Below are positions 1 to 64,000 of a stretch of 64,000 bases of DNA, piece after piece (position 1 is the stretch's first letter; each line of letters opens with the position of its first letter). A program made the position numbers and the translations under genes. Location: NCBI RefSeq assembly GCF_001187845.1, contig NZ_CP012160.1, positions 2,666,001 to 2,730,000 on the forward strand, in the 5' to 3' direction. The DNA comes from Octadecabacter temperatus. GTDB taxonomy: Bacteria > Pseudomonadota > Alphaproteobacteria > Rhodobacterales > Rhodobacteraceae. The notes under the pieces are model-generated. The model had not been told where the DNA came from, searched no databases, and saw only the letters and a program-made list of their open reading frames with translations.

Positions 1-37
1 ACAACAACAAAAATACCTGCCCCAGCAGCGTGTCCCA

Positions 38-1972
38 TTACCCCTTACTCTCCAAATACCGCCGCTTGGCTTCCTCGGAACGCTCAAAGTCGCGCATCAT
101 GTTTTCGATCGCCACCTCGTCGGATTTATCCGCATAGCGGAACTCTGAATCCGCGTAGCGGTTGATTTCCTGAATGACCATTTCAACGGTGATTGGCTTG
201 CGCATATCGTTGATCATCGCCAGCTTGGTGTCGTAGTCCTTCGCCATGAACAGGTCAGGCGTTTCCATCCATTTGTCCGGTAATTCAAAGTCCATCGCGC
301 GCACCTTAACGGCGTCCGTGATGTTCTTGATCGCACGCCCCGTAAAGCGTGGGTCAGCCTCTTGGATGCCTTTCAGATAGGTCCCGAGCTTGGCAATCGT
401 GTCCAGTTCACCAATGTCGCTCGACACGCGATCAAACACGTTCATCAACCCAGGCTCATGCGGTTTGGAATGCCCTTCAAAGCTGGCAGCGACGGCCTTC
501 TTGATTTCCTGCGCGCTGAACACTTCATGTTCGCCGACCGGAATATCGTGGTTCTTGCCCATCAACAGATACAGGATGTCGATGTAGTCATCCCGCGTCT
601 GCGGGCCGTCGACAAGGAACCGCGCCCCTGCCCGCTGGCGCAGCGCATCGTCGACGTTTTCAGGATAGTTCGAAAACATCCCGAACGTGCAGTTGCCGCG
701 CACGACCGTGTTGGCACCCGCAAAGCTTTCCATGAGCACGGCTGTAATCTCAAGCTGGCCCGCCGAAGATTGGCGATCGCCACGCTTCCCCGCTAGTTGG
801 TCAATATCGTCAATCGTGCCAAAGCCGATAACGTTCGGATCAATCACGTTGTTGATAAACGCCTTGGCGTTCTGGCCTGATTTACCCTGATAACTGTCGA
901 TATTGTCCGTCGAAAGATTCTGATACCGGAAAGGATAATCCGCGACCTTGCAGTACTCGGAGATCAGCCCTGCCATCATCTGGATCAGCGTAGTTTTACC
1001 CGTGCCAGGCGCACCATCCCCCATGAAGGTAAAGATAAAGCCGCCGAGTTCAGCAAACGGGTTCAGTTTGCGTTCAAAATCATAGGCCATGACCATCTTA
1101 GCCAGCTTCATCGCTTGATATTTGGCGATGTGGTTGCCGACGACCTCATTGGGTTTCTTGAACGTCATTGTAAGGGTCGACGACTTCGCCGCACTCGCAG
1201 GGCTGAACCCGCGAATGGTCAGATCATCGGATTCAACCTTCCAAGACGCATCAGAAAACGCAGCCAGCCGTCCAGCGGTGCTCGCGCGCGCCGCGACTTT
1301 CGCCATCAGCTGTTCGGCGTAAGCAAGTACCGTAGGTACAAGCCGCTCGTCACTATCAGAAAACAGCCCGATGTCTTGGTCCAGCTCCCACAACGCGCCG
1401 TGCAGGGCGAGCGTTGAATTGTCGCTCAGCACCTCTTCGACTTCACCAACTTCAACCGTTTCCTCGCCTGCATGGGACGCCAATAGGAAGGACGTGGCAT
1501 TGCCAAAGACATACAGCACCGCGAGGGCCTCTGCCGCGAGCAGTTCGGAAAACTCAGTTTTCTTTCCCGCTGCCAAAGACCCTTCAAGGTTAGCGCGTTT
1601 CAGATCCGCCAACCCTGTGCGGTCGCTAAATTGCTCACCCACGGCCAGTGCAATCGCCAAGGCGCGGCGCAGCCCATGCTGTACGCTGGCCTGCGTAGGC
1701 GACGTCAGTCCATCGCCATCATCAGCCGCCTCAATACGCGCCGCCAGTTGCACCCCTTCAGTGCGCGCCGTAGACCGTGTTACCAGACCGAGCGTCGTCG
1801 TGCGAAACCGTCGCCGCGTGCCGATCCCGCTGGATTTCTCAGGCGCAGCGACCTCTTTGGTTTCCGCAATACGGGGCGTGTGATCAAAGCCCATGACCAT
1901 CGCAGTCGCAGCTTCGTAATGCTTTGCGATATCTTCCTCGCGCAGCTCCATCGTGTCACTAGTTTGGCTCAT
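38..1972 (-). CDS. AAA+ ATPase of an uncharacterised four-gene operon
   Basis: A 644-residue protein with a roughly 300-residue N-terminal region that I do not recognise, followed by one AAA+ module. Walker A is GDGAPGTGKTT at about residues 318-328. Walker B is VIGFGTIDDID at about 381-391. A sensor-1-like asparagine lies in GMFSNYPEN (about 430-438) and an arginine-finger-like RQRAGAR lies at about 445-451. A lid-like helical tail follows. The ATG has GAGGA eight bases upstream. It is the last gene of the operon that lies wholly in the window, 16 bases after its upstream neighbour, and the operon may continue past the left edge. Its single AAA+ module suggests it remodels or unfolds a partner, possibly the coiled-coil protein encoded upstream. 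The biochemical role is unknown. Confidence 0.85.
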   Translation of the reverse strand: MSQTSDTMELREEDIAKHYEAATAMVMGFDHTPRIAETKEVAAPEKSSGIGTRRRFRTTTLGLVTRSTARTEGVQLAARIEAADDGDGLTSPTQASVQHGLRRALAIALAVGEQFSDRTGLADLKRANLEGSLAAGKKTEFSELLAAEALAVLYVFGNATSFLLASHAGEETVEVGEVEEVLSDNSTLALHGALWELDQDIGLFSDSDERLVPTVLAYAEQLMAKVAARASTAGRLAAFSDASWKVESDDLTIRGFSPASAAKSSTLTMTFKKPNEVVGNHIAKYQAMKLAKMVMAYDFERKLNPFAELGGFIFTFMGDGAPGTGKTTLIQMMAGLISEYCKVADYPFRYQNLSTDNIDSYQGKSGQNAKAFINNVIDPNVIGFGTIDDIDQLAGKRGDRQSSAGQLEITAVLMESFAGANTVVRGNCTFGMFSNYPENVDDALRQRAGARFLVDGPQTRDDYIDILYLLMGKNHDIPVGEHEVFSAQEIKKAVAASFEGHSKPHEPGLMNVFDRVSSDIGELDTIAKLGTYLKGIQEADPRFTGRAIKNITDAVKVRAMDFELPDKWMETPDLFMAKDYDTKLAMINDMRKPITVEMVIQEINRYADSEFRYADKSDEVAIENMMRDFERSEEAKRRYLESKG

Positions 1973-1988
1973 AAATACGTCCTCAAAT

Positions 1989-3107
1989 CTATTTGTAACT
2001 CAACACGCTGCCGTTCGGCGAAACCACGAATTTGCGCACGTCGTTGAACCCCGCAGGCTTGCGCTCCTCGAGGGCCTGATACGGGCGTTGTGGCAAGATG
2101 ATGCTGCGTTCTACTTTCGTTGCACCGGACTCGGCGCCATGTCCCGCGAAGGGGTCCAACGCAAAGGTTTCGCGTTCTACCGTGCCAAACCAGCCGGACT
2201 TTTCGCGGCGCGTTTCCGAACTTACCAGTTCTTCTTCCGTCCAAACCAACGCCCAATCTTCGCCGACGGGTGCGCGTGCCAATTCCAGCACTTCCCGCAG
2301 CGGTCCAGCCTGCCGCGTGAACGCGTTGGAGTACATTGGCCCCACGTGGAAGCGGCGTAGGCGTTTGGGGTGCAGGTCGTCAAAATCTTCATCGAACCCT
2401 TTGGCGATGGTCAACAGCTTGAGGCCGCCCAGTGATTGCGCCATCAGGTGCGCCTGCACTTCAGGCCAACGGCGATCATCCTTAGGCAGGCCAATACGCC
2501 CTGTATCCTCGACCTCCATCATGTAGATCGTCGGCAGATTGATCATGCTGTCATAAACGGCCCAATGGACCATGAATTCACGGCGCATTTTCTGCTTGTT
2601 GCCAAGCCAAACAGCCGTCGGATCATTTCGCGCCCAGAATAGCTCACCCTTTTGCAGCTCTTCGTAATACAACCGCTGGCTCAGCGCGTATTGCAGCTTC
2701 GTGGGGATTTCCTGTTCGTTCAGGATTACCCGCACCATGTCCTGCTTAAGCTGCTCAACCGAGCGCATGCCCGCGAGATGCTTGTCCGCCTGCGCTGCAT
2801 CATTCGCCATGCTCAGAAGTTCGTTGTGAACGGGAAAACCGCTCTCCACCCGATCAAACGTCAGCTTACCCGCATGGGCGAACCGCCCGCTGAAATGGTA
2901 CTTATGCGCCAGTGCTTGAAACGTGTAGTTCAGCCCAACAATATAGCGCGTCATCACCTCAACATCGCGCTTGGACAAACGGTTCTCCGCCTCAAGCGTC
3001 GCCGCAACACGGCCAAGATGGCCGATTATCTTCTCAAACTTGCCAAAATACCGCCGCGTGACGCGGGTGTCTTCAAGCTGGAAATGATCGTAGGCGGCGT
3101 CAGTCAT
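1989..3107 (-). CDS. Conserved protein of unknown function, AAA+ operon
   Basis: About 372 residues, soluble, with no signal peptide or membrane segment and no domain I can name. The N-terminal half is mostly helical in character and the C-terminal half has more mixed, strand-like sequence. I chose the ATG at 3107 rather than the in-frame ATG at 3122. It has GAAGG at a good distance and overlaps the upstream stop by only eight bases (ATGACTGA), which fits translational coupling. It lies between the two-TM protein and the AAA+ ATPase, so an adaptor or substrate role is possible but unproven. Confidence 0.75.
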   Translation of the reverse strand: MTDAAYDHFQLEDTRVTRRYFGKFEKIIGHLGRVAATLEAENRLSKRDVEVMTRYIVGLNYTFQALAHKYHFSGRFAHAGKLTFDRVESGFPVHNELLSMANDAAQADKHLAGMRSVEQLKQDMVRVILNEQEIPTKLQYALSQRLYYEELQKGELFWARNDPTAVWLGNKQKMRREFMVHWAVYDSMINLPTIYMMEVEDTGRIGLPKDDRRWPEVQAHLMAQSLGGLKLLTIAKGFDEDFDDLHPKRLRRFHVGPMYSNAFTRQAGPLREVLELARAPVGEDWALVWTEEELVSSETRREKSGWFGTVERETFALDPFAGHGAESGATKVERSIILPQRPYQALEERKPAGFNDVRKFVVSPNGSVLSYK

Positions 3108-3417
3108 ATCGTTGACCTTCATGTGGACATTGCAACCACCATTTTACTGGAACGTAGAACAGAGCCAATGCGCCTAAGACATCAATTGTTTCAGAGCCAA
3201 AAGCGAGGCCGAATTTATCAGCGATTGCGGTAATAGACGAAGCAACAACAATAAAACCACAAAGCAACACAAAGACAACGAAGGTCCCGAGCAGCTCGGA
3301 AAATGGCTGTCGAGCCCGTGACGCTTGCGTCGCGGGCAGCCCCCGACCGCCCCCCTGGGCGGGGGCTTCACCCCCACCCGCGGACGGGGGCTGCCCTATA
3401 TTGCTTTCAGACTCCAT
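3100..3417 (-). CDS. Small two-TM membrane protein, AAA+ operon
   Basis: A 105-residue protein. Residues about 8-30 are Gly/Pro/Ala-rich and are encoded by a GC-rich inverted repeat (see the repeat at 3334-3396). Two hydrophobic segments follow, around residues 43-65 (GTFVVFVLLCGFIVVASS) and 80-95 (VLGALALFYVPVKWW). It probably anchors the complex to the inner membrane, which is an inference from the operon. No other ATG lies in the frame, so the repeat-derived N-terminus is either really translated or the true start is a downstream non-ATG codon. Its stop overlaps the next gene by eight bases. Confidence 0.65.
   Translation of the reverse strand: MESESNIGQPPSAGGGEAPAQGGGRGLPATQASRARQPFSELLGTFVVFVLLCGFIVVASSITAIADKFGLAFGSETIDVLGALALFYVPVKWWLQCPHEGQRYD
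3334..3396. repeat. REP-like GC-rich inverted repeat inside a coding start
   Basis: GGGCAGCCCCCG (3334-3345) and CGGGGGCTGCCC (3385-3396) are exact complements, with a further GGGGG/CCCCC pairing between them. The sequence encodes the Gly/Pro-rich N-terminus of the two-TM protein. The GGGGGCTGCCC core also occurs in the intergenic repeat at 35646. Confidence 0.7.
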
Positions 3418-3426
3418 CCCTTCGGA

Positions 3427-4503
3427 TCAAGCCCCATATTCATTGCTGTCGTGCTTCTCAACGATCTTCGCGAACCGCCGCATGAAACGCTCATCGGCCT
3501 TGGCCTTTTGCTCCAGCACTTCGCGGGCGAACACCATGTGGTCTTCGTGGGCTTCCATCATTTCGGCCATACGTGCGTTCGTCGCGGAGCCAATCGCCGC
3601 CATCGCGGTTTGTGCTTCTTGGTCCGTCTTCACGCCGATCTCGTTGATGCGATGGGCAACGTCTTGCTGCTGCGCCGTCTTCAAGGATTTCGTCAGGGCG
3701 TCATACAGAACGACCCGCTGCTTGGTGTCTGTTTGCAGCTTGTTGATCAGCACCATCTGCGTCGCCGCTTGGTTCTGCAGACTGTCGATCCAGGTCTTCC
3801 CCTTCTCGATGTAGCGTTCCAACGTTTGGGATTTCGCAAGCTTCACCTGCTCCTGCTGAACCGCCTCGTTATAAGCGCCGTTCATCTTCGCCAGTTCAGT
3901 CTCAAGCTTGGTGCGCGCAGCCGCGTCCTGTTCAACGGAAATCTTGTTCTCAAGCGTGATGATCGCAGGGTCCATGCCGAGGATCTCAGCGCGGATTGCC
4001 TCAAGTTCACCGACAACCGTTTCACGTTCCGTCAGGGTTCCGCCAAGATTGCCTTCAACCTTCGTCTTTTGCTCCTCCAAAATCACCAATTGGTTTTCCA
4101 GCAGCTTGGTAATCACGTCGGACTTTGAAATCAGGTCCTGCAGTTTGTCGTCCACAGACGCACTACGCATCCGCTCTTCGCGCATGGAATCCGACTTGGC
4201 GCCGCTAAAGAAGCCAACAAAGCTTTCCCAACCGGTCTTGGAGCGCATCTCGTCGAAGTCTTGTTGGAAGCCGGACGTCACATCGTCCAAGCCCATGATC
4301 AGTTCCGCGATGTTCGCGTTCATCAATTCGGTATGAGCATGTACGTCCTCAAGCGAGGCATTCTCGATATCGACGGCAATGTCGGCACCTTCGGCCATCT
4401 TCTGGCGCGCGGTCTCAATCCGGCTGGTAAGTTCTGAAATCTTGGATTGAGCTTCCGCAACCTCTGTCTGGGATTTACGGATCTGAGCGTCAAAATCGGC
4501 CAT
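3427..4503 (-). CDS. Long coiled-coil protein, first gene of the AAA+ operon
   Basis: A 358-residue, highly charged, almost entirely helical protein without a signal peptide or membrane segment. Heptad-like runs cover most of the length, broken by a short aromatic stretch near residues 95-105 (GWESFVGFFSG). The general look recalls PspA/IM30 or TelA-type membrane-stress proteins, but I see no diagnostic motif of either family. The ATG at 4503 has GAGGA six bases upstream and is preferred over an in-frame GTG at 4515. It leads the operon and would be the obvious oligomeric partner or substrate of the AAA+ ATPase. Confidence 0.75.
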   Translation of the reverse strand: MADFDAQIRKSQTEVAEAQSKISELTSRIETARQKMAEGADIAVDIENASLEDVHAHTELMNANIAELIMGLDDVTSGFQQDFDEMRSKTGWESFVGFFSGAKSDSMREERMRSASVDDKLQDLISKSDVITKLLENQLVILEEQKTKVEGNLGGTLTERETVVGELEAIRAEILGMDPAIITLENKISVEQDAAARTKLETELAKMNGAYNEAVQQEQVKLAKSQTLERYIEKGKTWIDSLQNQAATQMVLINKLQTDTKQRVVLYDALTKSLKTAQQQDVAHRINEIGVKTDQEAQTAMAAIGSATNARMAEMMEAHEDHMVFAREVLEQKAKADERFMRRFAKIVEKHDSNEYGA

Positions 4504-4544
4504 CGTGTTCCTCACTGCAATTATTAGTTGTGGGTTATATAGGT

Positions 4545-4559
4545 ATTGTTAACGACAAT
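4545..4559. promoter_or_regulatory. Short inverted repeat upstream of the AAA+ operon
   Basis: ATTGT-N5-ACAAT lies 42 bases upstream of the first gene of the minus-strand operon, in the 154-base divergent spacer. It is AT-rich and could be an operator or part of the promoter. No regulator can be named. Confidence 0.25.
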
Positions 4560-4657
4560 TTCATGGCGCGAGTAGCGAAATATCGTTGTTTTTTGTAGCA
4601 ACAGGTCGGGTTTTCCGGACCTTTGCTATTTTCGTCACTAGCCGTTATACATCACAT

Positions 4658-5203
4658 ATGAACATCGTTCAAACAATCACTCCACCTCGTTTCCTCGCCC
4701 TCTGCCTGGGTACGTTGATCTTGGTGTTTTACCATTTAGGGCGACGCCCAGCGCTTTTGGAATACGCGACCAGCGGCAAAGCATTACCGATTTTTGTTGC
4801 CATCTCTTGTTTGCTGGTCTTGGGTTATGGACTGGCGATGCTGTGGTGGCTGATCCGCCAAACCAAAGGTCAATTCAAAGAGACTTTTCGCCCGACCCGT
4901 GGGCGGATAATTGGGGCGTTCAGCTTAATGTTTGTCACGCCGGTTGTCGTTTTTTCAGAGGTTCCTTGGATCCTCGGCGTGCTGACTTTCATGGTTGTTG
5001 TGAATGGCAACGCAGATTCCCTATGGGGCATCGGCTTGATTTTGGGTAGCACTTTGGTTCTCTACCCTTTGTCCGCGATGATCTTGCGCCACACGTATCA
5101 CCGCCGCTGGATGCGTTTTGGACTTTTTTGCCTTAGCTTCTGGTCTGCTTACGCCGCCCACCTGCTGGTGAACGGAGTAATGAAGTTCACACTAGTCCTT
5201 TAG
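4658..5203 (+). CDS. Hypothetical integral membrane protein
   Basis: A 181-residue protein with about five hydrophobic segments, for example LALCLGTLILVFY near the start, a 20-residue segment around 45-65, and others to the C-terminus. I cannot assign a family. The reading frame opens earlier, but the ATG at 4658 gives a natural MNIVQTITPPRF start. It is divergent from the AAA+ operon and overlaps the stop of the L,D-transpeptidase gene tail-to-tail by four bases. Confidence 0.6.
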   Translation: MNIVQTITPPRFLALCLGTLILVFYHLGRRPALLEYATSGKALPIFVAISCLLVLGYGLAMLWWLIRQTKGQFKETFRPTRGRIIGAFSLMFVTPVVVFSEVPWILGVLTFMVVVNGNADSLWGIGLILGSTLVLYPLSAMILRHTYHRRWMRFGLFCLSFWSAYAAHLLVNGVMKFTLVL

Positions 5204-6033
5204 CCGCCCGAAATAGTACTCGCGCTCAGCGGATCAACGGCGACGTCTTCCGCGATCTCATCCAACTCAACTACTGCATCATTTTCGCCAGTGCCGTAAA
5301 TCAAATCCGGATCAACGATATTCGGCGCAAGAATTACACCACGATTGGCAAGCTCCTCGCCCTCCAACTCAACCGACTGCGTCTTTGAGCGAACGACAAC
5401 GCGGGTGCCGTTCGGCACGCGGGGGTACAGGTCGATGATGTCGTGGTTGAACATACGGATACAGCCCGCGGAACCAGAGTTACCGATAGATGGCAAATCG
5501 TTGGTGCCATGAATACGGAAGTGGGTGTCACGCCCGTTCTGGAATAAATACAGCGCCCGCGCACCCAGTGGGCTGGCCAAACCACCCTCAACGCCTTGGG
5601 CGAAGGGGCCATAAACTTCTGGCTGACTGCGCAACATATTTGCTGTCGGCGTCCAACCCGGCCATTCGCGCTTAAGCTGAATAGTAGACGGGCGGCTCAT
5701 ACGGGCACCTTGGCGGCCAACCGCAATCGGGTAACGCCGTGCCATGCCGTCGTCTTCAACGAAATACAAAAGCTTCGCATGCGGATCGATAACGATCGTG
5801 CCTGCTCGCTCTGGTCCGTTATACTCAACGATTGCGCGTTGATTTACACTTTGCAAATACTCAGGTGGGATCGGCGGCAGCGTGTATTCACCGTCCTCAA
5901 GAAGCCCATAGCCTTCAACGATCTCCGTTACCGGCACATCGCCAATCATTTCAACTTCAGTGGAGCAAGCGGCGAGAAGCGATAGCCCCAATACACCTAG
6001 CGTTTCGCGAAAATAACGTTTGGCAATCTGCAT
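5200..6033 (-). CDS. L,D-transpeptidase (YkuD domain) lipoprotein
   Basis: A 277-residue periplasmic enzyme that would make or edit 3-3 peptidoglycan crosslinks or attach proteins to peptidoglycan. The start at 6033 (MQIAKRYF) has CGAGGA upstream and gives a lipoprotein signal with lipobox LLAAC (Cys 23). The YkuD domain carries the HGTND histidine motif and the catalytic GSAGCIRM cysteine motif, both intact. The C-terminal 50 residues are acidic. It has no close functional neighbour. The family assignment is strong, but the physiological acceptor is unknown. Confidence 0.9.
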   Translation of the reverse strand: MQIAKRYFRETLGVLGLSLLAACSTEVEMIGDVPVTEIVEGYGLLEDGEYTLPPIPPEYLQSVNQRAIVEYNGPERAGTIVIDPHAKLLYFVEDDGMARRYPIAVGRQGARMSRPSTIQLKREWPGWTPTANMLRSQPEVYGPFAQGVEGGLASPLGARALYLFQNGRDTHFRIHGTNDLPSIGNSGSAGCIRMFNHDIIDLYPRVPNGTRVVVRSKTQSVELEGEELANRGVILAPNIVDPDLIYGTGENDAVVELDEIAEDVAVDPLSASTISGG

Positions 6034-6258
6034 TTCAGTCCTCGGTTGAAAATTCTTTCGCAAACACTAGCAGTCACATCAGGCCCAAAACCACCCCTAT
6101 TAGCCCCTTCAACGTCAGTTTTTGCTCCGGCGCACAAATTTCTAGAACTTTGCAGCAACTCCGAGCATGTTGGCCACGCGAATTGCATCAAAAAATGCCA
6201 AATCTGTCATTGGATGCGCGGCTAGACGAAAAGCGTAGTGGTAACGAAGGACCGGCAA

Positions 6259-6621
6259 ATGCCCCTCAAGAAGATCAATCTCGCGGAAAAGCTGGCAATG
6301 TTCAGCACCCATTGGGACCCGCACGTCGTCGCAACCTATAACGGCAATGACGTTATGGTCGTAAAGTTCACGGGTGAATTTTCGTTCCACAAACACGAAA
6401 GTACGGATGATTTCTTTTTGATCCTTGAAGGCGAAGTTACGTTGGACGGCGAAGATGGTGATGCGGTGACCCTCGGCCCCGGAGATCTTTGCGTGGTCCC
6501 GCAAGGCATGGTCCACCGCCCCCGTGCGACGGGCGAGGCCAAAGTGCTCCTTATCGAACCGGCCGGAGAGCCGAACTCAGGCGACAGTGATCGCCCACCA
6601 GCAGCAAAGCCGTCCATATGA
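6259..6621 (+). CDS. Cupin-domain protein
   Basis: A 120-residue single cupin. The metal-site pattern is visible as FHKHESTDDFFLILEGE and later GDLCVVPQGMVHRP, giving the usual two histidines, one glutamate and a third histidine. The ATG at 6259 has AAGGA seven bases upstream and is preferred to a GTG at 6238. Its stop overlaps the next gene (ATGA), so the two are probably co-translated. Substrate unknown. Confidence 0.8.
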   Translation: MPLKKINLAEKLAMFSTHWDPHVVATYNGNDVMVVKFTGEFSFHKHESTDDFFLILEGEVTLDGEDGDAVTLGPGDLCVVPQGMVHRPRATGEAKVLLIEPAGEPNSGDSDRPPAAKPSI

Positions 6622-7112
6622 AAAAAGTACTCAGCTCCATTCTATATCCGATCAAACTGATGTATTTCCCGATCCTTAGCCTAATACCGTGGGGCAAAAT
6701 CCTGCCCTACCTCACTGTGGTAAATCCCCGCCGCGACACTCGCGCAATGGAACAAACCCAGCATGCAAGCAGCGCCAACGCCAACCGCCTTCATGTCTTT
6801 CACGGCAATTTCGCGAGTGAACTGGAAGCCGTCGACTATTGCATCACCCCAATGGGGCGCAACAAACCCGAACCCCTGACCCGAGATCTGCCAGACGCAA
6901 CGATTGACACAAACGAAGTCGAAATCGTTTTCGGGGTCGAACTGGTCGGTGCCGCGATTCCGATGCTCACGCAGCACCCCTACGGGTTGTTTCGCCAAAT
7001 TGGGACCAGCAATACGCTCATCCTGATTGCCGAAGCCGCGTTTCACGGGCTACCCTATACCCTGAACGATACACCAAAATTGCGCTACGCAGGGGCGTTC
7101 GAAGCTACTTAA
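6618..7112 (+). CDS. Conserved hypothetical protein coupled to a cupin gene
   Basis: A 164-residue protein of unknown family. The first 30 residues are hydrophobic (ILYPIKLMYFPILSLIPWG) and could be a membrane anchor. The rest looks like a small mixed alpha/beta domain. It starts within the stop of the cupin gene (ATGA) and its 3' end overlaps the convergent hydrolase gene by eight bases. Confidence 0.6.
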   Translation: MKKVLSSILYPIKLMYFPILSLIPWGKILPYLTVVNPRRDTRAMEQTQHASSANANRLHVFHGNFASELEAVDYCITPMGRNKPEPLTRDLPDATIDTNEVEIVFGVELVGAAIPMLTQHPYGLFRQIGTSNTLILIAEAAFHGLPYTLNDTPKLRYAGAFEAT

Positions 7113-7881
7113 AAAGCGCGCGCATCATTGCGCTTGTTGGGTCTTCTAGCCCTTCGATCACATCAAAATGGTGCTTATCACTATCAACAGTCAGATCGCA
7201 GTCCCATACGTCACGCAACCACTTGGCTTGATCCAAAAACGCGGGCCGCTCTCCTCCACCTACCCAGACTGTGACGGGAATACCTTGGGGTCTGTGCTGG
7301 ATCGGGCTTTCGCGTTTTGCTTCATCCGCATCAATTCGCAACGTCTTATTCATTGAGGTTTCCATCAAAGGAGCCAGATCGCTGAGGGGCGAGATCGCCA
7401 TCACCCGCCGCACACGAGGCGACCAATCAGCCGCCATGTCTGCGCACGCCATCCGCGCCACCAAATGCCCACCCGCCGAATGTCCAACCAAATATAACCG
7501 CCCGCTCGTCTGCGCAGCGATTGCAGCAATCGCCATGGCAACTTCATTCACGATCTCAGAAAGCCGCGCATTCGGCGCAAGCGTGTGAGACGGCATCGCG
7601 CAGGAAAACCCTTGCGCCACCGCACCAGCCGCTAGATGCGAAAACATCGTCGGCGAACCGGCCATCCAGTAGCCACCATGTACCACAATGACCGTTCCAC
7701 GCGGCTCAAATACGGGGTGGAACATATCAAACGTGTTTCGTGCCCCCGCACCATAAGACACGCCCAAAACTTTCGCCTCATGCCCTGCACGAAACGCCGC
7801 CGCCTTAGCTTCCCACATGCCATAATAGTTCTCACCATCTGGAATGAAGGTCGAGTTTGCATAGGCTTGGTCAGGTATCAT
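7105..7881 (-). CDS. Alpha/beta hydrolase, arylformamidase-like
   Basis: A 258-residue alpha/beta hydrolase. The oxyanion-hole motif HGGYW and the nucleophile elbow GHSAGGH are both visible, a combination typical of the kynurenine formamidase/arylformamidase-like and carboxylesterase groups. An Asp and a His that could complete the triad lie near the C-terminus (around DKHHFD). No kynurenine-pathway gene is adjacent, so the substrate is open. It is divergent from the semialdehyde dehydrogenase gene, with 67 bases between start codons. Confidence 0.8.
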   Translation of the reverse strand: MIPDQAYANSTFIPDGENYYGMWEAKAAAFRAGHEAKVLGVSYGAGARNTFDMFHPVFEPRGTVIVVHGGYWMAGSPTMFSHLAAGAVAQGFSCAMPSHTLAPNARLSEIVNEVAMAIAAIAAQTSGRLYLVGHSAGGHLVARMACADMAADWSPRVRRVMAISPLSDLAPLMETSMNKTLRIDADEAKRESPIQHRPQGIPVTVWVGGGERPAFLDQAKWLRDVWDCDLTVDSDKHHFDVIEGLEDPTSAMMRALFK

Positions 7882-7948
7882 GGAACCTCATCATGGACAA
7901 AGTATCAGTCTGGCGTAAATGTACGCCGAACCCATGCCGGAGAAAACC

Positions 7949-9427
7949 ATGCTTGATTCCAAAACTGACCTCAAATCGATGCTCACCCGTCCTGACCTTG
8001 TCTGCACCGAAGCTTTTGTTGGCGGCAAATGGGTAAAAGCCAAGTCAGGCAAATCATTTGACGTCACCAACCCCGCGCGTGGCGATGTGATTGCCCAAGT
8101 TGCCGACCTCAGCCGCGAAGAAGTCGCAGACGCAATCGAAGCCGCCGACGACGCCCGGCACGCTTGGGCCAAACGGACCGCCAAAGACCGCGGGAGCGTC
8201 TTGCGCAAATGGAACGATCTGTTGTTAGCAAACGCAGACGACCTCGCCACGATCATGACCGCAGAACAAGGGAAACCACTCGCCGAAGCACGCGGTGAAG
8301 TCGCCTATGGCGCGTCCTTCGTTGAATGGTTCGCGGAAGAAGCCAAACGCGTTTATGGTGAGACAATTCCCGCCCACCAACCCAACCTGCGCATCAGCGT
8401 TATCAAGCAACCTATTGGCGTTGCTGCGGGCATTACACCTTGGAATTTCCCCAACGCCATGATCGCCCGCAAAGTTGCGCCTGCATTGGCCGCTGGCTGC
8501 GGCTTCGTGGTGCGGCCATCCGAACTCACACCGCTGTCGGCGCTCGCGATGGCTAAACTCGCCCAAGAAGCGGGCCTGCCTGATGGCTTGTTCTCTGTCG
8601 TCACGTCGACGGATGCATCCGGAATCGGCAAAGAGTTTTGCGAGAACCACACCGTACGTAAATTGACCTTCACGGGATCCACAAATGTCGGGCGTATCTT
8701 ACTCAGGCAAGCTGCAGATCAGGTGATGAAATGTTCAATGGAACTGGGTGGCAACGCACCCTTTATTGTATTTGATGACGCCGACATAGACGCCGCAATC
8801 CAAGGCGCGATGATCTCCAAGTTCCGCAACAACGGGCAAACCTGCGTCTGCGCCAACCGCATTTACGTTCAGGCGGGTGTCTACGATGAATTCGCTGAAA
8901 AGCTGAAAACTGCGGTTGAGGCGCTTAAAGTCGGGGATGGGTTTGGAAGCGGAACCGAACTCGGCCCGCTTATCGGCGACAACGCGGTGAAGAAAGTTCA
9001 AGAGCACCTTGATGATGCAACCTCCAAAGGCGGCACCATCACCACCGGCGGCAAGCCCCACGATCTGGGTGGTACGTTCTTTGAGCCGACCATCATCACG
9101 AATGCCACCAAAGACATGCTGGTCAGTACCGATGAAACCTTCGGACCCTTCGCTCCACTGTTCAAATTTGAGGACGAAGATGACGTGATTGCACTGGCCA
9201 ACGACACGATCTTCGGCCTCGCTGCTTATTTCTACGCCAATGATCTGCGCCGTGTCACCAAAGTGGCCGAGGCCCTGGAATACGGCATGGTTGGTGTGAA
9301 TTCCGGCCTCATCTCCACCGAAGTCGCCCCATTTGGCGGCGTCAAACAATCCGGCTTGGGCCGCGAAGGGTCACACCACGGTATGGATGACTACATGGAA
9401 ATGAAATACATCTGCATGAGCGTCTAA
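7949..9427 (+). CDS. gabD: NAD(P)-dependent succinate-semialdehyde dehydrogenase
   Basis: A 492-residue aldehyde dehydrogenase. It would oxidise succinate semialdehyde to succinate, feeding GABA-shunt carbon into the TCA cycle. Visible motifs are the GITPWNFP cofactor region, FTGSTNVGR, MELGGNAPFIVF with the general-base glutamate, and NNGQTCVCANR with the catalytic cysteine. The ATG at 7949 has CCGGAG six bases upstream; an earlier in-frame ATG at 7919 lacks this. The family is certain, but substrate specificity within the GabD/SSADH group is inferred. Confidence 0.88.
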   Translation: MLDSKTDLKSMLTRPDLVCTEAFVGGKWVKAKSGKSFDVTNPARGDVIAQVADLSREEVADAIEAADDARHAWAKRTAKDRGSVLRKWNDLLLANADDLATIMTAEQGKPLAEARGEVAYGASFVEWFAEEAKRVYGETIPAHQPNLRISVIKQPIGVAAGITPWNFPNAMIARKVAPALAAGCGFVVRPSELTPLSALAMAKLAQEAGLPDGLFSVVTSTDASGIGKEFCENHTVRKLTFTGSTNVGRILLRQAADQVMKCSMELGGNAPFIVFDDADIDAAIQGAMISKFRNNGQTCVCANRIYVQAGVYDEFAEKLKTAVEALKVGDGFGSGTELGPLIGDNAVKKVQEHLDDATSKGGTITTGGKPHDLGGTFFEPTIITNATKDMLVSTDETFGPFAPLFKFEDEDDVIALANDTIFGLAAYFYANDLRRVTKVAEALEYGMVGVNSGLISTEVAPFGGVKQSGLGREGSHHGMDDYMEMKYICMSV

Positions 9428-9433
9428 AAACTG

Positions 9434-9465
9434 CCTTGCTGCGCATGAAACCATGCGCAGCAAGG
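9434..9465. terminator. Perfect 14-bp hairpin between convergent genes
   Basis: CCTTGCTGCGCATG and its exact complement are separated by AAAC, directly after the dehydrogenase stop. No T-run follows, so it may act as a 3'-end stabiliser or a factor-assisted terminator. Confidence 0.55.
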
Positions 9466-9478
9466 TCATGTATGAATG

Positions 9479-10090
9479 TTACGGCGGCACAGCCATTATG
9501 AAATGTGTGAGGATATTGTCCGCCACATAAAACCCGCAATGAAGCCCATAAGAAAGTGTCGCTCCGTTACGCATCGCCAGCATAACGTTCGGTACAACGA
9601 CACCAAAGCAAATCGCAGCGATTGTATACCGCGCGACGTATAACACCGTGACATTGTTGAAAATCAACGTCAGGTGAAACAGTCCAAACCGGGCTGCCGT
9701 CAACAAACCAAGCTGCAACGTTTGCCACCTGAATGCATGGAAGATCAGAACGATTGTCAGGATCAAAACTTGCTGAAAGAGAATTTCGAACGATTTTGGA
9801 ATGTAACACACCGCATCCGCGAACATGAACTCCGGCGGATCGAGGGGTGCGAGCGTCAGATCAATTTCAGGCAAAGCGGGCAGAACAACGAGAGTAAAAC
9901 CGGCGATCAAGCCAAGCACAGTTAGGATCGGGACAACGCCGTGAACCGATGGATGCCAACTGCGCAGACGATGCTGGAACAGAAGCACCGCAATGATTGT
10001 GAAGCCCAAATAATAAACCGAGTAAACGAACGGTGCATCCTGATACCCGTTAGACAGCCCCAAACCAGCCGATGGGCTCCAGGGACACAC
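9479..10090 (-). pseudogene. Membrane protein gene, probably 5'-truncated
   Basis: A 203-residue open frame with about six hydrophobic helices, of CAAX-protease-like layout but without motifs I can confirm. The only available start is GTG at 10090. The frame is closed by a TAA six bases upstream, no ribosome-binding site is visible, and the first helix seems to begin mid-protein (GLGLSNGYQDAPFVYSVYY). It abuts a second, oppositely oriented gene fragment at 10116. I read it as a gene that lost its 5' end, but a short functional membrane protein cannot be excluded. Confidence 0.45.
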
Positions 10091-10115
10091 GTGTTATAGC
10101 CCGCTAGGCGAGGTT

Positions 10116-10439
10116 TTGGTTGATCAAGGCTTCGATACGGATCGCTTCGCAGATGGCCAGCTTTACATGCCGGAATTCGATGTTTGCGCCGAAATATCAT
10201 CTACCGAAGCCGGCACAACAGTCGACTTGGCCGAGTGTAACGACGACTCGATGCAAAGCATTGTTTTTTCTGGCGAGGGTACAATCACCCCTGCATCAGC
10301 TACAGACATGTGCCTGACACTCGCCGATGACACACGGACGGGGCGCAGCGACACCAACCAGATCAAAGTCCTTTCGCTTGAAACTTGCAGCGAAGATCGC
10401 GCTGCGAACCAAACTTGGGGCAACCGCACGGTCGAATAA
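10116..10439 (+). pseudogene. Fragment of a ricin-B-type lectin-like secreted protein
   Basis: A 107-residue frame starting at TTG with poor ribosome-binding spacing and no signal peptide. Six cysteines and repeated CxxL/QxW-like spacing (DVCAEISS, DMCLTLADD, ETCSEDRAANQTW) recall ricin-B lectin repeats of exported proteins. The lack of an export signal and the closed frame immediately upstream suggest it is the 3' remainder of a longer gene. The lectin assignment is tentative. Confidence 0.4.
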
Positions 10440-10465
10440 CTTACGCCTGACGATTGAAAAATATG

Positions 10466-10497
10466 GGCCGCTTTTGGTGCTCTTACCGAAGGCGGCC
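10466..10497 (+). terminator. Hairpin after the lectin-like fragment
   Basis: GGCCGC and GCGGCC enclose a further TTGGT/ACCGAA pairing, followed by CTTATT. A plausible weak terminator. Confidence 0.4.
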
Positions 10498-10571
10498 TTA
10501 TTGCGTTTTCACAGCTTGGCTTCTGCTTCGCACAGCTTGCACGTACCCCCTCCATCCGCCATTACAGGTCT

Positions 10572-10985
10572 ATGGATTGGATCAAGATCATACATATTCT
10601 CAGCGTTATGGGTTGGATGACATCCATTTTCGCCGTCCCCCGTGCGCTCATCTATTGGAAACGCGACTTTGCAAAAACGGGCGTGTTCGGGCCCCTTGGT
10701 GACCTAACCTTCCGTCTGTACCGTTTTTCCGCAGGCCTCATGGTCATTGCCTTGCTAACTGGCATCTACCTCGGTGCTGCCGTTTTTGCGTTCGATACAT
10801 GGGTGATCGTCAAACTCGGCCTCGTGGCTTTGTTGTTCATCCATTACATGATGACAGGTGGCATGGTCATGCGCGCTAAAAAGGGTGAGTTCCGCGAAAG
10901 CGACATGTACCTGCGTATCTTTAATGAAATCAGCGTGCTGGGCGTCATCGCGATCCTATGGGTCGTGGTTACCAAACCTTTTTAA
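10572..10985 (+). CDS. CopD/HemJ-like four-helix membrane protein
   Basis: A 137-residue integral membrane protein with four hydrophobic helices. The first carries KIIHILSVMGWM with the conserved histidine of the HemJ/CopD group, followed by PRALIYW and an RLYRF loop. HemJ proteins are haem-binding protoporphyrinogen oxidases and CopD proteins handle copper. Which activity applies cannot be told here, as no haem or copper gene is adjacent. The ATG at 10572 follows a pyrimidine-rich stretch without a strong ribosome-binding site. Confidence 0.7.
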   Translation: MDWIKIIHILSVMGWMTSIFAVPRALIYWKRDFAKTGVFGPLGDLTFRLYRFSAGLMVIALLTGIYLGAAVFAFDTWVIVKLGLVALLFIHYMMTGGMVMRAKKGEFRESDMYLRIFNEISVLGVIAILWVVVTKPF

Positions 10986-11030
10986 CTTTTCTTCCAAGGA
11001 TTGACGTTTCACCCCCGTCATACCCTAGTG

Positions 11031-11573
11031 ATGCGTATGACAGTTAGCGACGAAGACTTGGCCCAAGCAGCGGCAAATGGCGACGGACAGGCTTTTTCTA
11101 GCCTGATCGCCCGCCAGTACGACCGCCTGTTTCGCCTTTGTTTTCGGCTAACGGGCTCAAAACACGAAGCTGAAGACCTTACCCAAGACATTTGCGCCGC
11201 CCTGCCTGCCAAACTCGCAAGCTACAAACGCCAATCGAAAGTCACCACATGGCTGTACCGCGTGGCCGTTAACGCCTCCCATGATCGTCGCCGCAAACAG
11301 GCCACCCATGGTAAAGCGGCAGACGGCTGGGGCGATTGGGAACTGAACCGCCAGGCGGTGATAGAGGAAAACGCTGAACGCGCTGATTGGCTGACCCAAG
11401 CCATGCGCCAACTCGCGCCAGACCTGCGCGATACACTGGCCCTCGTACTAGATGATATGACCCATTCCGAAGCTGGCGAAATTCTTGGCGTTTCAGAAGG
11501 CACCATTAGCTGGCGTCTTTCAGAAGCTCGAAAACACTTGAAATCCCTTAAGGAAAAGGAGGGCGCAGCATGA
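11031..11573 (+). CDS. ECF-type RNA polymerase sigma factor
   Basis: About 180 residues. Region 2 is seen at FSSLIARQYDRLFRLCFRL through AEDLTQDICAALPAKL, and region 4 at LDDMTHSEAGEILGVSEGT, with the usual helix-turn-helix. The start is uncertain: ATG codons at 11031 and 11037 both give a proper N-terminus, while a TTG at 11001 abuts AAGGA too closely. The stop overlaps the following VWA gene (ATGA), implying one transcript and coupled translation, as with sigma/anti-sigma pairs. Confidence 0.88.
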   Translation: MRMTVSDEDLAQAAANGDGQAFSSLIARQYDRLFRLCFRLTGSKHEAEDLTQDICAALPAKLASYKRQSKVTTWLYRVAVNASHDRRRKQATHGKAADGWGDWELNRQAVIEENAERADWLTQAMRQLAPDLRDTLALVLDDMTHSEAGEILGVSEGTISWRLSEARKHLKSLKEKEGAA

Positions 11574-13675
11574 GTGACGAATTCAATCTAGACGACCTCA
11601 AGTCCGCAATGGACGACGCAATGCCCACACCAAATGCCGCGCGAAAGGCCGAAAATATCGCCCTCGCGACAAAAAACTTCGCCGATCTCCAAGGATCGCG
11701 CGACGCCGCCCGTCTCACTACCAGACCAACAAAATGGACTGGAGTAAAAGACATGCTGAAACATCTCACATCTCGTGGCGGATTGACCGTCACCACCGCC
11801 ATCGTCGCTTGCGGCTTCATGATCGGCACCCCTCAAGGGCGCGATATTTTGAACATCCCGACAACAGCGAAAGTGGCCGCACCGGATACTGTCGCGTTAG
11901 GTAGCACCGAAGGCGGACCGGCTACGCCACTCCAAACTGAAGAGCAAAGCAATGACGCCGGCCTTGCCAATATGGCGGAACCGATTTTGGATGTCGTCCC
12001 AACAGTGATGGCCGACGAGGTTCAAAGCCGCGTGCGCGCCGAAACACTTCAGCAGCAATCTGCCGATCCTAGCGCCCTCGCCTCCCCTTCACCCGTCGAG
12101 AATGCAGACATTTCAGGCATAACATTCTCTGGCACAGCCACTTTGGGTTACAATGATACCGTAATGCCGGAATCTGCAGACGGCTTCTATTCTGACCTCA
12201 GTGTCGAACTTTCACCCCGAACGCCCGGCCTTTCCGTTGGTGGTCTTACGGTTGACGATTTGGCTGCCCAACTCCAGCCCGAAGCCGCCACCGAAGCTTT
12301 CGCTAACGATGTCCCGAACCCGCTGAAAATCACGTCACACGAGCCAGTTTCCACATTCTCAATTGACGTGGACACCGCCGCCTATTCCCTCGTCCGGTCC
12401 TCCCTGACACGCGGCCAGCTTCCACCTGCCGACGCCGTGCGCATCGAAGAACTGATCAACTATTTCCCTTACGGTTACGCTGCACCCGAAGGCCCGCACC
12501 CCTTCCAACCGACTGTCAACGTTTTCGAAACGCCGTGGAACGCCGACACGCAATTGGTCCACATTGGCATCCAAGGCGAAATGCCCGCAGTAGAAGACCG
12601 CCCGCCGCTGAATCTCGTGTTCTTAATCGACACATCTGGATCAATGGAATCCGCCGACAAACTACCCCTGCTGCGCCAGTCCTTCCGCCTGATGCTCGAC
12701 AACCTGCGCCCGGAAGATGAAGTCGCAATCGTTACCTATGCGGGCTCAACCTCAATCGCGCTGGAGCCGACCCAAGCGTCTGACCGTACGGCAATCTTGA
12801 AAGCCCTAAGTGACCTGCGTGCAGGTGGCTCCACCAACGGCCAAGGCGGGATCGAAGCCGCTTACGCGATGGCCCAGACGATGACTGAGGACGGAGACGT
12901 CTCTCGCGTGATCCTTGCCACGGACGGCGATTTCAACGTCGGCCTGTCAGATCCACGGGGTCTTGAAACCTACATCGAAGACAAACGCGACAGTGGCACC
13001 TACCTGTCCGTCCTCGGCTTTGGTCGCGGCAATCTGCAAGACGCCACGATGCAGTCCCTAGCCCAAAACGGCAACGGAACGGCGGCTTATATCGACACCT
13101 TGTCTGAGGCGCAGAAAGTTCTTGTCGACAATCTGACCGGCGCGTTGTTCCCAATCGCCAATGATGTAAAAATCCAAGTGGAATTCAACCCCGCGACCAT
13201 CGCCGAATATCGTCTCATCGGCTACGAAACCCGCGCGCTGAACCGTGAGGATTTCAACAACGACGCTGTTGATGCTGGTGAACTTGGCGCGGGCCACACC
13301 GTCACGGCGATCTATGAAATCACGCCCGTTGGCTCGCCTGCGCAATTGTCTGATCCACTGCGCTACCAAGCGGCCGAAACAACCAGCACCTCTGACGAGC
13401 TCGGCTTCCTGCGCCTGCGGTACAAAGCCCCGGGCGAAGATAATAGCCAGCTGATCGAAACCCCGTTCACCAGCACTGGAACGCCGGGAACTGACGCCTT
13501 GTTCGCGGCCTCAATTGCAGGCTTCGGTCAACTTCTTCGGGATAACACCTACCTCAACGATTGGGGCTGGGATGACGCAATCGCGCTGGCCAATGCCAAC
13601 CGCGGAGACGACCAATTCGGTTATCGTACGGAAGCAGTGCAACTCATGCGTCTCGCGCAGTCGCTGAGCAACTAA
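11570..13675 (+). CDS. Transmembrane VWA protein (YfbK type), likely sigma-factor partner
   Basis: A 701-residue protein. The first 65 or so residues are cytoplasmic-looking and helical. A membrane segment lies at about 72-88 (LTVTTAIVACGFMIGTP). A long linker follows, then a YfbK-type N-terminal domain (EPVSTFSIDVDTAAYS), a von Willebrand A domain with MIDAS DTSGSM starting at Asp 354, and a C-terminal DUF3520-like region. The order of cytoplasmic stub, one TM and large periplasmic domain, together with the ATGA overlap with the ECF sigma gene, fits a membrane anti-sigma factor with a sensing VWA domain. That role is inferred; no zinc anti-sigma motif was seen. Confidence 0.85.
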   Translation: MSDEFNLDDLKSAMDDAMPTPNAARKAENIALATKNFADLQGSRDAARLTTRPTKWTGVKDMLKHLTSRGGLTVTTAIVACGFMIGTPQGRDILNIPTTAKVAAPDTVALGSTEGGPATPLQTEEQSNDAGLANMAEPILDVVPTVMADEVQSRVRAETLQQQSADPSALASPSPVENADISGITFSGTATLGYNDTVMPESADGFYSDLSVELSPRTPGLSVGGLTVDDLAAQLQPEAATEAFANDVPNPLKITSHEPVSTFSIDVDTAAYSLVRSSLTRGQLPPADAVRIEELINYFPYGYAAPEGPHPFQPTVNVFETPWNADTQLVHIGIQGEMPAVEDRPPLNLVFLIDTSGSMESADKLPLLRQSFRLMLDNLRPEDEVAIVTYAGSTSIALEPTQASDRTAILKALSDLRAGGSTNGQGGIEAAYAMAQTMTEDGDVSRVILATDGDFNVGLSDPRGLETYIEDKRDSGTYLSVLGFGRGNLQDATMQSLAQNGNGTAAYIDTLSEAQKVLVDNLTGALFPIANDVKIQVEFNPATIAEYRLIGYETRALNREDFNNDAVDAGELGAGHTVTAIYEITPVGSPAQLSDPLRYQAAETTSTSDELGFLRLRYKAPGEDNSQLIETPFTSTGTPGTDALFAASIAGFGQLLRDNTYLNDWGWDDAIALANANRGDDQFGYRTEAVQLMRLAQSLSN

Positions 13676-13690
13676 CGCCGTCATCTTCGC

Positions 13691-13726
13691 AAAAAACCGC
13701 CGGAGGCATCCAACGCTGCCTTCGGC
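13691..13726 (-). terminator. Intrinsic terminator of the VOC-YafY operon
   Basis: On the minus strand, GCCGAAGGCA pairs with TGCCTCCGGC (one wobble), and the stem is followed by six T. It lies just past the stop of the YafY-type regulator. It may also serve the convergent VWA transcript. Confidence 0.7.
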
Positions 13727-13734
13727 CATCACTG

Positions 13735-14424
13735 TTACCGAGGCGCACCGCGATCGACGGTCGCATAAAAGTCCCGCAACGACCGGCCTTTCTCAACCTT
13801 GAACGGTCCGATTTCTTGCATTCCTTTAATTCGATCCAAACGGAACATCCGGAAGTCATCGCGCAATTCACACCACCCCACGACCGTCCAAACCTTTCCC
13901 CAAAACCACAGCCCAAGCGGGCGGATGATACGAAGCGACGTCGCGCCATGCTGGTCCGCGTAATCCAGCTCTAACCGAATACGCCCGTCCGCCGCCGCTT
14001 CAATCCGGTCTATTCGCGCACGAATTTCATCCGTCATATTGTGCATTGTAAACGCGTGAACAGGCACCGCCGCAGCCTTCGCGCGGGCTTCATCGGGCAA
14101 CACCGCCTCGATCTTGACCAGCGCTTCTTCGGCTGCCGCCGCCATGGATGCACCACCCCAGGCACGGATCATTCGCGCTCCGGCGACAAGTGCGACTATT
14201 TCTTCTGAATTGAACATAAGCGGCGGCAGGTCGTACCCCGCCCTCATCACATACCCGACGCCAGCCTCGCCCTCGATAGGCACACCAGAGCCGACCAGAT
14301 CCGCCACGTCGCGGTAAACGGTCCGCTTTGTGACCTCGAGCCGTTCGGCCAACATCTGGGCCGTAAGCAGCCGACCGCCCCGCAGATATTGAACAATCTG
14401 GAAAAGGCGGTCGGCTCGTCTCAT
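13735..14424 (-). CDS. YafY-family (HTH-11/WYL) transcriptional regulator
   Basis: A 229-residue regulator. The N-terminal winged helix (LTAQMLAERLEVTKRTVYRD) is typical of DeoR/YafY-like repressors. The C-terminal half is a WYL-type ligand or nucleic-acid sensing region. Its ATG overlaps the stop of the upstream VOC gene (TAATG), so the two are coupled. A perfect palindrome in front of that operon (14853-14876) is its likely autoregulatory operator. Confidence 0.85.
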   Translation of the reverse strand: MRRADRLFQIVQYLRGGRLLTAQMLAERLEVTKRTVYRDVADLVGSGVPIEGEAGVGYVMRAGYDLPPLMFNSEEIVALVAGARMIRAWGGASMAAAAEEALVKIEAVLPDEARAKAAAVPVHAFTMHNMTDEIRARIDRIEAAADGRIRLELDYADQHGATSLRIIRPLGLWFWGKVWTVVGWCELRDDFRMFRLDRIKGMQEIGPFKVEKGRSLRDFYATVDRGAPR

Positions 14425-14807
14425 TAAGCGGCTTTCACTTCGAACATGCCGATGGAGTTGCCATCCAGATCAGTCATGTATTGAAAGCGACCCGGCGGAA
14501 TGTCGACGATCGGCCCAAGCACCTGTCCTCCAGCTTTGCCCACGCGCTCGGCCGTTGCTTCGAGCGTATCGGTCACAGTCAAATGAACCGTCGTGCCAGA
14601 ATTTGCCGCAGGCTTACCCGGGTACAAGTGCCCGCCGCCGCCGTTGTCAGCTCCGTTCAGGATAACAATCGGGTTTGGGCCCATGTCGGTCACCAACTGG
14701 GACGACCAGCCAAAAGCGGCATCGTAGAACTTGTGGGATGCGTCGAGGTCAGTCACCGGAATTTCGATCCATGCGGTCATTGGTTGTGTTTGGGGTTGGT
14801 CAGTCAT
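14424..14807 (-). CDS. VOC-family (glyoxalase/bleomycin-resistance-like) protein
   Basis: A 127-residue protein with the paired beta-alpha-beta-beta-beta motif of the vicinal-oxygen-chelate fold (ITAWIEIPV-like opening MTAWIEIPVTDLDAS, later GHLYPGKPA and QYMTDLDGNSIGMFE). The C-terminal glutamate is a usual metal ligand. AAGGAG lies eight bases before the ATG. The substrate is unknown. The partner regulator and palindromic operator suggest that it is induced by the compound it acts on. Confidence 0.82.
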   Translation of the reverse strand: MTDQPQTQPMTAWIEIPVTDLDASHKFYDAAFGWSSQLVTDMGPNPIVILNGADNGGGGHLYPGKPAANSGTTVHLTVTDTLEATAERVGKAGGQVLGPIVDIPPGRFQYMTDLDGNSIGMFEVKAA

Positions 14808-14852
14808 TTCTCATCTCCTTGAGTTTGTTGATGAGAGCCTTTTGGCACACCC

Positions 14853-14876
14853 CTGCTGACAGCATACTGTCAGCAG
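14853..14876. promoter_or_regulatory. Perfect palindrome, likely YafY-regulator operator
   Basis: CTGCTGACAG-CATA-CTGTCAGCAG lies 46 bases upstream of the VOC/YafY operon and just after the hydroxypyruvate isomerase stop. No T-run follows in either direction, which argues against a terminator. An extra half-site, TGTCAG, follows. Confidence 0.6.
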
Positions 14877-14880
14877 CATG

Positions 14881-15636
14881 TCAGTTGATCCAAGAAAGAT
14901 TTTCCTCGGTCCGTCCTACTGGGTGATATTCGCCGCTGATCCACCCTTTATAGTTATTCTTTTTCAGTAGCTTAAAGAAAGTTGGATAGTCGAAATCACC
15001 GCCTTCGGGTTCATGTCGATCCGGCACGCCGCCGACCTGAATATGCGCCACTTTATGACGTACCTTGTCCCAAACACCCAAAACGTCGCCCTCGATTCGG
15101 GCGGCGTGATAGGCATCAAATTGCAAATGCAGGTTCGGCGCATCGACTTCATCCAACATCTCAAGCGCTAGATCGAAACTGTTCAGGAAATATCCCGGCA
15201 TGTCGTGGGTATTGATCGGCTCAATCGTCAGGCTTTGCTTTGGCGCAAATGCCGCCGCCCATTTCAGGTTTTCAACGAAACACGCCCGCGCGTCCGGCCC
15301 TTCGGCGACGCCCGCCATAATATGTACATGCTCCGCGCCCAGCGCGCCTGCGTAACGGATCGTGCGTCGGAAAGACTGCTGAAACCGCGTTTCTTCACCA
15401 ACGACCGCTGCGAACCCGCGCGGTCCATCTGGGTCTATGTAGTTAGGGGGTGGGCAGTTTATCAGCGCCAGCGGCATCTTTGCCCGTGCCAACACCGCGC
15501 CCAGCTCAGCTGCGTTTACGTCATACGGGAAAAGGATTTCCACACCTTCAAACCCTGCTTTCGCCGCCTCAATCGGACGTTCAAGCACAGGATATTCGGT
15601 GAACAGCATCGTCAGGTTTGCACAGAACCGCGACAC
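14881..15636 (-). CDS. hyi: Hydroxypyruvate isomerase
   Basis: A 251-residue TIM-barrel protein of the xylose-isomerase-like superfamily that interconverts hydroxypyruvate and tartronate semialdehyde in glyoxylate metabolism. Family features are the ANLTMLFTEYP opening, the EPINTHDMPGY metal-site glutamate, HLQFDAYH, and a C-terminal GWISGEYHP glutamate. The GTG start overlaps the upstream DUF1285 stop (TAGTG), with GGAG about ten bases before. It may connect with the glycolate oxidase operon at 24.5 kb, but that link is only metabolic. Confidence 0.85.
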   Translation of the reverse strand: MSRFCANLTMLFTEYPVLERPIEAAKAGFEGVEILFPYDVNAAELGAVLARAKMPLALINCPPPNYIDPDGPRGFAAVVGEETRFQQSFRRTIRYAGALGAEHVHIMAGVAEGPDARACFVENLKWAAAFAPKQSLTIEPINTHDMPGYFLNSFDLALEMLDEVDAPNLHLQFDAYHAARIEGDVLGVWDKVRHKVAHIQVGGVPDRHEPEGGDFDYPTFFKLLKKNNYKGWISGEYHPVGRTEENLSWIN

Positions 15637-16229
15637 TAAACGTCTAACTCCGCCTCTGGAATGATCGGAAAAAATTGCCCGCCAGACCTAACGCCAAACC
15701 AATCCTCGCCGTCATGATTCGCCGTCTCCCCAATATCGACAAGCCGATAAAACGATTTGCGATCTATCAACGCCTCAAGGTTGCGACGCACCAAAACGTA
15801 AGGGCTCGGCTCGCCCGTTTCAGAATCCCGCACCACACGAATTGGGTGGTCAGCCCCCGCCACGGCAAAATCCCCGACATTGGTTTCGAACCGCAAATTA
15901 TCGCCAACACGTTCAAAATCCACCGCCACGAAAGGTGCATCTTCGACAGTGATTCCTACCTTCTCAACCGGTGTCACCAGAAAATAGTCGTCCCCGTCTT
16001 TGCGAATAATCGTCGAAAACAGCTTCACTAGCTCAATCCGCCCTATCGGGGTTCCCAAATAAAACCACGTCCCGTCCCGCGCGATCCGCATATCCAGATC
16101 ACCGCAAAACGGCGGATTCCACTTCTCAACAGGGGGCAAACCACGTACTTTGGCCGCCGCGCGTGCCGACGATGCGAGACTTTCCGCCGAAACAGTCACC
16201 GATCCATCACTTTCGTTTGTTTTCCCCAT
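15636..16229 (-). CDS. DUF1285-family protein
   Basis: A 197-residue soluble protein matching the DUF1285 pattern known in alphaproteobacteria ([22 protein letters not shown], then GTPIGR and [14 protein letters not shown]). The function is not known. It is the first gene of a two-gene unit with hyi and is divergent from the MoxR operon with 65 bases between the starts, an arrangement that suggests shared promoter DNA. Confidence 0.8.
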
Positions 16230-16294
16230 TGGGCTTGCCTGCGATATCTGTTCAACTATCCCGCGACTATATGCTTCAAAAGAAAGAGAATGCC

Positions 16295-17302
16295 ATGCCT
16301 TCCGACGCAGAGCTTGTGACCCAGATCGAAACCCTTGGCGGCAAACTGGCGCAAGCCCGCGCGTCCATCGCCAAACGCTTCATCGGGCAAGACAACGTCG
16401 TGGACCTGACGCTAACCTCGCTTCTATGTGGTGGACACGCATTGCTGATCGGTTTGCCCGGTTTGGGAAAGACGATGCTGGTCGACACGCTATCCACGGT
16501 AATGGGGCTAAACGGCAACCGGATCCAATTCACGCCTGATCTTATGCCTGCTGATATCCTCGGTTCCGAAGTTCTGGAGACCGCTGCTGATGGCACCCGT
16601 GATTTCCGCTTCATCGAAGGCCCTGTGTTCTGTCAGCTTCTGATGGCTGATGAAATCAACCGCGCCTCGCCGCGAACCCAGTCCGCACTGCTGCAAGCGA
16701 TGCAGGAAAAGGAAGTCACCATCGCGGGCGAACACCGCGCGTTAGGAACGCCTTTCCATGTCCTCGCGACGCAAAACCCAATTGAGCAAGAAGGCACCTA
16801 CCCGTTACCAGAAGCGCAACTTGACCGTTTCCTTGTCCAGATCGACGTGCCCTACCCAGACCGCGAAACCGAACGCGATATTCTGATCGCAACGACAGGT
16901 GTTGCTGAAGGTGAGGCCAGCGCCGTCTTCACAGCCGACGAACTCCTCGAAGCACAGACCTTGCTGCGCCGTATGCCAGTGGGTGATGCGATTGTGGAAA
17001 TGATCCTCGACCTCGTCCGTGCCTGCCGTCCAGATGATGAAACAGCACCCGACTTGGTTAAAGACACCGTCAGCTGGGGGCCCGGTCCGCGTGCTGCACA
17101 AGCTTTGATGCTGACAGTTCGCGCCAACGCATTGCTTGACGGGCGCCTTGTTCCGTCCGCCGAAGACGTGCGTGCTATGGCTGCCCCTGTGTTGACGCAC
17201 CGTATGGCGCTTTCCTTCGCGGCCCGCGCCCGCGGCGAAAGCCTCGCCAACGTGATCGACCAAGTCGCGACCCAAATCACAAGCGTTTCTAAAGCCGCAT
17301 GA
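16295..17302 (+). CDS. MoxR-type AAA+ ATPase
   Basis: A 335-residue AAA+ ATPase. It has Walker [11 protein letters not shown], Walker [14 protein letters not shown], sensor-1 [22 protein letters not shown], and a C-terminal lid. MoxR proteins act as chaperones that mature metal-containing or secreted complexes, usually together with VWA proteins. The ATG at 16295 has AAAGAGA upstream and is preferred to an ATG at 16271. Its stop overlaps the DUF58 gene (ATGA), and it leads a five-gene operon. Confidence 0.92.
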
Positions 17303-18174
17303 GCGATGCGCCCCTCTCTCTAAGGTCACGTGCCGAAAGCCTCGCCGCGCCGTTTCCGCCCCTGTTGGCCGAAGCAGAACACCTCGCCGCGACTGTGATG
17401 GTGGGCGATCATGGCCGCAGACGTGCAGGTGTTGGCGATACCTTCTGGCAGTACCGGCCAGCGCAAAACCACGACGAAATGCGTGCCATTGATTGGCGTC
17501 GCTCGGCACGGTCTGACGCCCAGTTCGTGCAGGACAAAGAATGGCAGATCGCACAATCCATCCTTCTTTGGGTCGATCAATCTGCATCGATGTCTTTCAC
17601 CTCGCTCAAAGACGGCACAACCAAAGCGGATCGCGCACGCGCCCTCGCGCTAGCCACTGCAATTCTACTTCTGCGCGGCGGCGAACGTGTTGGGTTAACA
17701 GGTAATCTTCTCCCCCCACGGCGCGGCGAAACCCAAGTCACCCAAATGGCCGCGCTCTTGTCGGAAGACCACTCCGACGACTTCGGCACGCCAAACGCGG
17801 ACGGCATGCTCCCCCATTCTCGCGCCCTGTTTGTCTCTGACTTTATGGGCGACCTCGAAGGCATAGAAACCGCAATGCAAAAAGCCGCCGAACGCGATGT
17901 GCGCGGCGCGCTTGTGCAAATCCTCGACCCGACCGAGGAAGCCTTTCCCTTCGATGGGCGCACTATTTTTGAGTCCATGTCCGGCACGCTGAGCCACGAA
18001 ACTCTCAAAGCACGCGACCTAAAATCGCGCTACTTAGATCGCCTCGCTGAGCGCAAGGATCGCCTGTCCCAACTCGCCCGCGCGACTGGTTGGCAATTTC
18101 ACACCCATCACACCGATAGTTCCGCGACTTCTGCCTTGCTCTGGACTTTCACCGCACTGGAACGCCGCGCATGA
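17299..18174 (+). CDS. DUF58-domain (VWA-like) protein
   Basis: A 291-residue cytoplasmic protein. The DUF58 signature is seen at RRAGVGDTFWQYRPAQNHDEMRAIDWRRSARS, followed by the VWA-like WVDQSASM motif. Such proteins partner with MoxR ATPases. It starts inside the moxR stop codon (ATGA). A repeat-containing 79-base gap separates it from the next gene. Confidence 0.9.
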   Translation: MSDAPLSLRSRAESLAAPFPPLLAEAEHLAATVMVGDHGRRRAGVGDTFWQYRPAQNHDEMRAIDWRRSARSDAQFVQDKEWQIAQSILLWVDQSASMSFTSLKDGTTKADRARALALATAILLLRGGERVGLTGNLLPPRRGETQVTQMAALLSEDHSDDFGTPNADGMLPHSRALFVSDFMGDLEGIETAMQKAAERDVRGALVQILDPTEEAFPFDGRTIFESMSGTLSHETLKARDLKSRYLDRLAERKDRLSQLARATGWQFHTHHTDSSATSALLWTFTALERRA

Positions 18175-18180
18175 ACCGTA

Positions 18181-18236
18181 TTTGCTTTTGTTTCACAAAT
18201 ATTCCTAGGAGTCCGCAGGACGGGGCAGCGCCCCAG
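18181..18236 (+). repeat. Intergenic GC-rich repeat, copy 1
   Basis: This begins TTTGCTTTTGTTTCA and ends GGGGCAGCGCCCCAGC, a short hairpin. A related copy lies at 35613-35662. It sits in the operon between the DUF58 and BatA-like genes. Similar elements are common between genes in roseobacters, from memory. Confidence 0.6.
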
Positions 18237-18253
18237 CAACGGTGGACTAAATC

Positions 18254-21013
18254 ATGCTGAGCATCGGCCCCATCGCCTTCGCCACCCCGTGGCTGCTCCT
18301 CGGATTGCTCATCTTGCCAATTTTGTGGCTACTGCTTCGTGCGGTGCCACCCGCACCAATTCACCGCCGCTTTCCTGGTGTCGCGCTATTGCTTGGTCTT
18401 TCCGACGACAGCACACAAACAGATCGAACCCCTTGGTGGCTCCTACTTCTGCGCCTTCTCGCCGTTGCCGCGATCATTACTGCCTTCGCTGGTCCTGTGT
18501 TGAATCCGAAAGACGAAACACCGGGCTCGGGCCCATTGTTGGTCCTTGTTGACGGAACTTGGGCCGACGCCCGCGACTGGCCACGCCGCGTTGACCGGAT
18601 TGATGCTGCTTTGGCTGAGGCCGCCCGCGATGGCCGCACCGCGGCTCTCGTAACCCTCACAGATTTGCCGCCAGAAGCACCCGTGTTCCAAGATGCGCAA
18701 GCCGTTGGGCAACGGATTGCAGCGCTCACGCCGCACCCGTTTGAGCCGAATGAAGAAGCGGTTATGGAATGGGCTAAAACCCTGACCGGATCCTTCGACA
18801 CATTCTGGATGTCAGACGGCCTCGCACGTGACGGCCGCGAAACCTTGCTCTCCGTGCTTGAAACCCATGGAACAGTCACCGCGTTTGAATCGCCTCGCCC
18901 CATCTTTGGGCTGCGCGCCGCACAGGTTGTTGACGGCGACGTTTCCGTAACAGTCCTGCGTGCGGCAAGTGGCGTTGGCTCGCAAACCAGTGTTGCCGCA
19001 ATCGGCCTTGATCCGGCGGGCATCGAACGCCAGCTTGCAACCGCACCTGCGAGCTTTGAGGCCGGCAGTACAGAAACGACTGCAACTTTCGATCTTCCCC
19101 CCGAGTTACGCAACCGCGTGACCCGTTTTGAAATTCGTGGCGTACGCTCAGCTGGTGCGGTCACCCTAACGGATGACGCGTTGAAACGTCGCGAAGTTGC
19201 CTTGTTGGCTGGTGCAAGCGAGCGTGAAGCGCTGGAACTGCTTTCCCCGCTTCACTACCTAGAACGGGCACTTATCCCAACGGCAGACCTGATTGAAGGC
19301 TCGCTCGAAGACGTCCTTCTTGCCAATCCTGATGTGATCATTCTTGCTGATGTGGCGACGATGACAGCCATTGAAACTGACACTATGATCGAGTGGGTTG
19401 AGAACGGCGGCTTGCTGGTCCGCTTCGCAGGTCCACGCCTTGCCGCGTCCGACATTAGCCGCATTGACGAAGACCCGTTGATGCCCGTCCGCCTGCGCGT
19501 TGGCGGACGCTCCATTGGTGGAGCGATGTCATGGGGAGAACCCAAAGAGCTTGCGCCGTTCCCAGACACCAGCCCGTTCTTTGGCCTGCCAATCCCGAAC
19601 GATGTGGCGATCACCGCCCAAGTTATGGCGCAACCGGACCCGACATTGGCTAGCCGCGTTATTGCGCAGTTGGCGGATGGTACCCCGCTTGTGACACGCA
19701 AACTTACTGGCGAAGGATCAATTGTGTTGTTCCACGTCACAGCCAATGCAGAATGGTCGACGCTGCCGATTTCTGGGTTGTTTGTGCAAATGCTGGAACG
19801 TCTCGCCGTGTCCACACGTCCCGCCGCGCCGACGGCTGACGATCTAACAGGAACAATATGGATGCCCGAAGACGTATTAAATGCCTTTGGCGAACTTGAT
19901 CGCGCCGACACATTGTCCGGCGTTGCGGGAGAAGACCTTGCGACGGCACGCCCGACTGCAGCGATGTTACCCGGCCTTTATGCTGGCGAAGACCGTCGCA
20001 TCGCAGTGAATGCAATTGGTCGCGAAGGAACACTCACGGCGGCAACTTGGCCTGCGCGTATCGCTGTTGAAGGGCTTGATGTGGTCCGTGAAACGCTGCT
20101 GAAGGGATGGCTTTTGGCTGCGGCGCTTGTTCTGCTGACCATCGACATCATTGCGTCATTGGCTTTGTCTGGTCGATTGCGTGGCCCGCGTGCAAGTGCT
20201 GCGGCGACGGTTTTGGTTGCTTTGCTTTTCGCTCCGCAAAACGTGCGCGCGCAAGAGGACAGTTTCGCAATCACGTCGACTGCTGACGTCGTATTGGCCT
20301 ATGTCATCACAGGTGACACCCGCGTTGATGAGATGTCGGATGCTGGGCTTTACGGGCTGTCCAACACGCTATTCCAACGCACCTCAATTGAGCCGTCCTT
20401 TCCGGTAGGCATTGACCTTGAAACCGACGAGCTGGCGTTCTTCCCGTTCATCTACTGGCCCATAACTGCCGATCAGCAATTGCCGACCCGAGAGGCATAC
20501 ACCAAGCTGAACCGCTATCTTCGTTCGGGCGGAATGATCCTGTTTGATACGCGCGATGCAGACCTTGCGCGTTTCGGCTCGTCCTCGCCCGCAGGACGCA
20601 AGCTACAAGCGATTGCACGTGGTCTAGATATTCCGGCGCTGGAACCCATCCCGCAAGACCATGTGCTGACGCGCACGTTCTATTTGCTCCAAGATTTTCC
20701 GGGCCGTCACCCTGGCCGTGATGTTTGGGTTGAGGCCGCCCCTGCGGACGCTGAACTGTCTGAAGGCATGCCGTTTCGTGACCTGAATGATGGCGTCACA
20801 CCAGTTGTGATTGGCGGGAATGATTGGGCGGCGGCATGGGCCACGGACCAGCTTGGCAATCCACTTGTTCCGATTGGGCGTGGGCAAGCGGGCAATCGGC
20901 AACGTGAAATTGCGCTGCGCTTTGGTGTGAACCTGATCATGCATGTGTTGACGGGTAACTATAAGTCGGATCAGGTCCACGTGCCTTCCCTGCTGGATCG
21001 GTTGGGGCAATGA
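18254..21013 (+). CDS. BatA-like/DUF4159 membrane protein
   Basis: A 919-residue protein. The N-terminus carries the BatA-type signature with two membrane segments (PWLLLGLLILPILWLLLR and WWLLLLRLLAVAAIITAFAG). A VWA-like region without a full MIDAS follows, then a third hydrophobic segment near residue 620 (LLKGWLLAAALVLLTIDIIA). The last 230 or so residues form a DUF4159 domain after an AQE cleavage-like site. It probably presents periplasmic domains for the MoxR module. No catalytic residue is evident. Confidence 0.85.
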   Translation: MLSIGPIAFATPWLLLGLLILPILWLLLRAVPPAPIHRRFPGVALLLGLSDDSTQTDRTPWWLLLLRLLAVAAIITAFAGPVLNPKDETPGSGPLLVLVDGTWADARDWPRRVDRIDAALAEAARDGRTAALVTLTDLPPEAPVFQDAQAVGQRIAALTPHPFEPNEEAVMEWAKTLTGSFDTFWMSDGLARDGRETLLSVLETHGTVTAFESPRPIFGLRAAQVVDGDVSVTVLRAASGVGSQTSVAAIGLDPAGIERQLATAPASFEAGSTETTATFDLPPELRNRVTRFEIRGVRSAGAVTLTDDALKRREVALLAGASEREALELLSPLHYLERALIPTADLIEGSLEDVLLANPDVIILADVATMTAIETDTMIEWVENGGLLVRFAGPRLAASDISRIDEDPLMPVRLRVGGRSIGGAMSWGEPKELAPFPDTSPFFGLPIPNDVAITAQVMAQPDPTLASRVIAQLADGTPLVTRKLTGEGSIVLFHVTANAEWSTLPISGLFVQMLERLAVSTRPAAPTADDLTGTIWMPEDVLNAFGELDRADTLSGVAGEDLATARPTAAMLPGLYAGEDRRIAVNAIGREGTLTAATWPARIAVEGLDVVRETLLKGWLLAAALVLLTIDIIASLALSGRLRGPRASAAATVLVALLFAPQNVRAQEDSFAITSTADVVLAYVITGDTRVDEMSDAGLYGLSNTLFQRTSIEPSFPVGIDLETDELAFFPFIYWPITADQQLPTREAYTKLNRYLRSGGMILFDTRDADLARFGSSSPAGRKLQAIARGLDIPALEPIPQDHVLTRTFYLLQDFPGRHPGRDVWVEAAPADAELSEGMPFRDLNDGVTPVVIGGNDWAAAWATDQLGNPLVPIGRGQAGNRQREIALRFGVNLIMHVLTGNYKSDQVHVPSLLDRLGQ

Positions 21014-21046
21014 TGATGCGGAATTTAACGAAGAAGGGTGGCGCGC

Positions 21047-23119
21047 ATGATTGGTAATGTCATTCTCGACCCATTGGTTCCGCTTGTTGTGCTTTATGGT
21101 CTTGCCGCGTTAGTGGCAGTCGGACTGCTGATTGCGGTTTGGCGCAGGTTGCTTGGTTGGGCGTTGCGCGCGCTAGCGGCGATTGTAATTCTAGGTGCAA
21201 TTGCAAACCCGTCCTTACAACGCGAAGACCGTGCGCAACTGGCTGATATTGTCATCGCCGTTGTCGATGAAAGCGCAAGCCAACGCATTTCTGATCGTCC
21301 TGCGCAATCGGCTGAAGCATTGGCAAACCTGCAGGCCGAAGTCACCCGTCGCCCGAACACCGAACTTCGGGTTTTGACGTTGGGCGATGGTGTCGATGAT
21401 GCGGGCACCGAGCTGATGACCGCATTGTCCGAGGCACTGGCGGAAGAACCACAAGCGCGGGTCGCGGGTATGGTTCTGATTACGGACGGTCGCGCACATG
21501 ATTTGCCAGCTGCCCCGGTTGCACTGCCCGCGCCACTGCATGTTCTTCTGACAGGGTATGAAGACGATTGGGATCGTCGTCTTGTGGTGAAGAACGCGCC
21601 CGCATTTGCGATTTTGGGCGAACCTGTGACACTGACCCTGCGCGTTGAAGACCAAGGTGCCGCACCTGATGCTGATTTCGTCGACCTGACGATTGCGATT
21701 GATGGCGGAGCGCCATTGGCGTTTCAGGTACCCGTGAACCAAGACGTTGAGCTGCCAATCGATCTACCCCACGGCGGCATGAATGTGATGCAGTTCGCAA
21801 CCCCCAGCGTTGAGGGTGAGCTGACAGATCGCAACAACGAAGCCGTTGTACAAATCAACGGTGTGCGAGATCGTTTGCGTGTGCTTTTGGTCAGCGGGGA
21901 ACCCCATGCGGGGGAACGGACGTGGCGCAACTTGCTCAAATCCGACAGCTCCGTTGATCTGGTGCACTTCACCATTCTGCGCCCACCGGAAAAGCAAGAC
22001 GGCGTGCCTGTGAACGAATTGTCGTTGATCGCCTTCCCAACGCGCGAGCTGTTCTTGGAGAAGATTGATGAGTTCGACCTCATCATTTTTGATCGCTACA
22101 AACGACGGGGTATCCTTCCGTCTGCTTATTTCGAAAGCATTGCGACCTACGTTCAAGAGGGTGGTGCGGTGTTGATTTCGGCTGGTCCGGATTATGCCAG
22201 CGCCGATAGCATCTATCGCTCACCACTTGGCGAAGTTCTACCGGGTCGCCCTACGGCACGGGTCTATGAAGAAGGCTTTACACCGATGATTACGGACCTT
22301 GGTCAACGCCATCCAGTGACTGAGGGCCTTGAGGCATTTGCCCCAAATGCAGGCGAGGACGGGGTGCCAGGTTGGGGTCGTTGGCTTCGCCAGATCGAGG
22401 TTTTACCGTCTGAGGATTCCACCGTCATTATGTCTGGCATCAATACGCAACCTTTGTTGATGTTAGAACGTATCGGCGAAGGGCGCGTGGCGTTGATGGC
22501 GTCCGATCATGCTTGGCTTTGGGACCGTGGTTTTGAAGGTGGTGGGCCGCAATTGGAATTGCTGCGCCGCCTCGCCCACTGGATGATGAAAGAACCCGAA
22601 CTTGAAGAAGAAGCCCTTTGGATCGAACCCAATGGGCTTAACATGCGGATCATTCGCCGCACGTTGAACGAAGAAACGGGCGACATCACGATCATTCATC
22701 CTGATGGGACTGAAACAATCGTGACTTTGGAAGAAGTATCACCAGGGCGCTACGAACTGCTTTGGGAAGCGCCTGAAGTTGGGCTGTACCGTTTACGTGA
22801 CGGAGATATCGAAACAGTCGTAGCACTAGGGCCCGCCGCACCGCGTGAGTTTGAACAGACAATTGCCAGTGGTGAAGTGTTGGCCGACCTCGTCGCATCA
22901 ACAAATGGCGGCATTATTACGATTCCAGACGGGCAGCCTTCCCTACGCGATGTACGTGCAGGGCGCGTTGCTTTTGGGCGCGGTTGGATCGGGGTAACTC
23001 CACGGGACGCTTACCGGACCGCAGATGTCAGTGTTACACCGCTAATGCCGGCGTGGCTGGCATTGCTATTGGCGGGCATGCTGGTGATTGGCGCGTGGCT
23101 GCGTGAAGGTCGCAGATGA
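21047..23119 (+). CDS. Membrane protein with glutamine-amidotransferase-like domain
   Basis: A 690-residue protein. Two or three N-terminal membrane helices (VPLVVLYGLAALVAVGLL and LGWALRALAAIVILG) are followed by a VWA-like domain (IVIAVVDESASQR) and a class-I GATase-like fold (GGAVLISAGPDYAS). A last C-terminal helix (WLALLLAGMLVIGAWL) ends the protein. The GATase-like domain appears to lack a nucleophilic cysteine, so it is likely structural. The ATG at 21047 with AGAAGG upstream is preferred over a GTG at 21038. It overlaps the next gene by ATGA. Confidence 0.82.
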   Translation: MIGNVILDPLVPLVVLYGLAALVAVGLLIAVWRRLLGWALRALAAIVILGAIANPSLQREDRAQLADIVIAVVDESASQRISDRPAQSAEALANLQAEVTRRPNTELRVLTLGDGVDDAGTELMTALSEALAEEPQARVAGMVLITDGRAHDLPAAPVALPAPLHVLLTGYEDDWDRRLVVKNAPAFAILGEPVTLTLRVEDQGAAPDADFVDLTIAIDGGAPLAFQVPVNQDVELPIDLPHGGMNVMQFATPSVEGELTDRNNEAVVQINGVRDRLRVLLVSGEPHAGERTWRNLLKSDSSVDLVHFTILRPPEKQDGVPVNELSLIAFPTRELFLEKIDEFDLIIFDRYKRRGILPSAYFESIATYVQEGGAVLISAGPDYASADSIYRSPLGEVLPGRPTARVYEEGFTPMITDLGQRHPVTEGLEAFAPNAGEDGVPGWGRWLRQIEVLPSEDSTVIMSGINTQPLLMLERIGEGRVALMASDHAWLWDRGFEGGGPQLELLRRLAHWMMKEPELEEEALWIEPNGLNMRIIRRTLNEETGDITIIHPDGTETIVTLEEVSPGRYELLWEAPEVGLYRLRDGDIETVVALGPAAPREFEQTIASGEVLADLVASTNGGIITIPDGQPSLRDVRAGRVAFGRGWIGVTPRDAYRTADVSVTPLMPAWLALLLAGMLVIGAWLREGRR

Positions 23120-23313
23120 TCGAGTTCGTCCAATCCCTTGGCGCAATTGGTTATGTTGTGCTGGGCGTCGTCATTCTAGCGCTTTGGAATATTCGAAAGC
23201 TCATCACGATGCGTTCGCCGCTAGATTCTCAGCAACATAAGAACTGGCGCGCGACGGGTGGCACGACCCCTCCCGATCATTTGCAGAACCAAAAAGACAA
23301 AAGAGCCAAATAG
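23116..23313 (+). CDS. Small single-TM protein at the end of the MoxR operon
   Basis: A 65-residue protein with one N-terminal membrane helix (GAIGYVVLGVVILALWNI) and a basic, hydrophilic tail. It starts in the stop of the preceding gene (ATGA), so it is translationally coupled and probably a component of the same membrane complex. Family unknown. Confidence 0.7.
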   Translation: MIEFVQSLGAIGYVVLGVVILALWNIRKLITMRSPLDSQQHKNWRATGGTTPPDHLQNQKDKRAK

Positions 23314-23322
23314 GGTTCTGCT

Positions 23323-23655
23323 CTATGGAAGTACGAAGGGTGTCGTATCGTCAGCCCAACCATCAACATTGTCAGACGTGCGCACAAAGACTTCGGTCAC
23401 ACCGTCAGGAACCGCAATCTGATCGGACCGTGTAAATGGCTGTTCGTTCACATGCGGGTGCGCGAGAACACGCGTGCCAAGGATCGTACCGTCGGCCAAT
23501 TCTATGCGCCAACCGTCCGCGTAATGCTCCCATCCGGTGTCGGGATGCGACAAGGTCACATCAAAGCGGCCATTGCTAAAAGCCACAGCTTCGACAACCG
23601 CAGTGTCTGCAAACGCGGGTGAAACTGTTAGCAAAAGAAGTGCTAATTTTTTCAT
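23323..23655 (-). CDS. Small exported protein
   Basis: A 110-residue protein with a clear signal peptide (MKKLALLLLTVSPAFA, cleavage after about residue 16) and a short beta-rich mature part (FDVTLSHPDTGWEHYADGW) that looks like a small periplasmic domain. The open frame extends upstream, but the ATG at 23655 is the only start that yields the signal peptide. It lies 35 bases after the DUF599 gene on the same strand. Function unknown. Confidence 0.7.
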   Translation of the reverse strand: MKKLALLLLTVSPAFADTAVVEAVAFSNGRFDVTLSHPDTGWEHYADGWRIELADGTILGTRVLAHPHVNEQPFTRSDQIAVPDGVTEVFVRTSDNVDGWADDTTPFVLP

Positions 23656-23690
23656 ATCTGCAAAGTACAACACTTCACCGCCATTCCCAA

Positions 23691-24401
23691 TCACACTTTG
23701 GTGTCGGGAATATCGTTTAAGATAATTTCGCGCGGTATCGATGTGAACTCGCGAGACCAGACAAGAAATCCGATCGCCAGACACGCCGCAAGAAGCGCCC
23801 ATGCGCCAGCGATCCACGCAACTGCCCCCAGTGCAAAGTACATAGACCGAAGCCCACGGTTAAAATTCATTGCTGCGCGGATGTTCAGTTCCGCTGCTTT
23901 GCGTGCCAATGGAACGGCTTGCGGGTCAGCAGGGTCATTTGGAACCGCGCCCATCATCACCGAGCAATACCCAAACACACGGTTTGCCCAGACGAATTTC
24001 AGGAATGCATTGCCCAAAAGAACAAGCACCAATAGCAGTTTTGTTTGAAGCTCCATTGCAGGGGTTTCCAAATGACCGATCTGCATGGTGACGTTCTGTA
24101 AAGGGTCTACATTGCCGATCAAGGCCAACAGCCCCCCCATAGCCAGCAATGAAGTCGAGGCGAAAAAGGACGTGCCTTGGCGCAGGCTCGTCATCATTTG
24201 CGCGTCAAAAATTCTAGGCTGGCGCGTGATCATAACCAGCATCCACTTTCGCCGGTATTCCGACATCAAAACGGTCACCGAAGGGTGCTTTGCGGTGGGG
24301 TGTTCGATCCACCAGCTGATACCTTGCCAGACGGCAACGAAAATCAGCAACGCAATGATATCTAGCCCGTTCAGGCTGCCTAAATTTGTGATAGTTTCCA
24401 T
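23691..24401 (-). CDS. DUF599-family membrane protein
   Basis: A 236-residue integral membrane protein with four or more hydrophobic helices. The region WMLVMITRQPRIFDAQMM and the RAAMNFNRGLRSMYFALGA segment match what I know of the DUF599 family. The function is unknown. It lies divergent from glcD, so the 81-base spacer holds promoters for both and the glc operator. Confidence 0.75.
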   Translation of the reverse strand: METITNLGSLNGLDIIALLIFVAVWQGISWWIEHPTAKHPSVTVLMSEYRRKWMLVMITRQPRIFDAQMMTSLRQGTSFFASTSLLAMGGLLALIGNVDPLQNVTMQIGHLETPAMELQTKLLLVLVLLGNAFLKFVWANRVFGYCSVMMGAVPNDPADPQAVPLARKAAELNIRAAMNFNRGLRSMYFALGAVAWIAGAWALLAACLAIGFLVWSREFTSIPREIILNDIPDTKV

Positions 24402-24445
24402 GTTCGGACCCTAGCTGGATTTAACGCCATAGACACGACTTCAAA

Positions 24446-24466
24446 TTGGTTATATTTATTTACCAA
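24446..24466. promoter_or_regulatory. GntR (GlcC-like) operator in front of glcDEF
   Basis: TTGGT (24446-24450) and ACCAA (24462-24466) are separated by 11 bases and lie 16 bases before the glcD start. The same arms, spacing and several spacer bases (ATAT, TT) recur in front of the FadR-type GntR gene at 42117-42137. TGGT/ACCA arms are the known half-sites of FadR/PdhR-type regulators. Confidence 0.7.
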
Positions 24467-24482
24467 TTAAAGGATGTCTCTC

Positions 24483-25922
24483 ATGGAAATGCCAACTCCA
24501 AACCAGAACGTGTTGTCACGGAAATCGCAAATTGTTGAACGTTTGCAGTCAGTTTTGCCGATTGGAGCCGTAATCCATACCGAATCTGAAGTCCGCGCTT
24601 ATGAGTGCGATGCCTTGACCGCATACAAATGTCCGCCGCTTTGTGCGGTGCTTCCTGCCTCAACAGAGGAAGTCGCGGCCGTTTTGAAGCTGTGCCATGA
24701 GATGGGCGTGCCTGTAGTACCACGCGGTTCTGGCACGTCATTGGCGGGGGGGGCTTTGCCCACCGCAGACTGCGTGATCTTAGGCGTCGCGCGGCTAAAC
24801 GGTGTGTTGGAAACCAACTACGAGGATCGCTACATTCGCGTTCAATCCGGTCGCACAAACCTAAGTGTTACAGGCGCGGTTGAGGAGATGGATTTCTTCT
24901 ATGCACCTGACCCGTCCAGTCAGCTCGCTTGCGCCATTGCAGGCAACGTTGCGATGAATTCCGGCGGGGCACATTGCTTGAAATACGGTGTGACGACGAA
25001 CAACCTAATGGGCGTCAAAATGGTGCTGATGGATGGCACAATCACCGAGATCGGTGGCGAAAATCTGGATGCCGCGGGCCTGGACTTACTGGGCTTGATC
25101 TGCGGATCAGAGGGGCAGCTTGGCGTTGTCACCGAGGCCACGTTGCGTATTTTACGCAAACCCGAAGGCGCGCGTCCTGTCCTCATGGCGTTCAACGACA
25201 ACGAGGTCGCAGGCGCCTGCGTTGCCGATATTATCAAAGCGGGTGTTTTGCCTGTGGCGATCGAATTCATGGACCGTTTGTGCATTGAGACAACCGAAAA
25301 CTACGCCAAAGCAGGCTACCCTGATTGCAACGCGCTGCTGATCGTTGAAGTCGAAGGCGCACCTGAAGAAATCGATGAACAGCTTGCATTGATCAAAGAC
25401 ATTGCGCGCAAACACGACCCAGTTGAGTTACGCGAAGCGCAAGATGAAGAAGAGGCCGCCCGCATTTGGCTGGGCCGTAAATCCGCCTTCGGTGCGATTG
25501 GGCAGATCAGCGACTACATGTGTTTGGATGGCACGATCCCCGTCTCGTCTCTCCCGATGGTGTTGCGCCGTATTGGAGAGTTGTCTGATGAGTTTGGCCT
25601 AAAGGTCGGCAACGTTTTCCACGCAGGCGACGGCAATATGCACCCTCTAATTTGCTATGATGCCAACAAGCCGGGCGATCTGGAACTGTGTGAGGCGATG
25701 GGGGCCGAAATCCTAAAGCTGTGTGTCGATGCAGGTGGCTGTTTGACCGGCGAGCATGGTGTTGGAATTGAAAAACGGGACCTGATGACCCACCAGTATG
25801 CGCAACAAGATTTGGATATTCAGATGGCTGTGAAGGATGTGTTTGACCCTGAGTGGTTGTTGAACCCTGCAAAAGTATTTCCGCTCGACAGCAGCGCATC
25901 GCGGCGAATGGCGGCGGAGTAG
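24483..25922 (+). CDS. glcD: Glycolate oxidase subunit GlcD
   Basis: A 479-residue FAD-binding subunit of glycolate oxidase, which oxidises glycolate to glyoxylate. The FAD-binding PCMH motif PRGSGTSLAGGALP, the AGNVAMNSGGAHCLKYGVT stretch and the C-terminal GCLTGEHGVGIEKRD motif are intact. The ATG at 24483 follows AAAGGA by eight bases and is preferred to the ATG at 24474. First gene of glcD-glcE-membrane protein-glcF. Probably controlled by the GntR regulator at 42155 through the operator just upstream. Confidence 0.93.
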   Translation: MEMPTPNQNVLSRKSQIVERLQSVLPIGAVIHTESEVRAYECDALTAYKCPPLCAVLPASTEEVAAVLKLCHEMGVPVVPRGSGTSLAGGALPTADCVILGVARLNGVLETNYEDRYIRVQSGRTNLSVTGAVEEMDFFYAPDPSSQLACAIAGNVAMNSGGAHCLKYGVTTNNLMGVKMVLMDGTITEIGGENLDAAGLDLLGLICGSEGQLGVVTEATLRILRKPEGARPVLMAFNDNEVAGACVADIIKAGVLPVAIEFMDRLCIETTENYAKAGYPDCNALLIVEVEGAPEEIDEQLALIKDIARKHDPVELREAQDEEEAARIWLGRKSAFGAIGQISDYMCLDGTIPVSSLPMVLRRIGELSDEFGLKVGNVFHAGDGNMHPLICYDANKPGDLELCEAMGAEILKLCVDAGGCLTGEHGVGIEKRDLMTHQYAQQDLDIQMAVKDVFDPEWLLNPAKVFPLDSSASRRMAAE

Positions 25923-25926
25923 TTTG

Positions 25927-27054
25927 ATGATTGTAAAAACAGAACAAGAGCTGGCAGAATCCGTGAAGGCGGCACCGGGACCGCTACATATTCGCGGTGG
26001 CGGCACACGCGACATTGGTAATCCTGTCGATGGTAATGTCCTGAGCACTGCTGGGCTAAATGGGGTTACGCTTTATGAACCCGGTGCGCTGACGATCGTC
26101 GCACAAGCCGGAACGCCAGTTGCAGATATTGAAACCGCGCTAGACGCTGAAAACCAGCGACTTGCGTTTGAGCCGATGGACCACCGCAGGTTGCTGGGCA
26201 GTTCAGGCACGCCAACCATCGGCGGCATCGTTGCAACCAACGCAAGCGGCCCGCGCCGGATTTCGGTTGGCGCATGTCGTGACCACCTGCTTGGCGTGCG
26301 GTTTGTGGATGGGTCGGGCACGATCATCAAGAACGGTGGGCGTGTGATGAAGAACGTCACTGGCTACGACTTGGTAAAGCTGATGGCAGGGTCTTATGGG
26401 ACATTGGGCGTGCTAAGTGAGGTGTCTTTGAAAGTGCTGCCTAAACCAGAAACCGAAACCACATTGGTGCTTCATGACTTAACGTTGCGCGACAGTGTTA
26501 CCGCTATGTCAGCGGCGTTAGGGTCGCCGTTTGAGGTGACGGGTGCTGCTTTTGTGAACGGTTTGGCTCATATCCGGATCGAAGGGTTCGAGGCATCGGT
26601 TGCTTATCGTGCAGGGAAACTACGCGACTTGCTCGCAAAATTTGGCGAGATCACACAAACCGAGGATGCGGCGAGCGCCGCTATGTGGCGCGACATTCGG
26701 GATGTGAAGTGTTTCGCAGACCACGGCGCCGTTACACGAGTTTCCATCAAACCAAGTGCTGCGCCTGAGTTCGCCGAAAGCCTGGGGCAAACCCGCGGGG
26801 CGGATTTGGCGATGGACTGGGGCGGTGGGTTGATGTGGTTCGCCGTGACCGAAACCGAAGAAGCGACACACAAGGCTTTGCAAGACATGAGCGCGGGTAA
26901 GGGTGGTCACGCCACCTTGATCAAAGGGTCGGCGTCGATGCGCGCTGATGCACCTGTCTTCCAGCCCGAAAACCCAACTGTTACAGCGTTGTCGCAAGGG
27001 CTGCGCGCGAAATTCGACCCACGTGGGATTTTGAATGCGGGGCTGATGGGGTGA
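25927..27054 (+). CDS. glcE: Glycolate oxidase FAD-binding subunit GlcE
   Basis: A 375-residue GlcD-related FAD-binding protein. The shortened FAD domain is visible (IRGGGTRD; GSSGTPTIGGIVATNASGPRR; NGGRVMKNVTGYDLVKL). It pairs with GlcD in the membrane-associated complex. The ATG at 25927 has GGAG nine bases upstream and lies four bases after the glcD stop. Its stop overlaps the next gene (TGATG). Confidence 0.92.
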   Translation: MIVKTEQELAESVKAAPGPLHIRGGGTRDIGNPVDGNVLSTAGLNGVTLYEPGALTIVAQAGTPVADIETALDAENQRLAFEPMDHRRLLGSSGTPTIGGIVATNASGPRRISVGACRDHLLGVRFVDGSGTIIKNGGRVMKNVTGYDLVKLMAGSYGTLGVLSEVSLKVLPKPETETTLVLHDLTLRDSVTAMSAALGSPFEVTGAAFVNGLAHIRIEGFEASVAYRAGKLRDLLAKFGEITQTEDAASAAMWRDIRDVKCFADHGAVTRVSIKPSAAPEFAESLGQTRGADLAMDWGGGLMWFAVTETEEATHKALQDMSAGKGGHATLIKGSASMRADAPVFQPENPTVTALSQGLRAKFDPRGILNAGLMG

Positions 27055-27371
27055 TGGGACCTGTCATGACATTTATGTTAGTACCGTGTGCCGCTGCCGT
27101 TTTAGTTGGCTGGATAGCGCGTCATTGGGCGCTTGCGGGAGCGGCGTTGACCGGCGGCATCGGGCTGTTCTTGCTTGTAGCGCCTATGGGAACGACCCTG
27201 TCGCGGCTTGTACTGCCATTTGGTACGGGTGCTGCGATCGCGGGGCTGGCAATGATTATTGTACTGAAGGCGCGTCCCTCCACCTCTGTTTGGAGCCGGA
27301 TGACCATTGCGCTGACCGCGACTTTCTTTCCCCACTTTCTTTTCATCTCCTACGCCATGGCGGGACGCTGA
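27054..27371 (+). CDS. Small membrane protein inside the glc operon
   Basis: A 105-residue protein with three or four hydrophobic helices (PCAAAVLVGWIARHWALAGA; GLFLLVAPMG; LPFGTGAAIAGLAMIIVL; ALTATFFPHFLFISYAM). I recognise no family. It starts within the glcE stop (TGATG) and ends one base before glcF, so it is almost certainly co-expressed. It could tether the GlcDEF complex to the membrane or help glycolate uptake; both are guesses. Confidence 0.7.
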   Translation: MGPVMTFMLVPCAAAVLVGWIARHWALAGAALTGGIGLFLLVAPMGTTLSRLVLPFGTGAAIAGLAMIIVLKARPSTSVWSRMTIALTATFFPHFLFISYAMAGR

Positions 27372-27372
27372 T

Positions 27373-28692
27373 ATGCAAACAACATTCACCGAAGCCCAAT
27401 TGAAGGACCCGCAATTCAAGCGCTCCAATGAAATCTTGCGCAACTGTGTCCATTGCGGTTTTTGCACAGCAACCTGTCCAACGTATCAAGTTTTGGGCGA
27501 TGAATTAGACAGCCCACGCGGGCGCATTTACCTCATCAAAGACATGCTGGAGAACGAGCGTGTTCCAGATGAAAAGACCGTCAAACACATCGACCGCTGT
27601 CTGTCATGTCTGGCCTGTATGACGACCTGCCCGTCTGGGGTACACTACATGCACCTTGTTGATCACGCGCGTGAGTACATTGAAAACACTTATAAACGCC
27701 CACTCTCTGACCGTGCCTTGCGCTGGGTTCTAGCGCGCATTTTGCCGTATCCGATGCGGTTTCGGGTTGCGCTTCTTGGGGCCAAGATCGGACGGCCCTT
27801 TGCGCGGTTCATGCCGGATGCCCGCCTACGGGCGATGCTAGAGATGGCCCCGAAAACCATCCCACCCGTGTCGCGCAATGATGATCCACAGACCTTTCCT
27901 GCGCAAAACAAAAAGATGCGTGTAGCTCTGATGACGGGCTGTGCGCAAAAGGCGCTGAACACGGATATCAACGATGCCACTATCCGCTTGCTCACACGGT
28001 TGGGTGCCGAAGTGGTTGTTCTTGAAGGACAAGGATGCTGCGGGGCGTTGACCCACCACATGGGCAAAACGTCCGAAAGCCACGCAGCGGCGTCCAAGAA
28101 TATCAAAGCATGGCGCGCTGAGATGCTGGATGGAGGTCTCGATGCGATTGTCATTAACACGTCTGGTTGCGGGACCACGGTAAAAGACTACGGGCACATG
28201 TTCCGTGAAACAGAATTGGCTGCGGATGCGGATGCCGTGGCAGGCATCGCGATGGATGTTTCCGAAGTACTGATGAAACTGGACCTGCCGGAAGGTGGCG
28301 CGCCTGACCTGACGGTTGCTTATCACGCGGCGTGCTCGTTGCAGCACGGTCAGCAGATTAAGACTTTCCCGAAGGATTTGCTGAGAAAAGCTGGCTTCAA
28401 AGTGGCTGAACCTGCCGACAGCCATCTATGTTGCGGCTCTGCGGGTACATACAACCTGATGCAGCCAGAGATTTCCAAACAGCTTAAAACGCGCAAGATT
28501 CAGACGTTGGAAGCAGTGAAGCCCGACATTATCGCCGCCGGAAATATCGGTTGCATGATGCAGATTGGCAGCGCGACCGAGATCCCGATCGTGCATACCG
28601 TGGAGCTGCTGGACTGGGCAACAGGCGGGCCAAAACCCCCTGCCCTGACAGAGCCCGGGAAACGCGCACCTGAAGTGCCGAACCTGCGGTAA
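27373..28692 (+). CDS. glcF: Glycolate oxidase iron-sulfur subunit GlcF
   Basis: A 439-residue iron-sulfur subunit that passes electrons from GlcD/E to quinone. Two ferredoxin-type [4Fe-4S] motifs are complete: C25-x2-C28-x2-C31-x3-C35 and C76-x2-C79-x2-C82-x3-C86. Two CCG domains follow (GQGCCGALTHHMG and HLCCGSAGTYN). Last gene of the glc operon. No malate synthase (glcB) or glcG lies next to it. Confidence 0.95.
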   Translation: MQTTFTEAQLKDPQFKRSNEILRNCVHCGFCTATCPTYQVLGDELDSPRGRIYLIKDMLENERVPDEKTVKHIDRCLSCLACMTTCPSGVHYMHLVDHAREYIENTYKRPLSDRALRWVLARILPYPMRFRVALLGAKIGRPFARFMPDARLRAMLEMAPKTIPPVSRNDDPQTFPAQNKKMRVALMTGCAQKALNTDINDATIRLLTRLGAEVVVLEGQGCCGALTHHMGKTSESHAAASKNIKAWRAEMLDGGLDAIVINTSGCGTTVKDYGHMFRETELAADADAVAGIAMDVSEVLMKLDLPEGGAPDLTVAYHAACSLQHGQQIKTFPKDLLRKAGFKVAEPADSHLCCGSAGTYNLMQPEISKQLKTRKIQTLEAVKPDIIAAGNIGCMMQIGSATEIPIVHTVELLDWATGGPKPPALTEPGKRAPEVPNLR

Positions 28693-28748
28693 TGCGCCAC
28701 ATTTGTGCCCTAAAGAAACGCTAATTACAGGGAAACAACGGGCAGAAC

Positions 28749-29561
28749 ATGCGCAGATTACTTTTATCATTGGCTTTTGGGATCATGGCTGCAGCTTCTG
28801 CGCAGGCCCAAACCAGTGAACTACAGTCTTTGGAAACCGGAAATGACGCCCGCGGCTGGGAAGCCGTTGGTCGCCTAGACATTGATGGCAAAGGGTTTTG
28901 CACCGGCACGTTGATCGCACCTGACTTAGTCCTGACCGCCGCCCACTGCATGTATGAAACCAACGGTGGGCAAGCCGTGGATTTCAACCGTATTTCGTTC
29001 CTTGCAGGCCTGCGAAATGGCCGCGCCGAGGCCACGCGGTCGGTTCGCAACGCGGTTATCCACCCTTCTTACGACAACCGTTCTGACACGACCTCGGAAG
29101 TCGTACGCTATGACGTAGCCTTGTTGCAGCTGGACCAACCGATCCGAAATACGCGCATCGAACCGTTTGAGCTATCCACGAGTCTGCTTCGCGGCTCGCA
29201 GGTTGGTGTTGTGTCCTACGCCAAAGATCGCGCCGAAAGCCCGTCGTTACAGGAAACCTGTGACGTCACGGGCCAACAAGCGGGCCTACTGGTGATGAGT
29301 TGCGAAATTGATTTCGGGGCCTCTGGCGCGCCTGTGTTTCGCAATGAAAACGGCGTTCCACGCCTTGTATCAGTGTTCTCAGCAATGGCTGAATTGGACG
29401 GCGTTAAGGTCGCGCTTGGCATGGACCTTGCTGAACCGATTGCCACGTTGCGCTTAGCACTGGAAGACGGTCGCGGACTGTTTGCGACACCCCCCACTTC
29501 GGCACGCGTCATTCGTCCAGGCGAACGCAATGATACAGGCGCTTTGTTCGTCCGCCCGTAA
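28749..29561 (+). CDS. Secreted trypsin-like serine protease
   Basis: A 270-residue protein with a signal peptide (MRRLLLSLAFGIMAAASAQA). The chymotrypsin-type triad is visible: His in VLTAAHCMYE, Asp in VRYDVALLQLD, and Ser in FGASGAPVF. A disulfide pair is likely between the cysteines around the active His, and another in the second barrel. The start has no strong ribosome-binding site nearby except GAAACAACGGG. It stands alone between glcF and the Hsp20 gene. Target unknown, probably periplasmic. Confidence 0.88.
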   Translation: MRRLLLSLAFGIMAAASAQAQTSELQSLETGNDARGWEAVGRLDIDGKGFCTGTLIAPDLVLTAAHCMYETNGGQAVDFNRISFLAGLRNGRAEATRSVRNAVIHPSYDNRSDTTSEVVRYDVALLQLDQPIRNTRIEPFELSTSLLRGSQVGVVSYAKDRAESPSLQETCDVTGQQAGLLVMSCEIDFGASGAPVFRNENGVPRLVSVFSAMAELDGVKVALGMDLAEPIATLRLALEDGRGLFATPPTSARVIRPGERNDTGALFVRP

Positions 29562-29599
29562 ATCACCGCTCAAGCTACTTGAATGCTGCACGTCAAACT

Positions 29600-29630
29600 C
29601 TTGTAAAGTGCACGCCCCCTCCCCAAATAA
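29600..29630 (+). promoter_or_regulatory. Sigma-32 (RpoH)-like promoter of hsp20
   Basis: CTTGTA (29600-29605), 15 bases, then CCCCAAATA (from 29621). This fits the heat-shock promoter pattern CTTGAA-N13-17-CCCCATNTA with small deviations. It would start transcription near 29637, about 85 bases before the gene. Confidence 0.6.
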
Positions 29631-29668
29631 TCTGTATCGGGATGCCAATCATGGGTCCTGAACCACCC

Positions 29669-29716
29669 GCCTTGCCCCTTTGGGAAGGCACAAATTGTTA
29701 TCGCTTTGAAAAGGAT
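29669..29716 (+). promoter_or_regulatory. ROSE-like RNA thermometer in the hsp20 leader
   Basis: Two hairpins precede the start codon. The first pairs GCCTT-G-CCC (29669-29677) with GGGAAGGC (29682-29689). The second pairs ATC-G-CTT (29700-29706) with AAGGAT (29711-29716) around a TGAA loop, and so sequesters the ribosome-binding site. The anti-SD strand contains TCGCT, which matches the UYGCU signature with a bulged G of ROSE elements. Confidence 0.55.
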
Positions 29717-29721
29717 ACACC

Positions 29722-30189
29722 ATGCGTACTTTAAATCTGGCTCCACTGCACCGCGCCACTGTCGGCTTTGACCAAATCACAGATATGATGGACCGCATCT
29801 TGTCCAACGACACAGGCAGCCAAAGCTACCCGCCCTATAACATTGAAAAAACCGCTGATGATGGCTGGCGCATTTCGATTGCCGTTGCCGGATTTGGCGA
29901 AGAAGACCTCTCTGTCGAAGTCAAAGAGAACGCGCTTCACGTCACGGCGAAAAAGGCCGATGACGAGGTTGAGCGAACATACCTCCACCGCGGCATCGCG
30001 ACCCGCGCATTCAGCCGCCGCTTCCATCTCGCCGATCATGTGAAAGTCACGGGAGCGTCCCATGAAAACGGTATGCTCAACATCGACCTCACGCGCGAAG
30101 TGCCTGAGGCCCTGAAACCCCGCCGGATCGAAATCGCGAAAGCTCAGAAAGTTGAGCAGGATGTGATTGAAGGCGACAAAGTAAACTAA
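29722..30189 (+). CDS. Small heat-shock protein (Hsp20/IbpA family)
   Basis: A 155-residue alpha-crystallin-domain chaperone that holds unfolding proteins. The domain spans about residues 35-130 (YNIEKTADDGWRISIAVAGF, LSVEVKENALHVTAKK, then the ENGMLNIDLTREVPE strand). A non-canonical IxI-like tail is weak (RRIEIAK). The start follows AAGGAT. A sigma-32-like promoter and a ROSE-like leader lie directly upstream, so both transcription and translation are probably heat-controlled. Confidence 0.93.
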   Translation: MRTLNLAPLHRATVGFDQITDMMDRILSNDTGSQSYPPYNIEKTADDGWRISIAVAGFGEEDLSVEVKENALHVTAKKADDEVERTYLHRGIATRAFSRRFHLADHVKVTGASHENGMLNIDLTREVPEALKPRRIEIAKAQKVEQDVIEGDKVN

Positions 30190-30215
30190 CCCTGACGTCT
30201 CCTCCCAAGACGACG

Positions 30216-30253
30216 AAACGGACGCGCTGCCCCTCCCTCAGCGCGTCCGTTTT
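30216..30253. terminator. Strong terminator after hsp20
   Basis: AAACGGACGCGCTG pairs perfectly with CAGCGCGTCCGTTT around a nine-base loop, and T follows. The flanking A and T runs make it bidirectional, serving hsp20 and the convergent PhyH gene. Confidence 0.85.
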
Positions 30254-30269
30254 GCGTTTCATTGACGAC

Positions 30270-30923
30270 TTATTTGAAGTCGCTCCAAAGCATCGGTTCC
30301 GGAAGCGCAGAGCGTGCAAAGTCCAGCCGCAGGACATGGCGACCGTTTGGCGCTTTCGCAGGCACGGAGCGGTGAAGGGTAAGCATGGGTAAAACTAAGA
30401 TGTCCCCAGCTTCAGCCGTTTCGATACTCGTCGGAAAGCGGTCGGCGTTAGTTGCAGCTTCGCTGGCTGGAACGATACCGTTTGCGTGGCTGCCGACCGC
30501 AAACTCCATGCCGCCAGATTGAGCGTCGCACGAATCCAGAAAAACACGTACGAACAGCATGTCCTCAAGTACATCTGACGGGGGTTGGCAATGCCATTGC
30601 CCAACCTTGTTCGACCAATTCGTAAAGCCAGAAACGTTCATACGATCTCGTACCAAAATGACTCGATCCTGATGCCAAGGCACTTGCCAATTCGCGTCAT
30701 TTGTCTTGGAAAAGGAGACCATTCGTACCGGTTTAAAATCTCTGAAATGCGGCGTAATCGCCTGAGTAACTGGCTTGATAGCGGCGGAGGTCGCATTGTC
30801 TACGGTTAGCCTGCGTCCGGCGGCACCCTCTACGCCACCAACTGCTCGCAGGCCTTCGACTTCGCTTGTCGACAGTGCCGCGCGCAGCCAGAGGTGAGTT
30901 TTATTAGCCCAGAGAGGACTCAA
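30270..30923 (-). CDS. Phytanoyl-CoA dioxygenase (PhyH) family protein
   Basis: A 217-residue Fe(II)/2-oxoglutarate-dependent oxygenase. The HxD metal motif is in VPWHQDRV, the distal His in LTLHRSVPAK and the 2-oxoglutarate-binding Arg in HVLRLDF. The start appears to be TTG at 30923, overlapping the polA stop (TTGA), with GAGG a few bases before. Translation is therefore likely coupled to DNA polymerase I. The substrate is unknown. Confidence 0.8.
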   Translation of the reverse strand: MSPLWANKTHLWLRAALSTSEVEGLRAVGGVEGAAGRRLTVDNATSAAIKPVTQAITPHFRDFKPVRMVSFSKTNDANWQVPWHQDRVILVRDRMNVSGFTNWSNKVGQWHCQPPSDVLEDMLFVRVFLDSCDAQSGGMEFAVGSHANGIVPASEAATNADRFPTSIETAEAGDILVLPMLTLHRSVPAKAPNGRHVLRLDFARSALPEPMLWSDFK

Positions 30924-33712
30924 TGCGCCTCAGCCCATGTCGCCCCAATCCCAGCGTCCACAACCAGCGGCACGTCAAACTTCACCACCGGATTGGCCGC
31001 GTTTTCCATGACTTCCTTCGCGGCCACGATCAATTCATCCGCAGCGTCCTTATCCACCTCAAACACCAATTCATCGTGGACTTGTAACAGCATCTTCGCT
31101 GGCAAGTGCGCAATCGCGTCGTCCATGCGGATCATGGCGCGGCGGATGACGTCGGCGGCGGTGCCTTGGATCGGGGCGTTGATGGCCGCGCGTTTGGCGA
31201 AGCCTGCCTGCGGGCCTTTGGCGTTGATTTCCAGCGTATGGATTTTGCGGCCAAATAGGGTTTCGACACGGTTATGTTCTTTGGCGAACGCCACGGTGTC
31301 ATCCATGAAAGTGCGAATGCCCGGGAAGCGTTCGAAATAGCGGTCAATAAACCCTTGCGCTTCAGCACGTGGAATACGCAGGTTACGGGCAAGCCCGAAA
31401 CCGGAGATGCCGTAAATGACGCCAAAGTTGATCGCCTTGGCCTGACGGCGCACATCGGATGTCATCTCATCCAATGGCACGTTGAACATTTCAGACGCCG
31501 TCATCGCGTGGATGTCGTGACCATCGCGGAACGCCTGTTTCAGCGCGTCGATGCCCGCCACATGCGCAAGGATGCGCAGTTCGATCTGTGAGTAGTCCAA
31601 CGCGACGAGGACCTTGCCCTCTTCGGCGACAAAAGCTTCCCGAATTTTGCGCCCCTCGTCCGTACGGATCGGAATGTTTTGCAAGTTAGGTTCGGTTGAA
31701 GACAGCCGCCCCGTGTTCGCGCCCGTGATCGAATAGGACGTGTGAACGCGTCCTGTTTCGGCATTGATGTGGGTTTGCAGGGCATCCGTGTAGGTCGATT
31801 TCAGTTTCGACAAAGACCGCCAATCAAGGACGCGAGCGGGGAAATCGTGTTCCGTCGCGAGGTCTTCTAGGATGTCGGCGCCAGTGGAATACTTGCCCGT
31901 CTTACCCTTTTTGCCGCCCTCAAGCCCCATTTCGTCAAATAGGATTTCACCCACTTGCGCGGGGGAGCCGACGTTGAATTTGTGGCCCGCAAGTTCGTAA
32001 AGTTCATCCTCAAGCCCTGCCATTTTCTGGGCGAAGGAATTCGACATGCGCGACAGCGTATCGCGGTCGACCTTGATGCCGGACATTTCCATTTTCGCCA
32101 GCACCGAAACCAGCGGCCGTTCCATGGTTTCGTAAACGGACGTGACCTGCGTTTTGTGCAATTGCGGCTTAAGTAATTGCCAAAGGCGCAGCGTAATGTC
32201 GGCGTCTTCCGCCGCATATTTCACGGCCTTCGCCACGTCCACACGATCAAAAGTGATCGCTGATTTACCTGTCCCAAGCAGGGGCTTAATCGGGATCGGC
32301 GTGTGGCCTAGATACTGCTCCGAAAGCACATCCATGCCGTGACGGTTCAACCCTGCATTCATTGCGTAGGACATCAACATCGTGTCGTCGATGGGCGCCG
32401 CGTCAATGTTCAATCGTTTGAAAATCTTGCAGTCATACTTGGCGTTTTGGAAAATCTTGAGGATGCTGTCGTCTTCCAACATCGGCTTTAAGATCGCGAG
32501 GCATTCCTCGAAGTCCATCTGATCTTTGGCGAGTTCATCATTCCCAAACAGATCATCCGCAGCGCCGCCTTTATGGGTCAGCGGAATGTAGCACGCCTCG
32601 CCCGCCTCAACGCACAGGGACACGCCAACGAGGTCGACAACCATTTCGTTTAGGCCCGTCGTTTCCGTGTCCACAGCGACATAGCCGCGGGCGTAAATAC
32701 GCGCAATCCATGCCTCAAGCGCGCCTCGGTCCTTCACCCATTCGTACTTTTCCTCATCAAAAGCGGGCTGTTCAGGCGTGCCTTCAACAACATCGACCGA
32801 GGTGTCTTCAATGACTGGAGCCTCAACCCCCAATCTGTCGGAAACGCGTTTCACGATCGTGCGGAATTCCATCTGCGCAAGGAATTCTAGTAACACATCA
32901 GGTTCAGGATCGCGTACTTCAAGGTCATCGAGCGTAAAGGGCAATTCCATCGCGTCGTCCAGCGTCACAAGGCGTTTGGACAGTTCAATCTGGGCGCGGT
33001 TGTCGATCAGAGTTTGCCGACGTTTTGGTTGTTTGATCTCGTCCGCGCGATCAAGCAGTTCTTCAAGGTCGCCATATTCGTTGATCAACAACGCGGCGGT
33101 TTTGATGCCGATTCCAGGGGCACCAGGCACATTGTCGGCCGTGTCGCCCGCGAGCGCCTGAATGTCGATCACGCGGTCAGGGCCGACGCCGAACTTTTCA
33201 TGCACTTCGTCTACGTCGATGATCTTGTTGCCCTTCATGGCATCCATCATCACCACGCCGCCGCCGACCAATTGCATCATGTCTTTGTCGCTAGAAATGA
33301 TCGTACAGCTGCCACCTGCTTCGCGGGCTTGGCGTGCGAGGGTTGCAATGATGTCGTCGGCCTCAAAGCCTTCGATTTCCTCACAGGCGATGTTGAACGC
33401 GCGCGTCGCATCGCGGGTCAGTGGCATTTGCGGGCGCAGATCTTCTGGCATGGCCTCGCGGTTGGCTTTGTATTGGTCATACATTTCGTTGCGAAACGTG
33501 TGGCTGCCTTTGTCGAAGATCACAGCGACATGGGTAACATCGCCGCCGACGTTACCTTCAACATAGCGTTGCAGCATGTTGCAAAACCCCGAAACGGCCC
33601 CAATCGGCAGCCCGTCAGACTTGCGCGTCAGCGGTGGCAACGCGTGATATGCGCGAAAGATAAATGCCGATCCGTCGATCAGATGTAGATGACAACCTTT
33701 GCCGAACGCCAT
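30920..33712 (-). CDS. polA: DNA polymerase I
   Basis: A 930-residue enzyme with all three activities. It has an N-terminal 5'-3' exonuclease (LIDGSAFIFRAYHALPP; EGFEADDIIATLA), a 3'-5' exonuclease with DTETTGL intact around residue 345, and a family-A polymerase domain with motif A DYSQIELR, motif B RRQAKAINFGVIYG and motif C QVHDELVFE. AAGGGG lies eight bases upstream of the ATG. Its stop overlaps a PhyH-type gene. It repairs gaps and removes RNA primers. Confidence 0.97.
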   Translation of the reverse strand: MAFGKGCHLHLIDGSAFIFRAYHALPPLTRKSDGLPIGAVSGFCNMLQRYVEGNVGGDVTHVAVIFDKGSHTFRNEMYDQYKANREAMPEDLRPQMPLTRDATRAFNIACEEIEGFEADDIIATLARQAREAGGSCTIISSDKDMMQLVGGGVVMMDAMKGNKIIDVDEVHEKFGVGPDRVIDIQALAGDTADNVPGAPGIGIKTAALLINEYGDLEELLDRADEIKQPKRRQTLIDNRAQIELSKRLVTLDDAMELPFTLDDLEVRDPEPDVLLEFLAQMEFRTIVKRVSDRLGVEAPVIEDTSVDVVEGTPEQPAFDEEKYEWVKDRGALEAWIARIYARGYVAVDTETTGLNEMVVDLVGVSLCVEAGEACYIPLTHKGGAADDLFGNDELAKDQMDFEECLAILKPMLEDDSILKIFQNAKYDCKIFKRLNIDAAPIDDTMLMSYAMNAGLNRHGMDVLSEQYLGHTPIPIKPLLGTGKSAITFDRVDVAKAVKYAAEDADITLRLWQLLKPQLHKTQVTSVYETMERPLVSVLAKMEMSGIKVDRDTLSRMSNSFAQKMAGLEDELYELAGHKFNVGSPAQVGEILFDEMGLEGGKKGKTGKYSTGADILEDLATEHDFPARVLDWRSLSKLKSTYTDALQTHINAETGRVHTSYSITGANTGRLSSTEPNLQNIPIRTDEGRKIREAFVAEEGKVLVALDYSQIELRILAHVAGIDALKQAFRDGHDIHAMTASEMFNVPLDEMTSDVRRQAKAINFGVIYGISGFGLARNLRIPRAEAQGFIDRYFERFPGIRTFMDDTVAFAKEHNRVETLFGRKIHTLEINAKGPQAGFAKRAAINAPIQGTAADVIRRAMIRMDDAIAHLPAKMLLQVHDELVFEVDKDAADELIVAAKEVMENAANPVVKFDVPLVVDAGIGATWAEAH

Positions 33713-33793
33713 TGCTTAGCCCCTTTTTGCAGACCTCGCATAGGTAACGGGGACTGCGAGAGGGTTCAATCGTTCAAGCGGTAGCAAAGGGTC

Positions 33794-34393
33794 TTATGCG
33801 CGGGAGAACCGGCGTGCACAGCTAATCAGGACTGTACCGGCGATCAGAAAGATGAGAGCCAAACCAGCAACCCAAAGGGCTACACCCGCTGCCCCCAAAT
33901 TGCCGACATCCAAGAAGAAATACGGATACTCGCCATCCACGGCCCCGCGCGCGATCGCATAGATTGAATAGAGAATGGGAAACGCGCTCCAGATCACTAG
34001 ATCACGCCAAACCAATCGCCCTTTAGGCAGCGCCAAAAGCCACAGACCGATGAAGGCAATCGGAATGACGGTGTGCAGCATGCCATTCACGATCCAGTCC
34101 AGCCCAACCCGAGGATCATCGCCTGCCAAGAGGACATGAAACACGATTGCGACAAGTGCGATGGCCATGGTCAGACCCGCAGTCAGCCATTGTGGCGGCA
34201 TGCGCCCGAACGCAATCGCGCCGCTGGTCAAACCAATCAGCATATTCGTCCAGATGGTGAAATAACGAAAATCGTTCCAGACAGCGCCCAAAAACGAAAT
34301 CTCTTTTTCCTGCATTGTCATGCCAAAACGAGCAATCAATGTCGCAGAAACAGCAAGCGCCAGAATCGTTGAGAACAGGCGCAGCTTTTGCAT
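33794..34393 (-). CDS. Pr6Pr-family membrane protein
   Basis: A 199-residue protein with six hydrophobic helices, matching the Pr6Pr layout (FRYFTIWTNMLIGLT in the second helix; HTVIPIAFIGLWLL; YSIYAIARG). The function is unknown. The ATG at 34393 overlaps the stop of the upstream zinc-finger gene by one base (TGATG), so the two are coupled. An earlier in-frame start would overrun that gene. Confidence 0.8.
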   Translation of the reverse strand: MQKLRLFSTILALAVSATLIARFGMTMQEKEISFLGAVWNDFRYFTIWTNMLIGLTSGAIAFGRMPPQWLTAGLTMAIALVAIVFHVLLAGDDPRVGLDWIVNGMLHTVIPIAFIGLWLLALPKGRLVWRDLVIWSAFPILYSIYAIARGAVDGEYPYFFLDVGNLGAAGVALWVAGLALIFLIAGTVLISCARRFSRA

Positions 34394-34566
34394 CAGTCCG
34401 CAGCGTCGCCGTAAACGTATTTGCAATCGCAATACGGGCACTCGACCCAACCTTGCTTCTTGGAAATCTGCAGCCAGACGCGTGGATGGCCCAATGCGCC
34501 TTCGCCACCATCACAGGCAATCCGCCGCTCGTTCACAATCTTGGTTTCTTGGGCGGTGGTTGTCAT
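34393..34566 (-). CDS. NDUFS6-type zinc-finger protein, likely complex I accessory
   Basis: A 57-residue protein that only becomes visible with the internal ATG at 34566. Zinc ligands are C18, H27, C43 and C46 (C-x8-H-x15-C-x2-C), with GHPRVWLQI and VECPYCDCKYV as in the mitochondrial NDUFS6 C-terminal domain. Alphaproteobacteria carry this protein as a complex I subunit. It is unlinked here to nuo genes and is coupled to the Pr6Pr gene. Confidence 0.82.
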   Translation of the reverse strand: MTTTAQETKIVNERRIACDGGEGALGHPRVWLQISKKQGWVECPYCDCKYVYGDAAD

Positions 34567-34672
34567 GCAATTGCCTCTGGGCTGGGGGCACGTTAGGTGC
34601 CACATAAGAACGGTATCGAACGCGGACCATATTAGCGATCCGCGCCGCGCGAACAAGATGGGAATGCACTGT

Positions 34673-35602
34673 ATGTCCGAGAACGCTTTGGAAATCACAG
34701 GTCTACGCAAAACATATGCCGCCAGTAAACGCAGCCCCGCGAAAGAAGCCCTGACAGGGGTCGATCTAACAGTGCCACGTGGCTCCATTTTCGGACTATT
34801 GGGGCCAAATGGCGCGGGCAAATCAACCATCATTAACATTCTCGCCGGACTGGTGACCAAATCCACGGGCTCAGTGCGCATTTGGGGCTTCGATCAAGAC
34901 GAAAACCCGCGCCAATCCCGCGCTGCGATCGGTATCATGCCCCAAGAACCCAACTTAGATCCATTCTTCACACCACGCGGTTCCTTGGACGTTCAGGCGG
35001 GGTTGTATGGCGTACCGAAATCACAACGCCGCACCGAAGAGCTTTTGGAGCTCACGGGCCTCACAGACAAAGCAGAGGCCTACGCGCGTTCCCTTTCAGG
35101 GGGCATGCGCCGTCGCCTTTTGCTTGGTAAGGCGTTGGTTCATTCACCGCAAATTTTGGTGCTGGATGAACCAACAGCAGGCGTCGACATCGAACTTCGC
35201 AATATGCTGTGGCAACACGTGCGGCGCCTGAACGACGAAGGCATGACCATCATCCTCACGACCCACTACTTGGAAGAAGCCGAACAGATGTGCGACCAGA
35301 TCGCCATCATCAACCACGGCGCGGTCATCGCAAATGACACGACAGCAAACCTTCTCGGGCAGCTGGATGCCAAAACAATGGTCATCACGCCAGATACCCC
35401 GTGCGACCTGCCCGATGTGCTACCAACTGGGGTCGACGGCCAAAAACGCACAAATGGCACACTCGCCTTCACCTACAAAACATCACAAATCCGCGCCGAA
35501 GAAGTGCTGTCACTGGTCCATAACGCGGGCATCACCATCAAAGACGTGCGCACCGAAGACCCGCACCTAGAGGACGTGTTTCTAAACCTAACCCGTGCCT
35601 GA
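34673..35602 (+). CDS. ABC transporter ATP-binding protein (drug-efflux type)
   Basis: A 309-residue ATPase. Walker A is GLLGPNGAGKSTI, the signature is LSGGMRRRLLLGKA, Walker B is ILVLDEPTAGVD, and the H-loop is TTHYLEEAE. The C-terminal 80 residues form the extension common in ABC-2/NodI-like exporters (DVRTEDPHLEDVFLNLT). No permease gene follows: the stop is succeeded by a repeat and a convergent gene. The start at 34673 is the most probable of several in-frame options. Confidence 0.88.
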   Translation: MSENALEITGLRKTYAASKRSPAKEALTGVDLTVPRGSIFGLLGPNGAGKSTIINILAGLVTKSTGSVRIWGFDQDENPRQSRAAIGIMPQEPNLDPFFTPRGSLDVQAGLYGVPKSQRRTEELLELTGLTDKAEAYARSLSGGMRRRLLLGKALVHSPQILVLDEPTAGVDIELRNMLWQHVRRLNDEGMTIILTTHYLEEAEQMCDQIAIINHGAVIANDTTANLLGQLDAKTMVITPDTPCDLPDVLPTGVDGQKRTNGTLAFTYKTSQIRAEEVLSLVHNAGITIKDVRTEDPHLEDVFLNLTRA

Positions 35603-35612
35603 GCTCTTCGCA

Positions 35613-35662
35613 TTTGCTTTTGTTTCAAAAGTATCCCGAGGGTCTGGGGGCTGCCCCCCAGC
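35613..35662 (+). repeat. Intergenic GC-rich repeat, copy 2
   Basis: TTTGCTTTTGTTTCAAAAG leads into GGGGGCTGCCCCCC, a self-complementary hairpin. The first 15 bases match copy 1 at 18181 exactly. It lies between the convergent ABC ATPase and HIT genes and could double as a terminator. Confidence 0.6.
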
Positions 35663-35694
35663 TGATCGGATTGGCGAAGCCAATTCGAAACACG

Positions 35695-36057
35695 TTACTT
35701 CGCCAACATGCGCCCCAGATTACGTCCACCTAGGATATGCATGTGGTAATGTGGAACTTCCTGCACCCCGTGTTCCCGGGCATTGGCGACGGCACGAAAA
35801 CCATCCTCTACACCTTCCAAACGGCAAACTTCAGCGATGGCTTGCATGAACGCTACTTGCTCATCCGCTGAAGCGTCACGCGCAAAGTGGTCCAAGGACA
35901 TGTAAGGGCCTTTCGGGATTACCAAAACATGTACAGGCGCCTGTGGGTAGACATCCCGAAACGCCAATGCGTGATCGTTTTCAAACACGGTTTGGTTAGG
36001 GATCTCACCACGAAGGATCTTGGCGAAAATATTCTGGTCATCATAAACGAAGTCCAA
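35695..36057 (-). CDS. HIT-family nucleotide hydrolase (HinT-like)
   Basis: A 120-residue HIT-domain protein. It has the FAKILRGEIPN opening and the catalytic histidine triad HYHMHILGG near the C-terminus. HinT proteins hydrolyse AMP-lysine or aminoacyl-adenylates. It lies 11 bases after the glycosyltransferase gene on the same strand, so it may be co-transcribed, though no shared function is obvious. Confidence 0.92.
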   Translation of the reverse strand: MDFVYDDQNIFAKILRGEIPNQTVFENDHALAFRDVYPQAPVHVLVIPKGPYMSLDHFARDASADEQVAFMQAIAEVCRLEGVEDGFRAVANAREHGVQEVPHYHMHILGGRNLGRMLAK

Positions 36058-36068
36058 GGGGTCTCTCC

Positions 36069-37646
36069 TTAGTCGGAAAATAAATACGGTGTCTGTGAGA
36101 TACTACGTCCGACATCTTCGGACACGCTCAAGAATTCACAAATAGGTGGCGTGTTTTCATCAGGGCTGGCCAATTCACGCACACGTAGGTGGTTTTCGAA
36201 ACCTGCATCCCGAATGCGGTCGGATTCATAAACAACGTCGTAACGGATCGTCGGCAAAAGCTGTTCCATCGTTTCATCGGCCGTTTGATCCCCAGCAAGG
36301 CCGACGCGCTTGGCGTGTCCAATCAAGTATTCGTCGGTGAAATCACATTCTAATTCCAAAAGCCGCGTCGTTGAGCGGTCGTTGAAGAAATCCTGCATCA
36401 GATCGAGGTTCGCTGTGTCCAGACAAATGATCAATCGGTCCGTGTCATAGTAGTCAAACAACATCCGCATCAACGCACGACGGTGACGGGTTCGTTTACC
36501 AAGCGTACGTTGGATACCGCCAAGATCGGGCAAATCGGTGTCTTCTTCGTTGAACAAATAATCGATGCACGGAATGGTCGTGTGATGTTTCACAGACCCA
36601 ACGAACCGCTTTGCGACGTGCCACTTTTTGCAGGCCACAATCAACAATTCGCGTTCACGCCCAAGCGAGGTTTCCGTTTCCCAGAAACGCGGCGCAAATC
36701 GTCGGCCGATACGTCCACGCCCTGTCAGAAACCCAAACAGCTTGCGCCCCTCGTCGGAAATTTTGAAGTCATCCCGATCAGACGCATAAAGCCGCCCTAA
36801 GCGTTCCTTCAGCGACGTCGCCTCTGGTGAAATCTTGCGCGCAAACAAGAAGTCCTGCGACAGCAAAAGATCATAGTGATCGTTATAGAACGTCACCGGC
36901 ATGCCGTAGTCCGTGAACATCAAAAACGTCAGCGTGCGCGTGCGGATTTCAGGTTCTGGCACCAGATGGCGCACCAAAGTTTGGAAAAACGTCTCATCTG
37001 GAATCCAAGTGGTACGGAAAAACTTCATCACGTCGGGGCGATTCTTGGTCATGTCGATGATCCATTCGACGGTGCGACGACGCAAACACCACCACTGCGA
37101 CCCGATCATAATTTGCAGGTCTGCTGGGATTTCACGCTCCAGCCCAAGCTTTCGCTGCGCCCACCACGAATTGTAGAACAATGTTTTGTGGGTGCGTTCA
37201 TTGAAGAAGTGGCGATAAATCAGTCGCTCTTCTTTCATACCAGTCTTGATCCAGTCGGACTCGAAGAAATCAAAACTCTCGATGTAGTCACAATCATCGG
37301 CGTCTAGCAGCGACTTGGCATAGCTTGCGGATTTAATCGCCATGCAATCGCCCGAAACCATATAAAAATGTGTCGCCCGTGGAAACGCATCAACCGCGGC
37401 TTCCACAGCATACAATGTCGCCTGAACAAGAGACCATTCGCCCCAACCGCACTTGATCCGCTTTTTGGCAAACGTGACGTTAGGATTATCCCCAAGTTCC
37501 TTTTCTATAAGGGCGAATGCTTCCCTTGGGGCACTGGCATCAAAGTGAATTGCGATGTAGTCACCGACCGCAGTCAACTGTAGCGCCTGCTGCACGATGG
37601 CTTCAGGGTCTTTGTGGCATAGCAAGATGAAGGCGATTTTTGCCAT
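36069..37646 (-). CDS. GT14-type (Branch) glycosyltransferase with C-terminal extension
   Basis: A 525-residue protein. The N-terminal 280 residues match the core-2/I-branching N-acetylglucosaminyltransferase family (FILLCHKDPE; IAIHFDASAP; KKRIKCGWGEWSLV; HFYMVSGDCMAIKS; EIPADLQIMIGSQWWCLRR shortened here). The C-terminal 240 residues form a DUF5927-like domain with helical, charged sequence. The start at 37646 (MAKIAFILL) gives the normal N-terminus; a longer frame exists upstream. It is divergent from a sulfotransferase gene, which suggests joint synthesis of a sulfated surface glycan. Confidence 0.85.
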   Translation of the reverse strand: MAKIAFILLCHKDPEAIVQQALQLTAVGDYIAIHFDASAPREAFALIEKELGDNPNVTFAKKRIKCGWGEWSLVQATLYAVEAAVDAFPRATHFYMVSGDCMAIKSASYAKSLLDADDCDYIESFDFFESDWIKTGMKEERLIYRHFFNERTHKTLFYNSWWAQRKLGLEREIPADLQIMIGSQWWCLRRRTVEWIIDMTKNRPDVMKFFRTTWIPDETFFQTLVRHLVPEPEIRTRTLTFLMFTDYGMPVTFYNDHYDLLLSQDFLFARKISPEATSLKERLGRLYASDRDDFKISDEGRKLFGFLTGRGRIGRRFAPRFWETETSLGRERELLIVACKKWHVAKRFVGSVKHHTTIPCIDYLFNEEDTDLPDLGGIQRTLGKRTRHRRALMRMLFDYYDTDRLIICLDTANLDLMQDFFNDRSTTRLLELECDFTDEYLIGHAKRVGLAGDQTADETMEQLLPTIRYDVVYESDRIRDAGFENHLRVRELASPDENTPPICEFLSVSEDVGRSISQTPYLFSD

Positions 37647-37789
37647 TTTAGAAACAATTTTCCCCTGATAGGTGAACTGTTTTTCTTGTGTAGACGTGAA
37701 GACGCATTGAATAAACACGAATTATTTGCTTTTTTGGGGAAAAGCGATGCTGACGTTAACGGCAACGCGCAATTATGAGGACGAGTTAG

Positions 37790-38608
37790 ATGGGTTTTCC
37801 CGGCACTTGGATGACGCAAACAGAAAGCGTGGTGTACCGCGTGGTGCCTAAATGCGCCTGTTCGACGATCGGCCAGATCATGTATTATTCCGATCATGGC
37901 GAATTTTTTGACGGTGACATTCATGACGCCCAAGACGGCATGCACAAGTGGGCAATGGAAGACAGCCAGCCACTGATCACCGAGAACGTCAAAAGCCATA
38001 GCAGCTATACGTTCACCTGCGTGCGCAATCCGTACACGCGCATCTTGTCGAGTTTCTTTGACAAAATCTGCGGCATCCAGCGCAACGGCAAACGCTACCG
38101 CGGCAATCTTGTTCCGCTGTTGATCCAGAAATACGGCATCGAAGTGGGTAGCCCAGAAGACGGGTTCGAATTTGACCAAGTCAAATCATTCCGCCGCTTC
38201 CTGTTGTTTGCACGTGACACCATCAAATTCCGTCGCCCGATGGACCCTGACATTCACTGGTCTGCCATGTCCGGTCATATTTCAACGTTCATTGTGAACG
38301 GCGGGAAGTACGACAAAATCTTTTGGACAGAGCAGTTTAACGACGGAATGCAGGACGTGCTGAACGGGATCGAAACGCCGAACCCAATTGATTTGGCCGA
38401 AATCCCGCGTTTCAACGAAAGCGAGGGCCACGGCCCCAAGCGCCTTCATCCGGTTGAAGACTACTTTGACGATCTGTCGATGCATCTGATGTATGAGATC
38501 TACAAAAAGGACTTCAATCTGTTCAAATATGACTTCGACAATCCGGGTAACAAAATGCCGATTGCCGAAATTGATCTGGATGAGGTCCACGCAAAGTTGG
38601 GTGCTTAA
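37790..38608 (+). CDS. Sulfotransferase (sulfotransfer_2-like)
   Basis: A 272-residue cytoplasmic enzyme that would move sulfate from PAPS to a carbohydrate. The 5'-phosphosulfate loop is VVPKCACSTIGQI and the 3'-phosphate site is TCVRNPYTRILSSFFDK. Both are intact. It diverges from the GT14 gene with 143 bases between starts. Two alternative ATG codons lie close together at the start; 37790 is used here. Confidence 0.85.
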   Translation: MGFPGTWMTQTESVVYRVVPKCACSTIGQIMYYSDHGEFFDGDIHDAQDGMHKWAMEDSQPLITENVKSHSSYTFTCVRNPYTRILSSFFDKICGIQRNGKRYRGNLVPLLIQKYGIEVGSPEDGFEFDQVKSFRRFLLFARDTIKFRRPMDPDIHWSAMSGHISTFIVNGGKYDKIFWTEQFNDGMQDVLNGIETPNPIDLAEIPRFNESEGHGPKRLHPVEDYFDDLSMHLMYEIYKKDFNLFKYDFDNPGNKMPIAEIDLDEVHAKLGA

Positions 38609-38637
38609 ATACGCTCTATCTAAGCTTAAAACACTAA

Positions 38638-38664
38638 CCCCTCGCCCGAAGGCGAGGGGTTTTT
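38638..38664. terminator. Strong intrinsic terminator
   Basis: CCCCTCGCC-CGAA-GGCGAGGGG followed by five T. It ends the sulfotransferase transcript and lies five bases before the end of the convergent kinase gene. Confidence 0.92.
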
Positions 38665-38669
38665 CGTAA

Positions 38670-39647
38670 TTAAATTAGGCCTTTTTCGCGGAACACGTCT
38701 GCCATGTTCACTTCCGGCCTTGGCCCGATGTGGCCGATTACTTCTGCCGCACACAGCACACCCATTTGCGCGGCTACGTCCAGTGGGCGTCCTGTAGCGA
38801 CACCAAACAAGAAACCCGCTGCAAACTGGTCGCCTGCGCCTGTCGCATCCACTGGAGTAACCGGCGTTACATCTGCGGTGAAACGTTTGTCGCCTTGCTG
38901 AACCCAAACAGCTTCGCCCGAACGGGTGCAGGCAACGATGTCGCAGACAGCCGCGGCTTGGCGCAGTGCGTCGTCAAGATCATCGGTTTCGTACAGTGTC
39001 ATCCACTCAGCGTCGTTTCCGATGGCTACATCCATGTCTTCTGCAATCAGGCGTTTGAAATCATCGCGGTGACGCTCAGCGCAAAACGGGTCAGAGATAG
39101 TGATGACAGAACGACCGCCCGCGGCTTTCATTTTTGTCGCGGCCTCGGAGAATGCTGTTTTACCTTCGTCTTTGTCGAACAAATAGCCTTCAAGGAACAA
39201 CAACCCCGTGCCAAATACGTTTGGAACGTCAGCCGAACAAATATCAGCGCCCGCACCAAGGTAGGTATTCATGGATCGTTCGCCGTCTGGGGAAACGAAG
39301 ATCATCGAGCGCGATGTCGGGTCTTCAACGTCTTGTGGTGGCAGCGGAAAGGCGGTTCCCGCTTCTTCTAGGGATTTCGCGTAGAACTTGCCCAGTGCGT
39401 CGTCTTTTACCTTTCCGATGAACGCCGTCTGCAAGCCTAGCTCTCCGATGCCCGCAATCGTGTTGCCAACGGAGCCACCTGGGGCCTCGACGCGGCTGTC
39501 CATCGACGCATACAGCAGCTCAGCGCGGTCGCGTTCAATCAGCTGCATGATGCCTTTGGTGATGCCCATCTGGTCCAAAAAGGTATCGCTGGATGGGGAG
39601 ATCACATCGACCATAGCATTACCGATTCCGATGACGTCGTAGTTCAT
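38670..39647 (-). CDS. Adenosine kinase (PfkB family)
   Basis: A 325-residue ribokinase-fold sugar kinase. It has the N-terminal GIGNAMVDVI, the first PfkB signature near GGSVGNTIAGIGELG, and the catalytic DATGAGDQFAAGFL. Homologues in this group are called adenosine kinase, but other nucleoside or sugar substrates are possible. The ATG at 39647 has GAGG upstream and overlaps the nth stop (ATGA). Confidence 0.85.
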   Translation of the reverse strand: MNYDVIGIGNAMVDVISPSSDTFLDQMGITKGIMQLIERDRAELLYASMDSRVEAPGGSVGNTIAGIGELGLQTAFIGKVKDDALGKFYAKSLEEAGTAFPLPPQDVEDPTSRSMIFVSPDGERSMNTYLGAGADICSADVPNVFGTGLLFLEGYLFDKDEGKTAFSEAATKMKAAGGRSVITISDPFCAERHRDDFKRLIAEDMDVAIGNDAEWMTLYETDDLDDALRQAAAVCDIVACTRSGEAVWVQQGDKRFTADVTPVTPVDATGAGDQFAAGFLFGVATGRPLDVAAQMGVLCAAEVIGHIGPRPEVNMADVFREKGLI

Positions 39648-40297
39648 GTGGTTTTTTCCTCGTAAAGGCACAGATCACGGATGTGACAAGCCTGACATTT
39701 CGGTTTTCTCGCGACGCAGATATACCGCCCGTGCAAGATCATCCAGTGGTGAGCGTGTAGTTGAAATTCCGCCGGAATGTTGTCCTCGATTGCGCGTTCA
39801 ACTGCGTCCACATCTTTGCCTGGTGCGATACCGCTGCGATTGCCGAGGCGAAAGATATGCGTATCCACAGCCTGTGCGGGTTGGCCCCACCACATGTTCA
39901 GAACCACATTTGCCGTTTTGCGCCCTACACCGGGAAGGGATTGCAACGCGGCACGGCTACTTGGCACCTCACCGTCGTATTCATCAACGAGGATTTGCGC
40001 CGTCTTCATCACGTTCTTCGCCTTCTGGCGAAACAGACCGATGGTCTTGATGTGATCCGTCACAGCGTCGATCCCAAGGTCGAGCATCTTTTGTGGCGTA
40101 TCCGCAACTTTGAACAATTCGGCTGTGGCTTTGTTCACGCCCTTGTCCGTCGCTTGTGCAGACAGAGCGACCGCGACAACCAAGGTATATGCGTTCACAT
40201 GATCCAGCTCACCCTTGGGTTCGGCGTCGCCATCCCGAAAGCGAGTAAAGATTTCGTGGATCGTATTGTAGTCGAGTTGTTTTGTAAGTTTGGCCAT
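39644..40297 (-). CDS. nth: Endonuclease III
   Basis: A 217-residue base-excision-repair glycosylase/AP lyase for oxidised pyrimidines. The helix-hairpin-helix LPGVGRKTANVVLNM holds the catalytic lysine and VDTHIFRL the catalytic aspartate. The [4Fe-4S] motif C-x6-C-x2-C-x5-C (CVARKPKCQACHIRDLC) is complete. The ATG at 40297 gives the normal length. It is followed by the adenosine kinase gene with a four-base overlap. Confidence 0.95.
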   Translation of the reverse strand: MAKLTKQLDYNTIHEIFTRFRDGDAEPKGELDHVNAYTLVVAVALSAQATDKGVNKATAELFKVADTPQKMLDLGIDAVTDHIKTIGLFRQKAKNVMKTAQILVDEYDGEVPSSRAALQSLPGVGRKTANVVLNMWWGQPAQAVDTHIFRLGNRSGIAPGKDVDAVERAIEDNIPAEFQLHAHHWMILHGRYICVARKPKCQACHIRDLCLYEEKTT

Positions 40298-40405
40298 GCG
40301 CCTTTTTGCAATGCCACGACTGAATGGACAAGGCGCATTAGGCCCGTGCACCTTAGGCGCAACAATCGGGTCGCAAGGCGTGCACCGTAGCGTTACCTTG
40401 ATCTG

Positions 40406-41248
40406 ATGGAACAGTCAGACCGATATCATTACCAAGTCATTCGCCGCGCATTGGGCGAAATTGACGCTGCTGAAGCGCCGCTCACGCTAGAAGAACTGGC
40501 ACGCGCTATGGACATGTCCCCTGCGCATTTTCAGCGGGTTTTCTCGCGCTGGGTAGGCGTTTCGCCAAAGCGCTATCAACAATACCTGCGGCTTGATCAT
40601 GCCAAGACGATGCTGGCCGAGAATTTCACAACACTAGCCACTGCGGACGCCCTCGGCTTGTCCGGCTCTGGGCGATTGCATGATTTGTTCTTGAAATGGG
40701 AAGCCATGAGCCCCGGTGACTATGCCAAGGGCGGCGCGGGGCTGACGATTTTTTGGGGTTGGTTCGAAAGCCCCTTTGGTCCGTCCATTGTGATGGGCAC
40801 CGATAAGGGCATTTGCGGGCTTGGCTTTGCTGATGAAATGGGGGCCGAGGCCGCAATGGAAGACCTGATCGGGCGCTGGCCAAATGCCACCTATATCGAA
40901 GACGTCAGCTTTCTGCGGCCTTGGGTTGATGTTGCGTTCGGCATAACGAACACCACCGACAAGGCACCGATGTTCATGATCGGCGCACCGTTTCAGCTCA
41001 AGGTATGGGAGGCGCTGCTGGCAATCCCTTCGGGTCATGTCACAACCTATTCGGAAATTGCACAAAGCATCGGCAGCCCCCGTGCTGTTCGCGCGGTCGG
41101 CACGGCTGTCGGCAGAAACCCTATCAGCTGGTTGATTCCCTGCCACCGTGCGCTGCGCAAATCTGGCGCATTGGGCGGATATCACTGGGGTCTTCCGGTG
41201 AAACGCGCCTTGCTCGCATGGGAGAGCGCGCGCGAAGATGCCGGATAA
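40406..41248 (+). CDS. AraC-type HTH/O6-methylguanine-DNA methyltransferase (Ada-like)
   Basis: A 280-residue fusion. An AraC-type helix-turn-helix domain (LTLEELARAMDMSPAHFQRVF) occupies residues 1-105. A methylguanine-DNA methyltransferase domain with the ISWLIPCHRAL active site occupies about 110-275. It lacks the N-terminal zinc-cysteine methyl-phosphotriester domain of classical Ada, so it cannot sense methylation in the known way. It lies 108 bases from, and divergent to, nth, another repair gene. Confidence 0.9.
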   Translation: MEQSDRYHYQVIRRALGEIDAAEAPLTLEELARAMDMSPAHFQRVFSRWVGVSPKRYQQYLRLDHAKTMLAENFTTLATADALGLSGSGRLHDLFLKWEAMSPGDYAKGGAGLTIFWGWFESPFGPSIVMGTDKGICGLGFADEMGAEAAMEDLIGRWPNATYIEDVSFLRPWVDVAFGITNTTDKAPMFMIGAPFQLKVWEALLAIPSGHVTTYSEIAQSIGSPRAVRAVGTAVGRNPISWLIPCHRALRKSGALGGYHWGLPVKRALLAWESAREDAG

Positions 41249-41390
41249 CGCCGATTAGCTTAACAAAAAAAGATGCGAAATCGGCGGAACCTTGCCCGCA
41301 ATTCGCGCGTTATTGGATAACATCGCGCTTTGCCCGATATACAGATCACCAAGCGCACCAACTCCGGTGCCCAATAATGGAATTATACAT

Positions 41391-42050
41391 ATGACCCTGT
41401 CCAAAGTATCCCTCGCCGTCGCAATGTCCGGCGTTCTTGGTTTGACAGCCTGTGAAACAGTGACTGACCCGAACAACCCGAACCGCCAAGCCCAGACTGG
41501 CGCGTTGATCGGCGCTGGTCTTGGCGCGATTGTCGGTGCGTCCGGCGAAAGCGATCCGGGTGCCCGTAACCGTGGTGCAATCGTTGGCGCGCTTGTCGGT
41601 GCTGCTGGTGGCGCTGGGATCGGTACGTTGCTTGACCGTCAGGAAGCGGAACTGCGTCAGAGCCTCGGTTCGAACGCGACTATCGTCAACAACGGCAACC
41701 AGTTGATTGTGACGCTGCCGCAGGACATTCTCTTTGCAACGGGTGACGCGACATTGTCCGGTGCACTGCGTGGTGACCTGACAGCGTTGGCGACATCTAT
41801 AAACAACTATCCAAATACGACTGTGAACGTCATCGGCCACGCTGACAATACAGGCGGCGCGGCGTTCAACCAAGACCTGTCCGCGCGTCGTGCGCAGGCT
41901 GTGTCCTCTGTTCTGATCCAATCAGGTGTTGCACCAAACCGCATCCGTTCAATCGGCCGTGGTGAGGATGCACCAATCGCGTCGAACCTGACCGCGGAAG
42001 GTCGTGCACAAAACCGTCGTGTTGAGATTACGATCACACCGAACGGCTAA
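41391..42050 (+). CDS. OmpA-family outer-membrane lipoprotein
   Basis: A 219-residue protein. The lipoprotein signal ends LGLTAC (Cys 21). A glycine-zipper region (GALIGAGLGAIVGA and GAIVGALVGAAGGAG) follows, then an OmpA C-terminal peptidoglycan-binding domain (TVNVIGHADNTGGAAFNQ; LSARRAQAVSSVL; GRAQNRRVEI). It would link the outer membrane to the wall. The ATG at 41391 is chosen because it gives the signal peptide. Confidence 0.92.
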   Translation: MTLSKVSLAVAMSGVLGLTACETVTDPNNPNRQAQTGALIGAGLGAIVGASGESDPGARNRGAIVGALVGAAGGAGIGTLLDRQEAELRQSLGSNATIVNNGNQLIVTLPQDILFATGDATLSGALRGDLTALATSINNYPNTTVNVIGHADNTGGAAFNQDLSARRAQAVSSVLIQSGVAPNRIRSIGRGEDAPIASNLTAEGRAQNRRVEITITPNG

Positions 42051-42067
42051 GTCGTTAGAAGTTACTT

Positions 42068-42097
42068 AAAAGGGGCTGCCATTGCGCGGCCCCTTTT
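42068..42097 (+). terminator. Intrinsic terminator after the OmpA gene
   Basis: AAAAGGGGC pairs with GCCCCTTTT around a short loop, with the T run within the right arm. Confidence 0.85.
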
Positions 42098-42116
42098 CAT
42101 TTGCGGGCACTGCGTC

Positions 42117-42137
42117 TTGGTCATATCATTTGACCAA
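42117..42137. promoter_or_regulatory. GntR autoregulatory operator
   Basis: TTGGTCA (42117-42123) and TGACCAA (42131-42137) form a perfect inverted repeat 17 bases before the GntR start codon. Arms and 11-base TTGGT/ACCAA spacing are the same as in front of glcD. Confidence 0.7.
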
Positions 42138-42154
42138 TTCTAAAAGGAACCGCC

Positions 42155-42922
42155 ATGCCATTCGAACCCATCCAACCTGAGAAAATCTCACAGACTGTCG
42201 TGCGCCAGATTGAGCAATTGATCTTGCGTGGCATTCTGCGGCCTGGTGAACGATTGCCGTCAGAACGTGAGCTTTCTGAACGATTGGGCGTGTCGCGCCC
42301 GTCCCTGCGCGAAGCCTTGGCTGAGTTGCAGGACAGCGGTTTGCTGACCAGCCGAGCTGGATCCGGCGTATTTGTGGGCGATGTGCTGGGCTCAGCGTTT
42401 TCGGAAACCTTGGTGCGCCTATTTACCAACCATGAAGAAGCTGTGTTCGACTACATCGCCTTTCGTCGAGACATGGAGGGATTGGCGGCAGAACGCGCTG
42501 CGACCCTTGGGACGGATACCGACCTTAAAGTTATCAACACGATCTTCAAAAAGATGGAGGCCGCGCACAACAAGCGAAATCCAACGGAAGAAGCCAGCTT
42601 AGATGCTGATTTTCATCTCAGCATCATCGAGGCGAGCCATAACGTGATTATGCTGCATATGATGCGGTCGATGTATCAACTGCTGCGTGAAGGCGTGTTT
42701 TACAACCGCCAGATCATGTTCAAACAGCGCACGACGCGCGACATGTTGCTAGACCAGCACCGCGCGATCAATGATGCGCTTCAGGCCCGTGATCCGGAAG
42801 CCGCTCGAGCGGCCGTTGAAGCCCATTTGGGGTTTGTTGAGGTCGCTTTGTTCGAAGAAGGCAAAGCGGAACGCAACGAAGCGATTGCCAAGAAACGGTT
42901 TGAGCACGAATTGCGTAGGTAA
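42155..42922 (+). CDS. FadR/GlcC-type GntR regulator, probable glycolate-operon regulator
   Basis: A 255-residue regulator. The N-terminal winged helix shows LPSERELSERLGVSRPSLREAL. The C-terminal FCD domain has the metal-site pattern DADFHLSI, then DQHRAI and AHLGFVE. These features define the FadR subfamily, to which GlcC, LldR and PdhR belong. A perfect operator lies 17 bases upstream and a matching one precedes glcD. The glycolate role is inferred from this shared site, not from location. Confidence 0.88.
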   Translation: MPFEPIQPEKISQTVVRQIEQLILRGILRPGERLPSERELSERLGVSRPSLREALAELQDSGLLTSRAGSGVFVGDVLGSAFSETLVRLFTNHEEAVFDYIAFRRDMEGLAAERAATLGTDTDLKVINTIFKKMEAAHNKRNPTEEASLDADFHLSIIEASHNVIMLHMMRSMYQLLREGVFYNRQIMFKQRTTRDMLLDQHRAINDALQARDPEAARAAVEAHLGFVEVALFEEGKAERNEAIAKKRFEHELRR

Positions 42923-42936
42923 CTTTCAACGAAACG

Positions 42937-42968
42937 AAAAAGGCCCAAGCGCAATGCTCGGGCCTTTT
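42937..42968. terminator. Bidirectional terminator between gntR and the atp operon
   Basis: GGCCC-A-AGC pairs with GCT-C-GGGCC, flanked by A5 on the left and T4 on the right, so it works for both convergent transcripts. Confidence 0.85.
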
Positions 42969-42991
42969 CAAACTCGATAAAGCGTCAGCTG

Positions 42992-43564
42992 TTAGTGCAG
43001 CTTTGCACCGACTTCAGCGATCGCGTCGTCGATCAGCTTGTTCGCGTCCGTTGCAGTTGTCTGCTTGGCAATCACGTCCTGAGCGGCAGCAACTGCGACT
43101 GATACAGCTTGGTTACGCACATCGCGGATCGCGGATGCTTTAGCGCTTTCAATCTGGTCTTCAGCAGCGGCTAAGCGACGGGTCACAGAAGACGCGATGT
43201 CTTCTTTGGCCTGCTCCGCAGCGCGGGTTGCTTCTTCTTTAGCGTTCTCAACAATGCGGTCAGCCTGCTCTTGCACTTCACGCTGCTTACGCTCGTAAGA
43301 AGCCAGCAAAGTCTGTGCTTCTTCGCGCAGTGCCTTAGCTTCATCCAGATCGGATTTGATGCCAGTTGCACGGTTGTCGAGAAGACCAGTCAACATGCCT
43401 GGCACTTTGAACTTAATCAAAACGCCGACAAAGATGATGAACGCGATCAGAACGATCATGTCTGTGTTGCTCAGCGACCAGAAGTCAGCGGAGAATGGGT
43501 TCTTGCTTGCAGCCAAAGCTGGCGACGCTGCGAGAGTGATGAGAGCTGCGATTGAATATTTCAT
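42992..43564 (-). CDS. atpF: ATP synthase F0 subunit b
   Basis: A 190-residue peripheral-stalk subunit. A signal-like N-terminus ([19 protein letters not shown]) precedes the membrane helix ([18 protein letters not shown]), and a long coiled-coil region follows to the end. In this bacterial group subunit b is longer than the E. coli protein. It ends the atpI-B-E-X-F operon, four bases after the b' gene. Confidence 0.93.
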
Positions 43565-43568
43565 GTCG

Positions 43569-44096
43569 TTACCCTTTCATCCGCGCAGTGATTGCCGCTG
43601 TGATCGTCTTGGCGTCAGCCTTACCACCGAGGGCAGCAACGATCTCTTTGGCGGTGTCCTTGGCTACGGCTTTCACCGCGGCGTCTGCACCTGCATTAAT
43701 TTCTGCGATTGCTTTTTCGCTTTCAGCCGTTTGCGCGGCGATCTCAGCGTCAGCTTTTGCCATTTGAACATCCAGATCGGCTTGGATGTCTGCTTTAGCG
43801 TCTGCAACAATCTTTCCAGCCTGCGCACGGGCATCAACAAGCGCTTTGTCGTAGGCGGCCTCGGCCTCCTGCGCGCGCTGCTTCAGCTCTTCTGCGGCTG
43901 CAATGTCATTTGTAATCGTGCCCTGACGTTCGGCCAAAACCGCGCCAATGCGTGGCAAAGCCACACGGGACAAGATGAAGTAGATCACGATCAACGTGAC
44001 CACGAGCCAGAAAATCTGGTTCGGGAAGGTCGAGAAGTCTAGCTGCGGCATTCCTGCCCCGCCAGCTTCGGCGCCTGTTTCGACTGGATCAGCCAT
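43569..44096 (-). CDS. atpX: ATP synthase F0 subunit b'
   Basis: A 175-residue second stalk subunit. One membrane helix ([18 protein letters not shown]) is followed by a coiled coil rich in Ala, Glu and Lys. A separate b' gene is typical of Rhodobacter-type F0 operons. The ATG at 44096 has AAGGGA upstream and replaces two further upstream ATG codons that have poorer spacing. It is preceded by a 116-base spacer with hairpins. Confidence 0.92.
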
Positions 44097-44130
44097 AGAT
44101 CGCATCCCTTTGGAAAAACTTTGTGATCTG

Positions 44131-44189
44131 GGCCTAACGGCCAAAATCTAAGGTCTTACATCGGGGTCAATCGCGTGGACTGACCCCGA
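44131..44189 (-). promoter_or_regulatory. Hairpins in the atpE-atpX spacer
   Basis: TCGGGGTCA (44161-44169) pairs perfectly with TGACCCCGA (44181-44189). A smaller GGCC-TAAC-GGCC lies at 44131-44142. No T-run follows. They may reduce downstream expression relative to subunit c, which is needed in excess. Confidence 0.5.
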
Positions 44190-44212
44190 GCGTAAGGATC
44201 TTAATTCGTGTC

Positions 44213-44437
44213 TTAGACCGCGAACATAAGCAGAAGTGCTACGAGGAACGAGAAGATCCCCAAAGCTTCTGCGAATGCGATGCCGATGAACAGCGTAGCA
44301 GTCTGGCCAGCAGCAGCTGACGGGTTACGCAGTGCGCCTGCGAGGAAGTTGCCAGCTACGTGACCAACACCGATTGCGGCAGCGCCGGATCCGATTGCAG
44401 CCAAGCCAGCGCCGATGTGTGCGAGTTCGCCTTCCAT
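44213..44437 (-). CDS. atpE: ATP synthase F0 subunit c
   Basis: A 74-residue two-helix proteolipid of the c ring. The first helix is glycine-rich ([23 protein letters not shown]). The second ([25 protein letters not shown] shortened) holds the proton-carrying glutamate in [15 protein letters not shown] lies six bases before the ATG. The 116-base spacer behind it and the hairpin in front of it fit its high required copy number. Confidence 0.96.
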
Positions 44438-44467
44438 AGTGTATCTCCTTACGATTGGAAGTTTAGC

Positions 44468-44490
44468 ACCCCGAGGCTTTTCCTCGAGGT
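44468..44490 (-). promoter_or_regulatory. Hairpin in the atpB-atpE spacer
   Basis: On the minus strand, ACCTCGAGG and CCTCGGGGT pair over nine bases (one wobble) around a five-base loop, about 30 bases before the atpE start. Comparable stems in atp operons protect mRNA or aid atpE translation. Confidence 0.45.
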
Positions 44491-44504
44491 AGCATTCTTA
44501 GTAA

Positions 44505-45263
44505 TTAGTGTGACGGGTGAAGCGCGTCCTTCAAGTAAACGCACGTCAGGATTGTGAATACGTAGGCCTGGATCGCGGACACCAGAACTTCGAGAGCGTA
44601 GATCGCGACAACGCCGAGGATGGCGACTGGTGCGATGATAAGGCCAACCTGCGCAAAGCCCGCGAAGACCTTAAGAACAGCGTGACCCGCCATCAGGTTA
44701 CCCGCCAAACGAATGGAGTGGCTAACCGGACGAACGAAATATGAAATAACTTCGATAATCGCGAGGATCGGACGCAGTGCCAGTGGCGCTGAGGAGACCC
44801 AGAAGAGACCCAAGAACGCTGCGCCATTCTTAACAAAGCCGATGATCGTGACTGTGAAGAAGACTGCGAAAGCAAGGATCGCTGTAACCGCGATGTGCGA
44901 TGTTGTTGTGAACGACATTGGCAATAGGCCAAGGAAGTTTGAGATCAGGATAAAGATGAACAGTGTAAAGATGTACGGGAAGTACTTGATCCCGTCCTTA
45001 CCTGTTACGTCTTCGACCATTGTGTAGACGAAACCGTAAAGCGTTTCAGCGACAGACTGTGTACGTGTCGGAACAACAGCGCGTTTGCGTGTGCCGATAA
45101 CCAGCAACAGAACGATACAAACGACGGCGATTGCCATCCACATTGTTACGTTCGTGATTGTGTACCAGTGAATCGGGCCTTCACCGAAAAGACGGTGAAC
45201 TTCGAACTGATCGAGGGGGTGAAATGCCAAGCCGCCTGCTTCGCCGTGTGCTTCGTCTGCCAC
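44505..45263 (-). CDS. atpB: ATP synthase F0 subunit a
   Basis: A 252-residue proton-channel subunit with five or six membrane helices. The essential arginine lies in [18 protein letters not shown], and the last helices are [25 protein letters not shown]. I use the GTG at 45263 because GAGGA lies eight bases upstream and it directly follows the atpI stop. An upstream ATG would overrun atpI by 15 codons. Confidence 0.94.
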
Positions 45264-45264
45264 T

Positions 45265-45606
45265 TTAGTCTTCCTCGTTCTTGTCGGCTTGTTTCGCCAA
45301 CGCTTCATTCTGCATCTCTTGGGCGGATCGCATCATGGTTTTAACACCGGCTGCGAGCCCGAAGAATATGAACAGCACCATAAAGATGGGCGTGGTGCCG
45401 AACAAAACGTCCAAACCGTACCCGATGCCAAAACCGATCCCAAGACCGGCTACTAATTCGATCACCATTCGCCATGCCATATTGGCCTGAGAATAATGCT
45501 CCTCGGAGTGGGGTTTCCTGTCCTCGCCTTTGGCCGCTGCGATCCTGTCTTCGAGCGCCTTAAGGCGGACAGTATGATCATTTTGGTCAGACGGATCGGA
45601 CAACAC
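45265..45606 (-). CDS. atpI: ATP synthase protein I
   Basis: A 113-residue protein with two membrane helices ([24 protein letters not shown] and [18 protein letters not shown]) and charged termini. AtpI aids c-ring assembly and may bind Mg2+. First gene of the F0 operon. Its promoter must lie in the 45607-45740 spacer, shared with the divergent ArsR gene. Confidence 0.9.
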
Positions 45607-45761
45607 GGAGCCCCTTCCTTGGTTGCGGGTGTTCTAGGGGGTGCAGAGTTAGGAGTCAACGCGCAGATGGATCGCGTTAGTTGTTTGTTTTATTTATGTT
45701 TTTCAACTCATCGGAAGCAGCAAACATGCGCAAAATGTCGCAGTGCAGCGAAAACCGATAT

Positions 45762-45777
45762 TCAACCATTTGGTTGA
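45762..45777. promoter_or_regulatory. Palindrome upstream of the ArsR gene
   Basis: TCAACCA-TT-TGGTTGA, perfect, 38 bases before the ArsR start. Probably its autoregulatory operator. Confidence 0.5.
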
Positions 45778-45814
45778 CGTTTCCTGCAGCGTGCGCTCAA
45801 TAGCAGGCATGGTT

Positions 45815-46156
45815 ATGCCCCTTGATACCGTCTTCGCTGCCCTCGGCGACCCAACACGCCGCTCAATTTTGGCGATGTTGCTTGAGGACGATATGGCCGT
45901 AACTGATGTCGCCGAGCCCTTTGAAATGTCCCTCGCCGCGATTTCCAAGCACCTTGGTGTTCTGACAGCGGCCGGGCTGATTTCCCAAGAAAAACGCGGG
46001 CGCGTTAAGTGGTGCAAACTAGAACCCGACGCGATGCGCGAAGCGTCGATCTGGATGCAGAGCTTTGGACAGTTTGAAGCCGTGAACCTTGATGACTTTG
46101 AAAGGTTCCTTGCGGTCGAACTTGACGATCACGCCTCAGAACCAGCCGAAGACTGA
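45815..46156 (+). CDS. ArsR-family regulator
   Basis: A 113-residue winged-helix regulator: DPTRRSILAMLLEDDMAVTD, then the recognition helix EMSLAAISKHLGVLTAAGL. No metal-binding cysteine pair is seen, so it may not be a metal sensor. ArsR proteins of this type often accompany SRPBCC genes, but none is present here. The start at 45815 has GCAGG upstream; an ATG at 45809 is close to it and also possible. Confidence 0.85.
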   Translation: MPLDTVFAALGDPTRRSILAMLLEDDMAVTDVAEPFEMSLAAISKHLGVLTAAGLISQEKRGRVKWCKLEPDAMREASIWMQSFGQFEAVNLDDFERFLAVELDDHASEPAED

Positions 46157-46185
46157 AGCCATCACCCCGATTTGGGAGGCTTATC

Positions 46186-47064
46186 CTATGCCTGCCAAGT
46201 CGCAGCTTCTTCTTTCAGGAACTTCAAAAATGTTTGCACCTTCGTTGTCCGGTGCAAATCCACGTGCGTCACCAGCCATGAATCGCCCGACCATTCCTCA
46301 AGACTTGGAACAACTTCGATCAGGTCAGGGTTGTTCCTCAAGGTCCACGAGTCAACAAAACCGACACCAGCCCCAGCTAAGACCGCATCCGTAATAGCGC
46401 GAAAATCTGTTGCGCGATGCACAATACGGTTGGGCCCAACTTGATTAATGAGCCAACGATTGAACGGCGCACGACTTTCGTCGCTTTCGTGGCCTACGAA
46501 CCAATGGTTGGACAGATCGTCAATCCCGTTCGGAAGGCCGTATTCCTCAACATAGGACGGTGCGGCGACCAGATGCATGGCGTGCTTAAAGAACGGCTGG
46601 ACGACATTGTCCGGTTGATCCGGAACCACACCAGCACGGATCGCGACATGTGCTTCGCCGTACTCAAGGCGGAACACACGTTCCCCCGTTAGGAACCGAA
46701 CGGTGAGTTCGGGATGCTTACGCCTGAACTTCGCCAGAACGGGCGTAAGAAACGGCGAAAAGAAGACCAAGGACGTTACAACCAAGTCACCAGAGACCCC
46801 TTCACCCTGCCCCCGGATGCGCCCCGCCAATTGAGTGAACTGATCATCCGTCGCAGCAGCAACCTGCATGAGATCTTGCCCGGCTTCGGTTGCCGTGTAT
46901 CCACGCGGATGGCGTTGAAACAGCTTTACGCCAAGGCGACTTTCAAGTGTATCAATGTGGCGAATAACTGTCGCGTGGTGCACGCCCAGCGCATCAGCGG
47001 CCCCACTGACCGTTCCGATATTGGCCACCTGAAACGCCGTGCGAATTTCATCCCAATTATCCAT
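46186..47064 (-). CDS. LysR-family regulator
   Basis: A 292-residue protein. The N-terminal HTH is DEIRTAFQVANIGTVSGAADALGVHHATVIRHID, with the substrate-binding domain after residue 90. AAGGA lies six bases before the ATG at 47064. It diverges from the azoreductase gene, the classical arrangement in which LysR proteins control the neighbour. A near-palindrome TTGAACA-N5-TGTTGAA lies in the spacer around 47095-47113. Confidence 0.88.
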   Translation of the reverse strand: MDNWDEIRTAFQVANIGTVSGAADALGVHHATVIRHIDTLESRLGVKLFQRHPRGYTATEAGQDLMQVAAATDDQFTQLAGRIRGQGEGVSGDLVVTSLVFFSPFLTPVLAKFRRKHPELTVRFLTGERVFRLEYGEAHVAIRAGVVPDQPDNVVQPFFKHAMHLVAAPSYVEEYGLPNGIDDLSNHWFVGHESDESRAPFNRWLINQVGPNRIVHRATDFRAITDAVLAGAGVGFVDSWTLRNNPDLIEVVPSLEEWSGDSWLVTHVDLHRTTKVQTFLKFLKEEAATWQA

Positions 47065-47178
47065 GCGTGATCCTTCAATTTCCACTGTGCAAATTTGAAC
47101 ACTTAATGTTGAAATAAGCTTATAGCGTTCACCAGAGCGAAGGCCATATGTCAGTCATCACAAACATATGAGGTCCAC

Positions 47179-47715
47179 ATGGAACACACACTTCACATCG
47201 ACGCATCCGCGAACACATTAACCAGCGCCAGCCGCGCAGCATCCGCAATATTAGCCGCTGATTTAGGTGGCTCGGTGACTTATCGAGATCTTGCAACAAC
47301 ACCATTGCCGCAGATTGATGGCCCGTGGGCCGATGCCCGCCTGACTGCCCCAGACACCCGCAGCCAAGAGGACCAAGATCGTCTTGAACTATCTGACACT
47401 TTGGTTGCCGAACTTCAGGCCGCGGATACGATCGTGATCGGGACGCCCGTCTATAATTTCACGTCTCCAGCTTCGTTAAAGGCGTGGATGGACCTTGTCG
47501 CACGTCCCGGTGTAACGTTCACCTATACGCCTGAGGGTCCAAAGGGGTTGCTGGAAGGCAAGAAAGCAATCATCGCAGTTGCGTCGGGTGGCACCGCGAT
47601 TGGGTCAGATTACGATTTCTTAACGCCACACCTGCGGTTTTTCCTTGGCTTCATTGGCATCACGGATGTTGAGTTCGTACCAGCCAGGGAAGTTGTTCCC
47701 GCGACAGCAGCCTGA
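47179..47715 (+). CDS. azoR: FMN-dependent NADH-azoreductase
   Basis: A 178-residue flavodoxin-like protein. It has the FMN-binding SRAASAILAADL opening, the TIVIGTPVYNFTSPASLKAWMD loop, and VASGGTAIGSDYDF. The family reduces quinones and azo dyes with NADH. It is divergent from a LysR gene that probably controls it. A strong hairpin lies after its stop. Confidence 0.85.
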   Translation: MEHTLHIDASANTLTSASRAASAILAADLGGSVTYRDLATTPLPQIDGPWADARLTAPDTRSQEDQDRLELSDTLVAELQAADTIVIGTPVYNFTSPASLKAWMDLVARPGVTFTYTPEGPKGLLEGKKAIIAVASGGTAIGSDYDFLTPHLRFFLGFIGITDVEFVPAREVVPATAA

Positions 47716-47730
47716 CGAATTGACTTACCC

Positions 47731-47758
47731 CATGGGCCGCGCTTGAGTGCGGCCCATG
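47731..47758. terminator. Perfect hairpin after azoR overlapping the next start codon
   Basis: CATGGGCCGC-GCTTGAGT-GCGGCCCATG, with ten perfect pairs. It could terminate azoR, but it lacks a T-run. The ATG of the following gene (47756-47758) lies in its right arm, so it may limit translation. Confidence 0.55.
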
Positions 47759-48244
47759 AGGATTACACAACAGACAGCGGATACATTGGTAATCGAATGC
47801 CGCGAGTGGGGTGGGTTTTTCCTGTTCGCCCCGCTGTTTTTACTCATGTTTTCAATTTTATTCCTGCTCCTAGGAACAGGCGCGCCACCTTGGGTCTGGC
47901 TTATCGTTGGTGTCTTTCCGGCCATATTGGGCTGGATAACATTCTTGTCGCCGCGACGCTCACAAATGGTGCTAAACAAAACAACCGGCCGACTTGAGCT
48001 GCGCCGAAAGATTTTCTTCAAGTACCAATCCCGTTGGTTCGATCTAGCGCATATCGACCTGTTCTATGACAGCCAAAGGTTCGACATCGAAAGCGCGTCA
48101 AATTCGGCGACATGGTGGGGATACCTGAATGTGCGAATTGGCGAAGGAATGGACCCAGGCAACTACAGTTTAAACACATACAAAAAGCACATCCATCGCG
48201 TGCGTGAATTGGCGGACGCCGTGAACGACTGGCGTACGACATGA
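47756..48244 (+). CDS. Hypothetical membrane protein, tandem paralog 1
   Basis: A 162-residue protein with two adjacent membrane helices (FFLFAPLFLLMFSILFLLLG and VWLIVGVFPAILGWITFL) and a soluble C-terminal half of beta-rich sequence ending RELADAVNDW. It resembles its downstream neighbour in the opening (MRIT, then IECREW against LRFTRW) and in the closing Trp-containing helix. The start is either ATG 47756 or GTG 47747. Overlaps the next gene by ATGA. Function unknown. Confidence 0.65.
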   Translation: MRITQQTADTLVIECREWGGFFLFAPLFLLMFSILFLLLGTGAPPWVWLIVGVFPAILGWITFLSPRRSQMVLNKTTGRLELRRKIFFKYQSRWFDLAHIDLFYDSQRFDIESASNSATWWGYLNVRIGEGMDPGNYSLNTYKKHIHRVRELADAVNDWRTT

Positions 48245-48810
48245 GAATCACAACAGACACGCCCGACCTACTGATCCTTCGTTTTACCCGCTGGAAAGCG
48301 TCGTTGTTCTTTACTGTCCTCACAGGGCTTGGACTTTGGGGCGGAGTTAAACTTGCCTATAACCCCGACGCGGGTCTTTTTGCCTTGCTGTTGTGGCTAT
48401 TCTTAACGGTACTTTGGACGACGCTGTTTGCGCTCACCTTTATGGAACGTTCGATGTTGGTGCTGAATGCGCAAACCGGCGAGGCTGACTTTCGCCATGC
48501 GACGGCCATTGGGCTTCATCGCCACAAATGGCCGTTAAGCGAGGTACAATCGACCCGCGTCACCCGCCGACGCACAGATGGTCCTGCAATAGATGACCCC
48601 AAACGCCTCATGACGTTATACGTCCGCGAAGGCATGGACGAAGGGCGTCATAAGCTTACCAATGGCGCCATGCCTGCAGAAGACGTTCTAGCGGCATCAG
48701 CTAGGGTCTCTGACTGGATGAAAGACTGGCGCGCCAATAGGCAAAAACCTGATGATGGTTCCAGCCACGCCAATCGTTCGGCGGAATTATCCGAGAAGAC
48801 ATCGACATGA
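48241..48810 (+). CDS. Hypothetical membrane protein, tandem paralog 2
   Basis: A 189-residue protein of the same layout as its upstream neighbour: MRIT start, two helices (SLFFTVLTGLGLWGGVKLAY and LFALLLWLFLTVLWTTLFAL), then a soluble part with YVREGMDEG, which is comparable to VRIGEGMDPG in paralog 1. The C-terminus has about 30 extra hydrophilic residues. It is coupled to both neighbours by ATGA overlaps. Confidence 0.65.
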   Translation: MRITTDTPDLLILRFTRWKASLFFTVLTGLGLWGGVKLAYNPDAGLFALLLWLFLTVLWTTLFALTFMERSMLVLNAQTGEADFRHATAIGLHRHKWPLSEVQSTRVTRRRTDGPAIDDPKRLMTLYVREGMDEGRHKLTNGAMPAEDVLAASARVSDWMKDWRANRQKPDDGSSHANRSAELSEKTST

Positions 48811-48957
48811 GAATTGTGAAGAACTGCGGGATACGCGCCTAGAATCGTCGGCATTGGAAGGCGCGAAGATATTGAGCGGATAGGCGATAGTATCAACGGT
48901 TGGTTAAACGCCCATCGGAACCCCCAAGCGCTTGACTCAGACCCGCAGAAGTCCTAA
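48807..48957 (+). pseudogene. Remnant of a third tandem paralog
   Basis: ATGAGAATTGTG, overlapping the previous stop by ATGA, starts an MRIV... frame like the two upstream genes but meets TAG after 11 codons. In a shifted frame the sequence reads EDIERIGDSINGWLNAHRN and stops at 48957. This resembles the closing helix of paralogs 1 and 2 (RELADAVNDWR; RVSDWMKDW). I read it as a third copy that lost its middle. The evidence is limited to short matches. Confidence 0.4.
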
Positions 48958-48970
48958 CTGCACCCTAATT

Positions 48971-49043
48971 CCGGAGAGCACCGTCTTTCCGGTCCTTGCA
49001 TGTGTAAGGATCGCCCCCAGTCAGCGCGTTGCGCCCACTGGGG
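48971..49043 (+). ncRNA. Structured leader candidate upstream of ffh
   Basis: Three hairpins in a row. 48971-48992: CCGGAGAG with CTTTCCGG. 48993-49010: TCCTT with AAGGA. 49015-49043: CCCCAGT-CA-GCGC with GCGC-CC-ACTGGGG, an 11-pair stem with a symmetrical internal loop. No T-run follows. It lies 68-140 bases before ffh in a 300-base gap that holds no other gene apart from the remnant upstream. Probably a cis-acting leader; it is not the SRP RNA. Confidence 0.45.
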
Positions 49044-49110
49044 CTCTACTGCTTTGAACCGTTCGTTCCTATATAACGGACACCGATGAAACGACGCAAA
49101 GGAAGCGCCC

Positions 49111-50613
49111 ATGTTCGAGTCACTATCAGATCGCCTAGGCGGTGTTTTTGATCGCCTCACCAAACAAGGTGCGTTGTCTGAGGACGACGTTAAAACAGCG
49201 CTTCGCGAGGTTCGTATTGCCTTGCTTGAGGCCGACGTTTCCTTGCCGGTTGCGCGGGACTTCATCAAAGCGGTGCAAGACAAGGCCTCTGGCCAATCTG
49301 TAACCAAGTCGGTCACACCCGGTCAGCAGGTCGTTAAGATCGTGCACGACGAGTTGGTGCACGTGCTGGCGGGTGATGGCGGCGACGGCACCCTGAAAAT
49401 TGACAACCCACCTGCTCCGATCTTGATGGTCGGTCTGCAAGGTTCCGGTAAGACGACAACGACCGCGAAGCTGGCGAAACGCATGAAAGAGCGTGAGGGC
49501 AAGAAAGTCCTCATGGCATCTTTGGACGTTAACCGCCCTGCCGCGATGGAACAGTTGCAGATTCTTGGTGCGCAGATTGGCGTGGACACACTGCCAATCG
49601 TTAAAGGCGAAGACCCTGTTGCGATCGCTAAGCGCGCCAAAACCCAAGCCAGCCTTGGTGGCTATGATGTCTATATGCTCGATACTGCGGGCCGCTTGTC
49701 TATCGACGAAGAGCTGATGCAACAGGTTGAGGCCGTTCGTAACGTCGCCAACCCGCGCGAGACGCTTTTGGTGGTCGATGGTCTGACCGGACAAGACGCC
49801 GTTTCTACAGCTGAAAACTTTGACGGGCGCATCGGGATTTCCGGTGTTGTCCTCACCCGTATGGACGGTGACGGACGCGGCGGTGCTGCCCTGTCCATGC
49901 GTGCAGTCACGGGCAAACCTATTCGCTTCGTCGGCCTTGGCGAAAAGATGGACGCGATTGAAGAATTTCACGCGGATCGCGTCGCGGGTCGTATTCTTGG
50001 CATGGGCGACATCGTGTCCCTCGTCGAGAAGGCGCAAGAGACCATCGAGGCTGAGCAAGCTGAACGAATGATGAAACGGTTCCAGAAGGGCCGCTTCAAC
50101 ATGAACGACATGAAAATGCAGCTTGAGCAGATGATGAAGATGGGTGGCATGGAAGGCATGATGGGCATGATGCCCGGCATGAAGAAAGCCGCCAAACAGG
50201 TCGAAGAAAGCGGTATGGACGACAGCGTTTTCAAACGCCAGATCGCCATGATCCAATCGATGACCAAGAAAGAGCGCGCCAACCCGCAGTTGTTGCAGGC
50301 CTCCCGTAAGAAACGGATCGCCGCCGGTGCAGGCCTAGAAGTACGCGAACTAAACCAGCTGATCAAAATGCATCGCCAGATGGCGGACATGATGAAGAAG
50401 ATGGGTAAAATGGGTAAAGGCGGAATGCTGAAACAAGCCATGAAGGGCATGTTCGGCAAAGGCGGCATGCCAGACATGAACGACCCAGCAGCAATGGAAG
50501 AGGCAGCCAAGCAGCTCGGTGCGAAAATGCCAAGCGGCGGCATGGGCGGAATGCCTGGTTTGGGCGGCGCAGCATTGCCCCCTGGCTTGTCGGGGTTCGG
50601 TAAAAAGAAATGA
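49111..50613 (+). CDS. ffh: Signal recognition particle GTPase Ffh
   Basis: A 500-residue protein. The N domain is helical (residues 1-90), the G domain has GLQGSGKTTTTAKL, DTAGRLSID and TRMDGDGRGGA, and the C-terminal M domain is rich in Met (MMKMGGMEGMMGMMPGMKK) with a second Gly/Met-rich tail (MKKMGKMGKGGML). It delivers membrane proteins to SecYEG co-translationally. AAAGGAAG lies upstream of the ATG. It overlaps the next gene by ATGA. Confidence 0.97.
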   Translation: MFESLSDRLGGVFDRLTKQGALSEDDVKTALREVRIALLEADVSLPVARDFIKAVQDKASGQSVTKSVTPGQQVVKIVHDELVHVLAGDGGDGTLKIDNPPAPILMVGLQGSGKTTTTAKLAKRMKEREGKKVLMASLDVNRPAAMEQLQILGAQIGVDTLPIVKGEDPVAIAKRAKTQASLGGYDVYMLDTAGRLSIDEELMQQVEAVRNVANPRETLLVVDGLTGQDAVSTAENFDGRIGISGVVLTRMDGDGRGGAALSMRAVTGKPIRFVGLGEKMDAIEEFHADRVAGRILGMGDIVSLVEKAQETIEAEQAERMMKRFQKGRFNMNDMKMQLEQMMKMGGMEGMMGMMPGMKKAAKQVEESGMDDSVFKRQIAMIQSMTKKERANPQLLQASRKKRIAAGAGLEVRELNQLIKMHRQMADMMKKMGKMGKGGMLKQAMKGMFGKGGMPDMNDPAAMEEAAKQLGAKMPSGGMGGMPGLGGAALPPGLSGFGKKK

Positions 50614-51173
50614 GCCTGACCGTCACCATCCCCACGCTTGAAACAGAGCGTTTGGTGCTGCGTCCGCCGCAGCTATCAGATGCGAAGGCGTTCATGGCGT
50701 TTTTGATGTCGAAGCGTGCGAAGTTCGTTGGCGGTCCTGTCGCTGAAGGCTATGCCGCACGCAGCTTCGCGAGCTTTCCAGGACAATGGATGCTGCGTGG
50801 CTATGGCTATTTCATCGGCGCGCTTAAGTCTGATCCTGAAACGCCTTTGGGCGGTTTCGGCGTGTTTCACCCTGTGAATATCGAAGAACCTGAATTCGGT
50901 TGGGCGCTTTATGACGCGGCTCATGAAGGCAAGGGCTTTGCGACTGAAGCTATGCGCACGGTCATTCCTTGGGCTTGGGACGTGATTGGTACGAACACTG
51001 CGCAAAGCCACATTGATGAAGGTAACGACGCATCTGTCGCTGTAGCAAAGGCACTGGGCGCTACGTTTGACGCCGAAGAAACCCGCATCGCCAATGCTCC
51101 GGGTGGGAATTTCGACGACGAAGACGGCCCACAGGTTAACATTTGGCGCCACCACAAAGGAGCGATGACATGA
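50610..51173 (+). CDS. GNAT-family N-acetyltransferase
   Basis: A 187-residue protein of the RimJ/RimL-like GNAT group. It opens with IPTLETERLVLRPPQLSDA, and the acetyl-CoA region has YDAAHEGKGFATEAMRTVI. The substrate is unknown. It overlaps ffh and the chorismate mutase gene by ATGA, so it is co-translated in a run of genes leading to rpsP. Confidence 0.85.
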   Translation: MSLTVTIPTLETERLVLRPPQLSDAKAFMAFLMSKRAKFVGGPVAEGYAARSFASFPGQWMLRGYGYFIGALKSDPETPLGGFGVFHPVNIEEPEFGWALYDAAHEGKGFATEAMRTVIPWAWDVIGTNTAQSHIDEGNDASVAVAKALGATFDAEETRIANAPGGNFDDEDGPQVNIWRHHKGAMT

Positions 51174-51472
51174 GCGATGCTGTAACCCTCGCCGCTGACC
51201 TTCTCAAAGAACACCGCAACAGCATCGACCGCCTCGATGCGATCCTCGTCTATACACTGGGCGAGCGGTTTAAGCACACGCAGGCTGTGGGGAAACTCAA
51301 AGCGTGCCACGACCTTCCCCCGTCCGATCCAGCGCGCGAAGAAGCGCAGATCGCTCGGCTAGAAGATTTGGCGAAACGGGCCGAACTGGACCCCGAATTT
51401 GCCAAGAAGTTCCTCAACTTCATCATCGCTGAAGTCATTCAGCATCACAAAACACACCAATCCAAACCCTAA
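51170..51472 (+). CDS. Chorismate mutase, AroQ type
   Basis: A 100-residue all-helical protein. It has the AroQ features RNSIDRLDAILVYTLGERF, a lysine in AVGKLKACHDLPP, and the C-terminal KKFLNFIIAEVIQHH. It would convert chorismate to prephenate for Phe/Tyr synthesis. The ATG at 51170 has AAAGGAG eight bases upstream and overlaps the GNAT stop. Confidence 0.85.
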   Translation: MSDAVTLAADLLKEHRNSIDRLDAILVYTLGERFKHTQAVGKLKACHDLPPSDPAREEAQIARLEDLAKRAELDPEFAKKFLNFIIAEVIQHHKTHQSKP

Positions 51473-51484
51473 AGGACTAACATC

Positions 51485-51967
51485 ATGGCTATGAAAATTC
51501 GCCTCGCACGCGGTGGCTCCAAGAAGCGCCCGTTTTACCGTATTGTTGCTGCGGACTCCCGCATGCCACGTGACGGCCGTTACGTAGAAAAGCTCGGCAC
51601 ATACAACCCGCTGCTGGCTAAAGACGACGAAAACCGCGTTCAGATGAACATGGAACGCGTGAACTACTGGTTGGGTGAAGGCGCACAGCCAACTGACCGT
51701 ATCTCCCGTTTCCTCGAAGCGGCTGGCGTTGTTGAGAAGAAAGAGCGCGCAAACCTGAAAAAAGGTGAGCCAGGCAAAAAAGCCAAAGAGCGCGTCGAAG
51801 AGAAAGCTGCAAAAGTAGCTGCAGCGGCTGAAGCTGAAGTAGCAGCTAAGGAAGCTGCGAAAGAAGCAGCTGAAGCAGCAAAGGCCGCTGAAGCGGAAGC
51901 CGCAGCAGCACCAGCTGAAGAGGCTCCTGCAGAGGAAGCACCAGCAACAGAAGAAGCATCTGAGTAA
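51485..51967 (+). CDS. rpsP: 30S ribosomal protein S16 with long tail
   Basis: A 160-residue protein. The first 80 or so residues are a normal S16 ([33 protein letters not shown]). The rest is a lysine/alanine/glutamate-rich helical extension ending [18 protein letters not shown]. Extended S16 occurs in alphaproteobacteria, but this tail doubles the protein. First gene of rpsP-rimM-trmD. Confidence 0.96.
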
Positions 51968-52029
51968 TCAGGCTTTCGGGTGGGGCGACATCGGTTGCCC
52001 CACCCTTCCCCAACCCAACAGGACCGCAC

Positions 52030-52554
52030 ATGTCAGATGACCGCATCATTGTCGGAACCATCTCGGGCTCTTTCGGAGTCCATGGTGACGTGCGCCTGAA
52101 ATCATTCTGTGCCGACCCCGAGGCGCTGGCGGATTACACCCCGCTGACCCGCGCGGATGGCACTGAAATCATGACCATCGTGATCAAAGGCCAAACCAAG
52201 GGCGCGCTAATTGCCCGTGTTGACGGCATCACGACCAAAGAAGAAGCAGACGGTCTACGTGGCATGGACCTATTCGCCCGCCGTGACCAACTGCCGTCCT
52301 TACCCGACGACGAATTTTATCACACCGACCTTGTTGGCTTGATGGCCTTCGACACTGGTGGAGAGAAACTTGGCCGCATCAAAGCGGTACAAACCAATGG
52401 CGCTGAAGACCTTCTTGAAGTCATCAGCCCGACCGACAAAGACACCGTCTTAGTGCCGTTCACCAAGGCGATCGTGCCGACAGTGGACCTCGCAGCGGGC
52501 CGTCTTGTAATTGATCCACCAGGTGGGTTGTTCAGCGACGAAGCCGCGGACTGA
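52030..52554 (+). CDS. rimM: Ribosome maturation factor RimM
   Basis: A 174-residue protein. The N-terminal RimM domain (IIVGTISGSFGVHGDVRLKS) is followed by the PRC-barrel domain (FYHTDLVGLMAF and VLVPFTKAIVPTVDL). It assists 30S head assembly with S19. Its stop overlaps the next gene by one base (TGATG). Confidence 0.95.
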   Translation: MSDDRIIVGTISGSFGVHGDVRLKSFCADPEALADYTPLTRADGTEIMTIVIKGQTKGALIARVDGITTKEEADGLRGMDLFARRDQLPSLPDDEFYHTDLVGLMAFDTGGEKLGRIKAVQTNGAEDLLEVISPTDKDTVLVPFTKAIVPTVDLAAGRLVIDPPGGLFSDEAAD

Positions 52555-53351
52555 TGCCCGGCCGCCGCGTGATCGTCCACGCCGGCTTTCACAAGACCGG
52601 CACAACGAGCGCCCAAAAATTCCTATACGCTAATCGCAAAGACATCTGGCCGCGTTGCGCCCTCGCGCTTCCCGGAAAGCTTCGCGACGGAGCGGGCTTG
52701 CAAGCCGTTCGTTACTCACGCTTTCGCACAGATGCATTACTGGACAGTTTCAGCGACGAATTGCACGCCATGCTGTCACAGATCGACCCTGGGCGGCGTA
52801 AGATTTTGATTTCTGAGGAAAGCCTATCTGGCAGGATGCCCGGGCGGGATGGCCAATTGGATTACAGTGCAACGCCGACTTTGATGGCACGTGTTGAAGA
52901 TGTGATTTGCGATGTCTTCGGCGCAGAAGCCGAAGTCATTTTTTGCTTCACCACCCGCGAGCCAAAGTCGTGGCTAAAGTCGACCTACAAACACAACTTG
53001 CGCAAATCGCGACTGGTGATGGACGAAGAAGAATACGCGTCAACTTTCGGGCCTGCGGCGGATCTTATTGGCGTAACCAAAGAGATAGAGAAAGCCGTAA
53101 CGGGAATCGTCTCAACCGCTGACTTGGCTGGCCTAACCGGACCGGAAGGTCCTGCACAGCCGTTGGTGGATTTATTGGAACTGTCCGAACGCCGTCGTAG
53201 CAATCTCACTCCGCACGTGCCACATAACATCGGCCCAAAAGATGAAATGATTGACGAACTACTAGCCCTCAACCGATCTTCGCTATCGGATAAGGCGTTG
53301 GCTGCGGCAAAAATCGACCTGCTTGGAAAGGCAAAACAAAATGACGGATAA
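52554..53351 (+). CDS. PAPS-dependent sulfotransferase-like protein inserted between rimM and trmD
   Basis: A 265-residue protein. The 5'-phosphosulfate-binding loop is HAGFHKTGTTSAQKFL, and a 3'-phosphate site may be CFTTREPKSWLKSTYKHNLR. The region after residue 180 is less typical. It starts in the rimM stop codon and its 3' end overlaps trmD by 11 bases, so its expression must follow the ribosomal operon. Roseobacters often keep unrelated sulfotransferase genes, but the acceptor is unknown. Confidence 0.78.
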   Translation: MPGRRVIVHAGFHKTGTTSAQKFLYANRKDIWPRCALALPGKLRDGAGLQAVRYSRFRTDALLDSFSDELHAMLSQIDPGRRKILISEESLSGRMPGRDGQLDYSATPTLMARVEDVICDVFGAEAEVIFCFTTREPKSWLKSTYKHNLRKSRLVMDEEEYASTFGPAADLIGVTKEIEKAVTGIVSTADLAGLTGPEGPAQPLVDLLELSERRRSNLTPHVPHNIGPKDEMIDELLALNRSSLSDKALAAAKIDLLGKAKQNDG

Positions 53352-54132
53352 ACCCGCGAAATCCATTGGCCGAAAGTCAGTACAAGTCAGCGCCAAGCCG
53401 CAGGAATTGATGACAGACAAACCCCAACTCGCCCATGCATGGACGGCGCAGGTCATCACGCTGTTTCCGGATGCCTTTCCGGGGTTACTTGGCGAAAGCT
53501 TGACGGGGAAGGCGTTGAAAGACGGGATTTGGCAGCTGCAAACAACAGACTTGCGCCGTTTCGGTATCGGCAAACATCGCAACGTTGATGACACGCCGTC
53601 TGGCGGGGGCGCAGGCATGGTTCTACGTGCCGATGTCGTTGCCAATGCGTTGGGCGATACACGGCGCAAGGCGCGCGGTCGGATGCCGTTGATTTACCTT
53701 AGTCCACGGGGTGTGCCCTTCACGCAGAAAATCGCCCAAGATCTGAGCGAACAGGACGGCGTAACGTTGCTGTGCGGCCGATTTGAAGGCGTCGATGAAC
53801 GCGTGCTGGAACACTACGAGATCATGGAAGTGTCGATGGGGGACTACGTCCTGACGGGCGGCGAACTCCCCGCGATGACTCTGATTGACGCCTGTGTACG
53901 CTTGCTGCCAGGTGTGTTGGGCAATGAGGAAAGCGCGCTTGAGGAAAGCCATTCCAACGGCTTGCTTGAGCACCCGCAATATACTCGCCCAGCTGAATGG
54001 GAAGGGCGCACGATCCCGCCAGTTCTGACATCTGGGGACCATGGGAAAGTTGCCAAATGGCGCAAAGAGATGAGTGAGAAGATCACGCAAGAACGCAGGC
54101 CAGATTTGTGGGAAAAGAAGGGCAAAGCGTAA
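53341..54132 (+). CDS. trmD: tRNA (guanine-37-N1)-methyltransferase
   Basis: A 263-residue SPOUT methyltransferase. The trefoil-knot motifs are intact: VITLFPDAFPG, the GGGAGMVLR loop, LLCGRFEGVDERV and GDYVLTGGELPAM. The C-terminal domain carries RPAEWEGR. It methylates G37 to prevent frameshifting. The ATG at 53341 has GGAAAGG upstream; a second ATG at 53410 is also possible. It begins inside the sulfotransferase gene. Confidence 0.95.
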   Translation: MTDKPAKSIGRKSVQVSAKPQELMTDKPQLAHAWTAQVITLFPDAFPGLLGESLTGKALKDGIWQLQTTDLRRFGIGKHRNVDDTPSGGGAGMVLRADVVANALGDTRRKARGRMPLIYLSPRGVPFTQKIAQDLSEQDGVTLLCGRFEGVDERVLEHYEIMEVSMGDYVLTGGELPAMTLIDACVRLLPGVLGNEESALEESHSNGLLEHPQYTRPAEWEGRTIPPVLTSGDHGKVAKWRKEMSEKITQERRPDLWEKKGKA

Positions 54133-54181
54133 TTTGACTGCTGATTAATCTGTTACGATCTTTCTCATCGGCTGAAGACTC

Positions 54182-54195
54182 TTGATCCTGATCAA
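54182..54195. promoter_or_regulatory. Perfect FNR/FnrL box
   Basis: TTGAT-CCTG-ATCAA matches the FNR consensus exactly. Its centre is about 75 bases before the permease start. A transcript start 41 bases further on would fall near 54230, leaving a short leader. It implies activation under low oxygen. Confidence 0.65.
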
Positions 54196-54202
54196 TGCAT
54201 CG

Positions 54203-54214
54203 TCATCGCGATGA
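54203..54214. promoter_or_regulatory. 12-bp palindrome next to the FNR box
   Basis: TCATCGCGATGA, a perfect palindrome seven bases downstream of the FNR box. It lies in the -25 region of the proposed promoter. No regulator can be assigned. Confidence 0.3.
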
Positions 54215-54262
54215 GTGCTTAAGTTCTTCGGACAGTTCTTCAATTGGTAGGAAGTATTCGTT

Positions 54263-55498
54263 TTGACCGCTAAGCATGTTAATCACGACAAGCCCGCAAC
54301 GCCTACATTGCGACGCTCACTAACCTTACCGCTCCTGACGCTGTATGGGCTTGGGGTTACGGTAGGTGCTGGCATCTACGTTCTGATCGGTTCGACAGTG
54401 GCCGAAGCTGGCGCTTACGCTTGGTTAGCGTTCTTATTGGCAGCTTTCGTCGTCGCATTCACAGCGTTTTCCTATGCCGAACTGGCCACCCGATACCCTG
54501 TCAGTGCTGGCGAAGCCGCCTATGTGGACGCAGGATTTGGTCGACCAGTGCTCGCAAGCATAGTCGGTGGATTCGTCGCATTATCCGGCATGGTGTCTGC
54601 CTCAGCAGTTGCCGTTGGCGCGTCCGGTTACCTTGGCGGGTTAACAGGCCTGTCGTCCCCCATTTTGATCGTCGCAATTGTTGCATCTATGGGGCTCATC
54701 GCTTGGTGGGGTATTAACCAATCCGTAAAGGTCGCCGCGGCGATCACGATGCTAGAGATCCTAGGCCTTGTTTTTGTCATCACTTGGGGATTTGGCATGT
54801 CCGAACGCACTGGGGTCTCAACGGCAGAACTAATCCCGCCGCTTCAAGGCACACATTGGGGTGGCATCGCCAGCGCGTCCCTTTTGGCGTTCTTTGCCTT
54901 TATCGGCTTCGAGGACATGGTGAATGTCGCCGAGGAAGTCGAAACGCCCCGCAGAACCATCCCTCGCGCAATCGTTTATACATTGCTCGTGGCGACGGTT
55001 CTTTATGTTCTGGTTGCCGTTTCGGTGTTGGTGGCTGTTCCGATTGAAACGCTGTCGGGATCAGATGAACCACTAACGCTTGTGTTCGTGAATGCACCAC
55101 AGGTTGTTCAGACTGGTTTTGCCGCCGTGGCAGTTGTTGCCACGGTCAATGGCGTGCTGATCCAAATGATCATGGCCTCTCGCGTGATTTACGGGATGGC
55201 TCAACGTAAACGTTTCCCTGCGGTTTTCGCCATTCTTTCCCCACGGACACAAACGCCGACAGTCGCAACAGCTTTTGTGGCCGCTTGCATCATGGGATTG
55301 AGCTTATTCCTACCCATTGAACGTCTCGCTGGATGGACATCCCAGATCGTCCTCGCGGTATTTGTTTGCGTGAACTTGTCCTTGATCGCAATCAAGCGGC
55401 GGACAGCCACGACTGGCGATTACTATCGCGTACCAATTGCGGTGCCAATTTTAGGTATTCTGACCAGTATTGCGTTGTTTGTAAGTACGATCATGTAG
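54263..55498 (+). CDS. APC-superfamily amino acid permease
   Basis: A 411-residue integral membrane protein with about twelve helices. The first shows the APC motif LYGLGVTVGAGIYVLIGS, later YAELATRYPVSAGEAAYV and FFAFIGFEDMVNVAEEVETPRR. The substrate is probably an amino acid. The start appears to be TTG at 54263 with AGGAAG upstream. A perfect FNR box lies about 75 bases before. It interrupts the usual trmD-rplS linkage. Confidence 0.85.
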   Translation: MTAKHVNHDKPATPTLRRSLTLPLLTLYGLGVTVGAGIYVLIGSTVAEAGAYAWLAFLLAAFVVAFTAFSYAELATRYPVSAGEAAYVDAGFGRPVLASIVGGFVALSGMVSASAVAVGASGYLGGLTGLSSPILIVAIVASMGLIAWWGINQSVKVAAAITMLEILGLVFVITWGFGMSERTGVSTAELIPPLQGTHWGGIASASLLAFFAFIGFEDMVNVAEEVETPRRTIPRAIVYTLLVATVLYVLVAVSVLVAVPIETLSGSDEPLTLVFVNAPQVVQTGFAAVAVVATVNGVLIQMIMASRVIYGMAQRKRFPAVFAILSPRTQTPTVATAFVAACIMGLSLFLPIERLAGWTSQIVLAVFVCVNLSLIAIKRRTATTGDYYRVPIAVPILGILTSIALFVSTIM

Positions 55499-55524
55499 CG
55501 ATCGGGCGTACTGTATGAGTGAAA

Positions 55525-56028
55525 CTAAATCCGTGTTGGCTTGCGACGGGTCCAAATGGCGATACCGACGCCGATGACAAAACACAAAGAACCCATCAAA
55601 CTGAATATCGTTCCCATAAATGCGCTGGATTTCATCATTCCAACACTGCGCAACTCGCCTGTTTCCCAATTGGCGCGCCCTTCAACCACATCGCCCTCTG
55701 TGTGCGGTTTGGGGCTTACCCAAATGCTGGGAACGTATTCGACAAGCTGCCCATCGGGGCTGCGGGACTGAAACGTAGGTTGATAGACAAAACCGTCATC
55801 ACTGCGCTTACGATCCATAAGGACGACGGTTAGCTCGGCCTCAACAGACGCCTTGGTGAACTGTTGCCCAGAATAGATAAAAAACATCCCCACAATAAAA
55901 AAGATCCCGCCAACTAAGGTGAAAACTAGCGGGGTAACGGCGCGCGCAACTTTGGAAGACCCTTTTTCTTTTTTTGGGCGGCGCATTTTAAACCGGAATT
56001 TCTTTGGCGTTTCAGAATTTAGGAACAT
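55525..56028 (-). CDS. DUF3592-family membrane protein
   Basis: A 167-residue protein with a membrane helix near each end (TPLVFTLVGGIFFIVGMFFIY; FMGTIFSLMGSLCFVIGVGIAIW) and an extracytoplasmic middle domain of the DUF3592 kind (VYQPTFQSRSPDGQLVEY). Function unknown. Two start codons, 56028 and 55986, are possible; neither has a clear ribosome-binding site. Confidence 0.7.
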   Translation of the reverse strand: MFLNSETPKKFRFKMRRPKKEKGSSKVARAVTPLVFTLVGGIFFIVGMFFIYSGQQFTKASVEAELTVVLMDRKRSDDGFVYQPTFQSRSPDGQLVEYVPSIWVSPKPHTEGDVVEGRANWETGELRSVGMMKSSAFMGTIFSLMGSLCFVIGVGIAIWTRRKPTRI

Positions 56029-56347
56029 GAACCCACACTTTCGCCGCTAATTTTATACTGTGTCTGTGCTATTGCATCTGCCAGTAGACAAACAAAAACG
56101 CAAATACGGCGCAAACCCCAATCCCTCTTGCCCCAAACGCCCCTTAGCCCTATACGGCCCAAGTGCGTGACCCAACTGAGTCGCAGCACCTTTTTGGTAT
56201 GGCCGCGACCTCTTCACCGCGAACCCGCCAAAATGCAAAGCAAGGCCGTTAATACCTTTGGTGGGCAACACGATTGACCCGATGAAGACCAAAGCTCTGG
56301 CAGCCCTCACATCCGCGGAAAAACCGCGTGACTATAAGGAGTGGATC
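56029..56347. other. 319-base spacer before rplS
   Basis: This carries the divergent promoter DNA of the DUF3592 gene and the long rplS leader. The only structure I see is CGCGG-AAAAA-CCGCG (56314-56328) directly before the ribosome-binding site AAGGAG. An in-frame ATG at 56282 would add 22 residues to L19 but lacks a suitable ribosome-binding site. Confidence 0.5.
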
Positions 56348-56734
56348 ATGAACCTGATCGCACAAATCGAGGCGGAACAAATCGCCGAACTGGGCAAAGA
56401 CATCCCAGACTTCAAAGCCGGCGACACTGTTCGCGTAGGCTTCCGCGTGACCGAGGGTACACGTACCCGTGTGCAGAACTACGAAGGTGTCTGCATCGCA
56501 CGCAAAAACGGTAAGGGCATCGCTGGCTCATTCACTGTTCGCAAAATTTCCTTTGGTGAAGGCGTGGAACGTGTGTTCCCACTGTACTCCACCAACATCG
56601 ACTCCATCACAGTAGTCCGCCGTGGCCGCGTTCGTCGCGCCAAGCTGTACTACCTTCGTGAGCGTCGCGGTAAGTCCGCACGTATCGTCGAGAAGACAAA
56701 CTACCGCGCGCCTAAAAGCGCCGCACAAGCGTAA
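56348..56734 (+). CDS. rplS: 50S ribosomal protein L19
   Basis: A 128-residue protein with the L19 features [58 protein letters not shown] and [16 protein letters not shown]. It sits at the 30S-50S interface. The ATG at 56348 has AAGGAG six bases upstream, and 30 upstream in-frame codons are rejected. Followed by rpmE after 11 bases. Confidence 0.97.
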
Positions 56735-56745
56735 GGAAGATCGAG

Positions 56746-56967
56746 ATGAGAAAAGACATTCACCCCGATTACCACGTCATCGACGTCAAAATGACAGATG
56801 GCACGGTTCACCAGATGAAATCCACTTGGGGCGCCGAAGGCGACCAGCTGGCATTGGACATCGACCCGACTGTGCACCCTGCATGGACCGGCGCAGGCGC
56901 ACGCCTGATGGACACTGGTGGTCGTGTTTCCAAGTTCAAGAAAAAGTACGAAGGCCTGGGCTTCTAA
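56746..56967 (+). CDS. rpmE: 50S ribosomal protein L31, cysteine-free form
   Basis: A 73-residue protein ([42 protein letters not shown]). It has none of the zinc-binding cysteines found in the C+ form, so it would work without zinc. It is co-transcribed with rplS and followed by a strong terminator. Confidence 0.95.
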
Positions 56968-56993
56968 AGCACCTAACCTTTTCGGAAAAGAAT

Positions 56994-57023
56994 ACGCCGC
57001 TCCTGTTTGGGGGCGGCGTTTTT
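56994..57023 (+). terminator. Intrinsic terminator after rplS-rpmE
   Basis: ACGCCGCTCC pairs with GGGGCGGCGT (one wobble) around a six-base loop; T5 follows. Confidence 0.9.
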
Positions 57024-57033
57024 CGTTTGGGCT

Positions 57034-57369
57034 TCAAGTTGGTGGTGGACCGAGCTGCTCAAGGTCATACAGCACTGCCATAAAGCGTTGCCCGTATTGC
57101 GTGATATTGTACTCTACCCGTGGTGGCACCTCAGAGTAGGTCGCCTTGCTGATAAGGCCGAATTCGACATTCCGGCGCAAGCAATCATTCAGAACTTTCG
57201 TCGTCAAACCGTCAACGGAACGCACCATTTCACCCGGGCGATTGATCCCCTGTGCCAACAGATCAAAAACAGTCAGCGACCATTTACACCCACATATTTT
57301 GTGTACGATTTCTGCAGACGCTGGCGGCGTCACGCGAGTGGTGATTTTCTTTATGTGCGCGTTCAACAT
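57034..57369 (-). CDS. HxlR-family regulator
   Basis: A 111-residue winged-helix protein: CGCKWSLTVFDLLAQGINRPGEM, GLTTKVLNDCLRRNVEFGLI and the wing EVPPRVEYNITQYGQRF. One or both cysteines (CGC) could sense electrophiles or oxidants, as in some HxlR proteins. It diverges from the SDR gene, and three GTRCCT repeats lie in the 104-base spacer. Confidence 0.85.
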   Translation of the reverse strand: MLNAHIKKITTRVTPPASAEIVHKICGCKWSLTVFDLLAQGINRPGEMVRSVDGLTTKVLNDCLRRNVEFGLISKATYSEVPPRVEYNITQYGQRFMAVLYDLEQLGPPPT

Positions 57370-57372
57370 CTT

Positions 57373-57409
57373 GTACCTTTTTGTGCCTACCTGTCGACTT
57401 GGTGCCTAC
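57373..57409. promoter_or_regulatory. GTRCCT repeats in the HxlR/SDR spacer
   Basis: GTACCT at 57373, GTGCCTAC at 57383 and GTGCCTAC at 57402, spaced 10 and 19 bases apart, so all face a similar side of the helix. Probable HxlR binding region. Confidence 0.5.
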
Positions 57410-57473
57410 TTATGCCGGCTGGTTTCCCTACGTATTTATGACTTCCAACGAAAACAAACAATGGAAGACGACT

Positions 57474-58211
57474 ATGACACAGCATGCACTCATCACTGGC
57501 GGATCCAGCGGCATGGGCCTTGCGACAGCTAAACGGTTGATCGCAAAAGGCATCCCCACAACAGTAATTGGTCGCGATGCAGCGACCTTAGCACAAGCCG
57601 CGAAAGAAACGGGTGTGGCCACATTTCAGGCTGATCTTTCAACACAAGAAGGCATTGATGCGGTTAACGATCACATCGCAACCTTGCCATTGACCCATTT
57701 CGTCAACGCTGCGGGTTACTTCAATCCCAAGCCGTTCCTCGATCATTCAGGCGATGACTATGACATCTACATGAACCTCAATCGTTCTGGGTTTTTCGTA
57801 TCTCAAGCTGCCGCGCGCCAGATGGTGAAACAAGGGGGCGGCGCGATTGTTCACATCGGTTCCATGTGGGCACACCAAGCGATCGCAGCGACCCCATCTT
57901 CGGCCTATTCCATGGCCAAAGCGGGGGTTCACGCACTGACACAACACATGGCAATGGAGCTTGGTAGCCACAACATCCGCGTCAATGCCGTTGCCCCTGC
58001 GGTGGTACGTACACCCATCTACCGCAATTTCGTGCCCGATGATGTGATGGACGAAACATTGGCAAGCTTTGACGGCTTCCACCCAATTGGCCGTATTGGC
58101 GAGCCAGATGACGTCGCTAAGGTGGCTGAATTCCTGCTCAATGCCGACGCTGATTGGGTAACTGGTGCAGTTTGGGATGTCGACGGCGGCGTCATGGCTG
58201 GCCGTAACTAA
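57474..58211 (+). CDS. Short-chain dehydrogenase/reductase
   Basis: A 245-residue SDR. The cofactor motif is ITGGSSGMGLATAKRL, followed by VNAAGYF, a catalytic Ser in IVHIGSMWA, and YSMAKAG with the catalytic Tyr and Lys. It uses NAD(P)H; the substrate is unknown. The ATG at 57474 has GGAAG upstream. Likely controlled by the divergent HxlR protein. Confidence 0.87.
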   Translation: MTQHALITGGSSGMGLATAKRLIAKGIPTTVIGRDAATLAQAAKETGVATFQADLSTQEGIDAVNDHIATLPLTHFVNAAGYFNPKPFLDHSGDDYDIYMNLNRSGFFVSQAAARQMVKQGGGAIVHIGSMWAHQAIAATPSSAYSMAKAGVHALTQHMAMELGSHNIRVNAVAPAVVRTPIYRNFVPDDVMDETLASFDGFHPIGRIGEPDDVAKVAEFLLNADADWVTGAVWDVDGGVMAGRN

Positions 58212-58219
58212 CAAAAAGA

Positions 58220-58251
58220 AACCGCCGCCCCGGTAGGTGCGGCGGTTTCAA
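58220..58251. terminator. Bidirectional terminator between SDR and pit
   Basis: GAAACCGCCGC pairs with GCGGCGGTTTC around a ten-base loop, with A and T runs on either side. Confidence 0.85.
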
Positions 58252-58268
58252 ATTCAAAGGTCTAGGTT

Positions 58269-59759
58269 TTAAGCCCCAACAACCATCACAAGCACCCAAA
58301 AGATCGAGGCAGACAACAGCGCCGCAGCTGGGACCGTGATGATCCAAGCTGCGATGATCGTCATGAAGTGCGAACGGCGCACCAATTTGCGGCGGCGGCG
58401 TTCCTCAACCGAATAGGCTGGCTTGTCGGGCATTGCGACGCGTGCTTTGCGCAGACGGCGTTCTGCGTCCCATTCACGGAAGAAACCAACACCAAACACA
58501 CCACCAACTGCGATATGCGTTGAGCTAACTGGCAGGCCGAGCCATGAGGCCACAATCACCGTGATCGCCGCTGAAAGGGCTACACAGTAAGCGCGCATCG
58601 GGTTCAGCTTGGTGATCTGGCTACCGACCATGCGGATCAGCTTTGGTCCAAACAAGAACAAACCAAATGAGATACCGAACGCACCAATCACCATCACCCA
58701 GAACGGGATGGAGAAGCTGTGCGTGAAGTCACCGGATTGGGAAACCTGAACGATTGCCGCCAAAGGTCCAACAGCATTGGCAACATCGTTCGCGCCGTGC
58801 GCAAAGGACAGCAGTGCGGCGGAGACAACCAATGGAATACCGAACAGAACTTTGAGGGACTTGTTGCGGTTCTCAAGGCCTTCGGACTGTTTCTTGATCA
58901 CTGGGATCATCACCAGCCAAACCAAGATCGCAACCGCGAGGCCAATCAGCAGCGCCGTTGGCATGTCGATTTTGATGATCTTCTTGAGGCCCTTGAGCGC
59001 AAGGTATGCGCCAAACGCACCCGCCATAATACCAACCAAGACAGGCACCCAACGACGGGCGGCAGCGATTTTGTCATCGCGGTAGATAATCCGTGACTTA
59101 ATGACGAAAAGGAAGAACGCGGCAATCGCACCACCCAAAACCGGCGAAATGACCCACGACGCAGCAATCGCGCCCATTGTGTCCCAACTTACAGCAGCAA
59201 AGCCTGCCGCCGCGATACCAGCCCCCATTACACCACCAACAACAGAGTGCGTCGTGGAAACAGGCGCGCCAACGAAAGTCGCAAGGTTAACCCACAGGGC
59301 AGCCGATAAAAGCGCAGCCATCATCGCCCAAATGAACGTCTCGGGCGTGCCCATGCTTTCAGGCGCGATAATTCCTTTGGCGATGGTCGAAACGACATCC
59401 CCGCCTGCAATCAACGCACCGGCACTTTCAAACACCACGGCAATCGCGATGGCACCGCCCATGGTCAGCGCATTTGCACCAACCGCTGGACCCATATTGT
59501 TAGCCACATCGTTCGCACCGATGTTGAGAGCCATGTAAGCCCCCAGACAGGTCGCAATGATCACGATCATGGAATTGCTGGTTTGCCCAAAGAACAACGC
59601 AGCAGCTAAGCCTGCGAGTACGATAAACAGAAGTGAAATACCTGGTCCAACCAACGGGCGTGCAACATATTGCGTCGCTACTTCAAGTCGAGAAAACCGC
59701 GCTAAATCACGATCCAGAGTTTCTAGATGGCGTAGATCGCCGTTGTTGTTGTCAGTCAT
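58269..59759 (-). CDS. pit: PiT-family inorganic phosphate transporter
   Basis: A 496-residue protein with about ten helices and the two PiT signatures, NIGANDVANNMGPAVGA and AHGANDVANAVGPLAAI, each at the start of one half. A hydrophilic loop lies near residues 220-250, with a second charged stretch before the last helix. It would bring in phosphate (or metal phosphate) with protons. No Pho box was seen upstream. GGGGGG directly precedes the start codon by four bases. Confidence 0.92.
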   Translation of the reverse strand: MTDNNNGDLRHLETLDRDLARFSRLEVATQYVARPLVGPGISLLFIVLAGLAAALFFGQTSNSMIVIIATCLGAYMALNIGANDVANNMGPAVGANALTMGGAIAIAVVFESAGALIAGGDVVSTIAKGIIAPESMGTPETFIWAMMAALLSAALWVNLATFVGAPVSTTHSVVGGVMGAGIAAAGFAAVSWDTMGAIAASWVISPVLGGAIAAFFLFVIKSRIIYRDDKIAAARRWVPVLVGIMAGAFGAYLALKGLKKIIKIDMPTALLIGLAVAILVWLVMIPVIKKQSEGLENRNKSLKVLFGIPLVVSAALLSFAHGANDVANAVGPLAAIVQVSQSGDFTHSFSIPFWVMVIGAFGISFGLFLFGPKLIRMVGSQITKLNPMRAYCVALSAAITVIVASWLGLPVSSTHIAVGGVFGVGFFREWDAERRLRKARVAMPDKPAYSVEERRRRKLVRRSHFMTIIAAWIITVPAAALLSASIFWVLVMVVGA

Positions 59760-59848
59760 GGTGCCCCCCGTGAATATGAGGGCACAATTGACTCTAACAA
59801 CGCATCAAATCAATGCTTTTACCGTCCGAATGACCAAAAAATGGTCAA

Positions 59849-60313
59849 TTAGATAGCAGAGCCATTCAAAATGGATTTCAACTCGGGCTCATCCACCAAA
59901 TTGGCGGCTTCCGAGGGGCTGACCCAACGCCGCTCACGCTGGCCTGCTTCTGGAAAGTCGTTTTCAAGCGCATTTACCGAAACAGAGTAAACCAAAGTCT
60001 CAATCGGGACCGGGAGGCCGCTGCCCATAGTTTTGTCGTAGTCATAACTGCCGATAGGTTCAGGTTCGGCGGTCGCGTCTTTTACGCCCGCTTCTTCCCA
60101 AGCTTCTTGCAATGCAGCCTGCGATGACGCGAGGCCACGGATGGGCCAGCCTTTAGGAATGATCCAGCGTCCGGTTCCACGGCTCGTGACCAAAAGAACC
60201 TCTTTGTCATCACCAACGCCACGTGTGCAAAGCGCCGCGACTTGCAGTCCTTTTGGGCGACGAAACATCGGCGCGACAAAGTCACGTAAAACGCGGTTGA
60301 TAGCGGAATTCAT
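59849..60313 (-). CDS. Nudix hydrolase with a degenerate Nudix box
   Basis: A 154-residue protein with the Nudix fold of the DIPP type (LLVTSRGTGRWIIPKGWPIRG). The Nudix box GLASSQAALQEAWEEAGV lacks the first acidic residue and the arginine of GX5EX7REUXEEXGU, but it keeps the metal-binding EE. DIPP enzymes cleave diadenosine and inositol polyphosphates. It may have altered or weak activity. It lies between pit and the helicase, on the same strand. Confidence 0.82.
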   Translation of the reverse strand: MNSAINRVLRDFVAPMFRRPKGLQVAALCTRGVGDDKEVLLVTSRGTGRWIIPKGWPIRGLASSQAALQEAWEEAGVKDATAEPEPIGSYDYDKTMGSGLPVPIETLVYSVSVNALENDFPEAGQRERRWVSPSEAANLVDEPELKSILNGSAI

Positions 60314-60393
60314 TCGGGCACTGCCATTTTTTCTTATTATCTTTGGACACTTACATAAGGGTAAGTGCCCAAAAATGCAACTTAGGCCTTAAT

Positions 60394-61713
60394 TTATGAT
60401 GAAGCCTTGTTCGGTTTACGACGGCGATTGCCACCGCCACCACCGGGCTTACCACCACCCGGACGGCCACCACCGCCGCCGCCAGGACGACCGCCACCAG
60501 GCTTACCGCCACGGCCACCGCCACCTCCGAAACGACGACCACCGCCGCCTCCGCCCCGCTTGGGTTTGGCTTCTTCTTCGTCCTTGGCCCATGGGCGACC
60601 ACCCGCAACGGGAATGTCAGCCTTCATGGCCTTTTGGATATCGCGCAGTTCGCCCATTTCGTCAGGCGCACAGAACGCAACGGCCATACCTTCAGCACCT
60701 GCACGGGCTGTACGACCAATACGGTGGACATAGTTTTCAGGCACGTTCGGCAGATCGTAGTTATAGACGTGCTTCACCTCTGGAATATCCAATCCACGGG
60801 CAGCCACGTCTGTCGCCACTAGAATTTTCACCTTACCAGCTTTAAAGTCCGTGATCGCGCGGTCCCGCTGGCCTTGGGATTTGTTGCCGTGGATGGATGC
60901 AGACGCGAAGCCCTTGTTCGTCAGCAGCTTATGCAGCTTTTCGGACCCGTGTTTGGTGCGGCCAAAGACAATCGCGCGCTCATCACGGTGCTTGTCGATC
61001 AGCTCCAACAACAGGTCTGTTTTTGCGGCTTTGGCAACGAAGTGGACTGACTGTTCAATACGATCAACGGCTTTACCCGGTGCGTTCACTTGAACGCGGA
61101 TCGGGTTCTCAAGGAACGCCCCTGCAAGTTCGCCCATCAGTTTCGGCATCGTCGCAGAGAACAGCATCGTCTGACGCGGCGTCGCCAAAAGCGGCGCGAT
61201 TTGGCGCAGCGCGTGGATGAAGCCCATGTCGAGCATCTGGTCAGCTTCATCAAGTACGAGGAACTTTGTATCCCCTAAACGCACAGCGCGGCGCTCAAGC
61301 AGGTCGATCAAACGCCCCGGCGTGGCAACCAAAAGGTCAACGCCGCGTTCAAGCTTACGGATTTGGCCCGTAATACCGGCGCCGCCAACAACCAACATGG
61401 TCTTAAGGTGCGTACCTGTTGTGTAGGCCGCCAAGTTCTCTTGAATTTGTTTTGCCAATTCACGGGTCGGCGCAAGGATCAGCGCACGCGCTGTTTTGCC
61501 CTCGGGCTTACCTTGCTCTTTCAAAAGCATATCAATCATCGGCAGGCCAAAGGCGGCCGTTTTACCGCTGCCCGTTTGGGCAAGGCCCATGACGTCGCGG
61601 CCATTCATTGCATGTGGGATTGCCTGCGCCTGAATTGGCGTCGGGTCAGTGATGCCTTGGCTTTTCAGTTCAGCAATCAGTCGGGGCGCGAGGCCCAGCA
61701 TATCAAAATCCAT
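60394..61713 (-). CDS. DEAD-box RNA helicase, RhlE type
   Basis: A 439-residue protein. Helicase core motifs are complete: Q motif around TPIQAQAIPH, AQTGSGKT, PTRELA, VLDEADQML, SAT, and HRIGRTARAG. The C-terminal 65 residues are a Gly/Arg-rich RNA-binding tail with repeated GGGRPGGG units, encoded by CCACCGCC-type DNA repeats at 60420-60560. It unwinds RNA in ribosome assembly or decay. Confidence 0.93.
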   Translation of the reverse strand: MDFDMLGLAPRLIAELKSQGITDPTPIQAQAIPHAMNGRDVMGLAQTGSGKTAAFGLPMIDMLLKEQGKPEGKTARALILAPTRELAKQIQENLAAYTTGTHLKTMLVVGGAGITGQIRKLERGVDLLVATPGRLIDLLERRAVRLGDTKFLVLDEADQMLDMGFIHALRQIAPLLATPRQTMLFSATMPKLMGELAGAFLENPIRVQVNAPGKAVDRIEQSVHFVAKAAKTDLLLELIDKHRDERAIVFGRTKHGSEKLHKLLTNKGFASASIHGNKSQGQRDRAITDFKAGKVKILVATDVAARGLDIPEVKHVYNYDLPNVPENYVHRIGRTARAGAEGMAVAFCAPDEMGELRDIQKAMKADIPVAGGRPWAKDEEEAKPKRGGGGGGRRFGGGGGRGGKPGGGRPGGGGGGRPGGGKPGGGGGNRRRKPNKASS

Positions 61714-62071
61714 GTGTTTTCCTTGGATCGGGGCGAACGCTTAAGCGCCCGCAAAAATAATTCGCCCCAACCCGAACGGTTGAAACATCGCAAAAGGATG
61801 CGCCAAAAGCTGACGGTGGGCCGAATGCCCATGCCCGAGTTAAGTCGAGGCCCGCCGATCTGGCGTGGCACCCCTGCGTGATGGTGGGAACCTTAAGGAG
61901 ATGCACTTTGCACAAACCTGCGCCTGCTCACGCGGCAGCCAGCATCATCCTTGAGGGGCAAATGGGGCTTTGCATGTCACAAGTCAATCCCTCTTTGCCT
62001 TGCGTCCGCCGCTGGGTATAGTTACGCCGACGCTCTGGACAACGATCCGGATCAGCAAAGGGGCAAGCGCA
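61714..62071. other. 358-base divergent spacer between the helicase and mipZ
   Basis: This contains the promoters of both genes. A TTG-started open frame of 37 codons (61908-62021) follows TTAAGGAG by eight bases, but nothing else supports it as a gene. No strong hairpin or repeat was seen. Confidence 0.4.
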
Positions 62072-62881
62072 GTGGCACATATTATCGTCGTGGGGAACGA
62101 AAAGGGCGGGGCTGGTAAGTCCACCGTTTCGATGCACGTAGCAACAGCGCTGTCGCGCATGGGGCATAAGGTCGGCACGCTTGATCTGGATTTGCGCCAA
62201 AAAACGCTGGGCCGCTATGTGGAAAACCGCAAAAAATTCCTTGAAAAAGAAGGGCTGACACTGCCCACGCCGACTTATCATGACCTCCCCGAAGTTGATC
62301 CTGCGACGCTGAAAGACGGCGAAAACATCTTTGACCATCGCCTGTCGGTGGCTGTTGCTGGGCTTGAGCCGGACAATGATTTCATCCTGATCGACTGCCC
62401 GGGCAGCCACACACGGTTGTCACAGGTGGCGCATTCGCTTGCAGATACGCTGATTACACCGCTCAACGACAGCTTTATCGACTTTGACCTGCTGGCCCAC
62501 ATCGACGGCGATGCAGAAACGATCACCGGCCCATCCGTTTATTCGCAAATGGTCTGGAATGCGCGACAGCTTCGCGCGCAAGCTGGGTTCGAGCCGATTG
62601 ATTGGATCGTCGTGCGCAACCGCATGGGTGCGCAAAACATGGTGAACAAACAAAAGATGGAAGCCGCGATTGAAAAGCTCTCGCGCCGCATCGGGTTCCG
62701 CACGGCCCCCGGCTTCAACGAACGGGTGATTTTCCGCGAGCTGTTCCCACGCGGTCTGACATTGCTGGACCTACGCGACATCGGCGTAAAAGGCCTGAAC
62801 ATCTCAAACGTCGCCGCACGTCAAGAACTGCGCGAGTTGATCAAATCGCTAAACCTGCCCGGTGTTAACGTAGATTTCTAA
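62072..62881 (+). CDS. mipZ: Division-plane positioning ATPase MipZ
   Basis: A 269-residue ParA-type ATPase. The deviant Walker A is EKGGAGKSTV, followed by LDLDLRQKTLGRY, FILIDCPGSH and VVRNRMGAQN. It resembles Caulobacter MipZ, which binds ParB and forms a gradient that inhibits FtsZ near the poles. The start is GTG at 62072 with AAAGGGG nine bases upstream; the 34 upstream codons are not protein-like. Confidence 0.88.
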   Translation: MAHIIVVGNEKGGAGKSTVSMHVATALSRMGHKVGTLDLDLRQKTLGRYVENRKKFLEKEGLTLPTPTYHDLPEVDPATLKDGENIFDHRLSVAVAGLEPDNDFILIDCPGSHTRLSQVAHSLADTLITPLNDSFIDFDLLAHIDGDAETITGPSVYSQMVWNARQLRAQAGFEPIDWIVVRNRMGAQNMVNKQKMEAAIEKLSRRIGFRTAPGFNERVIFRELFPRGLTLLDLRDIGVKGLNISNVAARQELRELIKSLNLPGVNVDF

Positions 62882-64000
62882 TTGAGACCCATGCTGTCAA
62901 ACCGTGCCGTTGTTTTGGGCCGCAATGCGCGGCGCACAATGAAGAACCAGCGCAGCGCGAACATGGCGACGAATAGACCAATCAACATACCGCCCAGCAA
63001 GATTTGAGCATCAACATCGCCAGCAATAGCCAGGAAGAACTTAGCGACGAACCATTCAGCAATCGGCGCGACATCAATGTCGGTCCAATGACGGTTCGGG
63101 TCCGCATCAGGGACGATTGCAGTGGCGGCGTTTTGTGCAACGGTCTCTTCGATTGACCGGGTTTCAAGGGCATTGGCTTCAGATGACTTCCCAATCAGGT
63201 CAGACACTGTCGCAGCGAGACCGAGAAAAAACAAACCGCCAACAATGCCAATCAGGACTTTGCGGATACCGAATTTAGAGCGCGCGGGTGTGACCGCAGG
63301 CGCGTTCAAGACCGGTTCTTCGTACCGTAACGGTTCGTGGCGTGTTGGTGCTGGTACGTAATCCTCTTCATCCACCAATCCGCTGCGCTGCTTCCACAAG
63401 GGAGCAGCTTTGCGCTGCGGCGCTGGGTCAAAGGCGACCGGATCAACATGCGACGCGGTATCGGGATCTTCGATTTCAGGCATATCTTCAGACTTTTGGG
63501 CGAACGCCAATTTCAACAGTGCGAGTAGCCCAAGCGCGCCAGCAATCTTGGAGAACACACCAAATATCGTAAACCCACCGAAATCTGCAGGTGCGAACGC
63601 GGCTTCGCGACCGTCGACATAGGGCCAGATCACGATCGGGTTCGCTGGCATTGCGATACCTTCTTGCACAAAGGCGTCCTCAACGTGGTCTTGCCATTTA
63701 CCAGCGCCGCGGAGCGCACCGTTCAGGTTCAAAACCGGGCCCAGCGCGCCTTCATCCACGAGCCATGCTTTAACGGTTTCAGGCGTTAGCGTTTCGAAAC
63801 TATCGTCTTTCGCTTGGAACAGTGCGTAGCCAAGAATTTCCTTGGTGTTGATGCTGCCCGCAGCAACAAGCGGGAACATCGCGACATAATCCGTTCTTGA
63901 GGATTCCTCGTACCAAAGATCGTAGGTCATTTCCCAAACAAGTTCGGATTGTAGCACGACTTCGTTCACACCATTCGCACCGGATGACGGTGTGGCATTC
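62878..64000 (-). CDS. Hypothetical membrane protein, cut by the window edge
   Basis: At least 373 residues; the frame is open at the right edge and the true start is outside. The first 140 residues look extracytoplasmic (SELVWEMTYDLWYEESSRTD). Three hydrophobic segments then appear: FTIFGVFSKIAGALGLLALL, VLIGIVGGLFFLGLAA and ILLGGMLIGLFVAMFALRWFF. A charged, disordered linker lies between the first two. The stop overlaps the convergent mipZ gene by four bases. Family unknown. Confidence 0.65.
   Translation of the reverse strand, partial: NATPSSGANGVNEVVLQSELVWEMTYDLWYEESSRTDYVAMFPLVAAGSINTKEILGYALFQAKDDSFETLTPETVKAWLVDEGALGPVLNLNGALRGAGKWQDHVEDAFVQEGIAMPANPIVIWPYVDGREAAFAPADFGGFTIFGVFSKIAGALGLLALLKLAFAQKSEDMPEIEDPDTASHVDPVAFDPAPQRKAAPLWKQRSGLVDEEDYVPAPTRHEPLRYEEPVLNAPAVTPARSKFGIRKVLIGIVGGLFFLGLAATVSDLIGKSSEANALETRSIEETVAQNAATAIVPDADPNRHWTDIDVAPIAEWFVAKFFLAIAGDVDAQILLGGMLIGLFVAMFALRWFFIVRRALRPKTTARFDSMGLN

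Follow-up and report, generated by a model that had tools for sequence, protein, structure and literature searches.

Organization of the gene run

Near the left edge of the window, by which we mean the whole 64,000-nucleotide stretch of Octadecabacter temperatus DNA analysed here, the gene for an AAA+ ATPase lies close to the genes for a coiled-coil protein and two further proteins. Do these genes form one dedicated system, and if so, on what could the ATPase act? The four open reading frames between positions 38 and 4503 are all on the minus strand and would be transcribed in the order P1, P2, P3, P4, with intergenic gaps of 9, -8 and 16 bp. The co-directional arrangement with short gaps or overlaps given in the preliminary description of this DNA is therefore confirmed; the strand had not been stated there. 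P1 (3427..4503), the first gene of the run, encodes a 358-residue, all-helical coiled-coil protein, and P2 (3100..3417) a protein of 105 residues that hydropathy marks as a small membrane protein. P3 (1989..3107) encodes a soluble protein of 372 residues with a helical N-terminus followed by a beta-rich part, and its open frame reaches position 3122, which would give 377 residues. P4 (38..1972) encodes the AAA+ ATPase, of 644 residues.

The suggestion that the operon extends past the left edge also held. Positions 1..38 carry the beginning of P5, a membrane protein of 114 residues on the same strand, and in the parent genome the run continues leftward through six same-strand genes, P5, P6, P7, P8, P8b and P9 (L004 8732-12038), separated by -8 to +11 bp. 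P1 to P4 are thus the first four genes of a co-directional run of ten, in which no gap exceeds 16 bp. Among the minus-strand genes left of the window, P8 encodes a DUF6638 protein of 447 residues, P8b a protein of 89 residues with two hydrophobic segments, and P9, the last gene of the run, a DUF1523 protein of 224 residues. A promoter scan returned 4 hits against 4.9 expected, which is chance level, and a terminator scan 18 against 8.8.

The conserved core is P1, P3, P4 and P8

The preliminary description had proposed conserved gene order across genera as support for a system, and conservation was found to reach further than this, into rhizobia and Vibrio megaplasmids. The conserved core, however, is P1, P3, P4 and P8, and not the four genes described earlier. 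The order P1-P3-P4-P8 was observed in 78 of 80 Rhodobacteraceae-type loci, and both loci without P1 begin close to a contig end. The same order occurs in other families, in rhizobia and on 0.9-Mb Vibrio plasmids, and is identical in L158-L165, L170, L171, L174, L175 and L177-L179. Among 248 genomes of the same family, P1 was present in 106, P3 in 105 and P8 in 112; the three occurred jointly in 104 genomes and were all missing, as was the case in more than half of the family, from 135. In one genome (G528) all four core genes are fragmented, yet each is still in place. Pairwise distances of the four core proteins, compared with each other and without an unrelated control gene, correlated with r of 0.95-0.98 (34 of 75 complete loci), and with r of 0.75-0.90 when Rhodobacteraceae-type loci were taken alone, suggesting that inheritance of the core has been largely congruent. 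It is near certain that P1, P3, P4 and P8 constitute one gene unit that is retained or lost jointly. With the gene order shared by rhizobia and Vibrio megaplasmids, and co-occurrence near-perfect, the existence of a dedicated system is well supported.

P2, which the preliminary description had counted as a part of the system, did not prove stable. Searches using tblastn gave P2 matches in only 4 of the 80 related loci, three of them beyond P9, one between P4 and P8, and none between P1 and P3, where P2 itself lies. P2 is variable and accessory, and stands outside the core. An imperfect GC-rich palindrome at about 3333..3410, a second copy of which (85%) is found elsewhere in the genome, at G000:C1:424918-424995, overlaps the called start of P2, and the true start is uncertain for this reason. 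Small transmembrane reading frames change from locus to locus in two slots, and in three loci (L158, L159 and L164), where gaps within the core are of 9 to 138 bp, and 6 bp at the shortest, no small membrane reading frame was found between the core genes. The membrane proteins at the downstream end are more regular: the P8b cluster was found in 83 of 89 loci and the DUF1523 cluster in 84 of 89, rhizobial-type loci carry DUF2333 downstream of P8, and the annotation of the Vibrio unit shows no attached membrane gene of the P8b, DUF1523 or DUF2333 type.

A constant core beside changing membrane proteins may indicate an anti-phage or conflict system, in which an AAA+ sensor core governs fast-diverging small membrane effectors. 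The patchy distribution of P8 within the family, the variation in the two slots, the location of the unit on Vibrio megaplasmids and the probable transfer of one locus (L159) to another class are all in keeping with such a function, as are matches of P4 to TRIP13 (E 7.4e-6) and IetA (E 0.002) in a PADLOC scan at E<=1 that covered P1 to P4 but not P8. Both of these matches, however, span the AAA domain only. The other matches in the scan were weak (REase_II, E 7e-4, LmuB, 0.006, and NsnC, 0.08, for P1; Cas8c, 0.03, for P3) and P2 had none, which leaves P1 to P4 with nothing beyond weak or AAA-domain matches to known anti-phage systems. Moreover, the core is inherited in a largely congruent manner, the three loci named above do without small transmembrane reading frames between core genes, and no relative of P4 was found in phage records or viral contigs. 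A single P1 relative did appear in a viral contig (L203), at the contig end, where it is probably host flank, and a viral origin of the unit was rejected. The defence function raised in the preliminary description found no positive support, and we regard it as quite unlikely. Its statement that no named system has this gene order was borne out, as Pfam, NCBIfam and PADLOC gave none for P1 to P4, only generic AAA and weak matches.

P4 is a classical AAA ATPase with an unusual Walker B motif

P4 scored 44.5 bits against PF00004, the classical AAA model, for which the cut-off is 21.2, while about 265 residues at its N-terminus are poorly conserved. Its best matches among solved structures were the i-AAA protease, proteasome Rpt, VCP-like and katanin ATPases by profile, and fidgetin-like 1, the i-AAA protease, Vps4 and katanin by single sequence. 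In Pfam at E<=1, P4 matched AAA and, weakly, five other families, and MIT was absent. The preliminary description had called both Walker motifs intact, which proved correct for Walker A alone. The tested key positions of Walker A (GxPGTGKT, residues 320-327, 992..1015, minus strand) did not vary among the 19 relatives aligned. Walker B reads GFGTIDDID, and its acidic pair, D388-D389 (806..811, minus strand), aligns with the DE of the i-AAA protease, so that an Asp occupies the position of the usual catalytic Glu, again in all 19 sequences. This substitution could make hydrolysis slow. A putative pore loop 1, Y361-Q362-G363 (884..892, minus strand), placed from the AAA alignment, and three candidate arginine fingers, R445, R447 and R451 (620..640, minus strand), whose role is likewise predicted, were also invariant in 19 of 19. 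In its sequence, then, P4 has the hallmarks of a classical AAA ATPase of the ring-forming type, with an aromatic residue at the site predicted for pore loop 1.

In plant Rubisco activase, an Asp also follows the Mg-binding residue. Soluble AAA+ chaperones of the MoxR, NorQ and Rubisco-activase kinds resemble P4 in working through partner proteins, and the unit could accordingly be a maturation or repair chaperone whose task is to load an enzyme or make it active again; P3 and P8 would then be adaptors for the client, and P1 a spacer. Their partners are other proteins, however, and P4 scores with PF00004. A VWA domain is typical of MoxR partners, but none was found in the proteins searched, P1 to P8 and P9. 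The loci share no constant neighbour that could be a metabolic client, and the fold matches of P3 fall below the noise level stated for the tool. A chaperone of this type is therefore an unlikely explanation, although it is slightly less so than defence.

P1, a coiled-coil protein

The AF2 model of P1 is entirely helical (pLDDT 69.8) and contains two long helices, 117-190 and 194-352, with a block at residues 121-260 that reaches pLDDT 75-93. Over the aligned part, P1 is 37-41% identical to its relatives in rhizobial-type loci and 35% identical to the Vibrio one. P1 had no significant sequence match to any solved structure, and neither sequence nor structure clearly related it to any known polymer; the fold lists for its model, examined with a possible ESCRT-III fold in view, show a helical-bundle background.

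Databases name some P1 homologues 'Chromosome partition protein Smc', and Foldseek gave a weak match of P1 to an SMC coiled-coil segment, which might point to a chromosome or cell-cycle factor. P1 has no Pfam ATPase domain match, however, and therefore the name probably reflects the coiled coil alone. A unit missing from more than half of the family's genomes also argues against such a factor, which we consider extremely improbable.

PspA was rejected as a relative of P1 at the sequence level, with hhalign probabilities of 6% (local) and 8.5% (global) against 0.3% for a control that consisted of reversed, not block-shuffled, P1. P1 had no PF04012 match in the Pfam search, and PF04012 was absent among the matches listed (25 of 48 families) for 24 members of the P1 family. 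The genome of O. temperatus has a separate PspA gene.

Could P1 instead be very remotely related to TelA (toxic anion resistance), a family of coiled-coil proteins (PF05816), and the unit a stress system of that type? TelA is, like P1, a soluble helical protein of about 360-400 residues. The 50 best hits of the P1 model in BFVD included three phage proteins of similar length that are named for tellurite or toxic anion resistance (ranks 4, 27 and 29; E 0.005-0.027), and a 15-residue WE-x-x-x-G stretch aligned P1 with TelA at a probability of 4%. The widest comparison, with 13 TelA sequences and L208 left out, scored 30.1, and one of 20 block-shuffled controls (range 17.8-32.3) scored higher, so that the profile score is not clearly above the controls. 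BFVD gave no P1 match at E<=0.001, and the hhalign probability between P1 and TelA was 0.1-8% in all comparisons (0.7%, 0.1-0.6%, 4-5% and 1-8%), as against 100% between the phage and bacterial TelA sets. The Pfam search found no PF05816 match in P1, and TelA is present as a separate gene elsewhere in the genome. Kinship with TelA thus seems very unlikely, if not quite as remote as a chromosomal role.

P3 and P8 are constant members of the gene unit

The AF2 model of P3 was of high quality (pLDDT 89.0, pTM 0.88), but Foldseek found nothing like it in PDB at E<=0.001. Weak fold matches to residues about 172-335 were coherently of the tunnelling fold, at a level below the stated noise of the tool. 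P8 is a full-length DUF6638 protein (PF20343), with 789.9 bits against a gathering score of 27, and its Vibrio relative is annotated as 'DUF6638 family protein'. Pfam assigns this family no function, and our literature search found no paper on it; the fixed tie of DUF6638 to P1, P3 and P4 is new here. DUF1523 is likewise an uncharacterised family, and DUF2333 is called uncharacterised in a published account (PMC5256989). Sequence searches against solved structures gave nothing significant for P3 or P8. Eight pairings drawn from P3, P8, the N-terminal part of P4, DUF1523 and DUF2333 gave hhalign probabilities of only 0.1-1.8%, and a separate comparison of P9 with DUF2333 gave 0.3-0.6%.

A possible remodelling machine

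The preliminary description had pictured an uncharacterised, membrane-anchored remodelling machine acting on a filament. Gene order and co-occurrence support an uncharacterised system; anchoring and a filament substrate are conjectural, with P2 variable and kinship of P1 to PspA undetected. Our tentative preference, held with somewhat less than even confidence, is for an AAA+ remodelling machine built of four proteins, whose membrane partners differ between lineages. P4 would form rings that thread or pull a protein substrate using ATP, and the rod-like P1 would be its likeliest substrate or scaffold. P3 and P8 may serve as obligatory adaptors that bring in P1 or a client. The machine might dock at the inner membrane through exchangeable proteins, namely P8b and DUF1523 in Rhodobacteraceae, DUF2333 in rhizobia, and the small membrane proteins that vary between loci. 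In this way an assembly of P1 would be taken apart in cycles, as part of the upkeep of the envelope. Several observations weigh against this model: P1 is not clearly related to any known polymer, the Asp in Walker B could slow hydrolysis, the Vibrio unit is annotated without a membrane gene of these families, and no small membrane reading frame was found between the core genes of L158, L159 and L164.

Such a working mode would be analogous to that of ESCRT-III/Vps4, or of PspA with an AAA partner, and we claim no homology. Loci that pair Snf7 or PspA with a classical AAA+ ATPase have been described in bacteria (PMC11237479). As in ESCRT-III/Vps4, a coiled-coil gene here stands beside a classical AAA ATPase gene, the solved matches of P4 include Vps4 and katanin, and an aromatic residue lies at the expected pore loop. 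Unlike ESCRT-III/Vps4, P1 has no detectable PspA sequence (the profile comparison was with PspA, not Snf7), P4 has a DD Walker B and no MIT domain match, and two additional proteins, P3 and P8, appear obligatory. A more specific version of the remodelling machine is rather doubtful: an undescribed system, frequent in Rhodobacteraceae and of scattered occurrence in rhizobia and on Vibrio megaplasmids, in which an AAA+ ring with an Asp in Walker B works by way of two adaptors, one of them perhaps containing a tunnelling-fold domain, on a coiled-coil polymer of a separate kind, and exchangeable membrane proteins link the whole to the envelope. If so, the system would match ESCRT-III/Vps4 in function while being made of unrelated parts.

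Should P4 indeed remodel P1, an independent AAA+/coiled-coil machine would be added in bacteria, and DUF6638, DUF1523 and DUF2333 would gain a context. In any case, a widespread marine family carries a conserved four-gene unit, three proteins of which could be matched in this analysis to no functionally characterised family, and it is unusual in design that the core stays constant while the membrane partners change.

Organization of the operon

The window extends from base 2666001 to base 2730000 on contig C1 of the 3.26-Mb genome of Octadecabacter temperatus, and its nearest named homologues were found in Octadecabacter and other Rhodobacteraceae. The four co-directional open reading frames (ORFs) of the preliminary description were present, all on the minus strand: in order of transcription, the coiled-coil protein P1 (358 residues; 4503-3427), the small membrane protein P2 (105 residues; 3417-3100), P3 (372 residues from the ATG at 3107, in a frame open to 3122) and the AAA+ protein P4 (644 residues; 1972-38), with P1-P2, P2-P3 and P3-P4 distances of 9, -8 and 16 bp. 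The operon had been suspected to extend past the left edge, and six further same-strand genes were indeed found there, spaced by -8 to 11 bp. These encode the hydrophobic P5, P6 and P7 (114, 114 and 108 residues), P8 (447 residues; DUF6638, 789.9 bits), P8b (89 residues) and P9 (224 residues; DUF1523, 202 bits), the last two with two hydrophobic segments each. Searches of Pfam and NCBIfam assigned P4 to the AAA family (PF00004, 44.5 bits) and gave no family above cut-off for P1, P2 or P3.

A GC-rich imperfect palindrome occurs in two genomic copies with 85% identity (window 3333-3410, and 424918-424995 of C1). Since the window copy overlaps the called start of P2, the first ~25 residues of P2 may not be real protein. 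Terminator-like sites were twofold enriched in the source operon locus (L004, 8400-16900; 18 compared to 8.8 expected from shuffles). An ORF at 5200-6063 (minus strand) resembles an L,D-transpeptidase, with what we take, by eye, to be a YkuD-like motif, and a cluster of ORFs similar to it is represented close to the operon in 27 of the 89 loci. TelA-family matches were present in 50 records of the phage collection, among them those of large Lak phages and of Sinorhizobium phage Phosso.

A conserved core with changing accessories

The best 80 of 583 P4 relatives, one per genome contig and with flanks of up to 8 kb, were searched with P1-P9 by tblastn. The order P1-P3-P4-P8 was conserved in 78 of these 80 loci, and the two without P1 (L005 and L032) start near a contig end. 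P8b and P9 were each found in 78, P6 in 30, and P5 and P7 in none. P2 was detected in four, never between P1 and P3 (0/4). Across the 88 loci listed, P1-P3 spacing ranged from -9 to 803 bp and P4-P8 spacing from 6 to 2108 bp, and these spaces often contain small membrane ORFs; none occurred in the core gaps of L158, L159 and L164 (6 to 138 bp). P2 of the originally proposed set thus counts among several accessories that change from locus to locus. P1, P3 and P4 make up the stable core together with P8, and P8b and P9 join them in Rhodobacteraceae-type loci.

Distribution and inheritance

Among 248 genomes of the same family, scored for P1, P3 and P8, these proteins were found in 106, 105 and 112, respectively; all three were present in 104, all were missing in 135, and nine carried a partial set. 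Five of these nine are <90% complete, G296 and G343 are 91-92% complete but in 70 and 370 contigs, and, of two 99% complete genomes, G336 has only a short P8 piece and G233 has P8 close to a contig start. P1 was found in 113 of 196 order-level genomes. At class level P4 was detected in 3 of 190 genomes (E<=1e-10) and DUF6638 in 8 of 385 (7 above cut-off), and at phylum level DUF6638 was detected in 20 of 299, with 0 of 14 control genomes positive; the unit is therefore rare outside Rhodobacteraceae.

Complete cores in the same order were found outside the family in L158, L159, L160-L162, L170 and L171, in Sinorhizobium meliloti, Rhizobium leguminosarum and a Shinella, and in two Vibrio species, V. 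parahaemolyticus and V. vulnificus, on 0.9-Mb plasmids. Identities between the Vibrio locus L174 and O. temperatus were 39, 28, 40 and 25% for P1, P3, P4 and P8 (tblastn). P4 and P8 of S. meliloti are separated by an ORF with an endonuclease domain and by an IS4-type transposase. On the Vibrio plasmids (L174, L178), the core adjoins an mfd gene, and many neighbours are annotated as hypothetical. R. leguminosarum pSK03 (L176, 7794-10148) carries a solitary and strongly diverged P1-like protein (25%); DUF2333 comes next, and P3, P4 and P8 gave no match. The site, between the genes for thymidine kinase and formate-THF ligase, is the one seen in S. meliloti (L175), and the arrangement may be a reduced form.

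Distance matrices of the four core proteins correlated with r of 0.95-0.98 (34 of 75 loci with all four), and with r of 0.75-0.90 in Rhodobacteraceae-type loci alone (the best-80 set and O. temperatus); the comparison covered the four core proteins alone, so part of the correlation is owed to common descent of the hosts. L159, whose genome (G622) belongs to another class, fell inside the Rhodobacteraceae-type clade of the concatenated tree, beside L060, L049, L066, L042 and L057 with support of 1.0, and this nesting suggests transfer of the unit. In G528 (L172, 7363-10800), all four core genes are fragmented in situ with their original order kept. Taken with the all-or-none presence, this is the best support for a single functional unit. 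That the four genes form one unit is close to certain.

The AAA+ protein and a possible membrane link

An alignment of 19 P4 sequences, which takes in the Vibrio protein at 40% identity, shows no change at the Walker A positions tested or at Y361-Q362-G363, D388-D389, N435, R445, R447, R451 and R546. By profile, P4 aligned with ATPases of the i-AAA protease, proteasome Rpt, VCP-like and katanin kinds. Its sequence by itself matched fidgetin-like 1, Vps4, katanin and, again, i-AAA protease. Because D388-D389 lies opposite the DE of i-AAA protease in the profile alignment, an Asp takes the place of the usual catalytic Glu. From their positions, YQG would be pore loop 1 and the arginines would be fingers. 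Identity between the O. temperatus and Vibrio proteins was 22% over the first 265 residues and 67% over residues 311-480. Judged by its motifs, P4 is likely an energy-using remodeller.

Of 89 loci, 83 had the P8b cluster and 84 the DUF1523 cluster. In the rhizobial-type loci L160-L162, L175 and L179, DUF2333 directly follows P8, and the two of these proteins that were examined have one or two hydrophobic segments at the N-terminus; L177 gave no DUF2333 match. No sequence relation was found between DUF1523 and DUF2333. The attachment of different membrane proteins to one soluble core supports action at the envelope, although neither domain is attached to the core in the Vibrio annotation. Just past the operon in L158 (G814, 5098-6114), separated from it by one opposite-strand gene, lie a 93-residue membrane protein and a protein whose sequence, judged by eye, seems PspA-like.

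Proposed mechanism

We suggest that P4 would act as a remodeller on P1 as its target, with P3 and P8 serving as putative adaptors, at the inner membrane. This inferred chain is tentative as a whole, and we consider it possible but somewhat short of probable. As a coiled-coil/AAA pair, the core resembles ESCRT-III/Vps4 in its presumed working mode, and may be likened to the PspA-AAA loci described in PMC11237479, but the sequence features that define those families were not found in it. The core is worth following mainly because the libraries searched gave no relative with a known function for three obligatory proteins (P1, P3 and P8), and because this compact set is genetically tractable.
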